Below are positions 1 to 64,000 of a stretch of 64,000 nucleotides of DNA, in pieces. This DNA comes from Polynucleobacter duraquae (GTDB lineage: Bacteria > Pseudomonadota > Gammaproteobacteria > Burkholderiales > Burkholderiaceae). Both the position numbers and the translations under genes were made by a program. The DNA lies in assembly GCF_000973625.1 (NCBI RefSeq), contig NZ_CP007501.1, forward strand, positions 1,302,001-1,366,000, in the 5' to 3' direction. The notes under the pieces were generated by a model that worked only from the letters and a program-made list of their open reading frames with translations, ran no database searches and was not told the origin of the DNA. The stretch's first letter is position 1; each line of letters begins with the position of its first letter.

Positions 1-1795
1 CTGAAGCTGCAAAATCTTCACGAATGTAACGATAAAAGGCAGAGAAGGCATGAGTTGGTGCAAAGCCTTTCTCATACAACAAGCGCATGGGATCGCCCTC
101 GTAACCAAACCCAGGCTGAAGCGCTACAAATACATTTCCAAACTGTTTACCTAATACAAATAGTGATGAGCCATTACTCAGTAGATTTCCAGGTGCTGGG
201 CCCCACTGCGCTTCAATCTCTTTTAACCAAGGTTCACGACGAATGTGATCCGCAGCACTAATGAGAGTATGCACATTGGCATCTGTGCCATGCTCTTTTG
301 AATTACCAATCAGAATCATGTCCCGGAATTCATCGATGGATGCAGGAACATCAACGCTATAACCCTCTGCTTTGAGGCTTTTTAAGGTATTAAATACGGA
401 TTCAAAAACACTTAAATGGGCAGCCGTACCAACTCTTCCGGCATTTGGCGGGAAGTTAAACATCACCAGGGCTACTTTGCGATCTGCACGCTCAGCTTTG
501 CGCAAGGCAATTAATTTAGATACGCGTGCCGCTAGCATTGCAGTACGCTCTATACAGGTATGCATGTCATGACGATTAATGCTGGCTTCAAATACGCAGC
601 CCTTATGGCAACCCTTGCATTGCACACCTACATCACCTGCTCTACCACCAAATACCATCGGAACAATCGCACCATCAAGCTCTGGTATGGCAATCATGAG
701 CGTGTTTTCTACTGGCAACAGTCCTCGGTCAGAGCTACCCCAATCATTGAGGGTCTGAAACTCTAAAGGTTGTGCTGCGAGGTAAGGCACATCTAAAGAA
801 GCGAGCACCTCTTCAGCTGCTTTTGCATCGTTATAGGCAGGACCACCAACCAAGGAAAATCCGGTAAGCGATACAACCGCATCAACTACTTTCTCACCAT
901 TTTGGTAAAAGAATTGGTCGATAGCTGGTCTTGCATCCAAACCTACTGCAAATATAGGGAGAACTTGCAGTCCTTGCGCCTCAATTGCAGCAATGACCGA
1001 ATCGTAATGCAAAGTATTGCCAGCCAAAATATAGGATCTGAGCAACAGTAATCCAACGCGACCTTTGGATTTCTTATCAGAAACCAATTTAGGCAAATCG
1101 TTAATAGACTCACTCATACGGCCTTTGAGCCGTGGGTGATAAATACCGTTATCGGGGTAGATGACTGGCTCAACTAGCTTTTCTTTAGTCTTTAAAACTT
1201 CTCTCTCACCAGCGGCATAGCGATTGACTAAGTTAGTCACCATATGGAAGAGATTCTCTTCGGAGCCACCCAACCAATATTGCAGAGTTAAGAAATAGGC
1301 TCTGACATCTTGTGCATTGCCTGGAATAAATCGAAGAATTTTTGGTAGGCGACGCAGCATTCGCATTTGCGCTGCACCACCAGTTTGGGCTTTCTCTTTA
1401 TTCCCACGCAAACGCTTTAATAAGGCCATCAAGCCAGTTGCTGGCTTGCCCATATCAAACCCACCCATACGGGTAAGAGAAACTACTTCACCTGCCGACA
1501 TTGCGCAAATCATGGCATCACATTGATTGCGCCGAGCTTTTAAGGCCTCAATCACTGGCTTATAGTGATCTTCCATAAAGAGCATTGTCACAATCAGAAT
1601 GTCTGCTGACTCAATGTCGGTAATGCAGTTTTCTAGAGCTTTAGCATCTACGGTCCAAGCAGAAGCAGCATGAATGCTGAGCTCAAGACTAGGTAGCTTT
1701 TTCTTGAGGGCATAACGAGCTCTCTCTGTCGCACTACTCAAGTGCGTGTCCATCGTAATGATGGAGACTCTCATGGGGATTTTCTTATCTGCCAT
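1..1795 (-). CDS. bchH: Magnesium chelatase subunit H, N-terminal part (gene runs off the left edge)
   Basis: The minus-strand frame is open from an ATG at 1795 to position 1, giving about 598 codons with no stop. The protein starts [18 protein letters not shown] and shows BchH features such as the stretch around [18 protein letters not shown]. BchH is the large, porphyrin-binding subunit that inserts Mg2+ into protoporphyrin IX together with BchI and BchD, the first committed step of bacteriochlorophyll synthesis. The family is about 1200 residues long, so roughly half is missing. The start overlaps the end of bchB by 11 bases, so it is the fourth gene of a bchF-N-B-H operon. In related clusters bchL and bchM follow, outside this window. 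Confidence 0.95.
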
Positions 1796-3410
1796 AGTGA
1801 GCCTTTGCATCGTAGAGCGTTTCAATAGTGATATGGCTAATGCCATGCTCAACTGCGAACTTCTCGGTATTGCGTCGTGCTTTGCCTCTAACAAAGAATG
1901 GAATCTTTCCCAATTCTTTTTCTGCTTCTGCATCCCATAAATTCGCTGGCTCTGTACCGCTAAATATTTCAGCATTTACCTGTGTGTGGCTGACTACTGG
2001 AGCGATTGATTGTGGCTCTGATGAGTGTAGATTCTCTTTAACAGCTGATGAATGACCTAGATGAGAAGGTGCTGCCTTAGCACTAAATTCAAAATCATCG
2101 CGGAACATCATAATCAGGTGCTCTTCAAGACCCATCATGAGTGGATGAATCCAGGTGTCAAACAATACATTAGCACCCTCAAATCCCATCTGTGGTGAGT
2201 AGCGTGCTGGAAAGTCCTGAACATGGACTGGCGCAGAAATCACAGCACAAGGAATGCCTAATCGTTTAGCGATATGGCGTTCCATTTGTGTACCCAAAAC
2301 TAAGTCTGGGGTGAGCTCAGCAACTTTTTCCTCAACTTCTAAATAGTCATCGGTAATTAAAGCTTCTACTTCATAGAGCTTTGCAGCTTCACGGACTTCG
2401 CGGGCAAATTCGCGGCTGTAAGTTCCTAAGCCAACTACCTTAAAGCCAATTTCTTCTGATGCGACTTTGGCAGCAGCAATGACATGACTTGCATCGCCAA
2501 ATATAAATACACGCTTATCGGTTAGATAAGTAGAATCGACCGATTTTGCGTACCAATGAGCCCGTTCATCTTGAGACTGTAAAAAAGACTCCGGATTGAT
2601 ATTCGCTAATGCGGCGACTTCTTGAACAAAGGCTCTCGTAGCTTTCGTACCAATCGGAATTGTCTTTGTGAAAGGCTGTCCAAATGTCTTCTGCAGCCAT
2701 GTACAAGTCAGCTGAGCAATTTCTGGATACAGCATGACATTAAAGTCTGCCTGAGGTAATTGGGTGATATCTGCAACCGAAGCATTCAGAGGTGCAACTA
2801 CTTTCACCTCAATGCCCATCGCCTCTAATAGAGACTTAATTTCTTGAATGTCGTCGCGATTTCTAAATCCTAAGGCAGTGGGTCCGAGAATATTGCAACT
2901 AGGCTTTTGATCTTGTTTTGCATTAGTTGCCCGCATCTCTTGATACTGCTGGGCACTAATGGATTTATCGAATGCCACTAATCCACGAGCAATATGATAA
3001 AAAGTTTCTGAAGCGCCCCAGTTTTCTTTTTTCTGATACGAAGGAAGTTCGAGTGCAATCACAGGAATCGGTAAAGTGAGTGCTCTTGCCAAGCCACCTG
3101 GATCGTCCTGAATTAATTCTGCAGTACAGGAAGCGCCTACGATCATCGCCTTAGGCTGGAAACGTTCATATGCAGAATTGACAGAATCCTGGAATAACTG
3201 CGCTGTATCCCCGCCTAAGTCTCTTGCCTGAAATGTCGTATAGGTGACTGGAGGACGGGTTTTAGCGCGACCAATCATCGTAAACAAGAGATCAGCGTAT
3301 GTATCACCCTGTGGCGAATGCAAGACATAATGCAAATCGGTCATCGAGGTAGCAATGCGCATTGCACCAATGTGTGGTGGGCCTTCATATGTCCAGAGTG
3401 TCAGTTGCAT
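1785..3410 (-). CDS. bchB: Light-independent (dark-operative) protochlorophyllide reductase subunit B
   Basis: This 541-residue protein is one half of the NB catalytic component of dark protochlorophyllide reductase, a nitrogenase-like enzyme that reduces ring D of protochlorophyllide. Asp36 (in SPQGDTYAD) and Cys95 (in [12 protein letters not shown]) match the known NB cluster ligands of the family. The C-terminal domain with [18 protein letters not shown] is typical of BchB/ChlB. It sits between bchN and bchH on the same strand, 9 bases after bchN. The reductase component BchL is not in the window. Length and motifs are normal. Confidence 0.97.
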
Positions 3411-3419
3411 ATGAGCTCT

Positions 3420-5182
<1,763 letters not shown>

Positions 5183-5252
5183 TTTTGGGCGTTATGTATT
5201 TGGCTATGTGTAAACAAAACTTTACGCTTATTAGAACTTACTAATACTGGTA

Positions 5253-5281
5253 CTTTCCCTAATTTATACTAGTATTTACCC
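5253..5281 (-). promoter_or_regulatory. Putative bchF promoter elements shared with the bchC upstream region
   Basis: Read on the minus strand, this stretch holds GGGTAAATACTA (5281-5270) directly followed by GTATAAATTAG (5269-5259). Both words recur exactly, in the same order and orientation, upstream of bchC (22186-22175 and 22154-22144). TATAAA inside the second word resembles a -10 box, but no good -35 hexamer is visible 17 bases upstream. That these are promoter or activator elements is an inference from the exact sharing and the matching distance to a bch start codon. Confidence 0.4.
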
Positions 5282-5319
5282 TTATTAATGGAAAATAATT
5301 GCCATTATTGGATCTCTAG

Positions 5320-5337
5320 TGTAATAATTATTTTACA
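5320..5337. promoter_or_regulatory. Putative PpsR/CrtJ operator, bchF-aerR divergent region
   Basis: The sequence is TGT, twelve A/T-rich bases, then ACA: the palindromic TGT-N12-ACA pattern bound by PpsR/CrtJ in purple bacteria. It lies between the divergent bchF operon and the aerR-ppsR-crtADC operon, so it could control both and give PpsR autoregulation. A second near match just downstream (5340-5356) has spacing 11 instead of 12. Confidence 0.6.
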
Positions 5338-5380
5338 TATGTTTGCAAACAATACAATACTTTAGATCAAGGGCCATTTG

Positions 5381-6205
5381 GTGAACCCATCTTTTAAAAA
5401 AGAACTCATCATGGAAGTGTTCAGCACTCAACTACCCCGCTTAGTTGAGGAAATTGAACGCAAAGTTGAGGGGGCAAATAAGCCTAAAGCCTCCAACGAA
5501 GATGGTTGGATTGAGGCTCCAGCGCCCACCCTAAGTCAACAAGGGGAAGTATTAGGTGATGAAGAGATTGATCGGATCACCCAATTACTACTCTCTACTG
5601 AAGATGGAGCCTTTGAGTTGGCAATCACAGTACTCAAGACTCATGGAGTATCGATCAATTACATCGTGTTAGATCTCATACCAACTATTGCCAGAAGGCT
5701 AGGTAAACAATGGGAAGATGACACCCTGAGTTTTGCTGAGGTGTCGATTGGGACCAATAAGCTAGAGCGAGTGATACATAAACTTGACTATCTTTTTCAA
5801 GTAACTCAACTAGAAAAACGTGGTGATCATTCGATTCTGATCTCAGTTTTTCCAGAATCGCAGCACTCTTTAGGCACACTCATACTTTCAAATTATTTTA
5901 TTCATTCTGGTTGGCGTGTTTATCGCCCAGAAAATAACAGCCTGAGATCCATCAGTCGAGAGCTTGAATCGAACAACCATGATGCTATTGCTATTTCAAT
6001 ATCTTGCAACGAGCAATTAGAGCAGCTACCAAATACCATTAGCGTCTTGAGGGAAAAATCCAAGAACCCAAAAATCAAGGTTCTGATTGGGGGTCCGCTT
6101 TATAATAAGGCGCCTGAAAAATTTACTCATATTCAGGCAGATATAAAAGCATTTACCCCTGAAGAATCTGTCGAAAGATTAGAGCTTGTTCTCAGCCAAA
6201 TATAA
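5381..6205 (+). CDS. aerR: AerR/PpaA-like cobalamin-binding antirepressor
   Basis: A protein of about 274 residues with an N-terminal leader, a helical region ending in a segment like the pre-B12 domain (DDTLSFAEVSIGTNKLERVIH), and a C-terminal Rossmann-like B12-binding domain. The segment PESQHSLGTLIL carries the histidine (about residue 162) that corresponds to the cobalamin ligand of AerR/PpaA; the DxHxxG motif of methyltransferases is absent, as expected. AerR/PpaA binds CrtJ/PpsR and relieves its repression, and here it sits directly upstream of ppsR. GTG at 5381 follows AAGGG at a usable distance; TTG at 5378 and ATG at 5411 are alternatives. Confidence 0.85.
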   Translation: MNPSFKKELIMEVFSTQLPRLVEEIERKVEGANKPKASNEDGWIEAPAPTLSQQGEVLGDEEIDRITQLLLSTEDGAFELAITVLKTHGVSINYIVLDLIPTIARRLGKQWEDDTLSFAEVSIGTNKLERVIHKLDYLFQVTQLEKRGDHSILISVFPESQHSLGTLILSNYFIHSGWRVYRPENNSLRSISRELESNNHDAIAISISCNEQLEQLPNTISVLREKSKNPKIKVLIGGPLYNKAPEKFTHIQADIKAFTPEESVERLELVLSQI

Positions 6206-6236
6206 AAATAATTATTAGAAAATCGATAAGAACATA

Positions 6237-7661
6237 GTGACCAAAATCTTCAATCTAGATCCCGAAGCAATCAATGCCTTAGATGTGAATCAAGCAGCTG
6301 CCATGCTGTCGCTTTCAGTTGATCTTGTTCTTGTGATGAATAGCTCAGGCTTAATAGAGAATGTATTAAACGGATCAAAGCCAATAGCCACCAATACACA
6401 GTCTTTGATTGGGAAAAATTGGCTCGATACTGTTGCCATTGATAGTCAGCCTAAAGTCAACGCACTACTGAAAACAAGCGAGGATGAGTCCGAGCAAAAG
6501 TGGCGTCAGGTAAATCAATGGATTGAAGGATCCCCCTCCTTACCAATTCAATTTAGTACGATTTTTTTTCCAAAAGAAAATAAGCTAGTTGCCATTGGCA
6601 AAGATCTCAGCAGCATCTCTGTATTGCAGCAAAAGCTTGTAGAGTCGCAACAAGAAATTGAGCGTGACTATGCCAATCTTCATGCAATACAAAATCGTTA
6701 CGTTCAACTCTTTAATAATATTGATCAGGCCTATTTAATAGTAGATAGTCAAACGTTAAAGATTCTTGAGGTGAATAAATCTGCGGGTTTTTTAGTAGGT
6801 GATCTAAAGAAGATTCAGGGAAAACTATTTACCAATTTATTTCCTGTAAAAGATTATGAGGCTATTCAAACTTACTTAGCAGAATCAAAATCTGGAATTT
6901 TGCAATCTCCAATCCAATCAACACTGGAGAATCTCAAAGAGAATGTAGAAATCTCGAGCGTCTTGTTACGCGAAGGCAATCAAAATATTTGCCTTGTATC
7001 TATCAAGCCAAGATCAAAGAGTACCCAGATTAATAATCTGAATGAGCAAACCACTTTACTCACACAAGCCATTGAAGACTTTCAAGATGGTTTTATTGTT
7101 TGTAGTACTAGCGGTATCATTTTGACTGCCAACAGCACCTTTGTTTCCATGTCTCAATCTGCCCAAAAAGAAAATATTCTCGGCAAGTCTTTAGAGGTAT
7201 GGCTTGGTAGAGCAGGCATTGATTTAAAAATTATTCTCGGTACCGTCCGTGAATACGGCTCAATTAAAGACTATTCAACAACAATTACAGCTGATGATGG
7301 CAGCTCACCTAGAGAGGCTCAAATTTCAGCAGTCAGCTTTATTAGTGGAAAACTTTCAGCGGTTGGCATCAGTATTCATCTGATCTCGAAATCTGTACAG
7401 CAACCTAGCGCTAAATCTGAGAACTTAGGAAAGAATGCGAAAGAACTCACCCAATTGGTTGGCAAAGTTCCTTTGAAGCAAATCGTTACAGAGACTACCG
7501 ACATTATTGAAAAGTTATGTATTTTGGCCGCCTTAGAACTCACTATGTCTAACAGAGCATCAGCAGCAGAATTACTTGGCTTATCTCGACAAGGTCTTTA
7601 TATCAAAATGAGGCGTTTTGGCATTGTTGATGGTAATGCTGCCGAAGATATTGATGCCTAA
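6237..7661 (+). CDS. ppsR: PpsR/CrtJ transcriptional repressor of photosynthesis genes
   Basis: A 474-residue regulator with an N-terminal region, PAS domains at roughly 20-130, 150-260 and 275-385, and a C-terminal Fis-type helix-turn-helix (about 438-462, NRASAAELLGLSRQGLY). PpsR/CrtJ binds TGT-N12-ACA and represses bch, crt and puf genes under oxygen or light. Cys252 and Cys428 fall close to the positions of the two redox-relevant cysteines of Rhodobacter PpsR; Cys289 is extra. The start codon is GTG with a weak ribosome binding site. It follows the aerR-like gene by 31 bases, the usual antirepressor-repressor pairing. It is unrelated to the PEP synthase regulator at 53737, which shares the name PpsR. 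Confidence 0.9.
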   Translation: MTKIFNLDPEAINALDVNQAAAMLSLSVDLVLVMNSSGLIENVLNGSKPIATNTQSLIGKNWLDTVAIDSQPKVNALLKTSEDESEQKWRQVNQWIEGSPSLPIQFSTIFFPKENKLVAIGKDLSSISVLQQKLVESQQEIERDYANLHAIQNRYVQLFNNIDQAYLIVDSQTLKILEVNKSAGFLVGDLKKIQGKLFTNLFPVKDYEAIQTYLAESKSGILQSPIQSTLENLKENVEISSVLLREGNQNICLVSIKPRSKSTQINNLNEQTTLLTQAIEDFQDGFIVCSTSGIILTANSTFVSMSQSAQKENILGKSLEVWLGRAGIDLKIILGTVREYGSIKDYSTTITADDGSSPREAQISAVSFISGKLSAVGISIHLISKSVQQPSAKSENLGKNAKELTQLVGKVPLKQIVTETTDIIEKLCILAALELTMSNRASAAELLGLSRQGLYIKMRRFGIVDGNAAEDIDA

Positions 7662-7667
7662 TTTCTC

Positions 7668-8360
7668 ATGACTAATCAGACAGCAGTATTAGCTTTAATC
7701 AATATTGCTGCTGGTTCCAGTGGATGGGGGCTATCACGCTATGTTCTGGGTAAATACCCCTTCGCTGGGCTGCAAGGCCTGCAATTTTGCAAAGTGCTAG
7801 GCTCTGGATTTAACGGGGGATTTAGTACAAAACCCAGCCTCACAAAACAAGGCTTCTTTTGTGTATTTGATGAGCCTGAAAATGCAGCCGCTTTCTTAAA
7901 ACATGCTGCTATCTTGCGTGCATACAAAGATCACTCCAGCGAAATGTTTACCGCTACACTCCAAGCCTACTCTAGCCGTGGTTCGTGGTCTTCATTTCCA
8001 ATGCAAGACTTGGCAGCAAAACCGATAAGAGGTCCCATTGCATCTCTGACTCGAGCTTCAATCAGACCTACTAAAGCGATGCAGTTTTGGAGCAAGGCAA
8101 AGCCTGCTGAAGTCTCCATTAATCAGGCATCTGGAAAAATACTGACGGCTGGACTTGGTGAGGCACCCTACCTTCGCCAGGCAACCTTTACTATCTGGAA
8201 CGATGAGCAGTCTCTAGATCGTTATGCGCAGGAAGGGGCTCATCTCGCAGCCATTAAAGCTGCATACGGTAAAGACTATTTTTCAGAATCCATGTTTACG
8301 CGCTTTGTAGTCAATTCAGCTCAAGGTGTATGGCAAGGTAAGTATGTTGAAATCGCCTAA
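7668..8360 (+). CDS. crtA: Spheroidene monooxygenase-like protein (CrtA)
   Basis: A 230-residue protein with the CrtA family look: an N-terminal LVLGKYPFAGLQGLQFCKVLGSG-like segment (the actual run starts at RYVLGKYPF), a central PIRGPIASLTRASIRP motif, and a C-terminal FTRFVVNSAQGVWQG. CrtA inserts a keto group at C2 of spheroidene under oxic conditions, giving spheroidenone. It starts 6 bases after ppsR and overlaps the 5' end of crtD, so it is in the aerR-ppsR-crtADC transcription unit. Specific activity (C2 ketolation) is inferred from family and context. Confidence 0.88.
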   Translation: MTNQTAVLALINIAAGSSGWGLSRYVLGKYPFAGLQGLQFCKVLGSGFNGGFSTKPSLTKQGFFCVFDEPENAAAFLKHAAILRAYKDHSSEMFTATLQAYSSRGSWSSFPMQDLAAKPIRGPIASLTRASIRPTKAMQFWSKAKPAEVSINQASGKILTAGLGEAPYLRQATFTIWNDEQSLDRYAQEGAHLAAIKAAYGKDYFSESMFTRFVVNSAQGVWQGKYVEIA

Positions 8361-9837
8361 AGTTCTCATTGTTGGAGCAGGCATTGGCGGTCTTAGCGCT
8401 GCTTTGGGGTTATCCCATCAAGGCCTGGATGTCACGGTAATCGAAAAGAATGCAGGGCCGGGCGGAAAGATTCGCCAAGTACAAGCGGGTAATTCTTTTA
8501 TTGATTCTGGCCCCACAGTCTTTACGATGAAATGGATCTTTGATGAGCTCTTTGCAAATTGCGGTGAACATTTTGATTCAGAATTCGAACTTGAAGCATT
8601 AGATATTCTTGCGAGGCATAGTTGGGGCGATACCTATCTAGACCTCTACGCCGATAGTCAAAAAAGCGCTGACGCTATCGGTCAATTTAGCGGGCCACAA
8701 CAAGCAAAACAGTTTTTAGAGTTTTGCAAAACAGCAAAAAAAGTATATCAAGCACTTAAAACGCCCTTTATTGAGTCCCCTCGCCCTAGCATGATGGGAA
8801 TGATGTCTTCTTTAGGGCTAGCAAAAAGTAAAGTGCTATGGGACATCGGCCCTTTTAGTAGCTTATGGTCAGCATTGGACCGCTACTTTCCTGATCCTCG
8901 TCTACACCAGCTATTTGGACGTTATGCGACCTACTGTGGCTCATCACCCTATTTGGCTCCAGCAACCCTGATGTTGATTGCCCAAGTAGAAATGGAAGGT
9001 GTTTGGTCTATCAAGGGCGGAATGATTAAGATCCCCGAAGTCATTGCACGCTTAGCCCAAAAGAAACAATGCAACTTTAGATACAACTCGGAAGTCCAGT
9101 CTCTGGATATCGCCGGAGATAAAGTAAAAGGTGCGTTACTCACCTCAGGCGAATATCTTGAATGTGATTACCTGATTTTCAATGGCGACATTAACGCCTT
9201 AAAGCACGGCTTACTGGGTGAGCCAGCCAGTGAAGCGATTCCTAAAAATCTTCAACAGGTAAACTCCCTATCTGCAGTCACTTGGTCAATGCAAGTTAAA
9301 GCATCCGGCTTCCCCTTAGTCAGACATAACGTTTTCTTTAATCAACCTTACCGCGATGAATTTTCGGATATTTTTACTAAGGGAAAAATTCCAGAAAATC
9401 CAACGGTGTATATATGTGCTCAAGATAGAACAGGTCATGCGATTGAGAGCAACTCACATGAACGACTGCTGTGTCTGGTAAATGCGCCAGCAAAAGGTGG
9501 TACTTCATCCTATGACGTAAAGGAAGTAGATCGATGCGAGCAAAAAATATTTTCACTTATGAGCCAATATGGTCTGCAGCTTCAAAATCTGGAAGTGACT
9601 CGAACGAGCCCTCAAGAATTCGCCAAACTCTTTCCGGGTCGCGGAGGAGCTCTTTATGGTCAAGCAACTCATGGATGGATGAGCTCGTTCCAGAGGCTCG
9701 GCTCTCAATCTCAAATCAGCAATCTACTACTCACGGGGGGAAGCACTCATCCGGGTCCGGGAGTTCCTATGGCAGCTATGTCCGGTCGATTGGTGGCCGC
9801 AACCCTAATGGAACACCTCGGTTTGACCAAGCGGTAG
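8344..9837 (+). CDS. crtD: Hydroxyneurosporene desaturase / methoxyneurosporene dehydrogenase (CrtD)
   Basis: A 497-residue FAD-dependent carotenoid 3,4-desaturase. The N-terminus carries the dinucleotide-binding motif VLIVGAGIGGLSAALGL followed by a conserved acidic residue in TVIEKNAGPGGK. The C-terminus has the family signature GGSTHPGPGVPMAAMSGRL. The ATG at 8344, preceded by AAGG, fits the family N-terminus; a GTG six codons upstream is possible. It overlaps the crtA stop by 17 bases. Its 3' part overlaps the open frame of crtC by more than 160 bases. The paralogue CrtI lies at 11821-13380 on the other strand. Confidence 0.92.
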   Translation: MLKSPKVLIVGAGIGGLSAALGLSHQGLDVTVIEKNAGPGGKIRQVQAGNSFIDSGPTVFTMKWIFDELFANCGEHFDSEFELEALDILARHSWGDTYLDLYADSQKSADAIGQFSGPQQAKQFLEFCKTAKKVYQALKTPFIESPRPSMMGMMSSLGLAKSKVLWDIGPFSSLWSALDRYFPDPRLHQLFGRYATYCGSSPYLAPATLMLIAQVEMEGVWSIKGGMIKIPEVIARLAQKKQCNFRYNSEVQSLDIAGDKVKGALLTSGEYLECDYLIFNGDINALKHGLLGEPASEAIPKNLQQVNSLSAVTWSMQVKASGFPLVRHNVFFNQPYRDEFSDIFTKGKIPENPTVYICAQDRTGHAIESNSHERLLCLVNAPAKGGTSSYDVKEVDRCEQKIFSLMSQYGLQLQNLEVTRTSPQEFAKLFPGRGGALYGQATHGWMSSFQRLGSQSQISNLLLTGGSTHPGPGVPMAAMSGRLVAATLMEHLGLTKR

Positions 9838-10754
9838 ATCCAGGCAATTATCTCTGGTGGTATGTCGATGGTCTGAGTGACGATGGTCTTTATGGCTTTA
9901 GCATCATTGCTTTTGTTGGCAGCGTGTTCTCACCCTATTACGCTTGGGCCAATAAAAAGCAACCTGCCAATGCAAATGACTACTGCGCTATCAATGTTGC
10001 GCTTTACACACCAAATTCAAAATACTGGACTATGACTGAGCGGGCTCAGAACGCGATCAATAGAACAGAACATACTTTCACGATTGGCCCTAGTCATTTA
10101 CATTGGGAGAATGATGTTTTAACCATCGAGATTAAAGAGCGTGTCCCTTTACTAGGAAATAAGGTAGAGGGCACTATCAAGGTTTATCCAGATCAACTCT
10201 TTAACCATGTTATCGCCTTAGATGATCAGGAAAAGCATCGCTGGGGGCCGATCTCCCCATCAGCAAGGGTTGAAGTATCCTTTACCAAGCCCAATTTGCA
10301 TTGGAAAGGAAGCGCCTATTTTGATTCGAATGAAGGTGATGAGGCAGTTAGCCAATCGTTTAGCGAATGGGACTGGTCCAGAGCACATCTTAAGGATGGC
10401 AGTACAGCCGTTATTTATGATGTCCGCCAAAGCAATGGTGCCGAGCGCATCATTGCCTCTAAATTTAATGTCGATGGCACAGTTGAACCCTTTGCAGCTC
10501 CAGAGAGAGTCTCTCTACGAAAAACTGGTTGGGGCATCAAAAGAAATATGCGCTCAGAAAAAACTGGCACGGTTGAGCTGTTAAATACATACGAAGATAC
10601 TCCGTTTTATGCACGCTCCCGAATCCAATCTCACCTACTTGGGGAAGGGGTCATTTCGATGCATGAGACTCTCAACGTCAATCGTTTAAAGTCCAATATT
10701 GTGCAACTCATGTTGCCCTGGAGAATGCCTAGAAACCCAACAATGATTTTTTAA
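9675..10754 (+). CDS. crtC: Carotenoid 1,2-hydratase (hydroxyneurosporene synthase, CrtC); start uncertain
   Basis: Residues after GTPRFDQAVDPGNYLWWYVD match the start of CrtC proteins, which add water across the terminal C1,2 double bond of neurosporene or lycopene. The segment SDDGLYGFSIIAFVGSVFS is characteristic. The conserved part begins at about 9818, inside the last codons of crtD. The only ATG near it in frame is at 9675, which would give a 163-base overlap with crtD and a Ser/Gly-rich leader that is simply the second frame of crtD. A start at 9534 is also open. No convincing ribosome binding site is seen for either. The 3' end lies 12 bases from the convergent crtB stop. Confidence 0.85.
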   Translation: MDELVPEARLSISNQQSTTHGGKHSSGSGSSYGSYVRSIGGRNPNGTPRFDQAVDPGNYLWWYVDGLSDDGLYGFSIIAFVGSVFSPYYAWANKKQPANANDYCAINVALYTPNSKYWTMTERAQNAINRTEHTFTIGPSHLHWENDVLTIEIKERVPLLGNKVEGTIKVYPDQLFNHVIALDDQEKHRWGPISPSARVEVSFTKPNLHWKGSAYFDSNEGDEAVSQSFSEWDWSRAHLKDGSTAVIYDVRQSNGAERIIASKFNVDGTVEPFAAPERVSLRKTGWGIKRNMRSEKTGTVELLNTYEDTPFYARSRIQSHLLGEGVISMHETLNVNRLKSNIVQLMLPWRMPRNPTMIF

Positions 10755-10766
10755 CTTAATAGAGTT

Positions 10767-11831
10767 TTAGGCTTGTTGCTGAGCCTTAGCGTAAAAGCTT
10801 GCTGTTTTTCGGAGTTCTACTTTTTCAAGTAGTCCTACAACCCAAATTAATCTTTCCTCAACGCTTCCAGTGTAATGAGCATAGGGCTCTTCTGGCCTGA
10901 CGACATCAACTAAAAACTGAATAGAAGCAATCTGACTAAAGCTGCGGTCCGGCTTAACAGTAAAGATTGCAGTTCTAAATGCCTTCACGAGTAGGAGTAG
11001 CTTTCTCTTTTTAGAGACTACGGCACGTCGAGAGACCGAATCATAGGCTTGTCGTTCTACCTGGCGACTGATTTCTGAGTAAATAAAGCTAGCAGCGGCA
11101 ATTGCTGACCTGCAGTTACGCGGTAAGCCAGAAAATCCAAAGGAAGAACGGCTGTAAAGATGATCTGCGTAAGTAATGAGTCTTTTAACCACTCTGGACA
11201 ATGCGGGACTAAATTGGGGATTGATTAACCACTGATCCGGATCAATACCCTCCTCCTCAAGCCACTGCTTTGGCAAATAGAGTCGTTGATTTTTTGCATC
11301 CTCACCAACATCTCTGGCGATATTACTTAACTGCATTGCTAGTCCGAGCTCGCATGCTCTCTCTAAAACCGTACGATCTCTGACTCCCATAATTAAAGTC
11401 ATCATGACACCTACGGTAGAGGCCACTCTTGCTGAATAATCACAGAGTTCCTCTATCGTGTCGTATTGCCTGCCATGGCGATCCCACCTAAACCCCTCAA
11501 CAAGAGCATCTAACAGCTCCCTAGGAATCAAGAATCGTTCAACGACTAAAGCAAGTGCTCTATCTGCAGGGATATCAGCAGGAGTCTGCGCATAAATACA
11601 ATCGAGTCGATACTCAATTTGCTTGATGACATCATCTGGCGCATCAGGATCATCTACCATGTCATCTAATAGACGGCAGAATGCATAAAGGGCAATTGCA
11701 GAATCCCGTATTTTGCTGGGCAATATACGTGAGGCAGAAAAGAACGACTTAGAGCCCTCCTTCATCAGACTTTCGCAAGTCTGCAGATCTTGCTGAAAAC
11801 CAAATTCAGCGGTAATCGCTCTATCGTGCAC
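10767..11831 (-). CDS. crtB: 15-cis-phytoene synthase
   Basis: A 354-residue member of the squalene/phytoene synthase family that condenses two geranylgeranyl diphosphates to phytoene. The two Asp-rich Mg2+-diphosphate motifs are visible: LLDDMVDDPD near residue 58 and NIARDVGED near residue 172. The start overlaps the crtI stop by 11 bases, so crtI-crtB form a translationally coupled pair. It converges with crtC, leaving no room for a strong terminator (12 bases). Confidence 0.95.
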   Translation of the reverse strand: MHDRAITAEFGFQQDLQTCESLMKEGSKSFFSASRILPSKIRDSAIALYAFCRLLDDMVDDPDAPDDVIKQIEYRLDCIYAQTPADIPADRALALVVERFLIPRELLDALVEGFRWDRHGRQYDTIEELCDYSARVASTVGVMMTLIMGVRDRTVLERACELGLAMQLSNIARDVGEDAKNQRLYLPKQWLEEEGIDPDQWLINPQFSPALSRVVKRLITYADHLYSRSSFGFSGLPRNCRSAIAAASFIYSEISRQVERQAYDSVSRRAVVSKKRKLLLLVKAFRTAIFTVKPDRSFSQIASIQFLVDVVRPEEPYAHYTGSVEERLIWVVGLLEKVELRKTASFYAKAQQQA

Positions 11832-13380
11832 GGCTATCTACAACCTTAACAGGCTCGATTAATGAATCTAGGGCTTTGGCTGACGACAGTACTCCAGGTA
11901 TGCCAGCACCAGGATGGGTGCTTGCCCCAACCATATAAAGACCTTCAATATCTTCACTGCGATTGTGTGGCCTAAACCAAGCGCTTTGGGTTAGGAGAGG
12001 CTCCAATCCAAATGCTGCACCCTTAAAAGACAAGAGCCTGTCTTTGAAATCTTCCGGAGTCATCACAAAGGACTCCATGAGGTTTTCCTCTAAGCCAGGT
12101 AATACCGTCTCTTCTAACATTTTTGCAATAGCCTGCCTATAGGGCTCAGCCTCTTTTTTCCAATCCGTTCCACTATCTAAATGGGGCACAGGAGATAAAA
12201 CATAAAATGTGTCACAGCCCTCTGGCGCCAAGCTGGGGTCAGTAGCAGTTGGACGATGCAGATAAAGGCTGAAATCTTTTGCCAAGTGATGACGTTTAAA
12301 AATGTCCTCTAGCAATTCTTTATAGCGCTTACCAAGCAACATCATATGATGAGGGATTTGTGGATACTGTTTCTTAGTTCCAAAATACCAAACAAATAAA
12401 CTCATGGAATACTTTCCATTGTTTATTTTTCTATCTGTCCAAATTTTTCTATGCTGCGGATCAATCAGATTTTTATAAGTCCAGGCAGTATCTGCGTTTG
12501 ACACCACCTTATCAGCGTAGATCACTTCCCCACTTTCCAAGGTGACCCCGGTGACCTTGCGATCGACGATATTGATTTTCTTGACCGTGCTGTTATAACG
12601 AATAGAAACCCCAAGACCTTCGAGCAAGCCCACCAATCCCTTGACAATAGCGCCAGTGCCTCCCATCGCAGAATGCACTCCCCATTTACTCTCTAGAGAA
12701 TTAATTAAGGCATAAACAGCAGTTACTGAAAATGGATTTCCGCCAATCAGCAGTGGATGAAAGCTCATGACCTCTCGCAGTTGAGGATCTTTCATATGCT
12801 TGGCTACTAGGCTGTAGAGAGTTTCCCATGCCCGCATTTTGATCAGACTGGGAAATGCCTTTGCAAGATCAGCCAAACTATCAAAGGCGACATCGCCTAA
12901 CTCTTCAAACCCTAACTTATAACGGTATTTGGCATCTTCCAGAAAGCGTAAATAACCCGGTAAATCCTTAGGATTAAATTTACTGACTTCCCGCTTCATT
13001 TGCTCCAAATCACCTGTGTAATTAAAGATTCGTCCATCAGCAAATCGTATTTGGTAGAAGGGATCCATGGCGCGCAGATCAACATCATCAGCCATTTTTT
13101 TACCGCACATCTCCCACAACTCTTCTAATAGAAATGGGGCGGTAATGATGGTCGGGCCAGCATCAAAGGTAAAGCCATTTTTTTTATGAACGTATGCCCT
13201 ACCCCCGGGACTTTCAAGTCTCTCTAATACTTGTACTTGATATCCTTTTTTTGCCATGCGAATGGCGGAAGCTAGACCTCCAAATCCTGAGCCAATGACT
13301 AAAACACGCTCAGCATGATCACCATCATTGAAGCTTGTGATTTGATCCGGAATCTTAAATAGATCGACCTTTTGGTCCAT
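11821..13380 (-). CDS. crtI: Phytoene desaturase
   Basis: A 519-residue FAD enzyme that introduces three or four double bonds into phytoene, giving neurosporene or lycopene. It shows the N-terminal dinucleotide-binding motif VLVIGSGFGGLASAIRMAKKG, split here as VLVIGSGFGGLASAIR plus MAKKG, and the C-terminal signature GASTHPGAGIPGVLSSAKA. The ATG at 13380 has AAGGAAG upstream; a GTG one codon earlier is less likely. The gene follows pufC after a 10-bp stem-loop, so it may be read through from the puf operon as well as from its own promoter. Confidence 0.95.
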   Translation of the reverse strand: MDQKVDLFKIPDQITSFNDGDHAERVLVIGSGFGGLASAIRMAKKGYQVQVLERLESPGGRAYVHKKNGFTFDAGPTIITAPFLLEELWEMCGKKMADDVDLRAMDPFYQIRFADGRIFNYTGDLEQMKREVSKFNPKDLPGYLRFLEDAKYRYKLGFEELGDVAFDSLADLAKAFPSLIKMRAWETLYSLVAKHMKDPQLREVMSFHPLLIGGNPFSVTAVYALINSLESKWGVHSAMGGTGAIVKGLVGLLEGLGVSIRYNSTVKKINIVDRKVTGVTLESGEVIYADKVVSNADTAWTYKNLIDPQHRKIWTDRKINNGKYSMSLFVWYFGTKKQYPQIPHHMMLLGKRYKELLEDIFKRHHLAKDFSLYLHRPTATDPSLAPEGCDTFYVLSPVPHLDSGTDWKKEAEPYRQAIAKMLEETVLPGLEENLMESFVMTPEDFKDRLLSFKGAAFGLEPLLTQSAWFRPHNRSEDIEGLYMVGASTHPGAGIPGVLSSAKALDSLIEPVKVVDSRAR

Positions 13381-13400
13381 CACACTTCCTTTAGTGAAAT

Positions 13401-13431
13401 CCCCCTCTTGCTCCCGATGAACAAGAGGGGG
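13401..13431 (-). terminator. 10-bp stem-loop between pufC and crtI
   Basis: CCCCCTCTTG (13401-13410) pairs perfectly with CAAGAGGGGG (13422-13431) around an 11-base loop. It lies just after the pufC stop on the transcribed strand. No U-run follows, so it may work as an mRNA 3' stabiliser or partial terminator at the end of the puf message rather than a standard intrinsic terminator. The function is inferred from position. Confidence 0.6.
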
Positions 13432-13437
13432 TCTACA

Positions 13438-14481
13438 TCAGTTTTTAGCGCTATGAATACTATCGTTCGGCTTAGTTTTAGCAGGTACAAGATAGGGATA
13501 ATCTTGCAGCATGCTTTTTCCTAATAAAGGCTTATTTACTCCCTGGTGACATGTTGCGCAATTGGCTTTAGCAACATCGCCAGTAGGCCCTAAACGATTT
13601 GCTGGGAATACATCCGTTATGGAACTAATGAAATTGGTATTGACGTCCTTCAACATCTGAATACCGTGCCATGCCTGTACACGCTGTGGAGTACTCTGCT
13701 CCCAACTGCCGAAATTATTTGAGTTGTGACAGTAAGTACAGTTCACATTCAGCGAAGTAGACATATGGGTCATGACGCCATACACACTCTCCGTCGCTTG
13801 AATGGAAGCTTTATTACCAGTCGGAAGTGCTGTATCACCAATCACCCGGGCTGGGCCGGAATTTGCAACAAAGTACGTCCCAAATGGTTGATTAGGTAAG
13901 GAGCTATACCCAACATTGCTTGAAGGATCATTTTGCCCATTAGCATTGCCGAGCATATTGCCGCCACGCTTTTCTTCAGGGTTAAACCAAACGTTTTGTG
14001 GGATGTTATTACCACGGTGACAGGTATAGCAAGTCACTCCAGTGGTTTTAACGTGATTACTCCAAGTGCCATTAATCTCTTGATTCATCAAGATCATTTT
14101 TCTAGCGACGGTCTTGGTATACAAAGAATCATCAGCAAAGTTTTGAACGTTATGGCAGTAAGCGCAACCTTCCTTTGGAGAAACCCAAGCGGTCATAGAC
14201 ACCATGAAAGCACTGAACTGAGCAGCACTCAAGTTATTCAGCACCTTCACGTTCTTATAGACAGCTCCAGCCTTAGGTCCATCAGCCGATGCCGGAATTC
14301 CCGCTGGCATTTCGTTCAGCTTTGCCAGTTGAGCATCCGTTCTTGGATTATTAATCTGGGCCATACCAGTTCCTCGGAAGCCCATTTGCTTTGAGTCTAT
14401 TGGCGGCCGCTCACATGCGGTCAGCATCAAGACACTCAGAATTCCCAATACCACTGTTAATTTATGACGTAGGTTCTTCAT
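13438..14481 (-). CDS. pufC: Reaction centre tetraheme cytochrome c subunit (lipoprotein)
   Basis: A 347-residue protein with a lipoprotein signal ending in LMLTAC (Cys23) and four CxxCH heme-binding motifs at about residues 106, 151, 248 and 308. It is the periplasmic cytochrome that re-reduces the special pair of the RC-LH1 complex. The ATG at 14481 overlaps the pufM stop (ATGA), and the residues after it form a proper signal peptide. A longer open frame upstream lies within pufM and is discarded. It is the last gene of the puf operon. Confidence 0.95.
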
Positions 14482-15476
14482 TTTTTCTCCCCCATAGCAA
14501 CTGGAGCAACGGGCGCTGAAAGAGCCGGATCCGCCACCGTTCCATATATTGCTGGATAAGCAGGTGCTATATCGTGCTTCACACCCCATAAATACCAGTT
14601 ATCAACTACTGTTCCAGTTAATAGGATGCCAATACCACCAGTCAGCGGCGTCAGTATTGCAAACCACCAGGCCCAACGGTGAATGGATTCCATGGTTGCA
14701 TTGAAGCCCATAGTCCATCTCCAAAACAGTGCGGCCCGCTCTGAAGCTGTACCACGATCAACAATTTGTTCTATTTCTCGCTCGCCACCAAACCGGCTCA
14801 CCGCAAGAATGGTTGCTCCGTGCATGGCGAAGAGTAGTACAGAGCCATATAGAAATACGATGGAGAGCATGTGGAACGGGTTATAAAACAAATTTCCGTA
14901 GCGAATCGAGAATGCAGCTGTCCAGTCCAAGTGAGAAAAAATACCGAATGGCACCGCTTCACTCCAGCTACCCATTAATACAGGTCGAATGAGACCGAGC
15001 ACTAAAAATAACCAGATTGCGGAAGCAAATGCCCAAGGGACATGATTTCCCATACCAAGCGCTTGAGCTCGGCGGAAGGTTCTAAACCACCACAACATAA
15101 TGGAGATTGTGGAAAAGAGGCCCACAATAAGCCACCAGCCACCCTCATTTAAAGGCGGAAAGCTAAGGCCATATTTTGGTGCAGGGGCATCCAGAGAAAG
15201 CCAGAACAGTTTTTTGACAAACTGAAGTGGATTCCACCCTACTTGGGCCAACATATTCATACCGATGATGAAAAATGCTGTCATGCCGAACATGAGTGAC
15301 GCGACACCAAGCCGTCCCAGATAAACTGGTCCGATCTGAGCATTGCCTAGACGACCCAGTAAATGGCTAATACCAATTGAGCGAGTTCGCTCACGCATGT
15401 CGTATGCGTTAATGGGCACGCCATGACTAGCAGGTCCAGTTACTTGAGTTTGAGTAAATAAGTTTTGATATTCCAT
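14478..15476 (-). CDS. pufM: Photosynthetic reaction centre M subunit
   Basis: A 332-residue, five-helix membrane protein that with PufL binds the bacteriochlorophyll special pair, bacteriopheophytins, quinones and non-heme iron. Family stretches such as [21 protein letters not shown] (here kept to under 20: [17 protein letters not shown]), [20 protein letters not shown] and [20 protein letters not shown] carry the conserved histidines. It starts 32 bases after pufL and overlaps pufC by four bases. Length is normal for a type II reaction centre M subunit. Confidence 0.97.
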
Positions 15477-15508
15477 GATGCTCTCCGCATATTTAATTCA
15501 GCTGAAAA

Positions 15509-16333
15509 CTACCCCCAGATAGGCAAATTCAACCACCACGTCCACCACTCAGGCCATCCTTTTGTCCAGAAAGGCCCGCTGATTACGATACAAACTGCAC
15601 TCCAAAATACAGCTGCTAATGCCAGGAATAAACCGAGACGGTGAATTCCTAAGGTTCCCACTGAATAACCAATAATGTCTCTGAAGAAGGTGTCTTCGTG
15701 CTCTGGGGTTCTTACAGTCTGACCGGCAGCAGGATTGGTAGAAGACAAAACTAGGGCACCGTGTAGAGCAAGCGCTAGCGTTGTGGTAAAAAATAAGGTC
15801 ACCGCAATCATGTGAGCCGGGTTGTAATGAAAGTGTAGGTACTGATAACCCGTATTGGATACCCAATCTAGGTGACTCAATATTCCATACGGGAATCCAT
15901 GTCCCCATGCACCCATCAGAACCGGGCGAATGACCACTAAAGTAAAGTACGCAAAAATTGCCATGCTAAAAGCCAGTGGCACATGAAGACCCATGCCGAG
16001 TTTTCTCGAAATTTCTACTTCGCGCAAAGCCCATGATCCGAATGCGCCTAAGGCACAAATTGTAATGATCTGCCAAAGTCCGCCCTCCATCATGGGGGCT
16101 GGCCCGAGACCATACTTCAGATCGGGCGGAGCAATATTGATTTGCCAGGGATTAAAGACCCCTACCTGAGAGGTTCCCCAGAAAATCATTGCAGTCCCGA
16201 GAAACGTAAAGAAGACTGTAGTGACACCAAAAAATCCCACGTAAAACGGGCCTACCCAGAAATCAAATAGATCTCCACCGATAAGCGTTCCGCCGCGTAC
16301 GCGGTATTTCTTTTCAAAGTTGAGCATGGCCAT
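15509..16333 (-). CDS. pufL: Photosynthetic reaction centre L subunit
   Basis: A 274-residue, five-helix protein starting [20 protein letters not shown], the standard PufL N-terminus. The ATG at 16333 has AAGGAG six bases upstream. Conserved segments include [20 protein letters not shown] (special-pair and accessory pigment histidines) and the quinone/iron region [19 protein letters not shown]. It follows pufA after a 98-base spacer with a strong hairpin, as in other puf operons where antenna and reaction-centre transcript segments differ in stability. Confidence 0.97.
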
Positions 16334-16381
16334 TTAGCGCTCCTTGCACTATGAGATTTTTCTCATAATTAATTAATATTG

Positions 16382-16417
16382 CGTAGACGAATCACTATCT
16401 CTAGAAATTCGTCTACG
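16382..16417 (-). other. pufA-pufL intercistronic stem-loop
   Basis: CGTAGACGAAT (16382-16392) and ATTCGTCTACG (16407-16417) form a perfect 11-bp stem with a 14-base loop, 14 bases after the pufA stop. In Rhodobacter a hairpin at this place protects the pufBA mRNA 3' end and sets the antenna to reaction-centre ratio; the same role is inferred here. A second small hairpin, ATGAGA/TCTCAT with a four-base loop, lies at 16351-16366 nearer pufL. Confidence 0.7.
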
Positions 16418-16431
16418 GTTTGTACATCTAC

Positions 16432-16608
16432 TTACTTCTTCGCTGCAGAAATTGCTGCTTTGTACTGCTCTTGACTCATGCCATCCAACCATTTGTATTG
16501 AACAGTGCTCAATAAAATGAGATGAATCATCGCTGCCAAAGCAAAGAGAAAAACTCCTTGGGCAACCATTGCACGTAGTGGGTCGTATAACTTCCAAATT
16601 CTCCACAT
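16432..16608 (-). CDS. pufA: Light-harvesting LH1 alpha polypeptide
   Basis: A 58-residue single-helix antenna protein starting [20 protein letters not shown]. His29 in ALAAMIH is the bacteriochlorophyll ligand of the alpha chain. It has an N-in topology and a polar C-terminal tail ([14 protein letters not shown]). The AGGAG ribosome binding site directly follows the stop codon TAG of the upstream 73-codon gene, so the two are likely translationally coupled. Confidence 0.97.
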
Positions 16609-16618
16609 AATATTTCTC

Positions 16619-16840
16619 CTAATTTAAGTAAGACATAAAACCGTAAACACCTGACTCCACTGATTTGAAGAATGATCCCCCATCAGATCCAGAAAATAAC
16701 CACGCTTTCTGGGAGGCAGGCAATACAACCAAAAAGAGAGCCGCCATAAAGATCACTACATAGCTAATTAGAAAAATAACCTTGAACGACACCGTGTCGG
16801 GAAGATGATTCTTATTTATTAAATCCGTACTGGTCTTCAT
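16619..16840 (-). CDS. Unrecognised 73-aa single-helix membrane protein between pufB and pufA
   Basis: The ATG at 16840 has AAGGAG eight bases upstream (a GTG three codons earlier is open but would abolish that site). The protein has a polar N-terminus with four Lys ([16 protein letters not shown]), one strong membrane helix at about 18-41 ([20 protein letters not shown]), and a periplasmic tail of about 30 residues ending [13 protein letters not shown]. There is no histidine in the helix, so it is not an antenna polypeptide. The stop codon abuts the pufA ribosome binding site. PufX lies after pufM in Rhodobacter, and PufQ lies before pufB; neither sequence resembles this one. It could be an RC-LH1 accessory or assembly subunit, by position only. 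Confidence 0.75.
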
Positions 16841-16890
16841 ATAAAACACTCCTTTTAGTTGAATCTATTTACTATGTACTTACTGCTGCA

Positions 16891-17037
16891 TCAAAAGAAC
16901 CATGGACGCCATGCCCATACAAGTATGTGCGCGACGACTGCGATAGCAGTAAAACCAAGCAAACCTTGCACATAAAATGCATGGAATTCTTGAGCTTCTG
17001 CATCGGTAAGCCCAGATATAGATCTGTTTTCACTCAT
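16891..17037 (-). CDS. pufB: Light-harvesting LH1 beta polypeptide
   Basis: A 48-residue antenna protein. After MSENRSIS comes the typical beta-chain sequence [17 protein letters not shown], then one membrane helix with the ligand His37 in AVVAH and the end [17 protein letters not shown] lies upstream of the ATG. It is the first puf structural gene, 123 bases after bchZ, and is separated from pufA by the 73-codon gene instead of being directly adjacent as is usual. Confidence 0.97.
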
Positions 17038-17085
17038 GATGACTACTCCTTGAGACTGACCTTTCGGTCTTTTCTACATCACCCC

Positions 17086-17103
17086 TGTAGATTTGGGGAT
17101 ACA
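17086..17103. promoter_or_regulatory. Putative PpsR/CrtJ operator upstream of pufB
   Basis: TGT-N12-ACA palindrome in the 123-base gap between bchZ and pufB, 49 bases from the pufB start. It suggests a separate puf promoter inside the crtE-to-pufC superoperon. The gap also holds a GACC-GAAA-GGTC mini-hairpin next to the pufB ribosome binding site and a 35-codon open frame (17137 to 17030) overlapping the pufB start, which lacks a ribosome binding site. Confidence 0.55.
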
Positions 17104-17160
17104 GCTTTACTACGCCATATACGTTTAGCCTTTTCATAAGGCAATTTCTTTTATCAAAAG

Positions 17161-18618
17161 TCATACTGTCTCTCCACTCATTTGGGATAGCGTTGACTTT
17201 TGAACACAATCGACTGTCACTCTTTCAATGTTCTGTTTGCGAGCCTCAAACTCAGATTCGTCACGGATTCTTTTTGCAGCTGAAATTTGCGTCAGCACAG
17301 GCTGATTACTAATTAATTTGTTCATTAATGCTTGGGCTTCCTCTTCCCACGGAATAGAAGCAATCTGCCCTTGCAATCTTGCTGGGGTTGGATCCACCTT
17401 ATCCATCTCTGTACCCAAGGGCAGGATGTGAAAGAGCGCATCAAATAATGAGTTACATACTTCTTGAATCAGATAGACCGCTCCGGAATAACCCATAAAC
17501 GGAGTGCCGGTGTGCCGACGAATAATTGCGCCAGGAAAGGATGCGGGAATATAAGAGAAACGTGCATTCACTTCGCTTCCGTACATCCGCTCGTTATAGC
17601 TACCAAACATAACTAATGGTGTTTTCTTCTGCACCAGATCTCTCACTTCGACGTTATTCGTTTTATTGCCTGGCAATCTAGAGACGGCAAAGTTACAAGG
17701 AAGACCCATCTCATCTTCCAAGAAATTGCGCACACCACGGGTATAGGTTTCGTTAGCAACGATGGCAAAACTGGCTGTACCAAAGAAGTCTTGAGTCACA
17801 GAGCGCCATAAATCCCATGCTGGCTTGAGTGTGGTGTGCTTTTCTTTTTCAATAAAGCCTTCCACATCAATCTCACAGAGTTCGCCAAGCTTACGAAGGA
17901 ATGCAGTGGTCGATTGCATACCAATCGGTGCCTGTAAATAAGGGCGCTCGAGGGTCTCACACAATAAGCGTCCGTATTCGCGATACATACAAATATTGAC
18001 ATCTGCATTAACTAACTTTGCAACGTCGGCAAGATGGGAGCTCAATGGGAACACCATATTGACCTCTGCCCCTACACCCTCTACCAGGCGTCGAATTTCT
18101 GCAAGGTCACTATATAAATTAAAGCTGCCATAGGCTGGCCCAATAATATTGACTCTTGGCTTTTCGCCTTCTACTCTTTCACGCTTTGGAATCTTTTTGA
18201 GGCCATACTCTGTCCATAACCAATTCATGGCACGATTTGCGCACTGCCATTGATCTTCATCGATGGTTCGTGGCAAGAAACGCTTAATTCCAGTTCCTTC
18301 TGGTGTCACACCTCCGCCAATCATTTCAGCAATAGAGCCTGTAACTACTACTGCTGGTAAATTGGGATCGAGCACCTTGTGGGCCCGCTTCATCGATTCT
18401 TCTGTACCTTCTCTACCGAGCTGCTCTTCTGCTAATCCAGTAACCACAATCGGCAACTCATGCGGAGGCAATGCATCGGTGTAATGCAAGACTGAAGTCA
18501 CTGGTAAATTTTCACAACCGACAGGTCCATCAATGACAACCTGCAGCCCCTTGATAGCTGTGAAAACATACACGGCTCCCCAATAGCCGCCAGCGCGATC
18601 GTGATCAATGACTAACAT
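17161..18618 (-). CDS. bchZ: Chlorophyllide a reductase subunit Z
   Basis: A 485-residue nitrogenase-like subunit of chlorophyllide a oxidoreductase, which reduces ring B to the bacteriochlorin. It starts [19 protein letters not shown] and has the cysteine in [16 protein letters not shown] expected for the YZ cluster site. C-terminal sequence [31 protein letters not shown] is family-like ([13 protein letters not shown] shown). The start overlaps the bchY stop by one base. It is followed by the puf genes. Confidence 0.96.
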
Positions 18619-20141
18619 TAGCCCATCTCCTCCGCTTTTTGCTTGGCAATTGCTTTCTCAAGCTTACGGCGAACTTCGGCCTTAAATTCAGGACGATCTA
18701 CCGGCATGTCTTCCCAAACTCCAGTTGCATGCTCAGTACCGACACCTTCAAAGAATTCAGTCATGTTGTTGAATCGCTCTTTATTAGCCAGAGCTGCATT
18801 CACAACCTGGGCCAATGAACCCGCGCCTGCAGCACCCATCAGCGGCCGTGCAGATATTAAATTCGTGAAATATAAGGACGGTATAGCCAATTCTTTTGCT
18901 TTTTGGACCACTGGCGTAGTACCAATCACTAAATCTGGTGAAAACTCTTTCATTGCAGCAAGGTCTTGCTCAAGAGAAGCGCGGTATTGCACATGTATGC
19001 CTCTAGATTCAAGCCAATCCAAGTCCTTGCTGCTCCATACTGTTTTTGGACAAGCTGTTCCAACGTAGCGAACATCTGCTCCACTCTCAACCAGTAGTCT
19101 GGCAACTAACAACTCGGAACCCTCGTAACCACTCACAGTGATACGACCTTTAATAGGCTTGGCGCTTAGGGCCGCCTTGATCATGGGCAAAAACTTGGTT
19201 TTTGCATTGCCAATTTTTTCGGCACTAACACCGCAAGCTTGGCCAATCTCGTCTAGCCAGTCCGCTGTACCGTCATAGCCGATTGGTGCAGATCCGACAA
19301 TTTGTCTACCGGCAGTCTGAAACTCACGAATACTCGCTGTATAAAAAGGATGAATAGCCGCAACTACTTTAGAATCCATTGCTTGATACAGTTCACGCCA
19401 TTCTCTGGTGGGAACAACAGTTCCAACAGCTAAGCCCATGGGTTCAATCATCATCCCGATACTGATAGGATCTACTGGGAACATTTCTCCAAGCAAGGTG
19501 ATGGTTGGCTTCTCTGATACGCCATTACGAGGCGCTTGAACTGGGCCACTCTCAATTTCATTACGTGCATAACGTAACATTGCGCTAGCTAAAACATCTT
19601 TCGCTTCGGCATGGGTAGGAACTCCAAAGCCAGGAACATCGATACCAATGATGCGTACACCATTAATTTCTTTTGGCAGTAATTGGAGTGGTACACCGCT
19701 AGCAGTTGGTACACATAAGTTAATGATGACAATCGCATCGTAGAGCTCAGGGTTAGCCTCTTTGTAAACTGCTTCACGGATATCTTCGAATAACTTGCCG
19801 GTTACTAAGGATTCCGAATTAAATGGCACATAACCTACGCTGCGACGGGCACCATAAAAATGCGAGGTAAAAGTTAAGCCATAAACGCAACAAGCAGAAC
19901 CCGACAGAATGGTGGATGTGCGACGCATTCTTAAGCCAACCCGCAGGGATCCAAATGCAGGACACATGCTCTGCGGTTGGTCATGAGGTCCCTTTGGGTA
20001 ATCTTGAGCGTACTGCCCCAAGATCTCGCTCTTACTAGCATTTTTTGCTGCAGCGAGTAATCCTTCTGCGCCAGAGTGGCAAGCAATCCCCGATACATCG
20101 GCAGATGCATTTTGAATAGGAATTACTTTAGATGATTTCAT
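18618..20141 (-). CDS. bchY: Chlorophyllide a reductase subunit Y
   Basis: A 507-residue partner of BchZ. It contains the cysteine-bearing segments [34 protein letters not shown] and [13 protein letters not shown] expected for [4Fe-4S] ligation in the YZ complex. It lies between bchX (14 bases upstream) and bchZ (one-base overlap). The N-terminal 40 residues are variable in this family. Reaction: electrons from BchX reduce the C7-C8 bond of chlorophyllide a. Confidence 0.96.
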
Positions 20142-20155
20142 TTGGCTCTCAGTCT

Positions 20156-21163
20156 CTATGCTTTGTCATAAATTACTTCGAGAGTTGGCTTAATCACTTC
20201 ATTTTTGCCAACCATGTCAAAAATAGTTGCAGGCTCTAGTACGACATCTCTACCGACTTGGCTTGCAGAAAATAGTCCTAGCAAATCATCTGGAGCCATT
20301 GGTTTTGGTCTTACAGGTGGCGCCCCTGCAACATTGCTAGCTAACTCTTCAAAGAGTGGGCCCCATTGTGAATCTGGTCGACCGATGATTTCGTAACTAG
20401 CACTCTTTCTTCTAATATCGTCATTGGCAGGAATAACAGACAGGACGGGAATCCCAACTTGTTCAGCGAAGGCGGTGGCTTCACCAGTACCATCATCGCG
20501 GTTGATGACCATACCTGCCACACCCACATTGCCACCCAACTTCCTGAAATACTCCACTGCAGAGCAAACATTGTTTGCTACATAGAGAGACTGCAAATCG
20601 TTACTTGCTACCACAATCACTTTTTGGCACATATCGCGAGCAATTGGAAGACCAAAGCCACCGCAAACTACGTCACCCAAGAAATCGAGCAGCACATAGT
20701 CAAAGCCCCAATCATGAAAGCCAAGCTTTTCTAAGGTTTCAAAGCCATGAATGATTCCGCGTCCACCGCAGCCACGGCCAACCTCAGGTCCACCCAACTC
20801 CATGGCGTATACGCCATCGCGCTTAAAGCAGACATCGCCAATCTTGACTTCTTCACCAGCTAATTTTTTCTTAGAAGATGTTTCGATGATGGTTGGGCAT
20901 GCTTTGCCACCAAAGAGCAATGATGTTGTGTCACTTTTAGGATCACAACCAATCAGTAGCACCTTTTTACCTTGTTGCGCCATCATGTAAGACAGATTGG
21001 CTAAGGTAAAACTTTTACCGATGCCACCCTTGCCATAAATGGCAATGATTTGGGTTTCCTTTTTGATCTCGCCGGTATGCACCTGATCAGGCTCAATAGC
21101 AGCCTCTTTTTTCAATGCTGCGAATTGAATCGTAATTTCTTTTGGGACGCTTGGTGCATTCAT
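20156..21163 (-). CDS. bchX: Chlorophyllide a reductase iron protein subunit X
   Basis: A 335-residue NifH-like ATPase. The P-loop YGKGGIGKS is at about residue 43, and Cys132 (GRGCGGRG) and Cys167 (DVVCGGFG) would ligate the [4Fe-4S] cluster shared by the homodimer. It donates electrons to BchYZ with ATP hydrolysis. Its ATG overlaps the bchC stop by four bases, so the two are coupled. Confidence 0.97.
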   Translation of the reverse strand: MNAPSVPKEITIQFAALKKEAAIEPDQVHTGEIKKETQIIAIYGKGGIGKSFTLANLSYMMAQQGKKVLLIGCDPKSDTTSLLFGGKACPTIIETSSKKKLAGEEVKIGDVCFKRDGVYAMELGGPEVGRGCGGRGIIHGFETLEKLGFHDWGFDYVLLDFLGDVVCGGFGLPIARDMCQKVIVVASNDLQSLYVANNVCSAVEYFRKLGGNVGVAGMVINRDDGTGEATAFAEQVGIPVLSVIPANDDIRRKSASYEIIGRPDSQWGPLFEELASNVAGAPPVRPKPMAPDDLLGLFSASQVGRDVVLEPATIFDMVGKNEVIKPTLEVIYDKA

Positions 21164-22110
21164 GATGCTTCTCTCCAGTCAACAATCATTTTGAGACAGT
21201 TTGGATCCTCAAATGCGGTGTGATAAGCCTCACCAATTGAGCTTGGGGTTCTGTGATGCGTAATCAATCCTTGAAGATTTAAATGTCCGCTTGAGATCAT
21301 TTGCTTCACATCAGCTAAATCCTGCGGCGCCCACTGAGCGGCAATTCGAAATCTCGCCTCTTTCATGAAAGCTTTAGGAAAGTTGAATTGAATGTCCTTG
21401 TTATAAAAGCCAGCCAAGGTAATTTCGCCGCCTGGCAAGAGCTGTCCAACTAAAGAATTTAAGACGTCCACTTGACCACTGGCATCACAAATGTTTTTGT
21501 ACTTGCTCTCTTGGTCCTCGCTAGGATGAACGACGGTATAACCATCAGCCTTACCCATCCGATCTGAATCAATTTCCCAAACAACGGGATGGCCACCTAA
21601 CATCACTGCGATTCTGGCGATCAAGCGGCCCAGTACGCCATGCCCAACAATCAGGTCTGGTTGCAAAGCCTTCTTACCCTGAGTCACGTGATATGCAGTA
21701 GCTGCTAGTGCAAGCAATACACCTTCCTCACCAATTGTTTCAGGCAAGGCAATAATTCGATCGCTTGGCACCACAACATGAGAAGAGGCTCCGCCAAATA
21801 ATCCTTTCACATCACCAAAGCATTTAGCGCCAGGTACGAACACCCGTTGATTCAAGCTAAATTTCGATTTTTTACCGACTTTAGTAATGCGGCCAACAGA
21901 TTCATATCCAGGCACTAATGGATAGCCCATACCAGGGAAATCAGGCATGGTTCCATTCCAGAGTAATTTTTCTGTACCAGTGCTAATTCCGCTCCACTCA
22001 ATCTGCACAACAACATCCTCATCCCTTGGCTCATCAAGCAAAAGACGCTTCAACCGAAGCTCTCCTGGAGATTCGAGTAAGACTGCTGTTGAATGAAGTT
22101 GACTAGGCAT
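21160..22110 (-). CDS. bchC: Bacteriochlorophyllide a dehydrogenase (3-hydroxyethyl oxidation)
   Basis: A 316-residue zinc-free-looking alcohol dehydrogenase-like protein that oxidises the C3 hydroxyethyl group to acetyl. It has the GroES-like start (VVQIEWSGISTGTEKLLWNG), the Rossmann region with DLIVGHGVLGRLIARIAVM and the family tail RTPSSIGEAYHTAFEDPNC. It begins the bchCXYZ block. The 81 bases upstream hold a TGT-N12-ACA palindrome and elements shared with the bchF promoter region, so it probably has its own promoter besides read-through from crtEF. Confidence 0.95.
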   Translation of the reverse strand: MPSQLHSTAVLLESPGELRLKRLLLDEPRDEDVVVQIEWSGISTGTEKLLWNGTMPDFPGMGYPLVPGYESVGRITKVGKKSKFSLNQRVFVPGAKCFGDVKGLFGGASSHVVVPSDRIIALPETIGEEGVLLALAATAYHVTQGKKALQPDLIVGHGVLGRLIARIAVMLGGHPVVWEIDSDRMGKADGYTVVHPSEDQESKYKNICDASGQVDVLNSLVGQLLPGGEITLAGFYNKDIQFNFPKAFMKEARFRIAAQWAPQDLADVKQMISSGHLNLQGLITHHRTPSSIGEAYHTAFEDPNCLKMIVDWREAS

Positions 22111-22137
22111 TTGTATATTTTTATTTACTTTACTGTA

Positions 22138-22155
22138 TGTAAACTAATTTATACA
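22138..22155. promoter_or_regulatory. Putative PpsR/CrtJ operator upstream of bchC
   Basis: TGT-AAACTAATTTAT-ACA is a perfect TGT-N12-ACA palindrome in the 81-base gap between crtF and bchC. It overlaps the minus-strand word GTATAAATTAG (22154-22144), a possible -10 region, so binding would block the polymerase. GGGTAAATACTA, also found upstream of bchF, lies at 22186-22175. Confidence 0.65.
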
Positions 22156-22191
22156 CATTAAAGGATATGCACATTAGTATTTACCCCTAAA

Positions 22192-23181
22192 TTAACGACT
22201 AATTAGTAAAACTTGGGCATTAATTGGCATGTTGGATGGTAAAACCTCCACTTTTTTAAAGCCTGAGTCGATTGCCAGGGCCGAAATCTCGGAAATACTC
22301 CTTGGTTTACCGCGACCCATTGCCAATAGATAAAAACCAAAATAAGCCCGTCCCATCGCAGGGTGACCCGGTGTATCAGCCATCGGCTCAGCGATTAATA
22401 GCTTTCCATTGGGCGGGAGCGCTTCAAAAATCGAACGCAAAAGAATTTTGACGCGCGCATCGTCATGATCAAAGATCACCCGAATCAATGTAATCAAATC
22501 GGCACCATGAGGCAGAGGATCTTTAAAAAAATCACCGCCGTATACCTGAATATCTTTTTGTTTTTGGTCTTTCAAAAAACCATCTTGTGCAAGCTGCGCT
22601 ACGCCTGGAAGATCAAATAATTTTCTCTGTAATTGAGGCGCATTCAAATGAACCCGTTTTAAAAAAGTTCCTTGACCACCACCAACATCCAGAAGACATT
22701 GGTGCCTAGAAAAATCGTATGCATCGACTACTTGATCGGCGACTAGTGGTAGTGATGCTGACATTAAATCTGAATAATTTTTAACGCGCTCTTTATCTAA
22801 TAAAGATTCTTGTTCCTTTTCATCTTCAGAAACATAAGGCCAAAATTTTTCTAGATTTTTATTTTTAATACCACCCGATAACAACAACAAAGGGTCTTTA
22901 AGATCTTCATACAGTACGGTGTGATGCTCGATCATCGCAGACAATGCAGTGTTGCCAACCATGGGGGCGCCGAGTGTACCTAAGCCATATCTCTGATGAG
23001 AGCGCATCTCTAGGAGATCAATCGATACTGCGCCATCGAGTAACTTCTGTAATGCATCCAACTCAAGACCGCAGTTATTTTTTATGAACCCGATTTCTAA
23101 TGGGCCATTTTTCAACAGGTTAAATAAATTGATTCGAACACAAGCAAGCAGTATCTGTGTGTAGACAAAGCCAGCCATCAA
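22192..23181 (-). CDS. crtF: Hydroxyneurosporene O-methyltransferase CrtF, main part of a frameshifted gene
   Basis: This open frame of 329 codons carries the dimerisation and catalytic parts of an acetylserotonin-type SAM O-methyltransferase: LFDLMAGFVYTQILLACVRI at the front edge, the SAM-binding CLLDVGGGQGTFLKR and the downstream DLITLIRVIFDHDD with the catalytic-base region. CrtF methylates the C1 hydroxyl of demethylspheroidene-type carotenoids. The frame continues to be homologous upstream of any start codon (KKRANQLFDL), and the true N-terminus lies in another frame (23182-23354), separated by an A7 run. TTG at 23181 or ATG at 23178 could give a shortened protein. Whether it is active is unknown. 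Confidence 0.85.
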   Translation of the reverse strand: MMAGFVYTQILLACVRINLFNLLKNGPLEIGFIKNNCGLELDALQKLLDGAVSIDLLEMRSHQRYGLGTLGAPMVGNTALSAMIEHHTVLYEDLKDPLLLLSGGIKNKNLEKFWPYVSEDEKEQESLLDKERVKNYSDLMSASLPLVADQVVDAYDFSRHQCLLDVGGGQGTFLKRVHLNAPQLQRKLFDLPGVAQLAQDGFLKDQKQKDIQVYGGDFFKDPLPHGADLITLIRVIFDHDDARVKILLRSIFEALPPNGKLLIAEPMADTPGHPAMGRAYFGFYLLAMGRGKPRSISEISALAIDSGFKKVEVLPSNMPINAQVLLISR

Positions 23182-23354
23182 ATCAAAAAGTTGATTGGCT
23201 CTTTTTTTGCAATTCGATTGATAAAAGGAATTTTTGAAACTGCGTTTTGAAAGCGACTATTTGCAATGAGTTGATCTCGATAGATACAGAGCTTTTCCCA
23301 AAGACTATATTCGCTCTGGCTTACATTGATCACGGCTGACTCTAGGGATGACAT
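23182..23354 (-). pseudogene. crtF: N-terminal segment of crtF in a different frame (one-base frameshift at A7)
   Basis: From ATG at 23354 the minus strand encodes a CrtF-like N-terminus (LWEKLCIYRDQLIANSRFQ, then SKIPFINRIAKK) and then reaches a TGA about 58 codons on. At the end of IAKK the template has seven A (T7 at 23202-23208 on the plus strand). With eight A the reading would pass as AKKRANQLFDLMAGF into the main crtF frame, which is the order known from CrtF proteins. The start lies 18 bases after the crtE stop. It is a true mutation, a sequencing error, or a site of transcriptional slippage or ribosomal frameshifting. Confidence 0.8.
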
Positions 23355-23372
23355 GCTCAGTATCGATTCAGT

Positions 23373-24278
23373 CTAAGCAAATTGCCTTTGAGCAACAACG
23401 GCAATATGTCTTTCATCATCCTGAAACCATGAAGATGGGAGAAGTCTCTCTGCCTCAAATGCCACCAGCCTTTTTAAAGCAACGTCTCCTTTGCAACTCG
23501 GTATTGAGGAGATGGCTTTTCCAACCAGAGTATCAAAATGCTCAACAGCGCCATTGAGTCCCAATTCTTTTGCAGAACTTGGACGATGATGCTCTTCATC
23601 CTGGCCTGATGGCTTACCAAGAAACTGGGCATCCCCTAATACATCACGAATATCGTCGGCAATTTGATAGGCCTCACCTAGCCATTCGCCCAAGCCCATC
23701 CAGGTTTGTGCATCGGCACCAGCAGCTTGTGCACCGCTAGCTGTTGCTGCAGCAAACAGTGCGCCCGTCTTTGATCTTTGGTAGTCACTGAGAACTGCTT
23801 GCGATTCACACTCCCAGGATTGCCCTGCAATAATTCCGAAGGGTGCCCCTACTCCCTCAGAAATTGTTTTGATAATGGGGGCTAAACGTTGTGCTGATCT
23901 TCTCGAAGCCGCAGCAACCGTTTGGTAGGCCATCACAATCAGAGCATCGCCCGCCAGTACCGCAAGTCGCTCTCCAAACTCTTTATGAACCGAGGTTTGA
24001 CCGCGGCGCATTTCCGCATCGTCAAAGCAGGGCAAATCATCATGCACCAGGGATCCGCAGTGAATCATCTCAATCGCGATTGCACTTGCCATCGATAACT
24101 GTGGATCATCGTTACCGCAAGCATGAGCAACTGCCAGAGTAAGTTGCGGTCTAATGCGCGCACCTCCAGGAAACACAGCATGTCTGATTGCCTTACTCAA
24201 TAAAGCCGGGCCTTTTGCTGACTCATGGGACTTCAAGGCTTGCTCTAAGGCTCTATCCAAATGCTTGATTGGTGACAT
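23373..24278 (-). CDS. crtE: Geranylgeranyl/farnesyl diphosphate synthase
   Basis: A 301-residue trans-isoprenyl diphosphate synthase. The first Asp-rich motif is DDLPCFDDAEMRRG (about residue 85) and the second is DDIRDVLGD (about 215). In this cluster it supplies geranylgeranyl diphosphate for phytoene synthesis and for the bacteriochlorophyll tail. It is the first gene of the crtE-crtF-bchCXYZ-puf superoperon, and divergent from bchO across a 141-base region with a PpsR-type palindrome. A general IspA role cannot be excluded from sequence, but context favours CrtE. Confidence 0.92.
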   Translation of the reverse strand: MSPIKHLDRALEQALKSHESAKGPALLSKAIRHAVFPGGARIRPQLTLAVAHACGNDDPQLSMASAIAIEMIHCGSLVHDDLPCFDDAEMRRGQTSVHKEFGERLAVLAGDALIVMAYQTVAAASRRSAQRLAPIIKTISEGVGAPFGIIAGQSWECESQAVLSDYQRSKTGALFAAATASGAQAAGADAQTWMGLGEWLGEAYQIADDIRDVLGDAQFLGKPSGQDEEHHRPSSAKELGLNGAVEHFDTLVGKAISSIPSCKGDVALKRLVAFEAERLLPSSWFQDDERHIAVVAQRQFA

Positions 24279-24333
24279 GTTCTTGCCCCTAAAGGAATAA
24301 ATTACTTTGTCAAAATAAGAATACGATTTAATA

Positions 24334-24351
24334 TGTAAAAAAATATAGACA
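24334..24351. promoter_or_regulatory. Putative PpsR/CrtJ operator, crtE-bchO divergent region
   Basis: A TGT-N12-ACA match (A/T-rich centre) about 56 bases upstream of the crtE start and 69 bases upstream of the bchO ATG. A shorter TGT-N8-ACA palindrome lies at 24405-24418, right before the bchO start, and an inverted GGGTAAACCC lies at about 24383-24392. Only the first fits the PpsR spacing. Confidence 0.55.
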
Positions 24352-24419
24352 CTATTTGGAAAGCTGTCAAACCAATTTATTCGGGTAAACCCTTAATTTT
24401 GAAATGTAAGTTGTTACAG

Positions 24420-25304
24420 ATGATGAAAAGAATTCCAAAAGATTGGCCCAATAGCGCCTTTAGCCAGGAAATTCAGGTTGGGGATTTGTTTTGGCACGTT
24501 CAAGTTTCTGGAACCTCACCAAGTCACCTACTTCTGCTTCACGGTACTGGATCATCGGCACATACTTGGGGGGCAATCTTTACAGAGCTCTCCAAGCATT
24601 ACACGGTGATTGCAGTTGACTTACCTGGTCATGGCTTTACAAAAAACTTAGGTAATAAAACACTGAGCCTAGATCAATTGGCTGACACACTTACCGACCT
24701 TAGGAAAGCTTTAAAGATTGATTATTTCGACAGCATTGTTGGGCACTCTGCAGGAGCAACGCTAGCCTTAAGTTACGCACTAAAAAATAAGCAGCCAAAG
24801 ATGATTATTGGACTAAATCCCTCACTCATTAGCTTGCCTAATTTTTACAATAAGTTTGTAGCGCCCTTTCTCAATCCGATTGTGACTTCATCATTTTTTA
24901 CGGCCGTGCTGTCCGACTTACTGCCACGGACAAACATGATTAATAGCCTACTAGATTCAACTAAATCAGTTCTGACACCTGAAAAAAGAGATCGTTATAA
25001 AACACTCTTCAAAAGTGCTGATCACCTCAATGGTTCTATGAGCTTCATGGCTGGAGCGGATATACCTAGCCTGCTCAGTCGGTGCAAGAAAATTAGCTCT
25101 CGATTGACATTTATTGTTACAGAAGATGACGGGTGGATTCCAATAAAACCACTCTGTGAAGTGATTAGAAAAGACTTTGTAAATCCTCGAATCATAGAGA
25201 TCAAAGGTGGTCATTTATTCCATGAGGAATCAGAAAAACTAGCACTTGAATTCATTATGAGTGCATTAACAGAAGAAGAGGCAAAGCATGTTCACACTAA
25301 CTAA
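24420..25304 (+). CDS. bchO: BchO-type alpha/beta hydrolase (magnesium chelatase-associated)
   Basis: A protein of about 294 residues with an alpha/beta hydrolase fold: the oxyanion motif LLLHGTGSSAHTW, the nucleophile elbow GHSAG (Ser110), and a late aspartate and histidine (TEDDGWIP, GGHLFHEES). The segment RIPKDWPN followed by GDLFWHVQVSG matches BchO N-termini. BchO is encoded with bchI/bchD in many purple bacteria and is thought to help magnesium chelation; its chemistry is not settled. ATG at 24420 is preferred; a TTG at 24399 is open. No clear ribosome binding site is seen. Confidence 0.88.
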   Translation: MMKRIPKDWPNSAFSQEIQVGDLFWHVQVSGTSPSHLLLLHGTGSSAHTWGAIFTELSKHYTVIAVDLPGHGFTKNLGNKTLSLDQLADTLTDLRKALKIDYFDSIVGHSAGATLALSYALKNKQPKMIIGLNPSLISLPNFYNKFVAPFLNPIVTSSFFTAVLSDLLPRTNMINSLLDSTKSVLTPEKRDRYKTLFKSADHLNGSMSFMAGADIPSLLSRCKKISSRLTFIVTEDDGWIPIKPLCEVIRKDFVNPRIIEIKGGHLFHEESEKLALEFIMSALTEEEAKHVHTN

Positions 25305-25410
25305 TGTCGCACTATGTCTAGGCCTTGTACTTGGTCTAGGACTTTTTATGAATGCCTACCTGAAGGGTAAGAAAGTCTTAAGCAAGCTTTCTCAAAAGAA
25401 GCCTTATTGA
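25288..25410 (+). CDS. Possible 40-aa single-helix membrane peptide after bchO
   Basis: An ATG at 25288 with GAGG six bases upstream opens a 40-codon frame: an N-terminal hydrophobic helix (NVALCLGLVLGLGLF) and a Lys-rich tail (LKGKKVLSKLSQKK). This is the profile of a small inner-membrane peptide obeying the positive-inside rule. It overlaps the bchO 3' end by 17 bases and the convergent bchD stop by 7. No family is recognised. Support is the ribosome binding site and topology only. Confidence 0.5.
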   Translation: MFTLTNVALCLGLVLGLGLFMNAYLKGKKVLSKLSQKKPY

Positions 25411-27239
25411 ACGCTAGCAAGTTGTATAGCGGCATGCGAGATCATCTTGCCTGAGCCGCTATAGGGCAAAGCTAAATATTGCGCAGCCATCATATCAGAA
25501 AGCTCTTGCGCTAATACTTCGGGCTGAGGCGAAGTATCAACAAACAAAACACAGTGATTTTTTAATCTCAGCTCTTTAGCTGCCAACAGGGCATCGCTGT
25601 GAGCCTCTGATCTACCCCCCACTCCTTTCAGATTGACGTTGGCCTTGCCATCACTAAGGATGACGATGATGGGAGTTAAGCCTTTTCTCTTGAGTACTAC
25701 AGCCATTTCATTTGCGGCTCTAAAGCCCGCTGCTAACGGAGTGCCGCCGCCACCCGGGAGTGTTGCTAGATTTCTTTTTGCCCTAACAAGCGATCGCGTC
25801 GGAGGCAGAATGAGCTCAGCTTTAGAGCCTCTCATCGATAGCATGGCCACTTCATCACGACGGATATAGCACTGGGCTAGTAATTGCTCCAATGCCCCCT
25901 TTGCCTCAGCTAAGCGCTGTGTTGCAGAGGATCCTGATGCATCCACTAAAAAAATAGTGACCGTGCCGCGTCTTTTTAAATACTGTTTTATATGCAAATC
26001 TTCAGACCGAAAATCAATCTTACTTTTTCCAGAACTGTATTGCTGTGAGCCAGCCTGTCTCTCACGCAAACGCTGCCAAGGAATCGCAGCCCGAATACTT
26101 TTTAAAACATCTAAGCGCCGGCCACCTCCTGGCTGACCCTTGCGCGAACTCATGGGTCTTCCACTGACAAAACTATTTTGAGACTCGCCAGATTTTCCAG
26201 AGGTATGTGATGCCGCATGAATCGAGCGAGCACCTTGTTTAGATTGCGCAAAAAAATCCTTAGGGACAGATGCCTTAGCCGCTGCAACGACGATATCCTC
26301 TAGCTCTTCCTGAGATGGTGGCTGAGGATTAGATTGCTGATCCCCATCTTCTTGGTCATTGTCTAAATTCTCTTCAGGATGATTGTTTTCTGGGTTCTGA
26401 TCTGGGTTCTGATCTGGGTTCTGATCATTACCCTTTTCATCCTGAGAGTTTTCTCCATCATCTCGGTTTGGCTGCTCTACTTCTGGTGGTGCATGTAGTA
26501 TTTTGGAATAGGTATACACCAAACGCGCTGCATCAAGCACTTCATCTTGACCCACCTCTTGCAAGCCCCGTAATGCTGCTAATGTCTTAGCAGTTTCCAC
26601 TGCAAACTGGTTGGCTCTAAAAGAACCAATGCCAATCTTCAGGGCGGATTTGGTCAGCACTTCAATGAAATCAATACTACAAACTACTCGAGGTAATAAT
26701 TTTTTTGCGCTCTGAATATCTTCTGCATGAATTGCTAAATTTTCTTTTGTGTCCGCGAGAGAAAATTGATCCAGATAGACTTCAAAGGCCAATCTATCCA
26801 TCATCCTGGGGCTAAAGCTATCACCCGCAGTCTCTGACTCATCTAGGGCTATTACTCCAAATTCAGCGCCATGCGTAATGCTGTTATCTAATGCTTGCGA
26901 GATTAATGCCAGCACCTGGGTATCCATGCGCTCAGCCATCGATAACAATAAGAAGTTACCTTGAGCCTTCTCTAAAAGCCCTTTACTCAGCACTAAGGAA
27001 CCTTGATTGAGAGTCGCCTCAATATCTAAGGAGCCCATGAGTTGCTCTGCCACTAGGTTAGCAGGCGCCTTGAGCAGGCGAGCTGTGGGGGCACACAGAT
27101 CCGAGAAATAACTGAGCCATGAATCTCTAACAGGGCCAAACTGACCTCTGAGACAAACGCCTTTAAGTCCCCGAGGATTAATTGCTACTAGCGCAGCAAC
27201 TATATTTGCATCAAACCACGCTACTTGATCTGAATTCAC
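25404..27239 (-). CDS. bchD: Magnesium chelatase subunit D
   Basis: A 611-residue protein with an N-terminal degenerate AAA+ domain (about 1-250), an acidic Asp/Asn/Gln/Pro-rich linker (about 262-310), and a C-terminal integrin I (von Willebrand A) domain whose MIDAS motif is VDASGSS at about residue 430. BchD forms the hexameric motor with BchI and docks on BchH. The start is GTG, overlapping the bchI stop as GTGA. The linker contains a threefold 12-base tandem repeat. Confidence 0.95.
   Translation of the reverse strand: MNSDQVAWFDANIVAALVAINPRGLKGVCLRGQFGPVRDSWLSYFSDLCAPTARLLKAPANLVAEQLMGSLDIEATLNQGSLVLSKGLLEKAQGNFLLLSMAERMDTQVLALISQALDNSITHGAEFGVIALDESETAGDSFSPRMMDRLAFEVYLDQFSLADTKENLAIHAEDIQSAKKLLPRVVCSIDFIEVLTKSALKIGIGSFRANQFAVETAKTLAALRGLQEVGQDEVLDAARLVYTYSKILHAPPEVEQPNRDDGENSQDEKGNDQNPDQNPDQNPENNHPEENLDNDQEDGDQQSNPQPPSQEELEDIVVAAAKASVPKDFFAQSKQGARSIHAASHTSGKSGESQNSFVSGRPMSSRKGQPGGGRRLDVLKSIRAAIPWQRLRERQAGSQQYSSGKSKIDFRSEDLHIKQYLKRRGTVTIFLVDASGSSATQRLAEAKGALEQLLAQCYIRRDEVAMLSMRGSKAELILPPTRSLVRAKRNLATLPGGGGTPLAAGFRAANEMAVVLKRKGLTPIIVILSDGKANVNLKGVGGRSEAHSDALLAAKELRLKNHCVLFVDTSPQPEVLAQELSDMMAAQYLALPYSGSGKMISHAAIQLASVQ
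26389..26424 (-). repeat. Three perfect 12-bp tandem repeats in the bchD linker
   Basis: TCTGGGTTCTGA occurs three times in a row on the plus strand. On the coding strand this gives the repeated tetrapeptide DQNP/NPDQ in the acidic linker between the AAA+ and integrin domains of BchD. Being in frame, copy-number change would alter linker length without breaking the gene. Confidence 0.9.
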
Positions 27240-28270
27240 TTCGATGTATCAGCAAAGAATTCTTGCATCGCGCGCTCAATGCGCACATTGGAGCTACTGT
27301 CATCTAGGGGGTTACGGCGTAGACGATGGCCTAGTGCAATAGGGGCAATTTTCTTTAAGTGCTCTAAGTTTGCTTTTTTCTTACCCTCAAATGCAGCAAG
27401 GGCCCTTACTGCTCTCAATACAGTAAGCTCACCCCTTAAGCCATCTGTGCCCAAGTGTGCGCAAAGCTTGGTTGCCAGCTCCAGTAGACTGTCATCAACC
27501 TCAACTTTATCCAGCATTTTTTTCGACTTACTAATTTTTTTCTTCAGCTCTAATTCTTCCTCTTGGCATTGAGCAATAAATTGTTCGGGATTGCGCTCAA
27601 ATTCATCACGCTTTTTGATGATCGATACCCGCTCTTTAAAGTCCGAAGGAGTTCGTACTTCGATGGATAGTCCAAAGCGATCCAGCATTTGTGGGCGAAG
27701 CTCGCCCTCTTCAGGATTACCGCTTCCAATCAAAACAAATCGTGCCGGGTGCCGAATACTTAAGCCCTCGCGCTCAATAATATTTTCGCCAGAGGCGGCA
27801 ACATCAATCAGGAGATCTACTAAGTGATCCTCAAGCAAATTGACTTCATCGATATACAGGTAACCACGATTTGCTTTAGCTAGCAGCCCTGGCTCAAATG
27901 ACTTAATCCCCTGTGTCAGCGCTTTCTCAATATCTAAGGCACCAACCACCCTATCTTCAGTTGCTCCCAAGGGCAAGTCAACGACAGGTACAGGAATTAG
28001 CTGTGATGACAGTTTTTGCCCGCTCGCTTTTTTGGCCAAGCAGTCTGTACAAAGATTAGTAGAGTCTGGATCACAGTGATAGTGGCAAGCGGCAACCGAC
28101 TTCATCTCGGGCAACAAGGAAGCTAAGGAGCGAATGGTGGTAGATTTTCCTGTACCGCGATCACCAAAAATCAGCACCCCACCAATAGAAGGATCGATTG
28201 TACAGAGTATGATGGCAAGCTTCATTTCAGCTTGTGAGACTATTGCTGTGAACGGAAAATTAAGGGCCAT
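27236..28270 (-). CDS. bchI: Magnesium chelatase ATPase subunit I
   Basis: A 344-residue AAA+ ATPase that drives Mg2+ insertion with BchD and BchH. Walker A is GDRGTGKST (about residue 36), Walker B is YIDEVNLLEDHLVD, and the sensor/arginine-finger region includes LIGSGNPEEGELRPQMLDRF. The insertion with CHYHCDPDSTNLCTDC has four cysteines. AGGA lies before the ATG. The 230-base upstream region contains TGT-N12-ACT at 28294-28311, one mismatch from the PpsR pattern. Confidence 0.96.
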   Translation of the reverse strand: MALNFPFTAIVSQAEMKLAIILCTIDPSIGGVLIFGDRGTGKSTTIRSLASLLPEMKSVAACHYHCDPDSTNLCTDCLAKKASGQKLSSQLIPVPVVDLPLGATEDRVVGALDIEKALTQGIKSFEPGLLAKANRGYLYIDEVNLLEDHLVDLLIDVAASGENIIEREGLSIRHPARFVLIGSGNPEEGELRPQMLDRFGLSIEVRTPSDFKERVSIIKKRDEFERNPEQFIAQCQEEELELKKKISKSKKMLDKVEVDDSLLELATKLCAHLGTDGLRGELTVLRAVRALAAFEGKKKANLEHLKKIAPIALGHRLRRNPLDDSSSNVRIERAMQEFFADTSK

Positions 28271-28413
28271 CGCTATCCTAAGGCAGATTAATATGTAGTT
28301 TCAATTTTACTTAGATTAGTGTAACTAAAAGTACGTAAAACCCCTTAATATTCCTAGAATTGACCTGTTACGACATTCAAAATAAAAGTTTGATTAGCCC
28401 ATTTGGGCAAGTG

Positions 28414-28458
28414 AAAGCCTAGCCTGTGGGGACCCAAGCTTCCTGATGTCGAGGCTTT
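28414..28458 (+). ncRNA. Structured leader upstream of the ABC exporter (candidate)
   Basis: In the 230-base gap between bchI and the ABC gene, AAAGCCT (28414-28420) pairs with AGGCTTT (28452-28458), enclosing a TGGG-GA-CCCA hairpin (28427-28436). A further small hairpin GCCC-ATTT-GGGC precedes it. TGTGGGGAC could alternatively pair with the later GTCCCT, so two exclusive folds are conceivable. No U-run is seen, and it ends about 40 bases before an ATG lacking a ribosome binding site. It fits no riboswitch class that I recognise. This is a candidate only. Confidence 0.3.
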
Positions 28459-28500
28459 AAAGCGTCCCTCCAGCACACCGTACCCATAGAAAAACCATCA

Positions 28501-30270
28501 ATGCCTGAAAACAAAATGCCAGCAAGCAATAAGCTAAAAGCCTTAAAAACACTTTTACCTTTTATAAGACCCTACAAAAGACAGCTTTTATTAGCAACCA
28601 TCAGCCTCATTCTTGCCGCCGGTGCAACCCTAGTAATTCCACTTTGTTTTAGAACCATCATTGACCAAGGCTTTAGTGAGGCAAGCCAAGCTCAAATAAA
28701 CCGTACTTTTATTAATTTGTTCGGCGCGGCAGTCGTATTGGCTTTTGCTAGCTCCTTGCGTTATTACCTCGTGTCATGGCTTGGCGAAAGAATCACTTGC
28801 GACATCCGGAAAAAAGTCTACTCCCATATCATTTCTCAAAGCCCTGAGTTTTTTGAGACTCAGCAAAGCGGAGAGATACTCTCTCGCATCAACAATGACA
28901 CCACCATCATTCAGATCCTCTTAGGTACTAGCATTTCAATGGCGGTCAGGAATCTATTTTTATTGCTTGGCGGCATGGCAATGATGTTCATTACCAGCAT
29001 TCAACTATCCTTACTGATTTTATTCACCCTCTTGATTACAGTCATTCCCGTCGTCTTCATGGGAAAGAAAGTTCGACAGCTTTCTAGAAACTCTCAAGAC
29101 AAAATTGCCCTTACATCCGCAATAGCTGGAGAAAAGATTAATGCAATTTTTACGGTGCAATCCTTTGCAAATGAAGAAAAAGAAATCAAAGTCTTTAATC
29201 AATCGATTGAAAAATCATTCTCAGCATCAATCAATCGTAGTGCTGCACGAGGAAAACTGACTTTTGTTGCCATCCTTTTAGGTTTTACTAGCATCATCTT
29301 GGTCCTATGGCTTGGCGCTTATGCCGTGAGTAATCAGGAAATATCTGGTGGTCAACTCACCCAGTTTTTTCTTTATGCGGTCATTGTTGCTGGTGCTATA
29401 GCGGCACTATCTGAAGTTCTTGGAGATGCGCAAAGAGCAATGGGTGCCGGGGAACGACTGCTAGAGCTTTTGAACTCTCAGCCCAAAGTGGTGAGTCCAC
29501 TATCACCACATATCAGGACTCAAAGTGCAGATAAAGCAATTCATGTTCAGATTGAGAATCTTAGCTTTGCTTACTCATCTAATCCCAATCTCGTCCTGTC
29601 TGACATCAATCTATCGATTCAGGCAGGCGAGAAAATTGCTCTAGTGGGCCCTTCGGGATCTGGCAAAACAACGCTCTTTAAATTAATACAACGCTTCTAT
29701 GACCCCCAATTTGGTTGCATCAAATTTAATGACGTTGATATTAGAGAATTTAAGTTAGATGACTTGAGAAGATTAATTGGTCTTGTGCCACAGGACATCA
29801 GCATATTCTCTGAAAATGCCTTAGAAAATATTCGCTATGGAAGGGAAGATGCGACCGATGCTGAAGTACATGAGGCGGCTGTGCAAGCTGCTGTCGATGA
29901 GTTTATTTCCAGACTTCCAGAGCGCTACGAATCTTTTTTGGGGGATCGGGGAGTCAGATTATCTGGCGGACAAAAACAGCGCATTGCAATAGCAAGAGCA
30001 CTACTTAAAAATCCCCCGTTACTACTTTTGGATGAAGCAACGAGCTCTCTAGATGCAGAATCAGAAAGGCTAGTTCAGCAAGCTCTTGAAGTGGCCATGA
30101 ACGGCAGAACTACCATTGTCATTGCGCATAGACTCTCTACCGTCAAAAAGGCAGATCGGATCATTGTGATGGAGCATGGTCGAATTATTGAGACTGGTAA
30201 CCACGCAAGCCTGTTAGCTCAATCAGGACTGTATTCGCAACTAGCAAAATTACAATTTACGGATATATAA
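28501..30270 (+). CDS. MsbA-type ABC exporter (fused membrane and ATPase domains)
   Basis: A 589-residue half-transporter: six membrane helices over about 20-320, then an ATP-binding domain with Walker A GPSGSGKTT (about 382), the signature LSGGQKQR (about 487), Walker B LLLLDEATSSLD and the switch His in IAHRLSTV. The membrane part matches multidrug/lipid exporters; the substrate cannot be read from sequence. It stands alone, downstream of a structured intergenic region and transcribed away from bchI. A 5-bp inverted repeat CTCCC/GGGAG follows the stop. Confidence 0.9.
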   Translation: MPENKMPASNKLKALKTLLPFIRPYKRQLLLATISLILAAGATLVIPLCFRTIIDQGFSEASQAQINRTFINLFGAAVVLAFASSLRYYLVSWLGERITCDIRKKVYSHIISQSPEFFETQQSGEILSRINNDTTIIQILLGTSISMAVRNLFLLLGGMAMMFITSIQLSLLILFTLLITVIPVVFMGKKVRQLSRNSQDKIALTSAIAGEKINAIFTVQSFANEEKEIKVFNQSIEKSFSASINRSAARGKLTFVAILLGFTSIILVLWLGAYAVSNQEISGGQLTQFFLYAVIVAGAIAALSEVLGDAQRAMGAGERLLELLNSQPKVVSPLSPHIRTQSADKAIHVQIENLSFAYSSNPNLVLSDINLSIQAGEKIALVGPSGSGKTTLFKLIQRFYDPQFGCIKFNDVDIREFKLDDLRRLIGLVPQDISIFSENALENIRYGREDATDAEVHEAAVQAAVDEFISRLPERYESFLGDRGVRLSGGQKQRIAIARALLKNPPLLLLDEATSSLDAESERLVQQALEVAMNGRTTIVIAHRLSTVKKADRIIVMEHGRIIETGNHASLLAQSGLYSQLAKLQFTDI

Positions 30271-30301
30271 TGTCTACTCCCTAAGGGAGCGCCCTGCACA
30301 C

Positions 30302-30466
30302 TTAGAAATTGAGTTTAGATACGAACCAGACGCAAGCAGCGATCGTTGAGAAGATGCCTGTAAAGATCAAGATGCCCGTAAGGTAAATATTTTTTGATTT
30401 ATCACGTATTGAAATAATGCGATTTTGTTCCATTTTTGCGCCCATAAACTCGTTTAACTGATGCAT
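30302..30466 (-). CDS. Possible 54-aa single-helix membrane protein
   Basis: A minus-strand frame of 54 codons from ATG 30466, with later in-frame ATGs at 30445 and 30433. It encodes a charged N-terminus (KMEQNRIISIRDKSKNIY), one helix (LTGILIFTGIFSTIAACVWF) and a short tail. No family is recognised and the ribosome binding site is weak. It occupies most of an otherwise empty 261-base gap between the ABC exporter and the BLUF gene. Confidence 0.45.
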   Translation of the reverse strand: MHQLNEFMGAKMEQNRIISIRDKSKNIYLTGILIFTGIFSTIAACVWFVSKLNF

Positions 30467-30531
30467 GTTAATACATTTGAGCCAAGGGCGTATGGCGCCT
30501 AAACTATGCCCATTGAAAAGCGCTTACTGAT

Positions 30532-30936
30532 TTAGTTTTTTCCCTCACCCCGTAAAGCCGCCAACAGGGGGTGACCAACTGGAAAATTCACTTCCTCGAT
30601 AGCAGCGCTTACCTCGGGTAAGCCTTTAAATAATTCCTTATCACCCTGAAAAACCATAGTCCACTTTTCAAAGCTCCTAGCGCTAATACTTTTTCTCTCT
30701 ACTAATCGAATATTTTTATGGCGATCATCTTTTTGAATTTTTTCCCACAATGCATCAATCACATCCTCGGGTCCCTCAATCACTTGCCCAAATTGATTAT
30801 TTTCAAAGATGAGTGCGCCAGTAATTTCTAATCTGAGGTTTCTCAAATAGGAGTGATAGAGAAGGCGCATGAGACCTAAAAAGGACATCCCTTGAACGGG
30901 TTCACTTACATAGGTTAATTCAATCAGTTTTGACAT
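30532..30936 (-). CDS. Single-domain BLUF blue-light sensor
   Basis: A 134-residue protein that is essentially one BLUF domain. The flavin-switch residues are all present at the spacing found in AppA: Tyr9, Asn33, Gln51 (FGQVIEGPE), Trp92 and Met94 (KWTMVF). BLUF domains bind FAD and rearrange a hydrogen-bond network around the Tyr-Gln pair on blue light. No output domain is attached, so it must act on a partner. Rhodobacter AppA uses a BLUF domain to antagonise PpsR; a similar link here is conjecture. Confidence 0.92.
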   Translation of the reverse strand: MSKLIELTYVSEPVQGMSFLGLMRLLYHSYLRNLRLEITGALIFENNQFGQVIEGPEDVIDALWEKIQKDDRHKNIRLVERKSISARSFEKWTMVFQGDKELFKGLPEVSAAIEEVNFPVGHPLLAALRGEGKN

Positions 30937-31030
30937 TGCTACATACTATGGAGGAATATTGATAGTTTCTGTAGGCATATACCCTAAAGTAAGTGCCTGA
31001 AAGATTTGTACCTTCGAATACTATCTTCAA

Positions 31031-31672
31031 TTAATCCCGAAGTGTTATCAGAATTTCATTACGGCGCATGAAGGGTATAGACCAAGGAGGGTTATAGCGT
31101 GCAAATTGGGGGCTTCCGATTGTCTGCCATTGCTTACTTTTGACCCACTCTTCTAAAGCCTTAGTTTTTTCAAGGACTTTAGCTTCGTTATAAAACCCAG
31201 AGAAGGTAATTGCCGCACGTTTTTGCGCAGGTAACTCCCGAATGGTCACCAAGGGATTGATTGGTTTTGGCAGCGTGGCCATGGTGTACTCAGAAGGCAT
31301 TACGAAAGAAAATACCCACTGATTTACACCTTTCGCAGAATCTTTGCTGGCCTCAATACCCACCGGGACAGTCATTGCAATCTTAGTGCTTTGTGCTGTT
31401 TCTATTCCGACCGGAACAGTCATAGAAATTTTTTCACTGACTTGATTTTGCCCAAAAATGAAAGCGGCTATCAAACGAAATCCTTGGCTAGAGGCAGTAT
31501 CCAAATCACCCTCTACTTTGACCTCAGCAATCAATTGAGGAGCGTAAGCACGAAGCTCGAAAGGTTCTGATTTTTCAATAATAGAAAATTTAGGTTCTTC
31601 AGTGGCCATTACAGTACTCGCAATCAATACGCTAGTTAGGAATACTAAGATTCGGGAGGGGGAAATTTTCAT
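31031..31672 (-). CDS. SOUL-family heme-binding-like protein, exported
   Basis: About 213 residues with a signal peptide (KISPSRILVFLTSVLIASTV, cut near VMA-TEE) and a SOUL/HBP domain: the start FSIIEKSEPFELRAYAPQL, two SEKISMTVPVGIE-type repeats and VTIRELPAQKRAAITFSGF are typical. Bacterial SOUL proteins are thought to bind heme or tetrapyrroles; activity is unproven. Its location downstream of a photosynthesis cluster is suggestive but it also occurs widely in non-phototrophs. ATG at 31672 (MKISP) is preferred over 31678. Confidence 0.88.
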   Translation of the reverse strand: MKISPSRILVFLTSVLIASTVMATEEPKFSIIEKSEPFELRAYAPQLIAEVKVEGDLDTASSQGFRLIAAFIFGQNQVSEKISMTVPVGIETAQSTKIAMTVPVGIEASKDSAKGVNQWVFSFVMPSEYTMATLPKPINPLVTIRELPAQKRAAITFSGFYNEAKVLEKTKALEEWVKSKQWQTIGSPQFARYNPPWSIPFMRRNEILITLRD

Positions 31673-31682
31673 AATCAATTAC

Positions 31683-33551
<1,869 letters not shown>

Positions 33552-33592
33552 TTTATGTTTTCTAAATACTTAAAATTTACTTGATCAGACTC

Positions 33593-34246
33593 TTATCGGA
33601 TACCAATGATCTTATGGGTCTGAACACTTAAGCGCCACAAGGGACGTTTCTGACAGAGGCGAACTGCTAATGCGAGGTTTTCTTGGAGATTTGGACCATC
33701 CATAGCTTGCAAGAAGCGATTGCGATAATCCATCTTCTCAAACCGAGCTAATAAGGTTTCGATAGAGGCGTGTCCAGCCTGAGGTATTACCAACTTCATC
33801 TCATCGGCTTGCAACACAATGAGTTCAGAGCCAGCCTTAGGACTAACGCATACCCAATCAACTCCCTTGGGCACCTTGATTGTTCCATTCGTCTCAATGG
33901 CAATGGCAAAGCCCTTGGCATGCAAAGCATCAATCAAGGCAGTATCAAGCTGTAGTAGTGGCTCGCCACCAGTAAAGACAACGTAACGTTGTTGTGGTCC
34001 CGCAGAGGTGCTGCTCCATACGTCTTCAATGGTGTCGGCCAATAGAGAGGCAGTTTCAAACTTTCCACCGCCAGCGCCATCACTCCCAACAAAGTCGGTA
34101 TCGCAAAATTGACAAACTGCAGCAGCACGATCTTCTTCGCGACCGCTCCATAGATTGCAACCAGAAAATCGGCAAAATACAGCCGCACGACCAGCGTGGG
34201 CGCCCTCACCCTGAAGGGTTGGAAAGAGTTCTTTTACGGTATACAT
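33593..34246 (-). CDS. queE: 7-carboxy-7-deazaguanine synthase, CX14CX2C type
   Basis: A 217-residue radical SAM enzyme that makes the 7-deazaguanine core. Instead of the usual CX3CX2C, the cluster loop has Cys30, Cys45 and Cys48 (spacing CX14CX2C), a variant described in Burkholderia QueE. The N-terminus MYTVKELFPTLQGEGAHAG, FTGGEPLLQ and ETNGTIKVP are family marks. Together with queD it gives the queuosine/7-deazaguanine pathway. Confidence 0.95.
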   Translation of the reverse strand: MYTVKELFPTLQGEGAHAGRAAVFCRFSGCNLWSGREEDRAAAVCQFCDTDFVGSDGAGGGKFETASLLADTIEDVWSSTSAGPQQRYVVFTGGEPLLQLDTALIDALHAKGFAIAIETNGTIKVPKGVDWVCVSPKAGSELIVLQADEMKLVIPQAGHASIETLLARFEKMDYRNRFLQAMDGPNLQENLALAVRLCQKRPLWRLSVQTHKIIGIR

Positions 34247-34274
34247 AGCTATGACCTGATTTTAAGCTCTTTGC

Positions 34275-35003
34275 TTACTTCCAGGACACAAGCTCCCACT
34301 CTAAATAGTCTTCCCAAAGGGCATTACTCCAAAACATATCAGCCCATAGATAGCGTCCATAACCGCGCCGAATAACCCACCGTCCGATTTCCGGGGAAAA
34401 CCAGATATCTTCTTGGCGATAGTTAGCCACTCGAGAAAAATCATTGCTGGTGAAATAAGGCGCCTCACTTTGATACTTCAGGACCGGGAATTGACCTGCG
34501 GGAGTGCTGACACCCTCCCAGCCTACTGCGGTAATATTCAAGCCCCAGTAGTAATCATTGTCTGGATAACCAAGCACCTGATAACGATTACGATAAAACC
34601 CAGACCATCCTGGAGCCAGCTGCTCAGGCCATAAGGGGATGGGCTGTAAAAACCGTTGGGAAGGATTCCAATGGGGATCTTGAACAATGTAACCCCAAGG
34701 TTGCTGAATTTCATCGGGAAGTGGCCCTGCTTTTAGTCCGCTACGCTCAATTCGAACCTGAGGTCCAACAGAAACCACCCTCTCCGTAACAATATCTACC
34801 AGCTCTTGATTGAATACATTGCGTACGTTGTAGACCCATTGCTGACCGACTTGCGGCGCCCTCACTTTTGGAGGGTTAATGGGTTGCGGTAAAGGTGTTG
34901 AAGCTGGATAAGGCTGTGAAGCAATGCAAGCCACCAGCAGTGCTGGCGACAGCGATAAAAAAAGCCTCCGTATGGCGTTTACTTGTAAGAGCTCAACTGC
35001 CAT
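34275..35003 (-). CDS. Lipoprotein of unknown function, paralogue of the upstream gene
   Basis: A 242-residue protein with a lipoprotein signal peptide (RRLFLSLSPALLVAC, lipobox LVAC). The mature part aligns end to end with the next gene: VRAPQVGQQWVYNVRNVFN against VRPPQVGQEWTYIKKNIFD, then PLWPEQLAPGW against PLWPEQLSTTW, and VSTPAGQFPVLKYQS against ITVPAGEFVALRFQS. The start overlaps the upstream stop by 25 bases. No known domain is recognised; a periplasmic surface role is inferred. Confidence 0.75.
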   Translation of the reverse strand: MAVELLQVNAIRRLFLSLSPALLVACIASQPYPASTPLPQPINPPKVRAPQVGQQWVYNVRNVFNQELVDIVTERVVSVGPQVRIERSGLKAGPLPDEIQQPWGYIVQDPHWNPSQRFLQPIPLWPEQLAPGWSGFYRNRYQVLGYPDNDYYWGLNITAVGWEGVSTPAGQFPVLKYQSEAPYFTSNDFSRVANYRQEDIWFSPEIGRWVIRRGYGRYLWADMFWSNALWEDYLEWELVSWK

Positions 35004-35677
35004 TGATAGCTACCTTCTAAAATCACTCCACCAATCTGCCCCTGAATTTGATAGGAACCAGATGCCTCACGCGCAACCCAGCGACCAATCTGAGGTGCAA
35101 ACCAAACCGTTTCCTTACGGATGCAATCAACCTTGTTTGGATCTTCACTCTCATAATTAATCAGAGACTGAAAACGGAGCGCCACGAACTCTCCAGCAGG
35201 AACAGTAATTTTTTCCCAGCCCTGAACAGTCATATATTCCCGCCAATCCATTCTCGAGTCTGAGTAGCCAGCGATGCTGTACTTAGTATTGAACTGCTTC
35301 GCCCAAGTGGTAGATAACTGTTCAGGCCAAAGCGGCAAGGATGGACTGAAGTTGAGCAAGCGTGACCACTGTGAATCAGTAGCAACCATTCCCCATGAAG
35401 TTTGGATTTCACTAGGTAAGCGAGCGCCATCAGCTGTGGATCGATCAAGCACAATAGTTGAACCAATGTTAGCAACACGCTCAGTAATCACATCTAGCGT
35501 TTTACCGTCAAAAATGTTTTTCTTGATATAGGTCCACTCTTGACCAACTTGCGGAGGACGAACTATAGGTAGTGGCTTTGGCTGAGCAACTGGAATACCA
35601 TGCTCATAGGAAAGGCTTCCACAAGCCACGGGAGCCAGAGCGGCTGATACGATAAAAGTACGGCGAGATAAATTCAT
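34979..35677 (-). CDS. Tat-exported lipoprotein of unknown function
   Basis: A 232-residue protein. It has a twin-arginine motif (SRRTFIV) directly followed by a hydrophobic segment and a lipobox ending VAC, so it is predicted to be a Tat-dependent lipoprotein, while its downstream paralogue has no full Tat motif. Trp-rich conserved patches (WGMVATDSQW, PLWPEQL, GRWVAREASG) recur in both copies. They form a tandem duplication on the minus strand. No function is recognised. Confidence 0.75.
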   Translation of the reverse strand: MNLSRRTFIVSAALAPVACGSLSYEHGIPVAQPKPLPIVRPPQVGQEWTYIKKNIFDGKTLDVITERVANIGSTIVLDRSTADGARLPSEIQTSWGMVATDSQWSRLLNFSPSLPLWPEQLSTTWAKQFNTKYSIAGYSDSRMDWREYMTVQGWEKITVPAGEFVALRFQSLINYESEDPNKVDCIRKETVWFAPQIGRWVAREASGSYQIQGQIGGVILEGSYQWQLSSYK

Positions 35678-35722
35678 GTTTTTACCTAAGGTAATTGAAC
35701 GAAATAAGTGACCTACTAAAGT

Positions 35723-37618
35723 TTATACATGCCTCAAAGCTTTAGCTATTTTATTGCGTCCCAGCGAGGTTTTTGGAGTACCAGGCATATCAAACCACTG
35801 ATGGGTTTCCGCCTCAAAACCTACGCCATGCATAAAGTTATAGATCGCCTTTTTGAGGCCCATACCAAGATGATCGTGATCTACACCTGTGGGATCGATA
35901 AAGGCAACATCATTCTTAGCAAAACTAATAGGCGGCAATGGGACGAGTTCGATTCCATAGGCTGCTGGATCAAGCCCTACTGGGGAATGGACTGTGCAAG
36001 TAAATCGATGGAAAAAGCCACTCTGAATACAGCCATTCTCAAAAAGCTGACGAACATACTCTAGCGAGTCGACAGTTTCTTGAACGGTTTGCGTTGGGAA
36101 ACCATACATTAGATAGGCGTGCACCAAAATACCTGCATCTGAAAAGCCTTTTGTCACTTGCGCCACCTGCTCAACTGAGACCCCTTTTTTCATGAGATCG
36201 AGAAGTCTGTCGGAAGCAACTTCCAAGCCGCCGGACATCGCAATACAACCACTTTGTGCTAACAACTCAGATAGCTCTAGAGTAAAGGTCTTTTCAAAAC
36301 GAATATTGCCCCACCAAGAAATTACCACCTTACGCCGAATGAGTTCTTCAGCAAGGGCTTTCAAGATCTTCGGTGGCGCAGCCTCATCTACAAAATGAAA
36401 TCCCGTCTGACCAGTCTCCGCAACAATCGCTTCGATACGATCGACCAATAGACTTGCTGAAGCTGTTTCATAACGAGAAATGTAATCTAGACTGACATCA
36501 CAAAAGCTGCATTTCTTCCAATAGCAGCCATGCGCAACCGTGAGCTTATTCCAACGCCCATCACTCCATAAGCGATGCATGGGGTTAAGCATATCCAATA
36601 AAGATAAATAAGAATTGAGTGGTAGACCATCCCACGTGGCAATGCCTACCTCTTCAAAAGGCACATCAGGCTCTTTCCAGTTGATATAACGCACTTCATT
36701 AGCAGTAGTTCGGATAAAGGTACGAACCAATCTTTCTGCAGAACGCTTGCCATGTAAATATTCTAAGAGTGCAAGCAAAGGTCGCTCACCAGAGTCAAGG
36801 GTAATGTAGTCAACAAAATCAAACAGGCGTGGGTCAGTGAGCTCACGCAACTCAGTATTAACGTAGCCACCACCAAGAACAATTTTGATGCTGGGGTAAT
36901 GCTGTTTGATAGTTTGAGCAATTCGCAATGCAGCATACATTGCTCCTGGAAATGGCACTGATAACAATACTAAAGTGGGCTGATGCTTTTCTATTGAGGA
37001 CTTTGTGAGCTCCTGTAGATACAAATCCATTAATGTAGGGCTGGCTGCTAAGGCATCTGCTAAGGGGGTAAAAGTAGGCTGACTACCTGCCAAGGCTTCT
37101 GCATAACGAACAAATTCAAAACGCTCATCCACTGCATCCCGCAAAACGTCAGATAAATCGTTGAGATAGAGGGTAGCCAAATGACGTGCTCGATCTTGAG
37201 AGCCTAATGCGCCAAATGCCCATGCCAATGAATCACCACCGTCCACTTCATCATAAGAATCTAAAGATGTGAAGCGAGGGCCTTCAGGCAATAAAGTGCG
37301 ACTGTTGATGCGATGGGCAAGAGTGCTATCTCGTCCTTGTAAGAATGCAATTGCTAAAGCGATCGTACTTTTGTAATCGGCAAAGTAATCGAGAAAAAAA
37401 TTGACACTCGCACTGCGATTTTCTTCGGGGAGATTTAAGGCTTGATCTTTGATCTCCCACAAACCCTGTGGGGTGAAGAAGCCTAGGACTAGGGCTAAAG
37501 CTAAATCATCCTGAACAGCATCAAAGCCACGAGAGCGCAAAAAACCAGTGAGATAAGCCGTTGATGGATACGGCGTATTGAGCTGCGTCATCGGCGGAAT
37601 CAGACTCAAGATCTTCAT
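35723..37618 (-). CDS. B12-binding-type radical SAM protein
   Basis: A 631-residue protein: an N-terminal cobalamin-binding-like Rossmann region (ILSLIPPMTQLNTPYPSTAY; later LVLLSVPFPGAMYAALRIAQ and IVLGGGYVNTELR), then a radical SAM domain with the cluster motif GCYWKKCSFCD (spacing CX4CX2C) at about residue 364. The product is unknown; this family includes methyltransferases and ring-modifying enzymes. The start overlaps the stop of the DUF455 gene by four bases, so the two are probably made together. It is a photosynthesis-neighbour by location only. Confidence 0.85.
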   Translation of the reverse strand: MKILSLIPPMTQLNTPYPSTAYLTGFLRSRGFDAVQDDLALALVLGFFTPQGLWEIKDQALNLPEENRSASVNFFLDYFADYKSTIALAIAFLQGRDSTLAHRINSRTLLPEGPRFTSLDSYDEVDGGDSLAWAFGALGSQDRARHLATLYLNDLSDVLRDAVDERFEFVRYAEALAGSQPTFTPLADALAASPTLMDLYLQELTKSSIEKHQPTLVLLSVPFPGAMYAALRIAQTIKQHYPSIKIVLGGGYVNTELRELTDPRLFDFVDYITLDSGERPLLALLEYLHGKRSAERLVRTFIRTTANEVRYINWKEPDVPFEEVGIATWDGLPLNSYLSLLDMLNPMHRLWSDGRWNKLTVAHGCYWKKCSFCDVSLDYISRYETASASLLVDRIEAIVAETGQTGFHFVDEAAPPKILKALAEELIRRKVVISWWGNIRFEKTFTLELSELLAQSGCIAMSGGLEVASDRLLDLMKKGVSVEQVAQVTKGFSDAGILVHAYLMYGFPTQTVQETVDSLEYVRQLFENGCIQSGFFHRFTCTVHSPVGLDPAAYGIELVPLPPISFAKNDVAFIDPTGVDHDHLGMGLKKAIYNFMHGVGFEAETHQWFDMPGTPKTSLGRNKIAKALRHV

Positions 37619-38439
37619 GCTGCTTGCGTCCGCTTCTCACTAAGAGATTCCAGTATCTCTAATTCATCGGAGCTAAAGCCAGCTTGCTCACGCGCCTCAA
37701 AATTAAACGGCCCCCTCAAAGTAGGAGCACGGTATTTCTCAGCTAATTCTCGATAAGTCGTAATCGGGGATAAGCTCTCTTTAGTACAAAGGAAATTAAA
37801 CCAACGATTGCCGATCAGTACATGGCTGATTTCATCATGAAGAATAATCTCTAAGATTTCAACTGCACGATCATCTTGAATTTGCCTAAACCGATCCCGA
37901 ATCTCTGGAACAGCATCAAGACCTCTTGCCTCCATGGTTCTAGGAACCAGCGCCATCCTGGCAATCACTGAATCCGAAGTTCTCTCCACCATCTCCCACA
38001 GGCTATTGTGAGCCGGGAAATCGCCATAGCTAAATCCAAAGGAATGTAAATGGGCATTGATCAAACTGAAGTGATATGACTCTTCCTTGGCAACCTTTAG
38101 CCAGTCCTCGTAATAAGCCTTGGGCATATTTGGAAAGCGCCAAATGGCATCTAAAGCCAAATTCATGGCATTAAATTCGATATGCGCTAGGGAGTGCCAA
38201 AGAATAGCCCTACCTTCAACCGTATCCATTTTTCTTTTGGGAACCCACTTTGGCGCCACTAAATCGGGCTTAGCCGGTCGTCCAGGAAGATTAAGATTTG
38301 CAGAGTCAAATACTTCAGAAAGATTTAAGGCAATGCGCCCACCTTGATACTCATCAAACAAATGCCCTAGCCGACTGACCTTGATCTGGGGATCGGTACT
38401 TACCAAGATTGCGAGAGCTTCACCTCGTAACTCAAGCAT
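37615..38439 (-). CDS. DUF455-family ferritin-like protein
   Basis: A 274-residue, mainly helical protein with carboxylate/histidine motifs of a ferritin-like di-metal site: HIEFNAMNLALDAIWRF, KEESYHF and HDEISHVLIGNRWF. DUF455 proteins are related in fold to MiaE-type hydroxylases. It precedes and overlaps the B12-radical SAM gene (ATGA), and lies 18 bases after the FMN glutamate-synthase-like gene. The substrate is unknown. Confidence 0.85.
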   Translation of the reverse strand: MLELRGEALAILVSTDPQIKVSRLGHLFDEYQGGRIALNLSEVFDSANLNLPGRPAKPDLVAPKWVPKRKMDTVEGRAILWHSLAHIEFNAMNLALDAIWRFPNMPKAYYEDWLKVAKEESYHFSLINAHLHSFGFSYGDFPAHNSLWEMVERTSDSVIARMALVPRTMEARGLDAVPEIRDRFRQIQDDRAVEILEIILHDEISHVLIGNRWFNFLCTKESLSPITTYRELAEKYRAPTLRGPFNFEAREQAGFSSDELEILESLSEKRTQAA

Positions 38440-38457
38440 AAAGATAGAGGTGGGCTC

Positions 38458-40068
38458 TCATAGATTTGATGCCGGGGCTAAACCAAATTGATTAGTTTGA
38501 GCTCTGTTCCAGTAAAGATCAAACTCTTGAGGAAAATCATTTTCCTTGGAAGTATCAACGCCTTGTAGTAGCACCCCAGGATTAAGCGTGGCTAGCTGCG
38601 AAGCTAGGGTGACTATCTTGCCAGAACCATCCCTACGCATCACGTAGTCAGGAGTAATTTCCTGAGGATGTCTGAGGCCCGCAGATCCAATTAGATCAGC
38701 CAATGATGCAATCGTATTTTGATGAAAGGCAAATACTCGCTCAGCCTTATCGGGGACCACCAATGCTCTTTGACGACCCAAATCCTGAGTTGCAACACCG
38801 GTAGGACACTTATCTGTATGACAAGTTCGTGACTGAATGCAGCCTAATGCAAACATAAATCCTCTTGCAGAATTACACCAATCTGCTCCCAAAGCAAGAG
38901 CACGAATAATGTCATAGCCGGAAATAATTTTTCCAGACGCTCCGATCTTAATCTCCCTGCGTTTATTGATTCCGACTAAGGTGTTGTGCACTAATCTAAG
39001 GCCATCACGAAGCGGCATCCCCACATGATCTGTAAATTCAACAGGGGCGGCACCAGTACCACCCTCGCTGCCGTCAACCACAATGAAGTCGGGACAAATA
39101 CCTGTCTCTAGCATCGCCTTAGCAATACCAAAAAACTCCCATGGCTGTCCAACGCATAATTTGAAACCAACAGGCTTACCGCCACTTAGCTTACGTAAAC
39201 GAGCAATAAAGTTCATTAATTCTAAGGGAGATGAAAACTCTGCATGATGGGCTGGAGAGACACAATCCTCACCAATAGGTACACCTCTAGTGGCAGCAAT
39301 TTCAGCAGTGACCTTAGGGCCAGGTAAGACTCCTCCATGGCCTGGCTTTGCACCCTGAGATAGCTTAATTTCCACCATCTTAATTTGAGGATCAACTACT
39401 TGAGCAGTAAATTTCTCCTCTGAAAATAGACCATCCTCGGTGCGACAGCCAAAATATCCAGATCCAATTTCCCAAATAATGTCGCCACCAAACTCCCGAT
39501 GATACGAAGAGATTGAGCCTTCGCCAGTGTCGTGAGCAAATCCACCCAGCTTTGCACCTCTATTCAGCGCTCTAATAGCATTTGGCGAAAGCGACCCAAA
39601 ACTCATCGCAGAAATATTAAATATAGATAAAGAGTAAGGCTGAAGACAGCTTGGGCCGCCAACTTGAATACGAAAGGTGCTTGGGTCAGGATGGCATGGC
39701 GAATTGGAGTGTCCTAACCACTCACTATCAGAACCATACATCAACTTGATGGATCCAAACCCTCTCTTATCGTTGTCCTTTTTAGAGCGGCTATAAACCA
39801 TAGCTCTTTGATTTCTTGAAAAAGGAAGTTTTTCCTCGTCATCTTCTAGAAAATATTGCCGAATTTCTGGGCGAATATATTCAAGCAAAAAACGTAAATG
39901 TCCTATCAGGGGATAGTTTCGCAAGATTGAGTGATGTTTTTGCATTACATCTCTTAAGCCAATTAAAAATAATGCTGCGAAAATAATAGAAAGGTATGGG
40001 TTATAGGGAAAAGACAGAGCTGCAAACACCACCGTGGAAAGCCAAAAGAAATATCTGGAATAATGCAT
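38458..40068 (-). CDS. Membrane-anchored FMN-binding glutamate synthase-like protein
   Basis: About 536 residues: two N-terminal membrane segments (YFFWLSTVVFAALSF; YLSIIFAALFLIGL) followed by a GltB-like FMN/Fe-S barrel. Typical marks are ISAMSFGSLSPNAIRALN, GAKPGHGGVLPG, VDGSEGGTGAAP and the cysteine cluster GCIQSRTCHTDKCPTGVAT. It lacks the glutamine amidotransferase domain of true GltB, so ammonia-dependent or other flavin chemistry is possible. ATG at 40068 has AGGG upstream; GTG at 40083 is open. Confidence 0.88.
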   Translation of the reverse strand: MHYSRYFFWLSTVVFAALSFPYNPYLSIIFAALFLIGLRDVMQKHHSILRNYPLIGHLRFLLEYIRPEIRQYFLEDDEEKLPFSRNQRAMVYSRSKKDNDKRGFGSIKLMYGSDSEWLGHSNSPCHPDPSTFRIQVGGPSCLQPYSLSIFNISAMSFGSLSPNAIRALNRGAKLGGFAHDTGEGSISSYHREFGGDIIWEIGSGYFGCRTEDGLFSEEKFTAQVVDPQIKMVEIKLSQGAKPGHGGVLPGPKVTAEIAATRGVPIGEDCVSPAHHAEFSSPLELMNFIARLRKLSGGKPVGFKLCVGQPWEFFGIAKAMLETGICPDFIVVDGSEGGTGAAPVEFTDHVGMPLRDGLRLVHNTLVGINKRREIKIGASGKIISGYDIIRALALGADWCNSARGFMFALGCIQSRTCHTDKCPTGVATQDLGRQRALVVPDKAERVFAFHQNTIASLADLIGSAGLRHPQEITPDYVMRRDGSGKIVTLASQLATLNPGVLLQGVDTSKENDFPQEFDLYWNRAQTNQFGLAPASNL

Positions 40069-40083
40069 TCGAAGATCCCTCAC

Positions 40084-40338
40084 CTCAATTTTTGATAAAC
40101 GAAAATTAAAAAATAATACCTTCTATATCTACAGCAAAATATACAGAATGATGAATTATCTGAGTATAACTTTTATGTAATATCGACTGATATGTGACAT
40201 TTAAATGAAAATGTAAGCTTATTCAGCTCAGAACGGGAGGCTATCCAAAGTTATGGCCCCTTTTTAGGCTTTGACTGAAGCTGATTCTAACAAGGATATA
40301 GCTAGCACTATTGATAACTTAAGATCTATCGATTCACT
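40084..40338. other. 255-base AT-rich gap
   Basis: Non-coding spacer between the phnE end and the start of the GltB-like gene. It must hold the promoter for the GltB-like operon on the minus strand. I see no tRNA, no convincing terminator and no PpsR-type box; no open frame longer than about ten codons with a ribosome binding site was found. Confidence 0.5.
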
Positions 40339-41130
40339 TTAATTATCGAGATATCTTCTCAAGAAATACGAAAGACTATCTACCAGCAATACCAAACCAA
40401 TCATAGTCATTAAAATCGTGCTGGTGTCTTGCATTTGAAACAGGCTCATATGAAAAGCGAGCATCTGCCCCAAGCCGCCACCGCCAACTACCCCAAGAAC
40501 AGTCGCAGCCCGAATATTATTTTCCCAGCGATATAAGCTATACGAAATCAATTGCGGCAGAATGCTTGGTAATGTGGCGTATAGGAAAATTTTTAACTCG
40601 CCAACTCCCATAATGCGCAAAGCATCTCCAGGCTCGGTTGGCGCATTTTCAATTGCATCTGCAAACAATCTTCCCAACACACCTGTAGTGTGCAAAGCTA
40701 AGGCTAATGTTCCTGCAAATGGTCCGAGACCAACCGATATTAATATTAATGCCGCCCATACTAGCTCTGGAATGGATCGTAGTGCATTCAATATCCATCG
40801 AGTAATAGTGCGAGTGTAAATTGGATCATTGGCATACGTTTTACTAGCGGGAAGAGCTAAAACTATGCCGAATAAGGCTGCAATAAGAGTGCCTAAGGCT
40901 GACATTGCTAAAGTTTCTATCGAGGCTTGAAAAACCTTATTCAGAAAGTTCCCGCTGAGATTAGGTACGAGCAACTCTCCAAAAAATTTACCCATTAACT
41001 CCCAACTACGAAATGACAGTAATTTTGACAACTGTATATCTAGGGACCAGAAGCTAGCGATGATGAGCAAGCCCATACCCATCAGTACGATATAAGGATG
41101 GAATGAAAGATGGGGAGGCTTTAATTGCAT
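40339..41130 (-). CDS. phnE: Phosphonate-type ABC transporter permease (second)
   Basis: A 263-residue inner-membrane permease with about six helices and the EAA-like loop with GDALRIMGVGELKIFLYATLP, ending near GGGGLGQMLAFHMSLFQ. It is one of two PhnE-type permeases encoded in tandem, one base after the first. The two would form a heterodimeric channel. Low identity but the same layout shows they are ancient duplicates. Confidence 0.88.
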   Translation of the reverse strand: MQLKPPHLSFHPYIVLMGMGLLIIASFWSLDIQLSKLLSFRSWELMGKFFGELLVPNLSGNFLNKVFQASIETLAMSALGTLIAALFGIVLALPASKTYANDPIYTRTITRWILNALRSIPELVWAALILISVGLGPFAGTLALALHTTGVLGRLFADAIENAPTEPGDALRIMGVGELKIFLYATLPSILPQLISYSLYRWENNIRAATVLGVVGGGGLGQMLAFHMSLFQMQDTSTILMTMIGLVLLVDSLSYFLRRYLDN

Positions 41131-41131
41131 A

Positions 41132-41971
41132 TCAGCTGATTAATTTTCTGAGTTGGGCACTAAACCAGTCTGCCAAAGCAACTAAGATCATGAACGCTAT
41201 CAGAATAGTCGCAACTTCAGAACCATTAAACATTTTCATGGAGTTATCCATTTGCTGACCTAAACCACCTGCACCAACAAACCCGAGCACTGCAGAAGAG
41301 CGAACGGCGCACTCCCAGCGATAAACGGTATAACTTGTTAACTCATTCGAATTTTGAGGAAGGACAGCATAAAAGAAAGTTTGCAGGCGACTCGCTCCAT
41401 TGCGGAGAAGTGCTTGACTTGACTCATTGCTCCCACTCTCTAAGATTTCAGCATAGATCTTCCCAAGCATGCCTGAATAGGTTAGTGCGATTGCCAACAC
41501 TCCTGCGGCAGGACCAAGACCCACTACTCTGACAAAGACTAGAGCCCACACTATTTCAGGAATACTCCGCATCAAGATCAACATGATTCGAATAGCTTGT
41601 CGAATCACGAATGGGAAGGTTGACATGCGACCCGTTAATGCAGAAATGGATAGTACGCGGGTGCTCAATAAGGTAAGCGGGATTGCCAATACGAGAGCCA
41701 AAACCATCCCGGCAGTTGCAATCGCAATAGTGCGCCAAGCCTCAATAGCAACTAACTTCAGAAAGTCGGGCTTAGTATTAGGCGGAACAAAGTCTGCCAA
41801 AAATTTAAGGGTAACTTTTAGATTCTCTGCCTCAAAAAAAACCCAAGGCTTAAATTCTGTTGAGATTAATGCTGGTACTAATAAAATGATAGCCAAAATA
41901 GCAAGGGTAAGACGCGAATGCCATGCAGGATCTTTTAAATATAAAGGCGTGGAAACTGAAATCATTTGCAA
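41132..41971 (-). CDS. phnE: Phosphonate-type ABC transporter permease (first)
   Basis: A 279-residue permease with the signature NGASRLQTFFYAVLPQNSNE and GAGGLGQQMDNSMKMFNG. The N-terminus has the first helix at LTLAILAIILLVPALISTE. It lies 25 bases after phnC and one base before its partner permease. Imports a small oxyanion or phosphonate together with PhnD and PhnC; the exact substrate is not shown by the permease. Confidence 0.88.
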   Translation of the reverse strand: MQMISVSTPLYLKDPAWHSRLTLAILAIILLVPALISTEFKPWVFFEAENLKVTLKFLADFVPPNTKPDFLKLVAIEAWRTIAIATAGMVLALVLAIPLTLLSTRVLSISALTGRMSTFPFVIRQAIRIMLILMRSIPEIVWALVFVRVVGLGPAAGVLAIALTYSGMLGKIYAEILESGSNESSQALLRNGASRLQTFFYAVLPQNSNELTSYTVYRWECAVRSSAVLGFVGAGGLGQQMDNSMKMFNGSEVATILIAFMILVALADWFSAQLRKLIS

Positions 41972-41996
41972 TATTCAGGAAGCGTTTGATTAGACT

Positions 41997-42794
41997 TCAC
42001 TCAGCATGGAAGAGCTGAGTTTCTAGCTGAGTAATTTCATGCTCATTTTGTGCATATAAATCCTGCAGGATATTTTTCGTAATATCAGCGGACGGCAAAT
42101 CAAATGCTAGTTCACCCGCTTGCAATCCAATCACTCTAGCAAATTCCTTGGTTGCAACATCGACTTGATGCAATGTCACAATTAGAGTAACACCCCGTTT
42201 CTTTGCCTCTGCAATCAACACCTGAATAGCTTGCCTAGATCTTTTGGGATCTAAGGCAGACAAAGGCTCATCGACCAACCAAAGATCAGCTCGGCTCATT
42301 AGGATTTTTGCTAAACCAACCCGCTGACGCTCCCCACCAGATAAACGATCTACCCTACTCCATAATTTTTCATTGAGATCAAATAGTGACAGCGTATTAA
42401 GAGCATCTTGAGAATATTGTGGGTAAATTAAATTCAATATGCTCTTACTCAATCCCATTTCTCCGAGCCGACTGGCGGACAAGGAGGTAACCACACGTTG
42501 TCGTGGGGGCAGTGGCGGAATTTGTGGCGCATAAAAAAGGTGCTGGCGTAGTTGACGTAATGCCCCACCAGAAATTGACCAAGGATTGATTCCGCCTAGA
42601 GACAGCACCCCGGACTGAGGTTTCATTGCGGCTGCAACAATTTGTAACAAGGTGGTCTTACCAGAACCTGAAGGCCCTATGATCGCTACATGCTCACCGG
42701 TTTTTACTTGAAAAGAAACATTCTTTAAGGCAAAGACTTCATCCTGCTCACGAGCAGGATGATAGGCAGTAATATTTTCTAAATGTACGTCCAC
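41997..42794 (-). CDS. phnC: Phosphonate-type ABC transporter ATP-binding protein
   Basis: A 265-residue ATPase: Walker A GPSGSGKTT (about residue 40), signature LSGGERQRVGLAK, Walker B LWLVDEPLSALD, and switch His in VTLHQVD. It lies between phnD (2 bases) and the permeases, on the same strand. The C-terminus has an extra acidic/His tail (NEHEITQLETQLFHAE). Confidence 0.9.
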   Translation of the reverse strand: MDVHLENITAYHPAREQDEVFALKNVSFQVKTGEHVAIIGPSGSGKTTLLQIVAAAMKPQSGVLSLGGINPWSISGGALRQLRQHLFYAPQIPPLPPRQRVVTSLSASRLGEMGLSKSILNLIYPQYSQDALNTLSLFDLNEKLWSRVDRLSGGERQRVGLAKILMSRADLWLVDEPLSALDPKRSRQAIQVLIAEAKKRGVTLIVTLHQVDVATKEFARVIGLQAGELAFDLPSADITKNILQDLYAQNEHEITQLETQLFHAE

Positions 42795-42796
42795 AA

Positions 42797-43657
42797 CTAT
42801 TTGATTAAGCCTGCACTGCGGCCAGCAAGCTCCAGATTTTTATAGTTATCTGCTTTCGTGGGAATATATTTAGTGGCACGATTTAAAGTCAATATTTCCT
42901 TGCCTTCGGTAGTGTTCATATCCAATGCAAATAGAGCCTTGGCAATCTTCTCACGTTGGGCGGCAGGCATGTCTGCATGAACCGACCAGTTGTAATTAAA
43001 GTAAGGGGGTGTGGTGTAGAAAACATCTACCTTGCTTGTGTCTACCTTACCTTCATTAACAAACTTATTCCAAACGGTAATATCTAAAGCTGCTGCATCC
43101 ACTCGACCACTTACAACTGAGGCAATCGTCGCATCATGCGCACCTGAATAAGCTACACGCTTGAAATCAGTTTCTGGGTTGATTCCAGCCTCTAGGAGGA
43201 AGGTACGTGGCATCAGATGCCCAGATGTACTAGATTGAGAACCAAAACTGACTTGCTTGCCCTTTAAATCCGTTAACTTAGTAATTCCTGAATTTTTCTG
43301 CGTAATAAAAACAGAACGAAATTTAGTATCTTCTTCACGCTGTGCAAATGGGACTACTTTTCCACCGGAACGAATGTTTGCCTGTACATAGGTAAATCCA
43401 CCAAACCATACCAAATCTACTTGCTTATTAACCATGGCCTCTACTGCAGCCGGATAGTCATTGACCGGAGTGAACTCCACCTTCATACCAAGATTCTTTT
43501 CGAGATAATTACTGAGAGGTCCAAACTTTCTCATTTGCTCAGTAGCTGCCTCTTCTGGAATAGTTGTTACCCGAAGAACCTGCTGCGAGTAACCCAGAGG
43601 GATGTGTAGCAAACAAGCCAATACCACTAATGATCGTATCAATTGAAGCATTTTCAT
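42797..43657 (-). CDS. phnD: PhnD-type periplasmic substrate-binding protein
   Basis: A protein of 286 residues with a signal peptide (LIRSLVVLACLLHIPLGYSQ). The mature part is PhnD-like: LRVTTIPEEAATEQ, VDLVWFGGFTYVQAN and STSGHLMPRTFLLEAG. Similar proteins are variously labelled phosphonate, phosphite or putative selenate binders, and no phosphonate-degrading gene lies nearby, so the ligand is open. It is the first gene of the phnDCEE operon; the region just upstream holds a guaA-3' remnant. Confidence 0.88.
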   Translation of the reverse strand: MKMLQLIRSLVVLACLLHIPLGYSQQVLRVTTIPEEAATEQMRKFGPLSNYLEKNLGMKVEFTPVNDYPAAVEAMVNKQVDLVWFGGFTYVQANIRSGGKVVPFAQREEDTKFRSVFITQKNSGITKLTDLKGKQVSFGSQSSTSGHLMPRTFLLEAGINPETDFKRVAYSGAHDATIASVVSGRVDAAALDITVWNKFVNEGKVDTSKVDVFYTTPPYFNYNWSVHADMPAAQREKIAKALFALDMNTTEGKEILTLNRATKYIPTKADNYKNLELAGRSAGLIK

Positions 43658-43735
43658 CATGTTCCTTTATTAATAATGTGATTATGTAACACCAAAGTAA
43701 GCTATCTCAATACGTAATCGCAAAAATCAATTATC

Positions 43736-43789
43736 TCATTCCCACTCAATCCTTACTGGTGGTTTTCTGCTGATATCGTGAGTCACTCG
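43736..43789 (-). other. Degenerate copy of the guaA 3' end (old attachment site), distal
   Basis: On the minus strand this encodes RVTHDISRKPPVRIEWE and then TGA, against [17 protein letters not shown] and TGA at the end of intact guaA (46697). At the DNA level the first 12 bases (TCATTCCCACTC) and a later CTGGTGGTTTT and TGATATCGT block are shared. It directly follows the azlD stop codon. A displaced guaA 3' end is the classical left-over of an element inserted by site-specific recombination at guaA. Confidence 0.85.
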
Positions 43790-44125
43790 TTAAATCAAAA
43801 ATCTGGCTAGAGTAAAAAAGGCCATTCCCAATAATATGGTCGCCAAGATACTATTGGTCACTAAAAACCCAATCACTCCGCCAATTGCTCCAAATAGTTG
43901 AGGTGAATACAGGTTTAATTCAAATAGTTGCGTCGTCGGATCTTTTACAAACAGCACATCTGGAAGGACGATAGCAATGAGAGCGGCAGTAGGTGCATAG
44001 CGCAAGAACTCATGAACGCTTCTGGGAATCGGGAATTTTGATCCCACTAAAAGAAAAGAGCCTCTGCTAAGTAAGCTAACCAGCATTAAGCCAAAAAAAG
44101 CAATCCACAAATCGACTGTATTCAT
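43790..44125 (-). CDS. azlD: AzlD-type branched-chain amino acid exporter subunit
   Basis: A 111-residue protein with about four hydrophobic helices, matching the AzlD small subunit (FLRYAPTAALIAIVLPDVL; VTNSILATILLGM). It works with AzlC to export branched-chain amino acids or analogues. It overlaps azlC by four bases. Its stop codon is immediately followed by the guaA-3' remnant, so it sits at the edge of an inserted segment. Confidence 0.85.
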   Translation of the reverse strand: MNTVDLWIAFFGLMLVSLLSRGSFLLVGSKFPIPRSVHEFLRYAPTAALIAIVLPDVLFVKDPTTQLFELNLYSPQLFGAIGGVIGFLVTNSILATILLGMAFFTLARFLI

Positions 44126-44832
44126 ATATTCTTCTTTTGAGATTGTTTATCAACCAATACCGCAGCCATCACACCAGTAATCACTGAGCAAACAATTGTT
44201 AAGCGATAAGGTAGATTGATTGTTAAGACACAAGTGCAGGCAGCCACTAACGCTGAGATAACAGCAGTTTTATGTTTAATAGCAGGAATAATCAAAGCTA
44301 TCAATGCGAGCGGGCCAGCAAATCCAAGGCCCCATGAGATCGGAATATAGGATCCAAAAAAAATGGCAATTAATGCGCCTATCTGCCAAAAAAACCAATG
44401 CGCTAATACCATTCCCATGAAATACAGCAGTTCAATCTGACTTCCTTGAGAGTTATCTGGAGACGGGAATTTTTCTATAAATTTTGCAAAACTCATATCG
44501 GTGTTTAAACCCCCGATACCCATTCTTTGCCAAAAAGAATAATGTTTGAAGTGAGGCTGAATGACTGCACTAAAAATGACAAAACGGGACATCACAATTA
44601 ATGCCGTCAGCCAAACAGTCCAAAAGGGATAATCTCCAGCGATCAATGGCATCACCGCCAATTGCGAAGAGCCGGCATAGACCAAGATATTGAACCAAAA
44701 TGTATCAACTGGACTAAGTCCCGCGCCCAGTAAGCTAATACTCGTCACTAAGGACCAAGCAATTATCCCCGGAGATGACTCGAGCATCACTTTTAAACCT
44801 TGGATAAAAGGCGGTCGCCGGAAGAATTTCAA
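44122..44832 (-). CDS. azlC: AzlC-type branched-chain amino acid exporter subunit
   Basis: A 236-residue permease with family motifs LVYAGSSQLAVMPLIAG, LIVMSRFVIFSAVIQPH and LGFAGPLALIALIIPA. The frame opens at a TTG (44832) without a ribosome binding site; ATG at 44784 (MLESSPGII) would remove the first 16 residues, which include part of the typical GLKVML-like start. The 5' end lies 52 bases from the second guaA-3' remnant, so its native promoter may have been lost or replaced. Confidence 0.82.
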   Translation of the reverse strand: MKFFRRPPFIQGLKVMLESSPGIIAWSLVTSISLLGAGLSPVDTFWFNILVYAGSSQLAVMPLIAGDYPFWTVWLTALIVMSRFVIFSAVIQPHFKHYSFWQRMGIGGLNTDMSFAKFIEKFPSPDNSQGSQIELLYFMGMVLAHWFFWQIGALIAIFFGSYIPISWGLGFAGPLALIALIIPAIKHKTAVISALVAACTCVLTINLPYRLTIVCSVITGVMAAVLVDKQSQKKNI

Positions 44833-44884
44833 GAAATTTAAATGCTTTATTTAGCGAATTGGGTAGCAACTCAATCGTGAATTT

Positions 44885-44912
44885 CTATTCCCACTCAATA
44901 GTTACTCGGTTA
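44885..44912 (-). other. Short degenerate copy of the guaA 3' end, proximal
   Basis: On the minus strand it reads N-R-V-T-I-E-W-E and stop TAG, against the guaA end N-R-V then (after [10 protein letters not shown]) T-I-E-W-E. ATTCCCACTCAATAGTTACT matches the intact guaA end in 18 of 20 bases. It separates the azlCD segment from the FkbM islet. Likely a partial remnant of an integration target. Confidence 0.75.
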
Positions 44913-45223
44913 AAAAACATATATAAATCATATAGTTAAAGTCAACAGAACGAGTGCGTGTAACTTTTGTGTAACTTGATTTAGTTAGAACTGTTTTTAA
45001 CAAAGTAAAATCCTATTCATTTTTAACAATTAGTTTTAATGCCGTTACACGCTTTGCAGAGGTTAATTAAGACTTAAAACTAATGAGTCGTTATCATTTT
45101 TCTTAAAAGGTCTATTCTTAAATAAAGTTTTGGCAAAAAGCAAAAAAGTTAAATACCTGTTGAATTAAGAATTTCAATTAGCAATATTTGAACCATTAGA
45201 TAAGGCGACTTTGAAAATTTTAT
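44913..45223. other. AT-rich non-coding end of the FkbM islet
   Basis: With the azlC-proximal part, this is the longest gene-free stretch (44833-45223). It holds two direct copies of GTGTAACTT (44958-44966 and 44970-44978, the second as TGTGTAACTT); an inverted pair GCGTGTAAC/GTTACACGC (44956-44964, 45044-45052); and an 11-bp inverted repeat ATTAGTTTTAA/TTAAAACTAAT (45029-45039, 45074-45084). TGTGTAACTT recurs on the other side of the FkbM gene (46589-46598). No gene is seen. Confidence 0.6.
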
Positions 45224-46471
45224 TCATTTTGGAATTGCAATAAGGACTGTTTCGCTCCAACTAAAACTGAAATGTCTAATATAAAATTTATAGTCAGGGG
45301 ACATATTTTTAATTAGTAAAGGTAAATTCCACAAGTCATCTTTCTTGTGATAAGTGCTAATAATAAGCTGTGGATGGTGTTTTTTAATAGTTTTCTGCGC
45401 TCCGAGTAATGCTTCAGATTCACTGCCTTCAACATCCATTTTTATGATATTCACTCGATTGGGATAAAGTAAATTATCAATCGAATCAACTTCTATTGAG
45501 GAATCACTTTCAGTGGCTTGAATAACTTTACTCAATCGCTCTTCAGTTCGTACTACACAAGATTCGGTTTGATACATTAAATTTGAACTAGCGAACTTCA
45601 GCGTTGTTTTTTCATTCCAAACCCCAAGTTGAAAAAAATCAACATTTTTATAGCCACTGAGGTTCGTTCGTAATTTTTGGAAATTCAATAAATCAGGCTC
45701 AAAACAATAAACAAAAGAATCTTTTATTTGTAACTTTTCAAGACTTTTTTGAAACTCAATAAACGAGTCACCATCATAAGCGCCGCAATCAACAAGATTT
45801 ACTTCACCAGGTTTGAGCGTTATTAAGTCATTATCAAAATACATTTGATTTTCAAAATTTGCGGAAAATATTTTTTTGCTTTCTGGGTAAGCACTAGGGT
45901 AATTACTTAATTTGCAATAATTTTTATAGGAAGCAAAATCCGCATACGAAGTTAATGTTGATAAACGATTTATAAAAATATCTTTTGATTTTTGATCAGC
46001 TAGCATTTCATACACTTGGCTAATCTTATTAGCATGAGGAGTTAATTCTAAGATTTCAATTTTCCATCTAGGAAATTGCAGATAATAATAAAATTGCTCA
46101 TCATTTTGGATAATACCAACTCGGTTAAACCCTTTACTTACTAACGATTCATAAACTATTTTTTTGGGTTTCTGAACGCCAACAACAATAAATCTATTTT
46201 TATAACTCTTAAACAACTGCTCAAACGATATTATCGGTTTTCCTAATAAAGTCTTTCCAATTAAATCGGGATTGGAATCGCAAAAGAATTCAGTTGTAAC
46301 CCCATGGAGTAACAAGCATTCAGATACTTCACGACCACCTGAGCCGGCACCATACACTATAACTTCTTCATTTGTTTTCAGAAGCTCTTTATTTTCCCCA
46401 AATAGTGTTGTTACGAAGTCAGATTTCTCCTGAGAAATATAGTTTTCTTTAATTATTTCTAGAATGCTCAT
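45224..46471 (-). CDS. FkbM-family methyltransferase with an N-terminal nucleotide-binding-like domain
   Basis: A 415-residue protein. An N-terminal Rossmann-like part (EEVIVYGAGSGGREVSECLL, about 36-130) resembles domains found before sugar-modifying enzymes. The C-terminal FkbM-type methyltransferase shows VNLVDCGAYDGDSFIEFQ and IIKMDVEGSESEALLGA, then YHKKDDLW. Such fusions usually modify surface polysaccharide or related carbohydrate. Base composition is clearly more AT-rich than the flanking core genes, and it is alone in an islet next to guaA, so it was probably acquired by transfer. Confidence 0.85.
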   Translation of the reverse strand: MSILEIIKENYISQEKSDFVTTLFGENKELLKTNEEVIVYGAGSGGREVSECLLLHGVTTEFFCDSNPDLIGKTLLGKPIISFEQLFKSYKNRFIVVGVQKPKKIVYESLVSKGFNRVGIIQNDEQFYYYLQFPRWKIEILELTPHANKISQVYEMLADQKSKDIFINRLSTLTSYADFASYKNYCKLSNYPSAYPESKKIFSANFENQMYFDNDLITLKPGEVNLVDCGAYDGDSFIEFQKSLEKLQIKDSFVYCFEPDLLNFQKLRTNLSGYKNVDFFQLGVWNEKTTLKFASSNLMYQTESCVVRTEERLSKVIQATESDSSIEVDSIDNLLYPNRVNIIKMDVEGSESEALLGAQKTIKKHHPQLIISTYHKKDDLWNLPLLIKNMSPDYKFYIRHFSFSWSETVLIAIPK

Positions 46472-46696
46472 TGGTATCTTTTTTGTTAAAAAACAGAAGT
46501 ATCAAATAATTCCCTGCATAAAGCGATCAAACGAATTTTCCTTCTACGTAACTATAATTTCGAATAGTGTTACAAGTGTGTAAGTTTATGTGTAACTTCA
46601 AAATCTCACAATCAATAAAATCAATGACTTAGTGATTTCTTAGACTGACACTTAAAAAATAAAAGTCGTTACCAATCAACCACTTAAAAATTTTCA

Positions 46697-48304
46697 TCAT
46701 TCCCACTCGATAGTTGCTGGTGGTTTTCCGCTGATATCGTAGACCACACGATTAATGCCACGCACTTCATTAATGATGCGGTTCGATACTTTACCAAGCA
46801 GATCATGTGGCAAGTGGGCCCAGTGCGCAGTCATAAAGTCTTGTGTTTGCACTGCTCTGAGAGCAACAACATATTCGTAGGTTCTACCGTCACCCATGAC
46901 ACCCACCGATTTCACCGGCAAGAACACAGCGAAGGCTTGGCTAGTGAGTTCATACCAAGATTTTTGAGTAGCTTCATCGATCGTATTGCGTAACTCTTCA
47001 ATGAAAATAGCGTCAGCACATTGCAAAAGCCTTGCAAACTCAGCTTTGACTTCACCTAAGATACGAACACCAAGACCGGGTCCTGGGAATGGATGGCGAT
47101 AGACCATCTCACGGGGTAAACCTAAAGCAACCCCGAGCTCACGCACTTCATCTTTAAACAATTCGCGTAATGGCTCAAGCAGCTTGAGATGCATATCTTC
47201 TGGCAAGCCGCCTACATTGTGATGACTCTTAATCGTATGCGCGCCCTTCTTACCTTTACCGGCAGACTCAATGACGTCCGGGTAAATCGTTCCTTGAGCA
47301 AGCCACTTGGCATTTTCGATCTTGCCAGACTCAGCCTGGAAAATCTCTACGAATTCTTTACCGATGATCTTGCGCTTGGCTTCAGGATCTGCAACACCAG
47401 CAAGCTCGGACATAAATTTCTCTTTGGCATCGACGCGAATCACTTTGACACCAAGATTGCGGGCAAACATTTCCATCACCATGTCGCCCTCGTTTAAGCG
47501 AAGCAAGCCATGATCGACAAATACGCAAGTGAGCTGCTCTCCAATCGCACGATGAATTAATGCTGCTGCAACACTAGAGTCAACGCCACCAGATAAACCA
47601 AGAATTACTTCCTCATCGCCAACTTGCTTGCGAATATGCTCAACCGCTTCGCTAATGTAGTCGCCCATGACCCAGTCAGCCTTGCACTGGCAGATCTCAT
47701 GCACAAAGCGAGCCAAGATAGCTTCGCCTTGCAAGGTGTGCGTTACTTCGGGATGGAATTGGAATGCATAGAAACGACGCTCTTCATCAGCCATACCTGC
47801 AATCGGGCAGGACTCTGTTGAAGCCATGAGCTTGAAAGCTGGAGGCATTGTAGTTACGGAGTCACCATGACTCATCCATACCTTCAGAATGCCGTGGCCT
47901 TCACTAGTAGAAAAGTCCTGGATACCTTTTAACAAATTGGTATGGCCATGGGCACGTACTTCTGAATAACCAAACTCACGGGCTTTACCAAGAGATTCAG
48001 CGGAAGCAACCGCTCCACCCAATTGGGTTGCCATGGTTTGCATGCCGTAGCAAATACCTAAAACAGGAACGCCCAGTTCAAAAACGATTTGCGGTGCACG
48101 AGGGCTACCCTCTTCTGTTACCGAGCTTGGTCCACCAGAAAGAATGATGCCTTTACCGCCCTGCTCTTGAATAAACTTACGAATGAATTCTGGATCGCAA
48201 TCATAGGGGTGGATTTCAGAATAGACGCGCGCATCACGCACACGCCGAGCAATCAATTGGGTGACTTGTGAACCAAAGTCAAGAATCAGTATTTTGTCGT
48301 GCAC
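46697..48304 (-). CDS. guaA: GMP synthase (glutamine-hydrolysing)
   Basis: A 535-residue enzyme converting XMP to GMP. Class I amidotransferase domain at the N-terminus (nucleophile Cys85 in GICYGMQTM), ATP-pyrophosphatase domain (LSGGVDSS at about 239), and the dimerisation domain ending [17 protein letters not shown]. The 3' end is a known insertion hotspot for genomic islands and the gene is intact here, while displaced copies of its last codons lie at 44885 and 43736. It follows guaB by 36 bases. Confidence 0.98.
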
Positions 48305-48340
48305 GAAAGGATTACCTTAAATTCAGCCTGCTGTTACTTC

Positions 48341-49816
<1,476 letters not shown>

Positions 49817-49833
49817 CTAGTCGCAAAAACCGA

Positions 49834-50184
49834 TTATAGCCTCCTAGCCTTTCTTTTAGCTGCGGCAGCCTGGAATTTGGCATCTTGATTCTGATTAGCC
49901 TTCTTACGACGGACAGCCTTGGGGTCAACTAGGAGTGGCGAATACAGCTCCAAACGATCGCCCTCGTAAATAGGGCTACCCCAATCCTTGCGCTTACCAA
50001 AGACGCCAAAACAGCCTTTTCTGGCCAAGGCGGAATCATTAGGGCCTTGGGCAATTCCAGCCTTAATGAGGGCAAGTCCTACGGTGGGAGTCTCGGAGGG
50101 CGATAAGTGCAGCGTGAAAGGGCTTAACTCAGGCTCACCCAAGCGGGCATCACAAATCAGAATCTCCATAGACTGACTAGCCAT
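49834..50184 (-). CDS. rnfH: RnfH-family ubiquitin-like protein
   Basis: A 116-residue protein with the RnfH fold: MEILICDARLGEP, then TVGLALIKAGI, KRKDWGSPIYEGDRLELYSPL-like region (shown KDWGSPIYEGDRLELYSPL) and a Lys/Arg-rich tail. The frame is open further upstream, but that part is the shadow of ratA. ATG at 50184 overlaps the ratA stop by 8 bases; ATG at 50169 is an alternative. RnfH is commonly adjacent to ratA; its molecular role is unclear. Confidence 0.88.
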   Translation of the reverse strand: MASQSMEILICDARLGEPELSPFTLHLSPSETPTVGLALIKAGIAQGPNDSALARKGCFGVFGKRKDWGSPIYEGDRLELYSPLLVDPKAVRRKKANQNQDAKFQAAAAKRKARRL

Positions 50185-50608
50185 AGAGGTCTTCAGCTCG
50201 CTTGACAAAGCAGTCCACAAAGGTACCCGCAATATGCCCGAATACTGGGCCAATGATCTTATCCAGGATGACGCTCTTAAACTCCCAGTGGAGCTTAAAC
50301 TCCACCTTACAGGCATCATCCTTAAGGGGGATAAAGTTCCACTTCCCAGAAAAGTGCTTGAATGGGCCATCCACAAAGACCATATCAATGCTTTCGGGGC
50401 GACGATTGGTGTTTCGGGTATGAAAATACTGATTAATGCCCTTAAAGTGGATATTGATTTTGGCATCCAAAACAGTCTCGGATTGCTCAAAAATTTCCAC
50501 TCCACCGCACCAAGGCAAGAACTCTGGGTAGCGCGCAACATCAGTTACCAAACCATACATACGGTCCGCGGATTGGCCAATTAAAACGGTCTTGTTGACG
50601 TCTGCCAT
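50177..50608 (-). CDS. ratA: RatA/Coq10-like START-domain protein
   Basis: A 143-residue START-domain (polyketide cyclase-like) protein, beginning MADVNKTVLIGQSADRMYGLV and ending VKRAEDLYG. Family members are called ribosome-association toxins (RatA) in Escherichia coli or ubiquinone-binding Coq10 homologues. It is divergent from smpB with only 26 bases between, the usual arrangement, and overlaps rnfH. A toxin role is not shown here. Confidence 0.92.
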   Translation of the reverse strand: MADVNKTVLIGQSADRMYGLVTDVARYPEFLPWCGGVEIFEQSETVLDAKINIHFKGINQYFHTRNTNRRPESIDMVFVDGPFKHFSGKWNFIPLKDDACKVEFKLHWEFKSVILDKIIGPVFGHIAGTFVDCFVKRAEDLYG

Positions 50609-50634
50609 AATCGATCTTGAGAAGCTAAATAAAT

Positions 50635-51087
50635 ATGAGTATCGTCGATAACAAAAAAGCCTTCTTCGATTATTTTATCGAGGAACGGTTCGAGGCAGGG
50701 CTGGTTCTGGAAGGCTGGGAAGTAAAAGCCATTCGCGCCGGTCGCGTGCACGTCAAAGAAGCGTATGTTGTCATCCGTCAGGCGGAGCTGTTCCTGATCG
50801 GCTGCCACATTACCCCCCTGCTATCAGCTTCCACTCATATAGTCCCAGACAGTACCCGCACCCGTAAACTCCTTCTCAATGCCATTGAGATCAAAAAACT
50901 CATCGGCAAAGTGGAGCAAAAAGGCTACACTTTGGTCCCATTGAACCTGCATTTCTCAAAAGGGAATGTGAAGTGTGAGATTGGGCTTGCCCGCGGCAAG
51001 AAACAGCATGACAAACGAGCTGCTACCAAAGAGCGTGAATGGGAAGTTCAAAAGGGTCGTATTGCTCGGGGCGATCTCAACGCTTAA
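50635..51087 (+). CDS. smpB: SsrA-binding protein SmpB
   Basis: A 150-residue partner of tmRNA in ribosome rescue. The core shows [40 protein letters not shown] and the basic C-terminal tail [19 protein letters not shown], all typical. It is transcribed divergently from ratA and ends before a strong terminator shared with ppsA. Confidence 0.97.
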
Positions 51088-51168
51088 TTTTCTACGGCAA
51101 TAAGGATCTATATATGCACCAATAAAGTGCATCATACAAGTAATGTGAAAGGTTCAGCGAAAAATAAA

Positions 51169-51198
51169 ATGCCTAGATTTGTATCTAGGCATTTTTTT
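51169..51198. terminator. Bidirectional-looking terminator between smpB and ppsA
   Basis: ATGCCTAGAT (51169-51178) pairs with ATCTAGGCAT (51183-51192) around a 4-base loop and is followed by a run of T to 51198 on the plus strand, with an A-rich stretch on the other side. It closes smpB and could also serve the convergent ppsA. Confidence 0.88.
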
Positions 51199-51227
51199 CA
51201 TCTCGCTAGTGATTAGCCGGTTGGGAG

Positions 51228-53630
51228 TTAAGCTTCCTTCTTGCCCAACATCTCCCAGGTAGCCACTACGCTATCCGGATTGAGTGAGATCGAAGTAATG
51301 CCCTTAGCAACCAACCAACGTGCAAAGTCTGGGTGGTCTGAAGGACCTTGACCGCAAATACCGACATACTTGTTTTGCTTGAGGCAGGCCTCAATAGAGC
51401 GAGCAATCATGAACTCTACAGCAGGGTCGCGCTCATCAAAGTCAATTGCCAACAACTCCATACCGGAGTCACGATCTAGACCCAAGGTTAACTGAGTCAT
51501 ATCGTTTGAGCCGATTGAGAAACCATCGAAATGCTCAAGGAATTGGTCAGCCAAGATCGCATTAGAAGGAATCTCGCACATCATGATCAAGCGCAGGCCA
51601 TTCTCACCACGCTTAAGACCTAACTTCGCCATCATGTCGATGACACGCTCAGCTTGTTTGATGGTGCGGACAAAGGGCACCATGATCTCGACGTTATCTA
51701 GGCCCATATCTTCACGAACGCGCTTCATTGCAGCACACTCCAAAGCAAAGGCTTCACCGAAATCGGCTGATACGTAGCGGGATGCACCACGGAAACCAAG
51801 CATTGGATTCTCTTCGTCCGGCTCATAGCGTGAACCGCCAATGAGCTTCTTGTACTCGTTTGACTTAAAGTCAGACAAACGCACGATCACGGGCTTTGGA
51901 TAAAAAGCAGCAGCAATCGTTGCTACACCCTCAACCAATTTATCTTCATAGAACTGGCGTGGACTTGCATAGCCACGAGCAACACTCTCTACTGCGCGCT
52001 TGAGATCAGGGTCAATGTTTGGGTACTCCAACACAGCGCGGGGATGAACACCAATGTAGTTGTTGATGATGAACTCGAGGCGAGCCAGACCAACGCCGGC
52101 ATTGGGGATTTGGCAGAAATCAAAGGCCAACTGAGGATTACCGATATTCATGGTGATCTTGACTGGGATCTCTGGCAATACGCCACGAGAAACTTCAGTC
52201 ACTTCAGTTTCAATCAAGCCATCATAAATATGACCTTCATCACCTTCCGCACAAGAGACAGTCACCATCATGCCGTCTTGCAAATGCTCAGTCGCATCAC
52301 CGCAGCCTACTACCGCAGGAACACCTAATTCACGAGCAATAATCGCAGCGTGACAAGTACGACCTCCACGGTTAGTGACGATCGCAGAAGCGCGCTTCAT
52401 CACTGGCTCCCAGTTGGGATCAGTCATGTCGGCAACTAATACATCACCAGGCTGCACACGATCCATCTCACTTGGGTCACGAATAATACGAACCGGGCCT
52501 GCGCCAATCTTTTGACCAATTGCACGACCCTTGGCCAGCACCTTTGAACTACCTTTTAACTTGTAGCGCATCTCTACCTGACCGGCAACTTGGCTCTTCA
52601 CTGTCTCTGGGCGAGCTTGCAGAATGTAGATACGGCCATCCTGACCATCTTTACCCCACTCGATATCCATTGGACGGCCGTAATGCTTTTCAATGATGAC
52701 TGCGTATTTTGCTAATTCGGTGATGTCAGCATCTTCTAATGAAAAACGATTACGCTTTTCAGGAGCAACATCCACAGTCATTACCTTCTCAGCAGAGCCC
52801 GCTGGGGCAAATTGCATTTGAATCAACTTGGAGCCTAAAGAGCGACGAATAATCGCCTTCTTATCTTTTGCCAAGGTAGTTTTGAATACATAGAACTCAT
52901 CTGGGTTCACTGCGCCCTGAACTACTGTCTCGCCTAAGCCATAGCTGGAGGTGATGAACACCACATCTTCAAAGCCAGACTCTGTGTCCAAGGTAAACAT
53001 CACACCAGCAGCACCTAAGTCAGAGCGCACCATACGCTGGATACCAGCTGATAGCGCTACTTCAGCGTGGGCAAAACCCTTGTGAACGCGATAAGAAATC
53101 GCACGGTCGTTATATAAAGAGGCAAATACTTCGCGAATCTTCTTCAGAACATCATCAATACCTTCAATGTTCAAGAAAGTTTCTTGCTGCCCTGCAAATG
53201 AAGCATCAGGCAAGTCTTCTGCAGTTGCCGAAGAGCGAACGGCGAATGAGCCCTTGCCAGAGTCATCCAATGTTTTAAATGCGATACGAATCTCTTCATC
53301 AAGACGCGCCTGAAATGGGGCAGTCTCAATCCAACCGCGAATTTCTTTTCCAGCTTCAGCCAGAGCACGAACATCATCAATGTTCAGATTTTCCAAACGC
53401 TGTTGAATGCGCTCGGTCAAGTTGTTGTGTTCCAAGAAATCACGGAACGCCAGGGAGGTAGTTGCAAAACCAGTAGGCACACGTACACCCGTGGAGGACA
53501 ACTGAGAAATCATTTCACCAAGCGAGGCATTTTTACCGCCGACTGACTCAACATCGGTCATCCGGAGTTGCTCAAAAGGCAAAACATAGGCATTTGCTAC
53601 ATCGTTACTTTGTTGCTGTTGGTTGGACAT
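51228..53630 (-). CDS. ppsA: Phosphoenolpyruvate synthase
   Basis: An 800-residue enzyme making PEP from pyruvate and ATP. ATP-grasp-like part at the N-terminus ([35 protein letters not shown]), phospho-histidine domain ([20 protein letters not shown], about 425), and C-terminal PEP-binding barrel ending [18 protein letters not shown]. The normal N-terminus begins at MSNQQQQSN (53630); the open frame upstream overlaps the divergent regulatory gene. The adjacent kinase/phosphorylase controls it. Confidence 0.97.
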
Positions 53631-53736
53631 AAAGTACTCTCTAAGGATAAGGAAACTGGTCGAGCGGCCGGATAAAATACGGCATACTTCATCAACTGCA
53701 TATTGTAGTGCTGACCAAGACCTCCAGGCCAATCTC

Positions 53737-54564
53737 ATGTCTACCCAAGCGCGTATTGTTTTTATTGTTTCTGATGGCACCGGCATTACCGCCGAGAACT
53801 TCAGCCAATCGATTTTGGCCCAATTTGAGGCCACTTTTAAGCATATTCGGGTACCTTTTGTGGATAGCCCTGAAAAAGCCCACGATGCAGTCTCTAGCAT
53901 CAATCAGGCAGCCTCCAAATATGAAGTCCAGCCGATTGTTTTCACTACTTTGGTGAATCCCGAATTGAATACCATTGTTGGTAAAGCCAATGGCCTGATT
54001 TTGGATATGTTCCAGACCTTTGTGGCTCCCTTGGAGCAGGCTCTCGGGGTTAAATCAACCCATGCTATGAACCGCCTGCATCACAATGCGGATACTGAGG
54101 CCTACAAAAACCGGATTGAGGCCATCAACTATTCCTTGGCCCACGATGACGGCCAATCTAATAAAAATCTAGCTGAGGCTGATGTCATTCTGGTGGGTAT
54201 ATCGCGGGTGGGCAAAACACCAACTAGTCTCTACTTAGCAATGCAATATGGTATGAAGGCAGCAAACTACCCTCTGATTCCAGAAGATTTTGAGCGTGGG
54301 CAGTTACCCAAAGATTTAATTCCGTATCGCAGTAAGATTTTTGGCTTGATGATTGATGCTGAACGCTTGTCAGAGATTCGTAATGAGCGACGTCCAGGCA
54401 GCAATTACGCTAAGCTAGAAAACTGCCGCTACGAAATCAATGAAGCCACCGCCATGATGAAAAAGGAATCCATTCCTTGGGTGACTACGACTAGTAAATC
54501 AATTGAGGAGATTGCAACTACCGTCTTACAATCCATGAAGTCAGATAAAACAATTTTAGGTTAG
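53737..54564 (+). CDS. ppsR: PEP synthase regulatory protein (bifunctional kinase/pyrophosphorylase)
   Basis: A 275-residue DUF299-family enzyme that phosphorylates PEP synthase on threonine with ADP and removes it with phosphate. The P-loop-like [11 protein letters not shown] is clear, and the N-terminus reads [24 protein letters not shown] at 53737 gives the family start. It is divergent from ppsA. This PpsR is unrelated to the photosynthesis repressor PpsR at 6237; only the name coincides. Confidence 0.95.
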
Positions 54565-54578
54565 CACATTAACGCGTG

Positions 54579-55403
54579 TTAATTGCGGCGAATTCGTACC
54601 GTTTCAAATAGACAGATTGCCGCTGCTGTAGAAACATTGAGCGATTCGACTCTTGGATCAATCAGAATGGAGACGCCTTTGGCTTGAGCCATCAAATCCT
54701 CAGAGACACCCTGGCCCTCACTTCCCATTACCCAAGCAACCGGATGAATCAATACCTTGGGCATATTAAATAGATCGAGCTCGCCATCGGCAGTAGCGGC
54801 TAACAAAGGCGCAGTGACTGCACTGAGCACTTGCTGAGATGACCAGCCTTCATAAAGATCGAGCAAGCGATGGGCGCCCATGCCAGCCCGCAATACTTTA
54901 CTTGACCATAGGTGGGCACAACCGGATATTGCAATTACCTGAGTAAAGCCTGCTGCCGCGGCAGTGCGCAAAATAGAACCCACATTCCCAGCATCCTGAA
55001 TACGATCCAAAATAATGACATCTCCCTCAAGCGTAGCAACTGACTTTTGGGGGTTCAATGCAGATGGCGGAAGGTCCAGCAAGCCAGCAAGCTGTGGCGC
55101 ATTGACCAGATCACTAAGCAAATCCCATAAGCCTTTATCCAATTGATAGACTCGTGTCTCTGGACAGATCTCTACATGGTCATATACAGCCTGAGCAATT
55201 TCTGGGTTTTGCAAACCCAACTCGGAGGTAATCAATATCTTGAGTGCTGGATCACCTACCCAAGTTTGTACTAAATGAATACCTTCCAACAAAGCTTGGC
55301 CGCAAGCAAATCTCGCCTTTTGTCCTTTTGGCCCAGTAGCCTGCAATTGACGAATCTCCTTAAACAAGGAATTGTCTTTTGAGCTGATAAATTCAATTTT
55401 CAT
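54579..55403 (-). CDS. TrmH/SpoU-family RNA 2'-O-methyltransferase
   Basis: A 274-residue SPOUT enzyme with an N-terminal substrate-binding part and the three motifs of the family: DAGNVGSILRTAAAAGF, VMGSEGQGVS and ESLNVSTAAAICLFE. The RNA target (23S rRNA or tRNA) cannot be assigned from sequence. It lies 8 bases after rnhB and is the last gene of the lpx block. Confidence 0.9.
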   Translation of the reverse strand: MKIEFISSKDNSLFKEIRQLQATGPKGQKARFACGQALLEGIHLVQTWVGDPALKILITSELGLQNPEIAQAVYDHVEICPETRVYQLDKGLWDLLSDLVNAPQLAGLLDLPPSALNPQKSVATLEGDVIILDRIQDAGNVGSILRTAAAAGFTQVIAISGCAHLWSSKVLRAGMGAHRLLDLYEGWSSQQVLSAVTAPLLAATADGELDLFNMPKVLIHPVAWVMGSEGQGVSEDLMAQAKGVSILIDPRVESLNVSTAAAICLFETVRIRRN

Positions 55404-55411
55404 AGTTGGGA

Positions 55412-56005
55412 TTATCGACTATGCAGCGCCAATACATTGCGCACGGGAGAAAAGCTACGGCGGTGTTGATCGCATGCGCCGTATTCCTTTAGTGCAGCGA
55501 AATGGACTTCAGTTGGATATCCCATATGCTGAGCAAAGCCATATTGGGGATGCAGTTCATGCAAGGCCATCATTTGACGATCACGTGTGACCTTTGCCAA
55601 GATAGAGGCGGCTGAGATTGCTGGCTCTTTAGTATCGCCCTTGATGATAGCCTCGGCTGAGATGGGAAGCTCGGGACAGCGGTTGCCATCAATCAAAGCT
55701 TTATCTGGCCAGCCGCCTAAACGTGTGCTGAGATCTTCAATGGCACGGCGCATGGCCAACATCGTCGCTTGCAAAATATTGATCTCATCAATCTCGGCTG
55801 GGCTCGCCTCGCCAATGCCCCAGGCTTTGGCCTTCAGCAAAATTTGCTCAAATAAAAACTCACGCCTTGCTGCAGATAACTTTTTGGAATCTTTTAAACC
55901 AGCAATAGGATTCTCAGGATCGAGCACGACAGCACCAGCAACCACCGATCCCGCCAGTGGACCACGACCCGCCTCATCAACGCCACATACCCAAATCAGG
56001 CTCAC
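55412..56005 (-). CDS. rnhB: Ribonuclease HII
   Basis: A 197-residue RNase HII that cuts RNA in RNA-DNA hybrids, including single ribonucleotides. The motif [11 protein letters not shown] holds the first catalytic Asp and Glu; [10 protein letters not shown] and [18 protein letters not shown] carry the others. The start overlaps the lpxB stop by four bases. Normal length. Confidence 0.96.
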
Positions 56006-57204
56006 ACAGTAGTCCGATGTTTTGTGGCGGCAATGGTTTGCGCGACGGCCTGTGCAACCAATAAACCAGTTGGTCTACGTAAGGTCTCATGCATTGCTGC
56101 AAAACGGGTTTTCAGTTGAGCAACCTTACTTGGGTTGTTTAACCAGGCTAACAAGGCATCGGCCAATTTATTCGGAGTAGCGTCATCTTGTAGAAGTTCA
56201 GGAACAACAAACTCACCGCACAGAATGTTGGGCAAACCAACATACGGTAGATAGCCCTGTCGCTTCATAATCTGCGCAGTCAACCAAGGTACTTTATAAG
56301 AAATCACCATCGGCTTTTTCCAGAGCGCTGCCTGTAATGTCGCTGTACCACTAGCAATCAGTACAACATCGGCAGCCTCAAGTACTACATCGGCCTCACC
56401 ATCAATCAGATGAATATGAAGGTCAGGATTATTATCAAGCATATTTTTAAGCAATGCTTCTAGCGGTTCACGCAGGCGTGGTGTTGCCACTGGGATTACA
56501 AAATGGAGAGGCTGTGCTGACATGCGCTTTGCAAGCTCTACTATCGCCTCAAAAAAGACTGGCGCAATCAGTTCAATCTCGGAACCGCGACTGCCTGGCA
56601 GTACAGAGATAAGCACTCCGCTTAATGTATTACTTGGTAGATTTAAGATTTCTTCTATTCTTTGCTTAGCACTTGCTGGATTTGGCTCTAGAGGTATTTC
56701 ACTAGCAAGGGGGTGTCCGACATAAGTTGCGCTAATACCTGCACGCTCATAAATCTCCGTCTCAAACGGGAAGATGCAGAGCATGCGTTCAACTGCCTGC
56801 TTAATTTTGGTAATGCGCCCTGCTCTCCAGGCCCAAATCGATGGGGAAACAAAATGCAGAGTCGGAATACCTACCTTGCGCAAAGCCAACTCAACACCTA
56901 AATTGAAATCTGGTGCATCAATACCAAGATACACATCCGGGCGGCCTTCGCCCGAGAGATTGGCAATCAATTCTTTGCGCAACTTCAGAATGGCAGGTAA
57001 CTGTTTAATTGCCTCAACGTAACCACGGACACTCAATGTCTCCATTGGCCAATCTGAGCGCAGGCCCTCGGCCTGCATGCGAGGACCACCAATACCATAG
57101 ACCTCCAGATTAGAGGTGTCGGGAATCTGCTTTAGTGCACTCAATACTGGCGCTGCCAGCAAGTCACCCGAAGGCTCTCCGGCAACACAAGCAAGTTTAG
57201 ACAC
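56002..57204 (-). CDS. lpxB: Lipid-A-disaccharide synthase
   Basis: A glycosyltransferase of about 400 residues joining lipid X and UDP-diacylglucosamine. The N-terminus [18 protein letters not shown], the middle [12 protein letters not shown] and [13 protein letters not shown], and the late [24 protein letters not shown] ([15 protein letters not shown]) match LpxB. GTG at 57204 has AAGG upstream and does not overlap lpxA; an ATG at 57255 is open but overlaps lpxA by 40 bases. Confidence 0.96.
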
Positions 57205-57214
57205 TAGACCTTCT

Positions 57215-58012
57215 CTATCGAATAATGCCGCGCGTAGAGGCGGCAATAAAGTCATGGAACTCGGTCAGCTTTTCTGCAGTTTGGGCATCGGATGCACTAG
57301 CGAGAACCATCTTCTGAATCTCCACCTTAGCTTCTTCAAAGCTGAGACCATCTTTATAGAGAACCTTATATGCCTGACGTAGTGCAGATATCGTTTCGCT
57401 AGAGAAGCCACGACGTTTCAGACCCTCCACATTAATGCCATGAGGAGAGGCTTTATCTCCAGCTGCAATGACAAACGGTGGAATATCTTGAACTAATGCA
57501 GAAGCACCACCCAACATAGCATGTTGGCCGATACGAACAAATTGATGCACGCCAGACATACCACCCATGATCGCCCAATCACTCACTTTTACGTGACCAG
57601 CAATTTGTGCATTACTCGAAAAAATCGTGTGGTCACCAATTTGGCAGTCATGTGCAATGTGTACATAAGCCATGATCCAGTTATTATCACCAATTCTAGT
57701 GATACCCTCATCCTGCGATGTACCAGTATGAATGGTCGTGAACTCACGAATGGTGTTGCGATCTCCAATAATCAACTGGGTAGGTTCGCCACGGTATTTC
57801 ATATCCTGGGGAGCACCACCAATAGCGGCAAAGTGAGCAAAGTTGTTTTCTTTGCCGATCGTGGTGTAACCCTCGATCACAGTGTGGGAACCAATCTTGC
57901 AAGCAGCACCAATTTTGACGTTAGGTCCAATGACGGAATACGGACCAATCTCTACGTCGCTGGCGATCTCCGCTTTACTATCAACTACAGCAGATGCATG
58001 AATCCGAGTCAT
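57215..58012 (-). CDS. lpxA: UDP-N-acetylglucosamine acyltransferase
   Basis: A 265-residue left-handed beta-helix acyltransferase, the first lipid A enzyme. Hexapeptide repeats run from [20 protein letters not shown] to about residue 190; the catalytic His is in the conserved [19 protein letters not shown] stretch. ATG at 58012 overlaps the fabZ stop by one base (TAATG). A longer upstream frame overlaps fabZ and is discarded. Confidence 0.97.
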
Positions 58013-58461
58013 TACGCACCTTTCGTACGAACGGCACAAGTGATATTCGCTTCAGCGGCTAACTCACCATCCACCGTAGCTTGCACTTGGAACTTATAGA
58101 TACCAGCACGCTCGCGCTCTAACTTAGCCGTCATGATCAATTGATCGCCAGGCAATACAGGCTTCTTAAAGCGCGCACCATCAATACCAGCGAAGTAATA
58201 AACCGCGTTCTCTTCACGCACTTCGGAGAAGGTTAAGAGTGCTGCTGTTTGGGCAAGCGCTTCAATAATTAAGACCCCCGGCATTACCGGAAAATCTGGG
58301 AAGTGACCCTGAAAGAAGGGCTCATTCATAGTGACATTTTTTAGCGCGGTAATGCTTTGACGAGGCTCAATCTCTAATACCCGATCAACCAATAGAAATG
58401 GATAACGGTGTGGCAGTAACTTCAAAATTTGATTGATATCGATAGCGATAGGTTTGCTCAT
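58012..58461 (-). CDS. fabZ: 3-hydroxyacyl-ACP dehydratase FabZ
   Basis: A 149-residue hot-dog fold dehydratase of fatty acid synthesis. Catalytic His and the helix are in [20 protein letters not shown]. It lies between lpxD (49 bases) and lpxA (overlap) as in most proteobacteria, balancing fatty acid and lipid A synthesis. Confidence 0.97.
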
Positions 58462-58510
58462 GTATTTACCTGCTGAATAAAATTTTTAGATTTTGTAAGA
58501 TGGTGATGAT

Positions 58511-59566
58511 TTATTTGGATTTATCTAATAAACGTAAGCGTTGACGGATTTTATCGAGGCCTCGCAGAATAGCTGCATTTTTCTCCCAGGCACTATGAAG
58601 CATTGAGGGATACACGCCCGTGTAATGCTGCCCTGGCTCAGTAATTGAACGAATAATTGAGGTATTACCCGACACGGTTGTTCTATCTGCAATCGTGAGG
58701 TGGCCGGCAAAATTCGCCGCGCCACCAATAATGCAAAAGTTACCAATCTTGGTACTCCCAGAAATGGCAGCGCAACCAGCAATCACACAGCAATTACCTA
58801 TTACTACGTTATGCGCAATTTGAACTTGGTTATCAATCTTGGTGCCATCACCGATGATGGTGTCACTCATAGCGCCACGATCGATTGTGCTTGACGCGCC
58901 CACCTCCACATCATTGCCGATGACAACAGCACCCGTTTGTGGGATCTTGACCCACTCAGCGCCCGTAGCGGAAAAATCAGGGGCAAAACCAAAACCATCT
59001 GCGCCAATAACCGCCCCACTATGAATAATGCAGCGCTCACCAAGCTTGGTTTCTGAATAAATGGAAACATTGGGATAAATCAAGGTATCACTGCCAATAT
59101 TGGAATTTCTAGCAACAGAAGTAATTCCCAGCAAGACAACTCGCTCACCTAATTTAACGCCAGGGCCGATTTGTACAAATGGTCCGATATGACATGTTGC
59201 TGGAATACTCACGCTAGGATCAATGGCGGCACTGGGATGCACTCCAGGTGTATAAATGGGTGCAGAAGCTTTAGCAAAGTGCTGCGCCATTCTGGCAAAA
59301 GTGGCGTAGGGATTTTTAGAGACAAAAAATACTCGTCCTACCGTATTGCTTCCAGGGCTCGCCTGGAGAAAATCTAAATCCGCCTGACTGACAATCAAAC
59401 CACCTGCAGCGCTATCACCAGCTTGTTGGCGATACAGCGGATTTGAAAGAAAGGAGATTTGACTTGCTTGAGCTCTCTCGAGAGGAGCAAGACCTTGAAG
59501 CGAGAGGAGGCCATCCCCAACCAAGCTTACTTGAAACTGTTCGGCCAGCTCGATGGCGGTGGGCAT
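58511..59566 (-). CDS. lpxD: UDP-3-O-(3-hydroxymyristoyl)glucosamine N-acyltransferase
   Basis: A 351-residue acyltransferase: N-terminal uridine-binding domain ([20 protein letters not shown]) and a left-handed beta-helix of hexapeptide repeats ([20 protein letters not shown]), with the catalytic-His region [14 protein letters not shown]. It follows skp by 5 bases. Confidence 0.97.
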
Positions 59567-59571
59567 AAAAC

Positions 59572-60099
59572 TTACTTAAGACTATTCAAAGCCTTGATGA
59601 CATCATCAGTAATATCAACCTTGGGATTGGCATAGGCTGGATCTTGAATAATGACATCAATTTTTCTTTGTTCAGCAATTAGCTTCAGGGCTTGATTGGC
59701 TTTTTCAGCAATCTTGGCACGCTCTTCGAAGTTACGCTGATTGAGATCCTCGGTGTACTCACGCTGTTTGCGCTGCAATTCACGATCCTGGTCGGCCAAC
59801 TCACGCTGACGACGTGCACGCTCAGCCTCAGACATTACTGCTGAATCACGATCTAACTTTTCTGCAGCAGATTTGATTTTTTGGGCGCTGTCACGAATTT
59901 CGTTTTGGCGTTTTGTAAATTCACTCTGCAATTTAGTCTGACTAGCTTTAGCCATGTTCGATTCGTTGAATACTTTTTCAACATTCACAGCCGCAACCCG
60001 GGTTCCGGCATCTTGAGCTAATGCCGATGGCAAAGCAATGAATGACGAAACAGCAATTAGTCCGAACTGTATCCACTTGGAAGATTGATGAAGCTTCAT
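59572..60099 (-). CDS. skp: OmpH/Skp-family periplasmic chaperone
   Basis: A 175-residue protein with a signal peptide ([23 protein letters not shown]) and a long charged coiled coil (about 50-150) as in Skp, which holds unfolded outer-membrane proteins for BamA. ATG at 60099 has AAGGAAAG upstream and gives MKLHQSSKW. It follows bamA directly. Confidence 0.94.
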
Positions 60100-60117
60100 A
60101 AAACTTTCCTTAAACAA

Positions 60118-62466
60118 TTAAAACGCTGTACCCACTTGGAACTGCAAACGTTGAACGTTATCCGTTGGCAATGATTTGACCGGAATACCGTAACTGAACT
60201 TGAGCGGGCCCAATGGTGATATCCATGATAAACCCAAGCCGTAAGAATATCGCAAGACGAGATTGATATTTTCGTTATAGACATTACCGCCGTCTACGAA
60301 ACCAAATACACGTAGGGTTTTGTCTACACCAGAACCAGGGACTGGTACGGTGTACTCCACATTATTAACAATTTTGGACTGGCCACCAGTTGGCTGGTTA
60401 AGGCCTGTATTTACATTGTAATAAGTGGGACCAAGGGATCCTGGTGCGTAGCCTCGAACCGATCCAATGCCACCAACATAGTAGTTTTTAGTAATCGGGA
60501 ATGGATATTTACCGTAGGCCTCACCATAACCAACTTCACCATTATAGGAAAGGATATTACCCTTTGAGAAGGAGTGATACTTCTGATATTGACCAAACAA
60601 ACGATAGAACATCATGTTGCCGGCTGGCGTACCCACCTCGGCACTCATCTGCTGCAGTGATCCAGTTGAGGGAATCAACGCACTATCGCGACCATCACGT
60701 GACCAACCTACCGTAACCGGCACATTATAAGTGGTCAGCGTACTAGGATATCCTGGTGCGGATACACCATAGTCTTGCATGTAATTTAAAAAAGGTACCG
60801 GCGTATTCGAGGTGGATGAGATCCTGAAAGCTTCAATGCCTGTTCCAAAAAATATCCGATCAACTTCTGTGTATGGAACACCGAACTTGATATTGCTACC
60901 AACTGACTTAATTTGATAATTAGGGTCACCAACATAATACAAGGGCTTGGATGAGCGATAGTACAAATCGGTGTAGCGGCTAATGCCATCCTCAGTGAAA
61001 TAAGGATCATAGTTTGATAAAGCCAAGCTTTGATTAATCTTACCCAGAGACATATTCAAACCTACTGAAGTACCTGTACCAAATGCATTCTCTTGGTTAA
61101 TACCGGCAGAGAGTATTAATTTTTCAGTTGAGGAGAAGCCCGCACCAATCGTGACGGCACCGGTTGGCTTCTCAGCCACTTTTACATTGACGTCCACTTG
61201 GTCTGGTGAACCAGGAACGTCCTGAGTAGAAATATCGGCCTCTGAGAAATAGCCCAAACGACCTAAACGTTTTTTTGAGAGATCAATCTTTTCGCTATCG
61301 AACCAAGAGCTTTCAAACTGGCGCATCTCACGACGAACCACCATGTCGCGGGTCTTGGCGTTACCAGTAATGTTGACCTGGCGCACATAAACGCGTCGAC
61401 CAGGATCAACTACCAATGTCAGATCTACTTCGCTTAAGTCACGACGAATATCCGGCTGTGGGTTGATGGTTGCAAACGCGTAGCCATATGAACCCAGAAT
61501 TTCTGCGATCGCCTTAGTGCTCTCGGTCAACTTAGCAGATGAGAAAGTATCGCCAGGCTTCAGAGTGATCAGCTGGATTAACTCAGCCTCTTTACCTAAT
61601 AAGTCTCCAGCTAGACGCACATTCTTGACCGTGAACTTATTACCTTCGCGAATGCTAACTGTGAGAAAGATACCTTTTTTGTCCGGAGTAATGGAAACCT
61701 GAGTCGACTCAATCACAAACTCTAGATAACCACGATTAAGGTAGTAGGATCGAATATTCTCTAAGTCGGCGGTGAGCTTTTGCTTTGAATACAAATTGTC
61801 TTTGCTGTACCACGAGAGCCATCCACCCGTCTTTAACTGCATTTCGCTTTTGAGAGCGCTTTCGCTAAAGACTTTGTTGCCAATGAAATTAATCTCCTGA
61901 ATCTTGGCTACAGGACCTTCATCAACGTTGAAGTAAATCGCCACTTGATTGCGCTCTACTGGAGTAACAGTTGCCACTACCTCAGCGGCGTACATCCCCT
62001 TTCCAATATATTGACGCTTGAGCTCTTGCTCAGCTTTATCAATTAGTGCTTTATCATAGAAGCGGGCTTCAGCAACACCAACTGCTTTTAAAGATTTGCG
62101 CACCACTTCCTGGTCAAACTCTTTCATCCCGGTAAATTCAATGCGGGAGATGGTGGGACGCTCCTCAACGATCACAATCAAAACATTGCCTTGAGCCTGA
62201 ATCTGTACATCTCGGAAAAAACCAGTGCTATACAAAGCCTTAATTGCCTCAGCACTCTTTTCATCAGTCAAGGTGTCGCCCACTTGAACAGGCAAATAAC
62301 TAAATACCGTTCCTGGCTCGACTCTTTGCAAGCCCTCAATTCGAATATCTTTGATCACAAAGGAGTCGGCAGCATGTGCATTTACACAAAAACTGGCAGC
62401 AACAATCAGGACTAACTGAACAAGAAAGCGAGTCACAGAGCGAATAGAGGGAATCAGAAAATTCAA
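60118..62466 (-). CDS. bamA: Outer membrane protein assembly factor BamA
   Basis: A 782-residue Omp85 protein: signal peptide (LVQLVLIVAASFCVNAHA), five POTRA domains from FVIKDIRIEGLQRVEPGTVF to about 430, then a 16-strand barrel. Late marks are IGSVRGYAPGSLGP, the VRGY lock motif, and the C-terminal phenylalanine. It overlaps the rseP stop by four bases. Confidence 0.97.
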   Translation of the reverse strand: MNFLIPSIRSVTRFLVQLVLIVAASFCVNAHAADSFVIKDIRIEGLQRVEPGTVFSYLPVQVGDTLTDEKSAEAIKALYSTGFFRDVQIQAQGNVLIVIVEERPTISRIEFTGMKEFDQEVVRKSLKAVGVAEARFYDKALIDKAEQELKRQYIGKGMYAAEVVATVTPVERNQVAIYFNVDEGPVAKIQEINFIGNKVFSESALKSEMQLKTGGWLSWYSKDNLYSKQKLTADLENIRSYYLNRGYLEFVIESTQVSITPDKKGIFLTVSIREGNKFTVKNVRLAGDLLGKEAELIQLITLKPGDTFSSAKLTESTKAIAEILGSYGYAFATINPQPDIRRDLSEVDLTLVVDPGRRVYVRQVNITGNAKTRDMVVRREMRQFESSWFDSEKIDLSKKRLGRLGYFSEADISTQDVPGSPDQVDVNVKVAEKPTGAVTIGAGFSSTEKLILSAGINQENAFGTGTSVGLNMSLGKINQSLALSNYDPYFTEDGISRYTDLYYRSSKPLYYVGDPNYQIKSVGSNIKFGVPYTEVDRIFFGTGIEAFRISSTSNTPVPFLNYMQDYGVSAPGYPSTLTTYNVPVTVGWSRDGRDSALIPSTGSLQQMSAEVGTPAGNMMFYRLFGQYQKYHSFSKGNILSYNGEVGYGEAYGKYPFPITKNYYVGGIGSVRGYAPGSLGPTYYNVNTGLNQPTGGQSKIVNNVEYTVPVPGSGVDKTLRVFGFVDGGNVYNENINLVLRYSYGLGLSWISPLGPLKFSYGIPVKSLPTDNVQRLQFQVGTAF

Positions 62467-63596
62467 AATGAAAGGTAGCGTTGCAAATCGTTAAACAAGG
62501 CTAGCAAGGAAAGGGATATCAGAAGCAAAAAACCCACTTTTTGGAGCTTTTCCTGCAGTGATAAAGATATTCGCTTACCAGCAACCAACTCCCATGCATC
62601 ATACAGGAGCTGACCCCCATCGAGCATTGGTAAAGGCACTAAATTCAAGAGTCCAATACTGATACTCATGAGAGCTAAAAAGGCTACAAATGGCTGCCAG
62701 CCGACCTGGGCCGACTTACCTGCCATATCAGCAATACTTAAGGGCCCACCGAGCTGCTTTAGGGTCGTTTTACCCGTAAATAAACCCAGCATTAGCCGGA
62801 AAGAGACCTTGGTTATCAGAGAAACGCGCTGGTATGCAAAACCTAAGGCACCTATCGGCCCTAACTTGAGCTCTATCCACTCCGAGGGTGGGGTCACCTG
62901 GGGAAACAAGCCGAGAGCCTGAAATGGATCAGAATTAGGTGCAATTAGTGGTAAATCGTCCTGCTTGAAGAATTTAACGTGACGGCCACCAGCGGTATCC
63001 TGAATTTCTAAGGCAAAGCCTTGCTCACCAGTAAGTGCATTTAAGAGAAGCCAACGCAATGCATTCCAACTTGGGACCGGGTCAAACTCATCAAGAATAG
63101 GGGCACCACTGTAGTCAGATGAAAGGGATTGCCAACCTCGTACCTGATCACCTGCCGCCACCCCTAGTTTTGCGGCAATCGATTGCTCAGGAGGAGCTTG
63201 AAGTCGAGCAGGAAGCTGGGGTACACCCGAAACATAAATCACTGAGAACAAAATAACTGCCAATAGGAAGTTAGCGAAAGGCCCTGCAGCCACAATCATG
63301 GAGCGTTGCCATAGGGGCTTTACATCAAAGGATTGAGGACGCTCCTCTACTGAAATTATTTGTTCACGATCGCGGCCGTCCAACAATTTGACATAGCCAC
63401 CTAAAGGAATGGAAGCAAGAACCCACTCAGTGCTGTTACTCGCGCGATAAGTAAATAGCGGCTTACCAAATCCTAAGGCAAAGCGAAGAACTCTAACTCC
63501 ACATAAACGAGCTGCTAGGAAATGGCCATACTCATGAAAACTGACCAGCACACCAAGTGTGACTAAAAATGCAGCAAGTGTGATTAAGGCTTGCAT
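62463..63596 (-). CDS. rseP: Site-2 membrane protease RseP
   Basis: A 377-residue intramembrane zinc protease. HExxH is in SFHEYGHFLAARLCG (about residue 21), the third ligand region is NLVPLPMLDGGQL, and PDZ-like sequence lies between. It cleaves anti-sigma factors such as RseA and remnant signal peptides. It lies between dxr and bamA in the usual order. Confidence 0.97.
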   Translation of the reverse strand: MQALITLAAFLVTLGVLVSFHEYGHFLAARLCGVRVLRFALGFGKPLFTYRASNSTEWVLASIPLGGYVKLLDGRDREQIISVEERPQSFDVKPLWQRSMIVAAGPFANFLLAVILFSVIYVSGVPQLPARLQAPPEQSIAAKLGVAAGDQVRGWQSLSSDYSGAPILDEFDPVPSWNALRWLLLNALTGEQGFALEIQDTAGGRHVKFFKQDDLPLIAPNSDPFQALGLFPQVTPPSEWIELKLGPIGALGFAYQRVSLITKVSFRLMLGLFTGKTTLKQLGGPLSIADMAGKSAQVGWQPFVAFLALMSISIGLLNLVPLPMLDGGQLLYDAWELVAGKRISLSLQEKLQKVGFLLLISLSLLALFNDLQRYLSF

Positions 63597-63608
63597 TAAA
63601 AGATCAAT

Positions 63609-64000
63609 CTATTTCTGAATGTTGCGAATAAATTGATTGGCTGCTTGACGAGCCTGAGCATCAACCCCAAGGATTACTTCTAAAGAATCCGCAGGGGCCG
63701 ATGGCAAAGCATTTAAACAGTGCTCCACTACCTTCGGAATGCTTAAGTAAGGTAGTCCATCGCCCAAGAAAGCGGCAACGGCAACTTCATTAGCGGCATT
63801 TAATACGGCAGGCGCAGTTCCCCCTGCCTTTGCAGCAGCAAACGCCAAGCTTAAACAAGGAAATTGATCAAAATTAGGCTCTGTAAAACTGAGGCTGCTC
63901 AACTGTGTCAGATTCAAAGGAGCAACACCAGCATCAATACGTTCAGGCCAAGCCAGTCCATAGGCAATCGGAGTGCGCATATCAGGTTGACCCATTTGCG
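63609..64000 (-). CDS. dxr: 1-deoxy-D-xylulose 5-phosphate reductoisomerase, C-terminal part
   Basis: The last 130 codons or so of a gene that begins beyond the right edge. MGQPDMRTPIAYGLAWPERI and AVLNAANEVAVAAFLG are DXR signatures. DXR makes MEP for isoprenoids, which also feed the carotenoid and bacteriochlorophyll tail here. The N-terminal NADPH domain is not in the window. Confidence 0.94.
   Translation of the reverse strand, partial: QMGQPDMRTPIAYGLAWPERIDAGVAPLNLTQLSSLSFTEPNFDQFPCLSLAFAAAKAGGTAPAVLNAANEVAVAAFLGDGLPYLSIPKVVEHCLNALPSAPADSLEVILGVDAQARQAANQFIRNIQK

Follow-up and report, generated by a model that had tools for sequence, protein, structure and literature searches.

What does the small gene between the antenna genes pufB and pufA of Polynucleobacter duraquae encode, and what might its product contribute to the LH1 antenna? 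On the minus strand of the window (the whole stretch of 64,000 nucleotides that was analysed), the order is bchZ, pufB, the 73-codon gene, pufA, pufL, pufM and pufC, with the following features:

17161 to 18618, minus strand: Pfam Oxidored_nitro gene, which we take to be bchZ by its place
16891 to 17037, minus strand: pufB, LH1 beta, short-tailed, with the C-terminus WRPWFF (Pfam and NCBIfam NF040862)
16849 to 16854, minus strand: AAGGAG, the ribosome-binding site of the 73-codon gene, 8 nt 5' of its ATG
16619 to 16840, minus strand: the 73-codon gene, for a 73-aa beta-like membrane protein without the pigment-ligand histidine (ATG at 16840, TAG at 16619-16621)
16616 to 16621, minus strand: TAGGAG, the ribosome-binding site of pufA, overlapping the TAG stop of the 73-codon gene
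16432 to 16608, minus strand: pufA, LH1 alpha (Pfam and NCBIfam NF040861)
15509 to 16333, minus strand: pufL (Photo_RC match)
14478 to 15476, minus strand: pufM (Photo_RC match)
13438 to 14589, minus strand: pufC, the reaction-centre cytochrome, as an open frame (NF040706)

The 73-codon gene lies 50 nt 3' of pufB and 10 nt 5' of pufA, and its genome holds a single copy. The coordinates, strand, length and gene order of the original prediction hold, as does the gene's own AAGGAG site. Its TAG stop had been described as directly abutting the pufA ribosome-binding site; the two in fact overlap, the stop forming the first bases of TAGGAG, and translation of the gene may be coupled to that of pufA. 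The pufC frame overlaps pufM, and the true pufC start is therefore probably inside the frame. The gene occupies neither the place of PufQ, between bchZ and pufB, where the interval of 123 nt is too short for a pufQ-sized gene, nor that of PufX, directly after pufM, which is followed here by pufC. Elsewhere in the window, positions 22192-23181 encode a methyltransferase that weakly resembles BchU/CrtF (50.8 bits against a curated cut-off of 276.1).

The prediction that this is a real membrane-protein gene is borne out by its conservation. All 33 candidates scored in a protein search are homologues at E<=1 (the worst at 3.5e-17); 29 of them are 73 aa long and they are 67-93% identical by best local alignment. 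Most are named 'hypothetical protein', some come from Polynucleobacter, and the JGI names SecG and FliL, attached to two of them, look wrong. Eighteen columns are invariant among 34 close sequences and dN/dS ranges from 0.13 to 0.43 in 13 pairwise comparisons, a substitution pattern indicating that the gene is under purifying selection. Between the window and a close locus (L003), dN is 0.093 for the gene, 0.036 for pufB and 0.022 for pufA.

We further note that the gene is found at the same place in many related phototrophs. A search of species genomes for closely similar pufM genes gave 595 matches, and the loci of the best 80 were fetched; 69 of them have both pufB and pufA, and 50 of these 69 carry a frame of the family between them, about 66-80 aa long depending on the start chosen. 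Two more loci (L033 and L045) have the family frame with no pufB found, one locus (L065) was taken out of the carrier set by hand, and ten of the 11 loci without both pufB and pufA start within about 1.6 kb upstream of pufM. From the 52 carrier loci, L003, L019 and L042 were omitted from the main alignment as near copies. By record title the carriers include Rubrivivax gelatinosus, R. benzoatilyticus, Limnohabitans, Sphaerotilus and Pelomonas. The contigs of L019 and L057 are titled as Bordetella parapertussis and Klebsiella pneumoniae MAGs and contain Burkholderiales-type puf operons; these titles are probably wrong. Two proteins in which PufB is fused to the 74-aa protein (P0034 and P0035, each from a single contig) probably reflect a lost stop or a frameshift and were left out of the analysis. 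The eleventh of the loci without both genes, an uncultured Methylibium locus (L077), has pufL and pufM, with no match to pufB, pufA or the family in the 10 kb upstream of pufM.

Of the 399 Burkholderiales genomes sampled, a reaction centre is present in 48, a strong family match (E 1.6e-14 or better) in 44 and both in 43, in agreement with the expectation that homologues occur in related phototrophs. A pufL match follows 362-492 nt downstream on the same strand in 42 of the 44 strong matches, and the other two are on contigs without a pufL match. The order pufB-gene-pufA was found in all 30 loci fetched from this search (25 by pattern, four by eye and one, L111, through L130, another stretch of the same genome). 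Five reaction-centre genomes have no strong match: three from a single genus lack the gene (G069, G189 and G220), one contig stops 179 bases past its only reaction-centre match (G147), and one genome contains just part of pufL (G301). One genome carries the family gene without a reaction-centre match (G275). In a phylum-wide sample of 398 genomes, 31 have a reaction centre; four of these belong to the same order and all four carry the gene. When the puf regions of the other 27 were scanned with the family profile, the only scores came from PufB and from proteins at the pufQ position. A pufC match is present wherever enough sequence follows pufM (74 of 74 loci), and the cytochrome subunit thus does not discriminate.

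The gene had looked undescribed; judged by place, it is already in print. A reading frame of R. gelatinosus upstream of pufA, ORF2, is cited from Nagashima 1994 as having no known function, in a 2025 paper that rejects it as the source of the Gemmatimonas pufA2 (10.1-14.5% identity to PufA2) and whose section on ORF2 reports no comparison with PufB (PMC12817894). In Roseateles depolymerans, ORF74, whose name implies 74 aa, has its locus tag between pufB and pufA and no known function; a major 1-kb transcript is common to pufA, pufB and ORF74, and ORF74, one of the three loci that change most on starvation, drops to 2.34% when a sigma factor is mutated (PMC10037100). The antenna-like level is thus shown for transcripts, and for the Roseateles counterpart only. 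We equate the 73-codon gene with ORF2 and ORF74 by place and length rather than by published letters. Family members at the R. gelatinosus IM 151 and R. benzoatilyticus loci are 74-78 aa long, and Roseateles proteins are 76-89% identical to the Pelomonas member.

The origin of the family is indicated by profile comparison. Aligned with hhalign, the family matches long-tailed PufB at 99.5% with a score of 108.9 over 73 columns that span both helix and tail, and a deeper family alignment raises this to 99.7% and 124.4. Among the controls, the reversed profile scores 12.2 and 40 block-shuffled versions of PufB peak at 32.7; none of 19 other membrane-segment families exceeds 14.7, and PufA gives 16.5-20.2. 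As a single sequence, the R. gelatinosus member retrieves an LH1 beta chain of known structure (E 6.7e-11), and the family profile matches the antenna chain 8z81_B at E 1.4e-17. These comparisons establish, at the level of the family, homology to the LH1 beta chain PufB. The original prediction, in so far as 'not a pigment-binding antenna chain' was taken to mean unrelated to antenna chains, is thereby not supported. In a 40-column tree without the pufQ-position proteins, a single branch separates the 52 family rows from 32 PufBs (support 99/89), and this grouping as one clade fits a single origin.

The window protein itself is strongly diverged, and its relationship to PufB runs through its relatives. 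Alone it reaches just 68% against PufB in hhalign, it has no Pfam LHC match, and together with its close family it finds no match in the PDB. The antenna model PF00556 recognises seven of the 52 rows at E<=1 (best 4.9e-4), and the window protein is not among them. None of 43 PDB matches scores as a family member, the best reaching 66 bits against 90-126 bits for members; structural pictures of LH1 may therefore lack a subunit for Burkholderiales. AlphaFold models of the monomer are too weak to use (mean pLDDT 64 and 68), and Foldseek returns one match, at a meaningless E of 7.8. Many homologues bear the JGI label 'light-harvesting complex 1 beta chain' (among the 120 of 1609 matches listed), and a relation to PufB is thus implicit in automatic annotation. 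No paper calling the gene a relative of PufB was found in the open literature searched; one of these searches, with 20 of its 289 hits listed, was dominated by a viral ORF74 and excludes little. On top of the printed ORF2 and ORF74, we regard the homology of the family to PufB as new here.

Comparison of functional positions shows what the family has lost. At the column of the bacteriochlorophyll ligand, the 52 family rows have Gln in 32, Leu in seven, Ser in three, Val in two, Ile in two, His in one and five other residues once each. The window protein has Val, consistent with the prediction that it contains no pigment-binding helix histidine. The N-terminal histidine, from the E-F-H motif of PufB, is kept in two of 52 rows. 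From these alignments, we conclude that the family has lost the bacteriochlorophyll-binding histidine of PufB. The one member with histidine at the ligand column, from Hydrogenophaga (L021:8580-8804), represents either a one-base return or a retention of the pigment site. The W-x-W-R-x-W interface is largely kept in its latter part (first W in 13 of the 52 rows, W45 in 47, R46 in 45 and W48 in 46); of these positions the window protein retains W48 alone, having lost W45 and R46 among the others. One membrane helix is predicted in the family, followed by a conserved C-terminal tail. Positive-inside topology, which the original prediction listed as a feature, does not carry over: the N-terminal flank is the more positive in 13 of 52 family rows and in none of 32 PufB rows. 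PufB is N-in in solved structures and the C-terminus of the beta chain is periplasmic. The charge bias is thus uninformative even for PufB, and the topology of the gene product rests on homology.

The presence of the gene also coincides with a change in PufB. Where the gene is present, only 1-3 residues follow the W-R-P-W of PufB or its variant (50 of 50 loci), whereas 17 of 19 gene-less loci from the same fetch have a PufB with a tail of 22-39 residues (the exceptions being L050 and L081). The C-terminal tail of the gene product aligns to the tail of these long PufBs. The distance from the gene stop to pufA, measured in 46 of the 50 carrier loci, is 10-16 nt in 42, and the same spacing separates the pufB stop from pufA in 15 of the 19 gene-less loci; the pufA junction thus looks ancestral. 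The simplest history would be a tandem duplication of a long-tailed pufB, after which the upstream gene shed its tail and the downstream gene its pigment site. Over the 69 loci, the association of tail and gene gives a Fisher value of 3e-14 uncorrected for kinship; two independent pairs lie on well-supported branches (seven on all branches), with a median sign-test p of 0.5. In a wider sample, PufB is short in 16 of 30 loci without the gene. Such short PufBs and the few independent pairs rule out tail complementarity as a general law, and the trade is true in one direction alone. The gene-less locus L050 (8724-8811) has a short-tailed PufB with neither the gene nor a gene at the pufQ position, and its pufB-pufA gap contains no evident remnant.

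Between bchZ and pufB, a small membrane protein is encoded in many other purple bacteria, and an earlier comparison of our family with seven such proteins, at 94%, led to a second family, which we call U. The wider sample of 30 gene-less loci divides into 13 with U, ten with PufQ and seven with neither. U, which Pfam leaves unnamed in the four members tested, was collected from loci L032, L062-L064, L066, L072, L081, L133-L137, L141, L144, L155 and L157-L161. It scores 64-69 against the gene family (shuffled maximum 23.1) and 50 against long PufB (shuffled maximum 22.1), and it has a C-terminal helix region and a size similar to that of the gene product. Arg occupies the ligand column in 19 of its 20 rows and the ligand histidine in none; W45 is found in four of these rows, R46 in three and W48 in one. 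In an unrooted tree, U and the gene family lie on one side against PufB at 92/96, a value below the tree program's star. U forms a separate clade (99/98), and the gene-family branch has 73/94 in the tree with U (26 of 52 rows kept). Being unrooted, this tree of the three clades PufB, gene family and U does not single out the nearest pair, and it is compatible with an origin from a relocated U as well as with one from a tandem pufB duplicate.

Classical PufQ shows no clear homology to either family in these comparisons. With whole rows used for the shuffled comparison, it scores 22-26 against the gene family, 24-29 against U and 12-18 against long PufB, with shuffled maxima of 27.8, 30.7 and 22.7, respectively. 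The PufQ model PF05398 has no match over its cut-off in the genome of the window, giving just 13.7 bits elsewhere in a stretch with internal stops, and it is not among the 25 of 26 families listed for curated-model matches. The earlier statement that the protein does not resemble PufQ agrees with these results, and we rule out that the gene is PufQ itself. U and the gene have not been found together in any of 74 testable loci: U is present in none of 48 loci with the gene and in seven of 18 without it, and neither U nor PufQ occurs in the 30 genome-search loci with the gene, 26 of which have enough upstream DNA and whose species may overlap with the set of 48. Within Burkholderiales, one genus, with three genomes, has U and lacks the gene.

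Taken together, we tentatively favour, at slightly less than an even chance, a role for the gene product as a pigment-free, beta-type accessory subunit of LH1, perhaps one that interrupts the ring. The gene would be translated along with the antenna, its stop overlapping the start region of pufA, and its product would insert N-in/C-out as beta does. Through its helix and the W-R-x-W interface of most members, it would occupy a position like that of a beta chain, within the LH1 ring or beside it, and carry no pigment. Because a beta position without pigment would break the ring of bacteriochlorophylls, the likeliest role would be a structural one, namely opening or closing the ring in the manner of PufX or protein W, to which it would be unrelated. 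Its tail might provide, from a single special subunit, a periplasmic contact that each long-tailed PufB may form in other rings. The main rival, which we consider rather unlikely, is that the product is the Burkholderiales counterpart of PufQ, a small membrane protein coexpressed with the antenna to direct the supply of pigment or the assembly of LH1, and absent from the finished complex. This reading draws on the homology of U, at the pufQ position, to the gene family, on their placement on the same side of the unrooted branch against PufB and on the separate occurrence of the two, together with the action of PufQ at the haem/bacteriochlorophyll branch through ferrochelatase (PMC5725709). However, classical PufQ does not exceed shuffled scores against the family, and the orientation noted above for the beta chain differs from that of PufQ, whose C-terminus is predicted to be cytoplasmic (PMC5725709). 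The exclusion of U and the gene closely tracks kinship, with the one exceptional Burkholderiales genus, and a structural role is favoured by the position of the gene between the two antenna genes and by the interface motif, which most members retain and U rarely keeps. Somewhat more doubtful again is a broader history in which many purple bacteria carry, next to pufB and pufA, a third antenna-type gene from one ancient pigment-free beta family, represented by ORF74 between pufB and pufA in Burkholderiales, by U before pufB elsewhere and by classical PufQ as a far member, with a product that seeds or opens the LH1 ring; if so, PufQ would be an antenna paralogue turned regulator.

Three further explanations fit the observations less well. 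It is improbable that the protein is a many-copy packing subunit, inserted between the beta chains so as to seal the ring in the way of gamma polypeptides. The antenna-like transcript level in Roseateles (PMC10037100) would suit such a subunit, and in Rhodopila globiformis a stabilising effect on LH1 and the blocking of quinone pores are ascribed to gamma-like chains (PMC9640540), but the Rhodopila chains have 22 aa, are oppositely oriented and are encoded elsewhere (PMC9640540), whereas the gene product is beta-like, has 73-80 aa and keeps a conserved tail. That the product still binds pigment, with Gln in place of histidine in most members, we regard as very improbable. Gln is able to ligate chlorophyll in plant LHCII and predominates at the ligand column, where L021 has even kept or regained His; yet 19 of 52 rows, the window protein included, have neither residue there, and both beta histidines are gone in nearly all rows. 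There is equally little to recommend a passenger duplicate without function, kept as an mRNA spacer between pufB and pufA: the gene does change faster than its neighbours, but its low dN/dS, its invariant columns and its strong match in nearly all reaction-centre genomes, of which the five others are three without the gene and two broken loci, argue against it.

A reading frame without assigned function, cited from 1994 for Rubrivivax, proves to be a PufB homologue with its pigment site lost, carried by 43 of 48 sampled Burkholderiales genomes with a reaction centre. Burkholderiales phototrophs of this kind are common among freshwater aerobic phototrophs. The finding makes two matters testable in a laboratory species that is easy to work with, namely the passage of quinone through LH1 rings without PufX and the nature of the small proteins at the pufQ position.

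Among known systems, PufB is alike in its alignable helix and tail, its one predicted helix, the W-R-x-W of most members and the same pufA junction and operon; it differs in that the family forms a separate clade, lacks the ligand histidine in all but one of 52 rows and, in the window, goes unrecognised by the LHC model. U is homologous to the family, of similar size and likewise without the ligand histidine, but it lies upstream of pufB, has Arg at the ligand column and forms its own clade. PufQ (PF05398) is also a small single-helix protein of the puf operon that is not found together with the gene, and it differs in position, in a family score no higher than shuffled and in having no match over the cut-off in this genome. 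PufX and protein W are accessory single-helix subunits of RC-LH1. By analogy, the gene product may be likened to them and to gamma, which are encoded by other genes at other positions. ORF2, upstream of pufA, and ORF74, between pufB and pufA, share the place of the 73-codon gene and match it in length.
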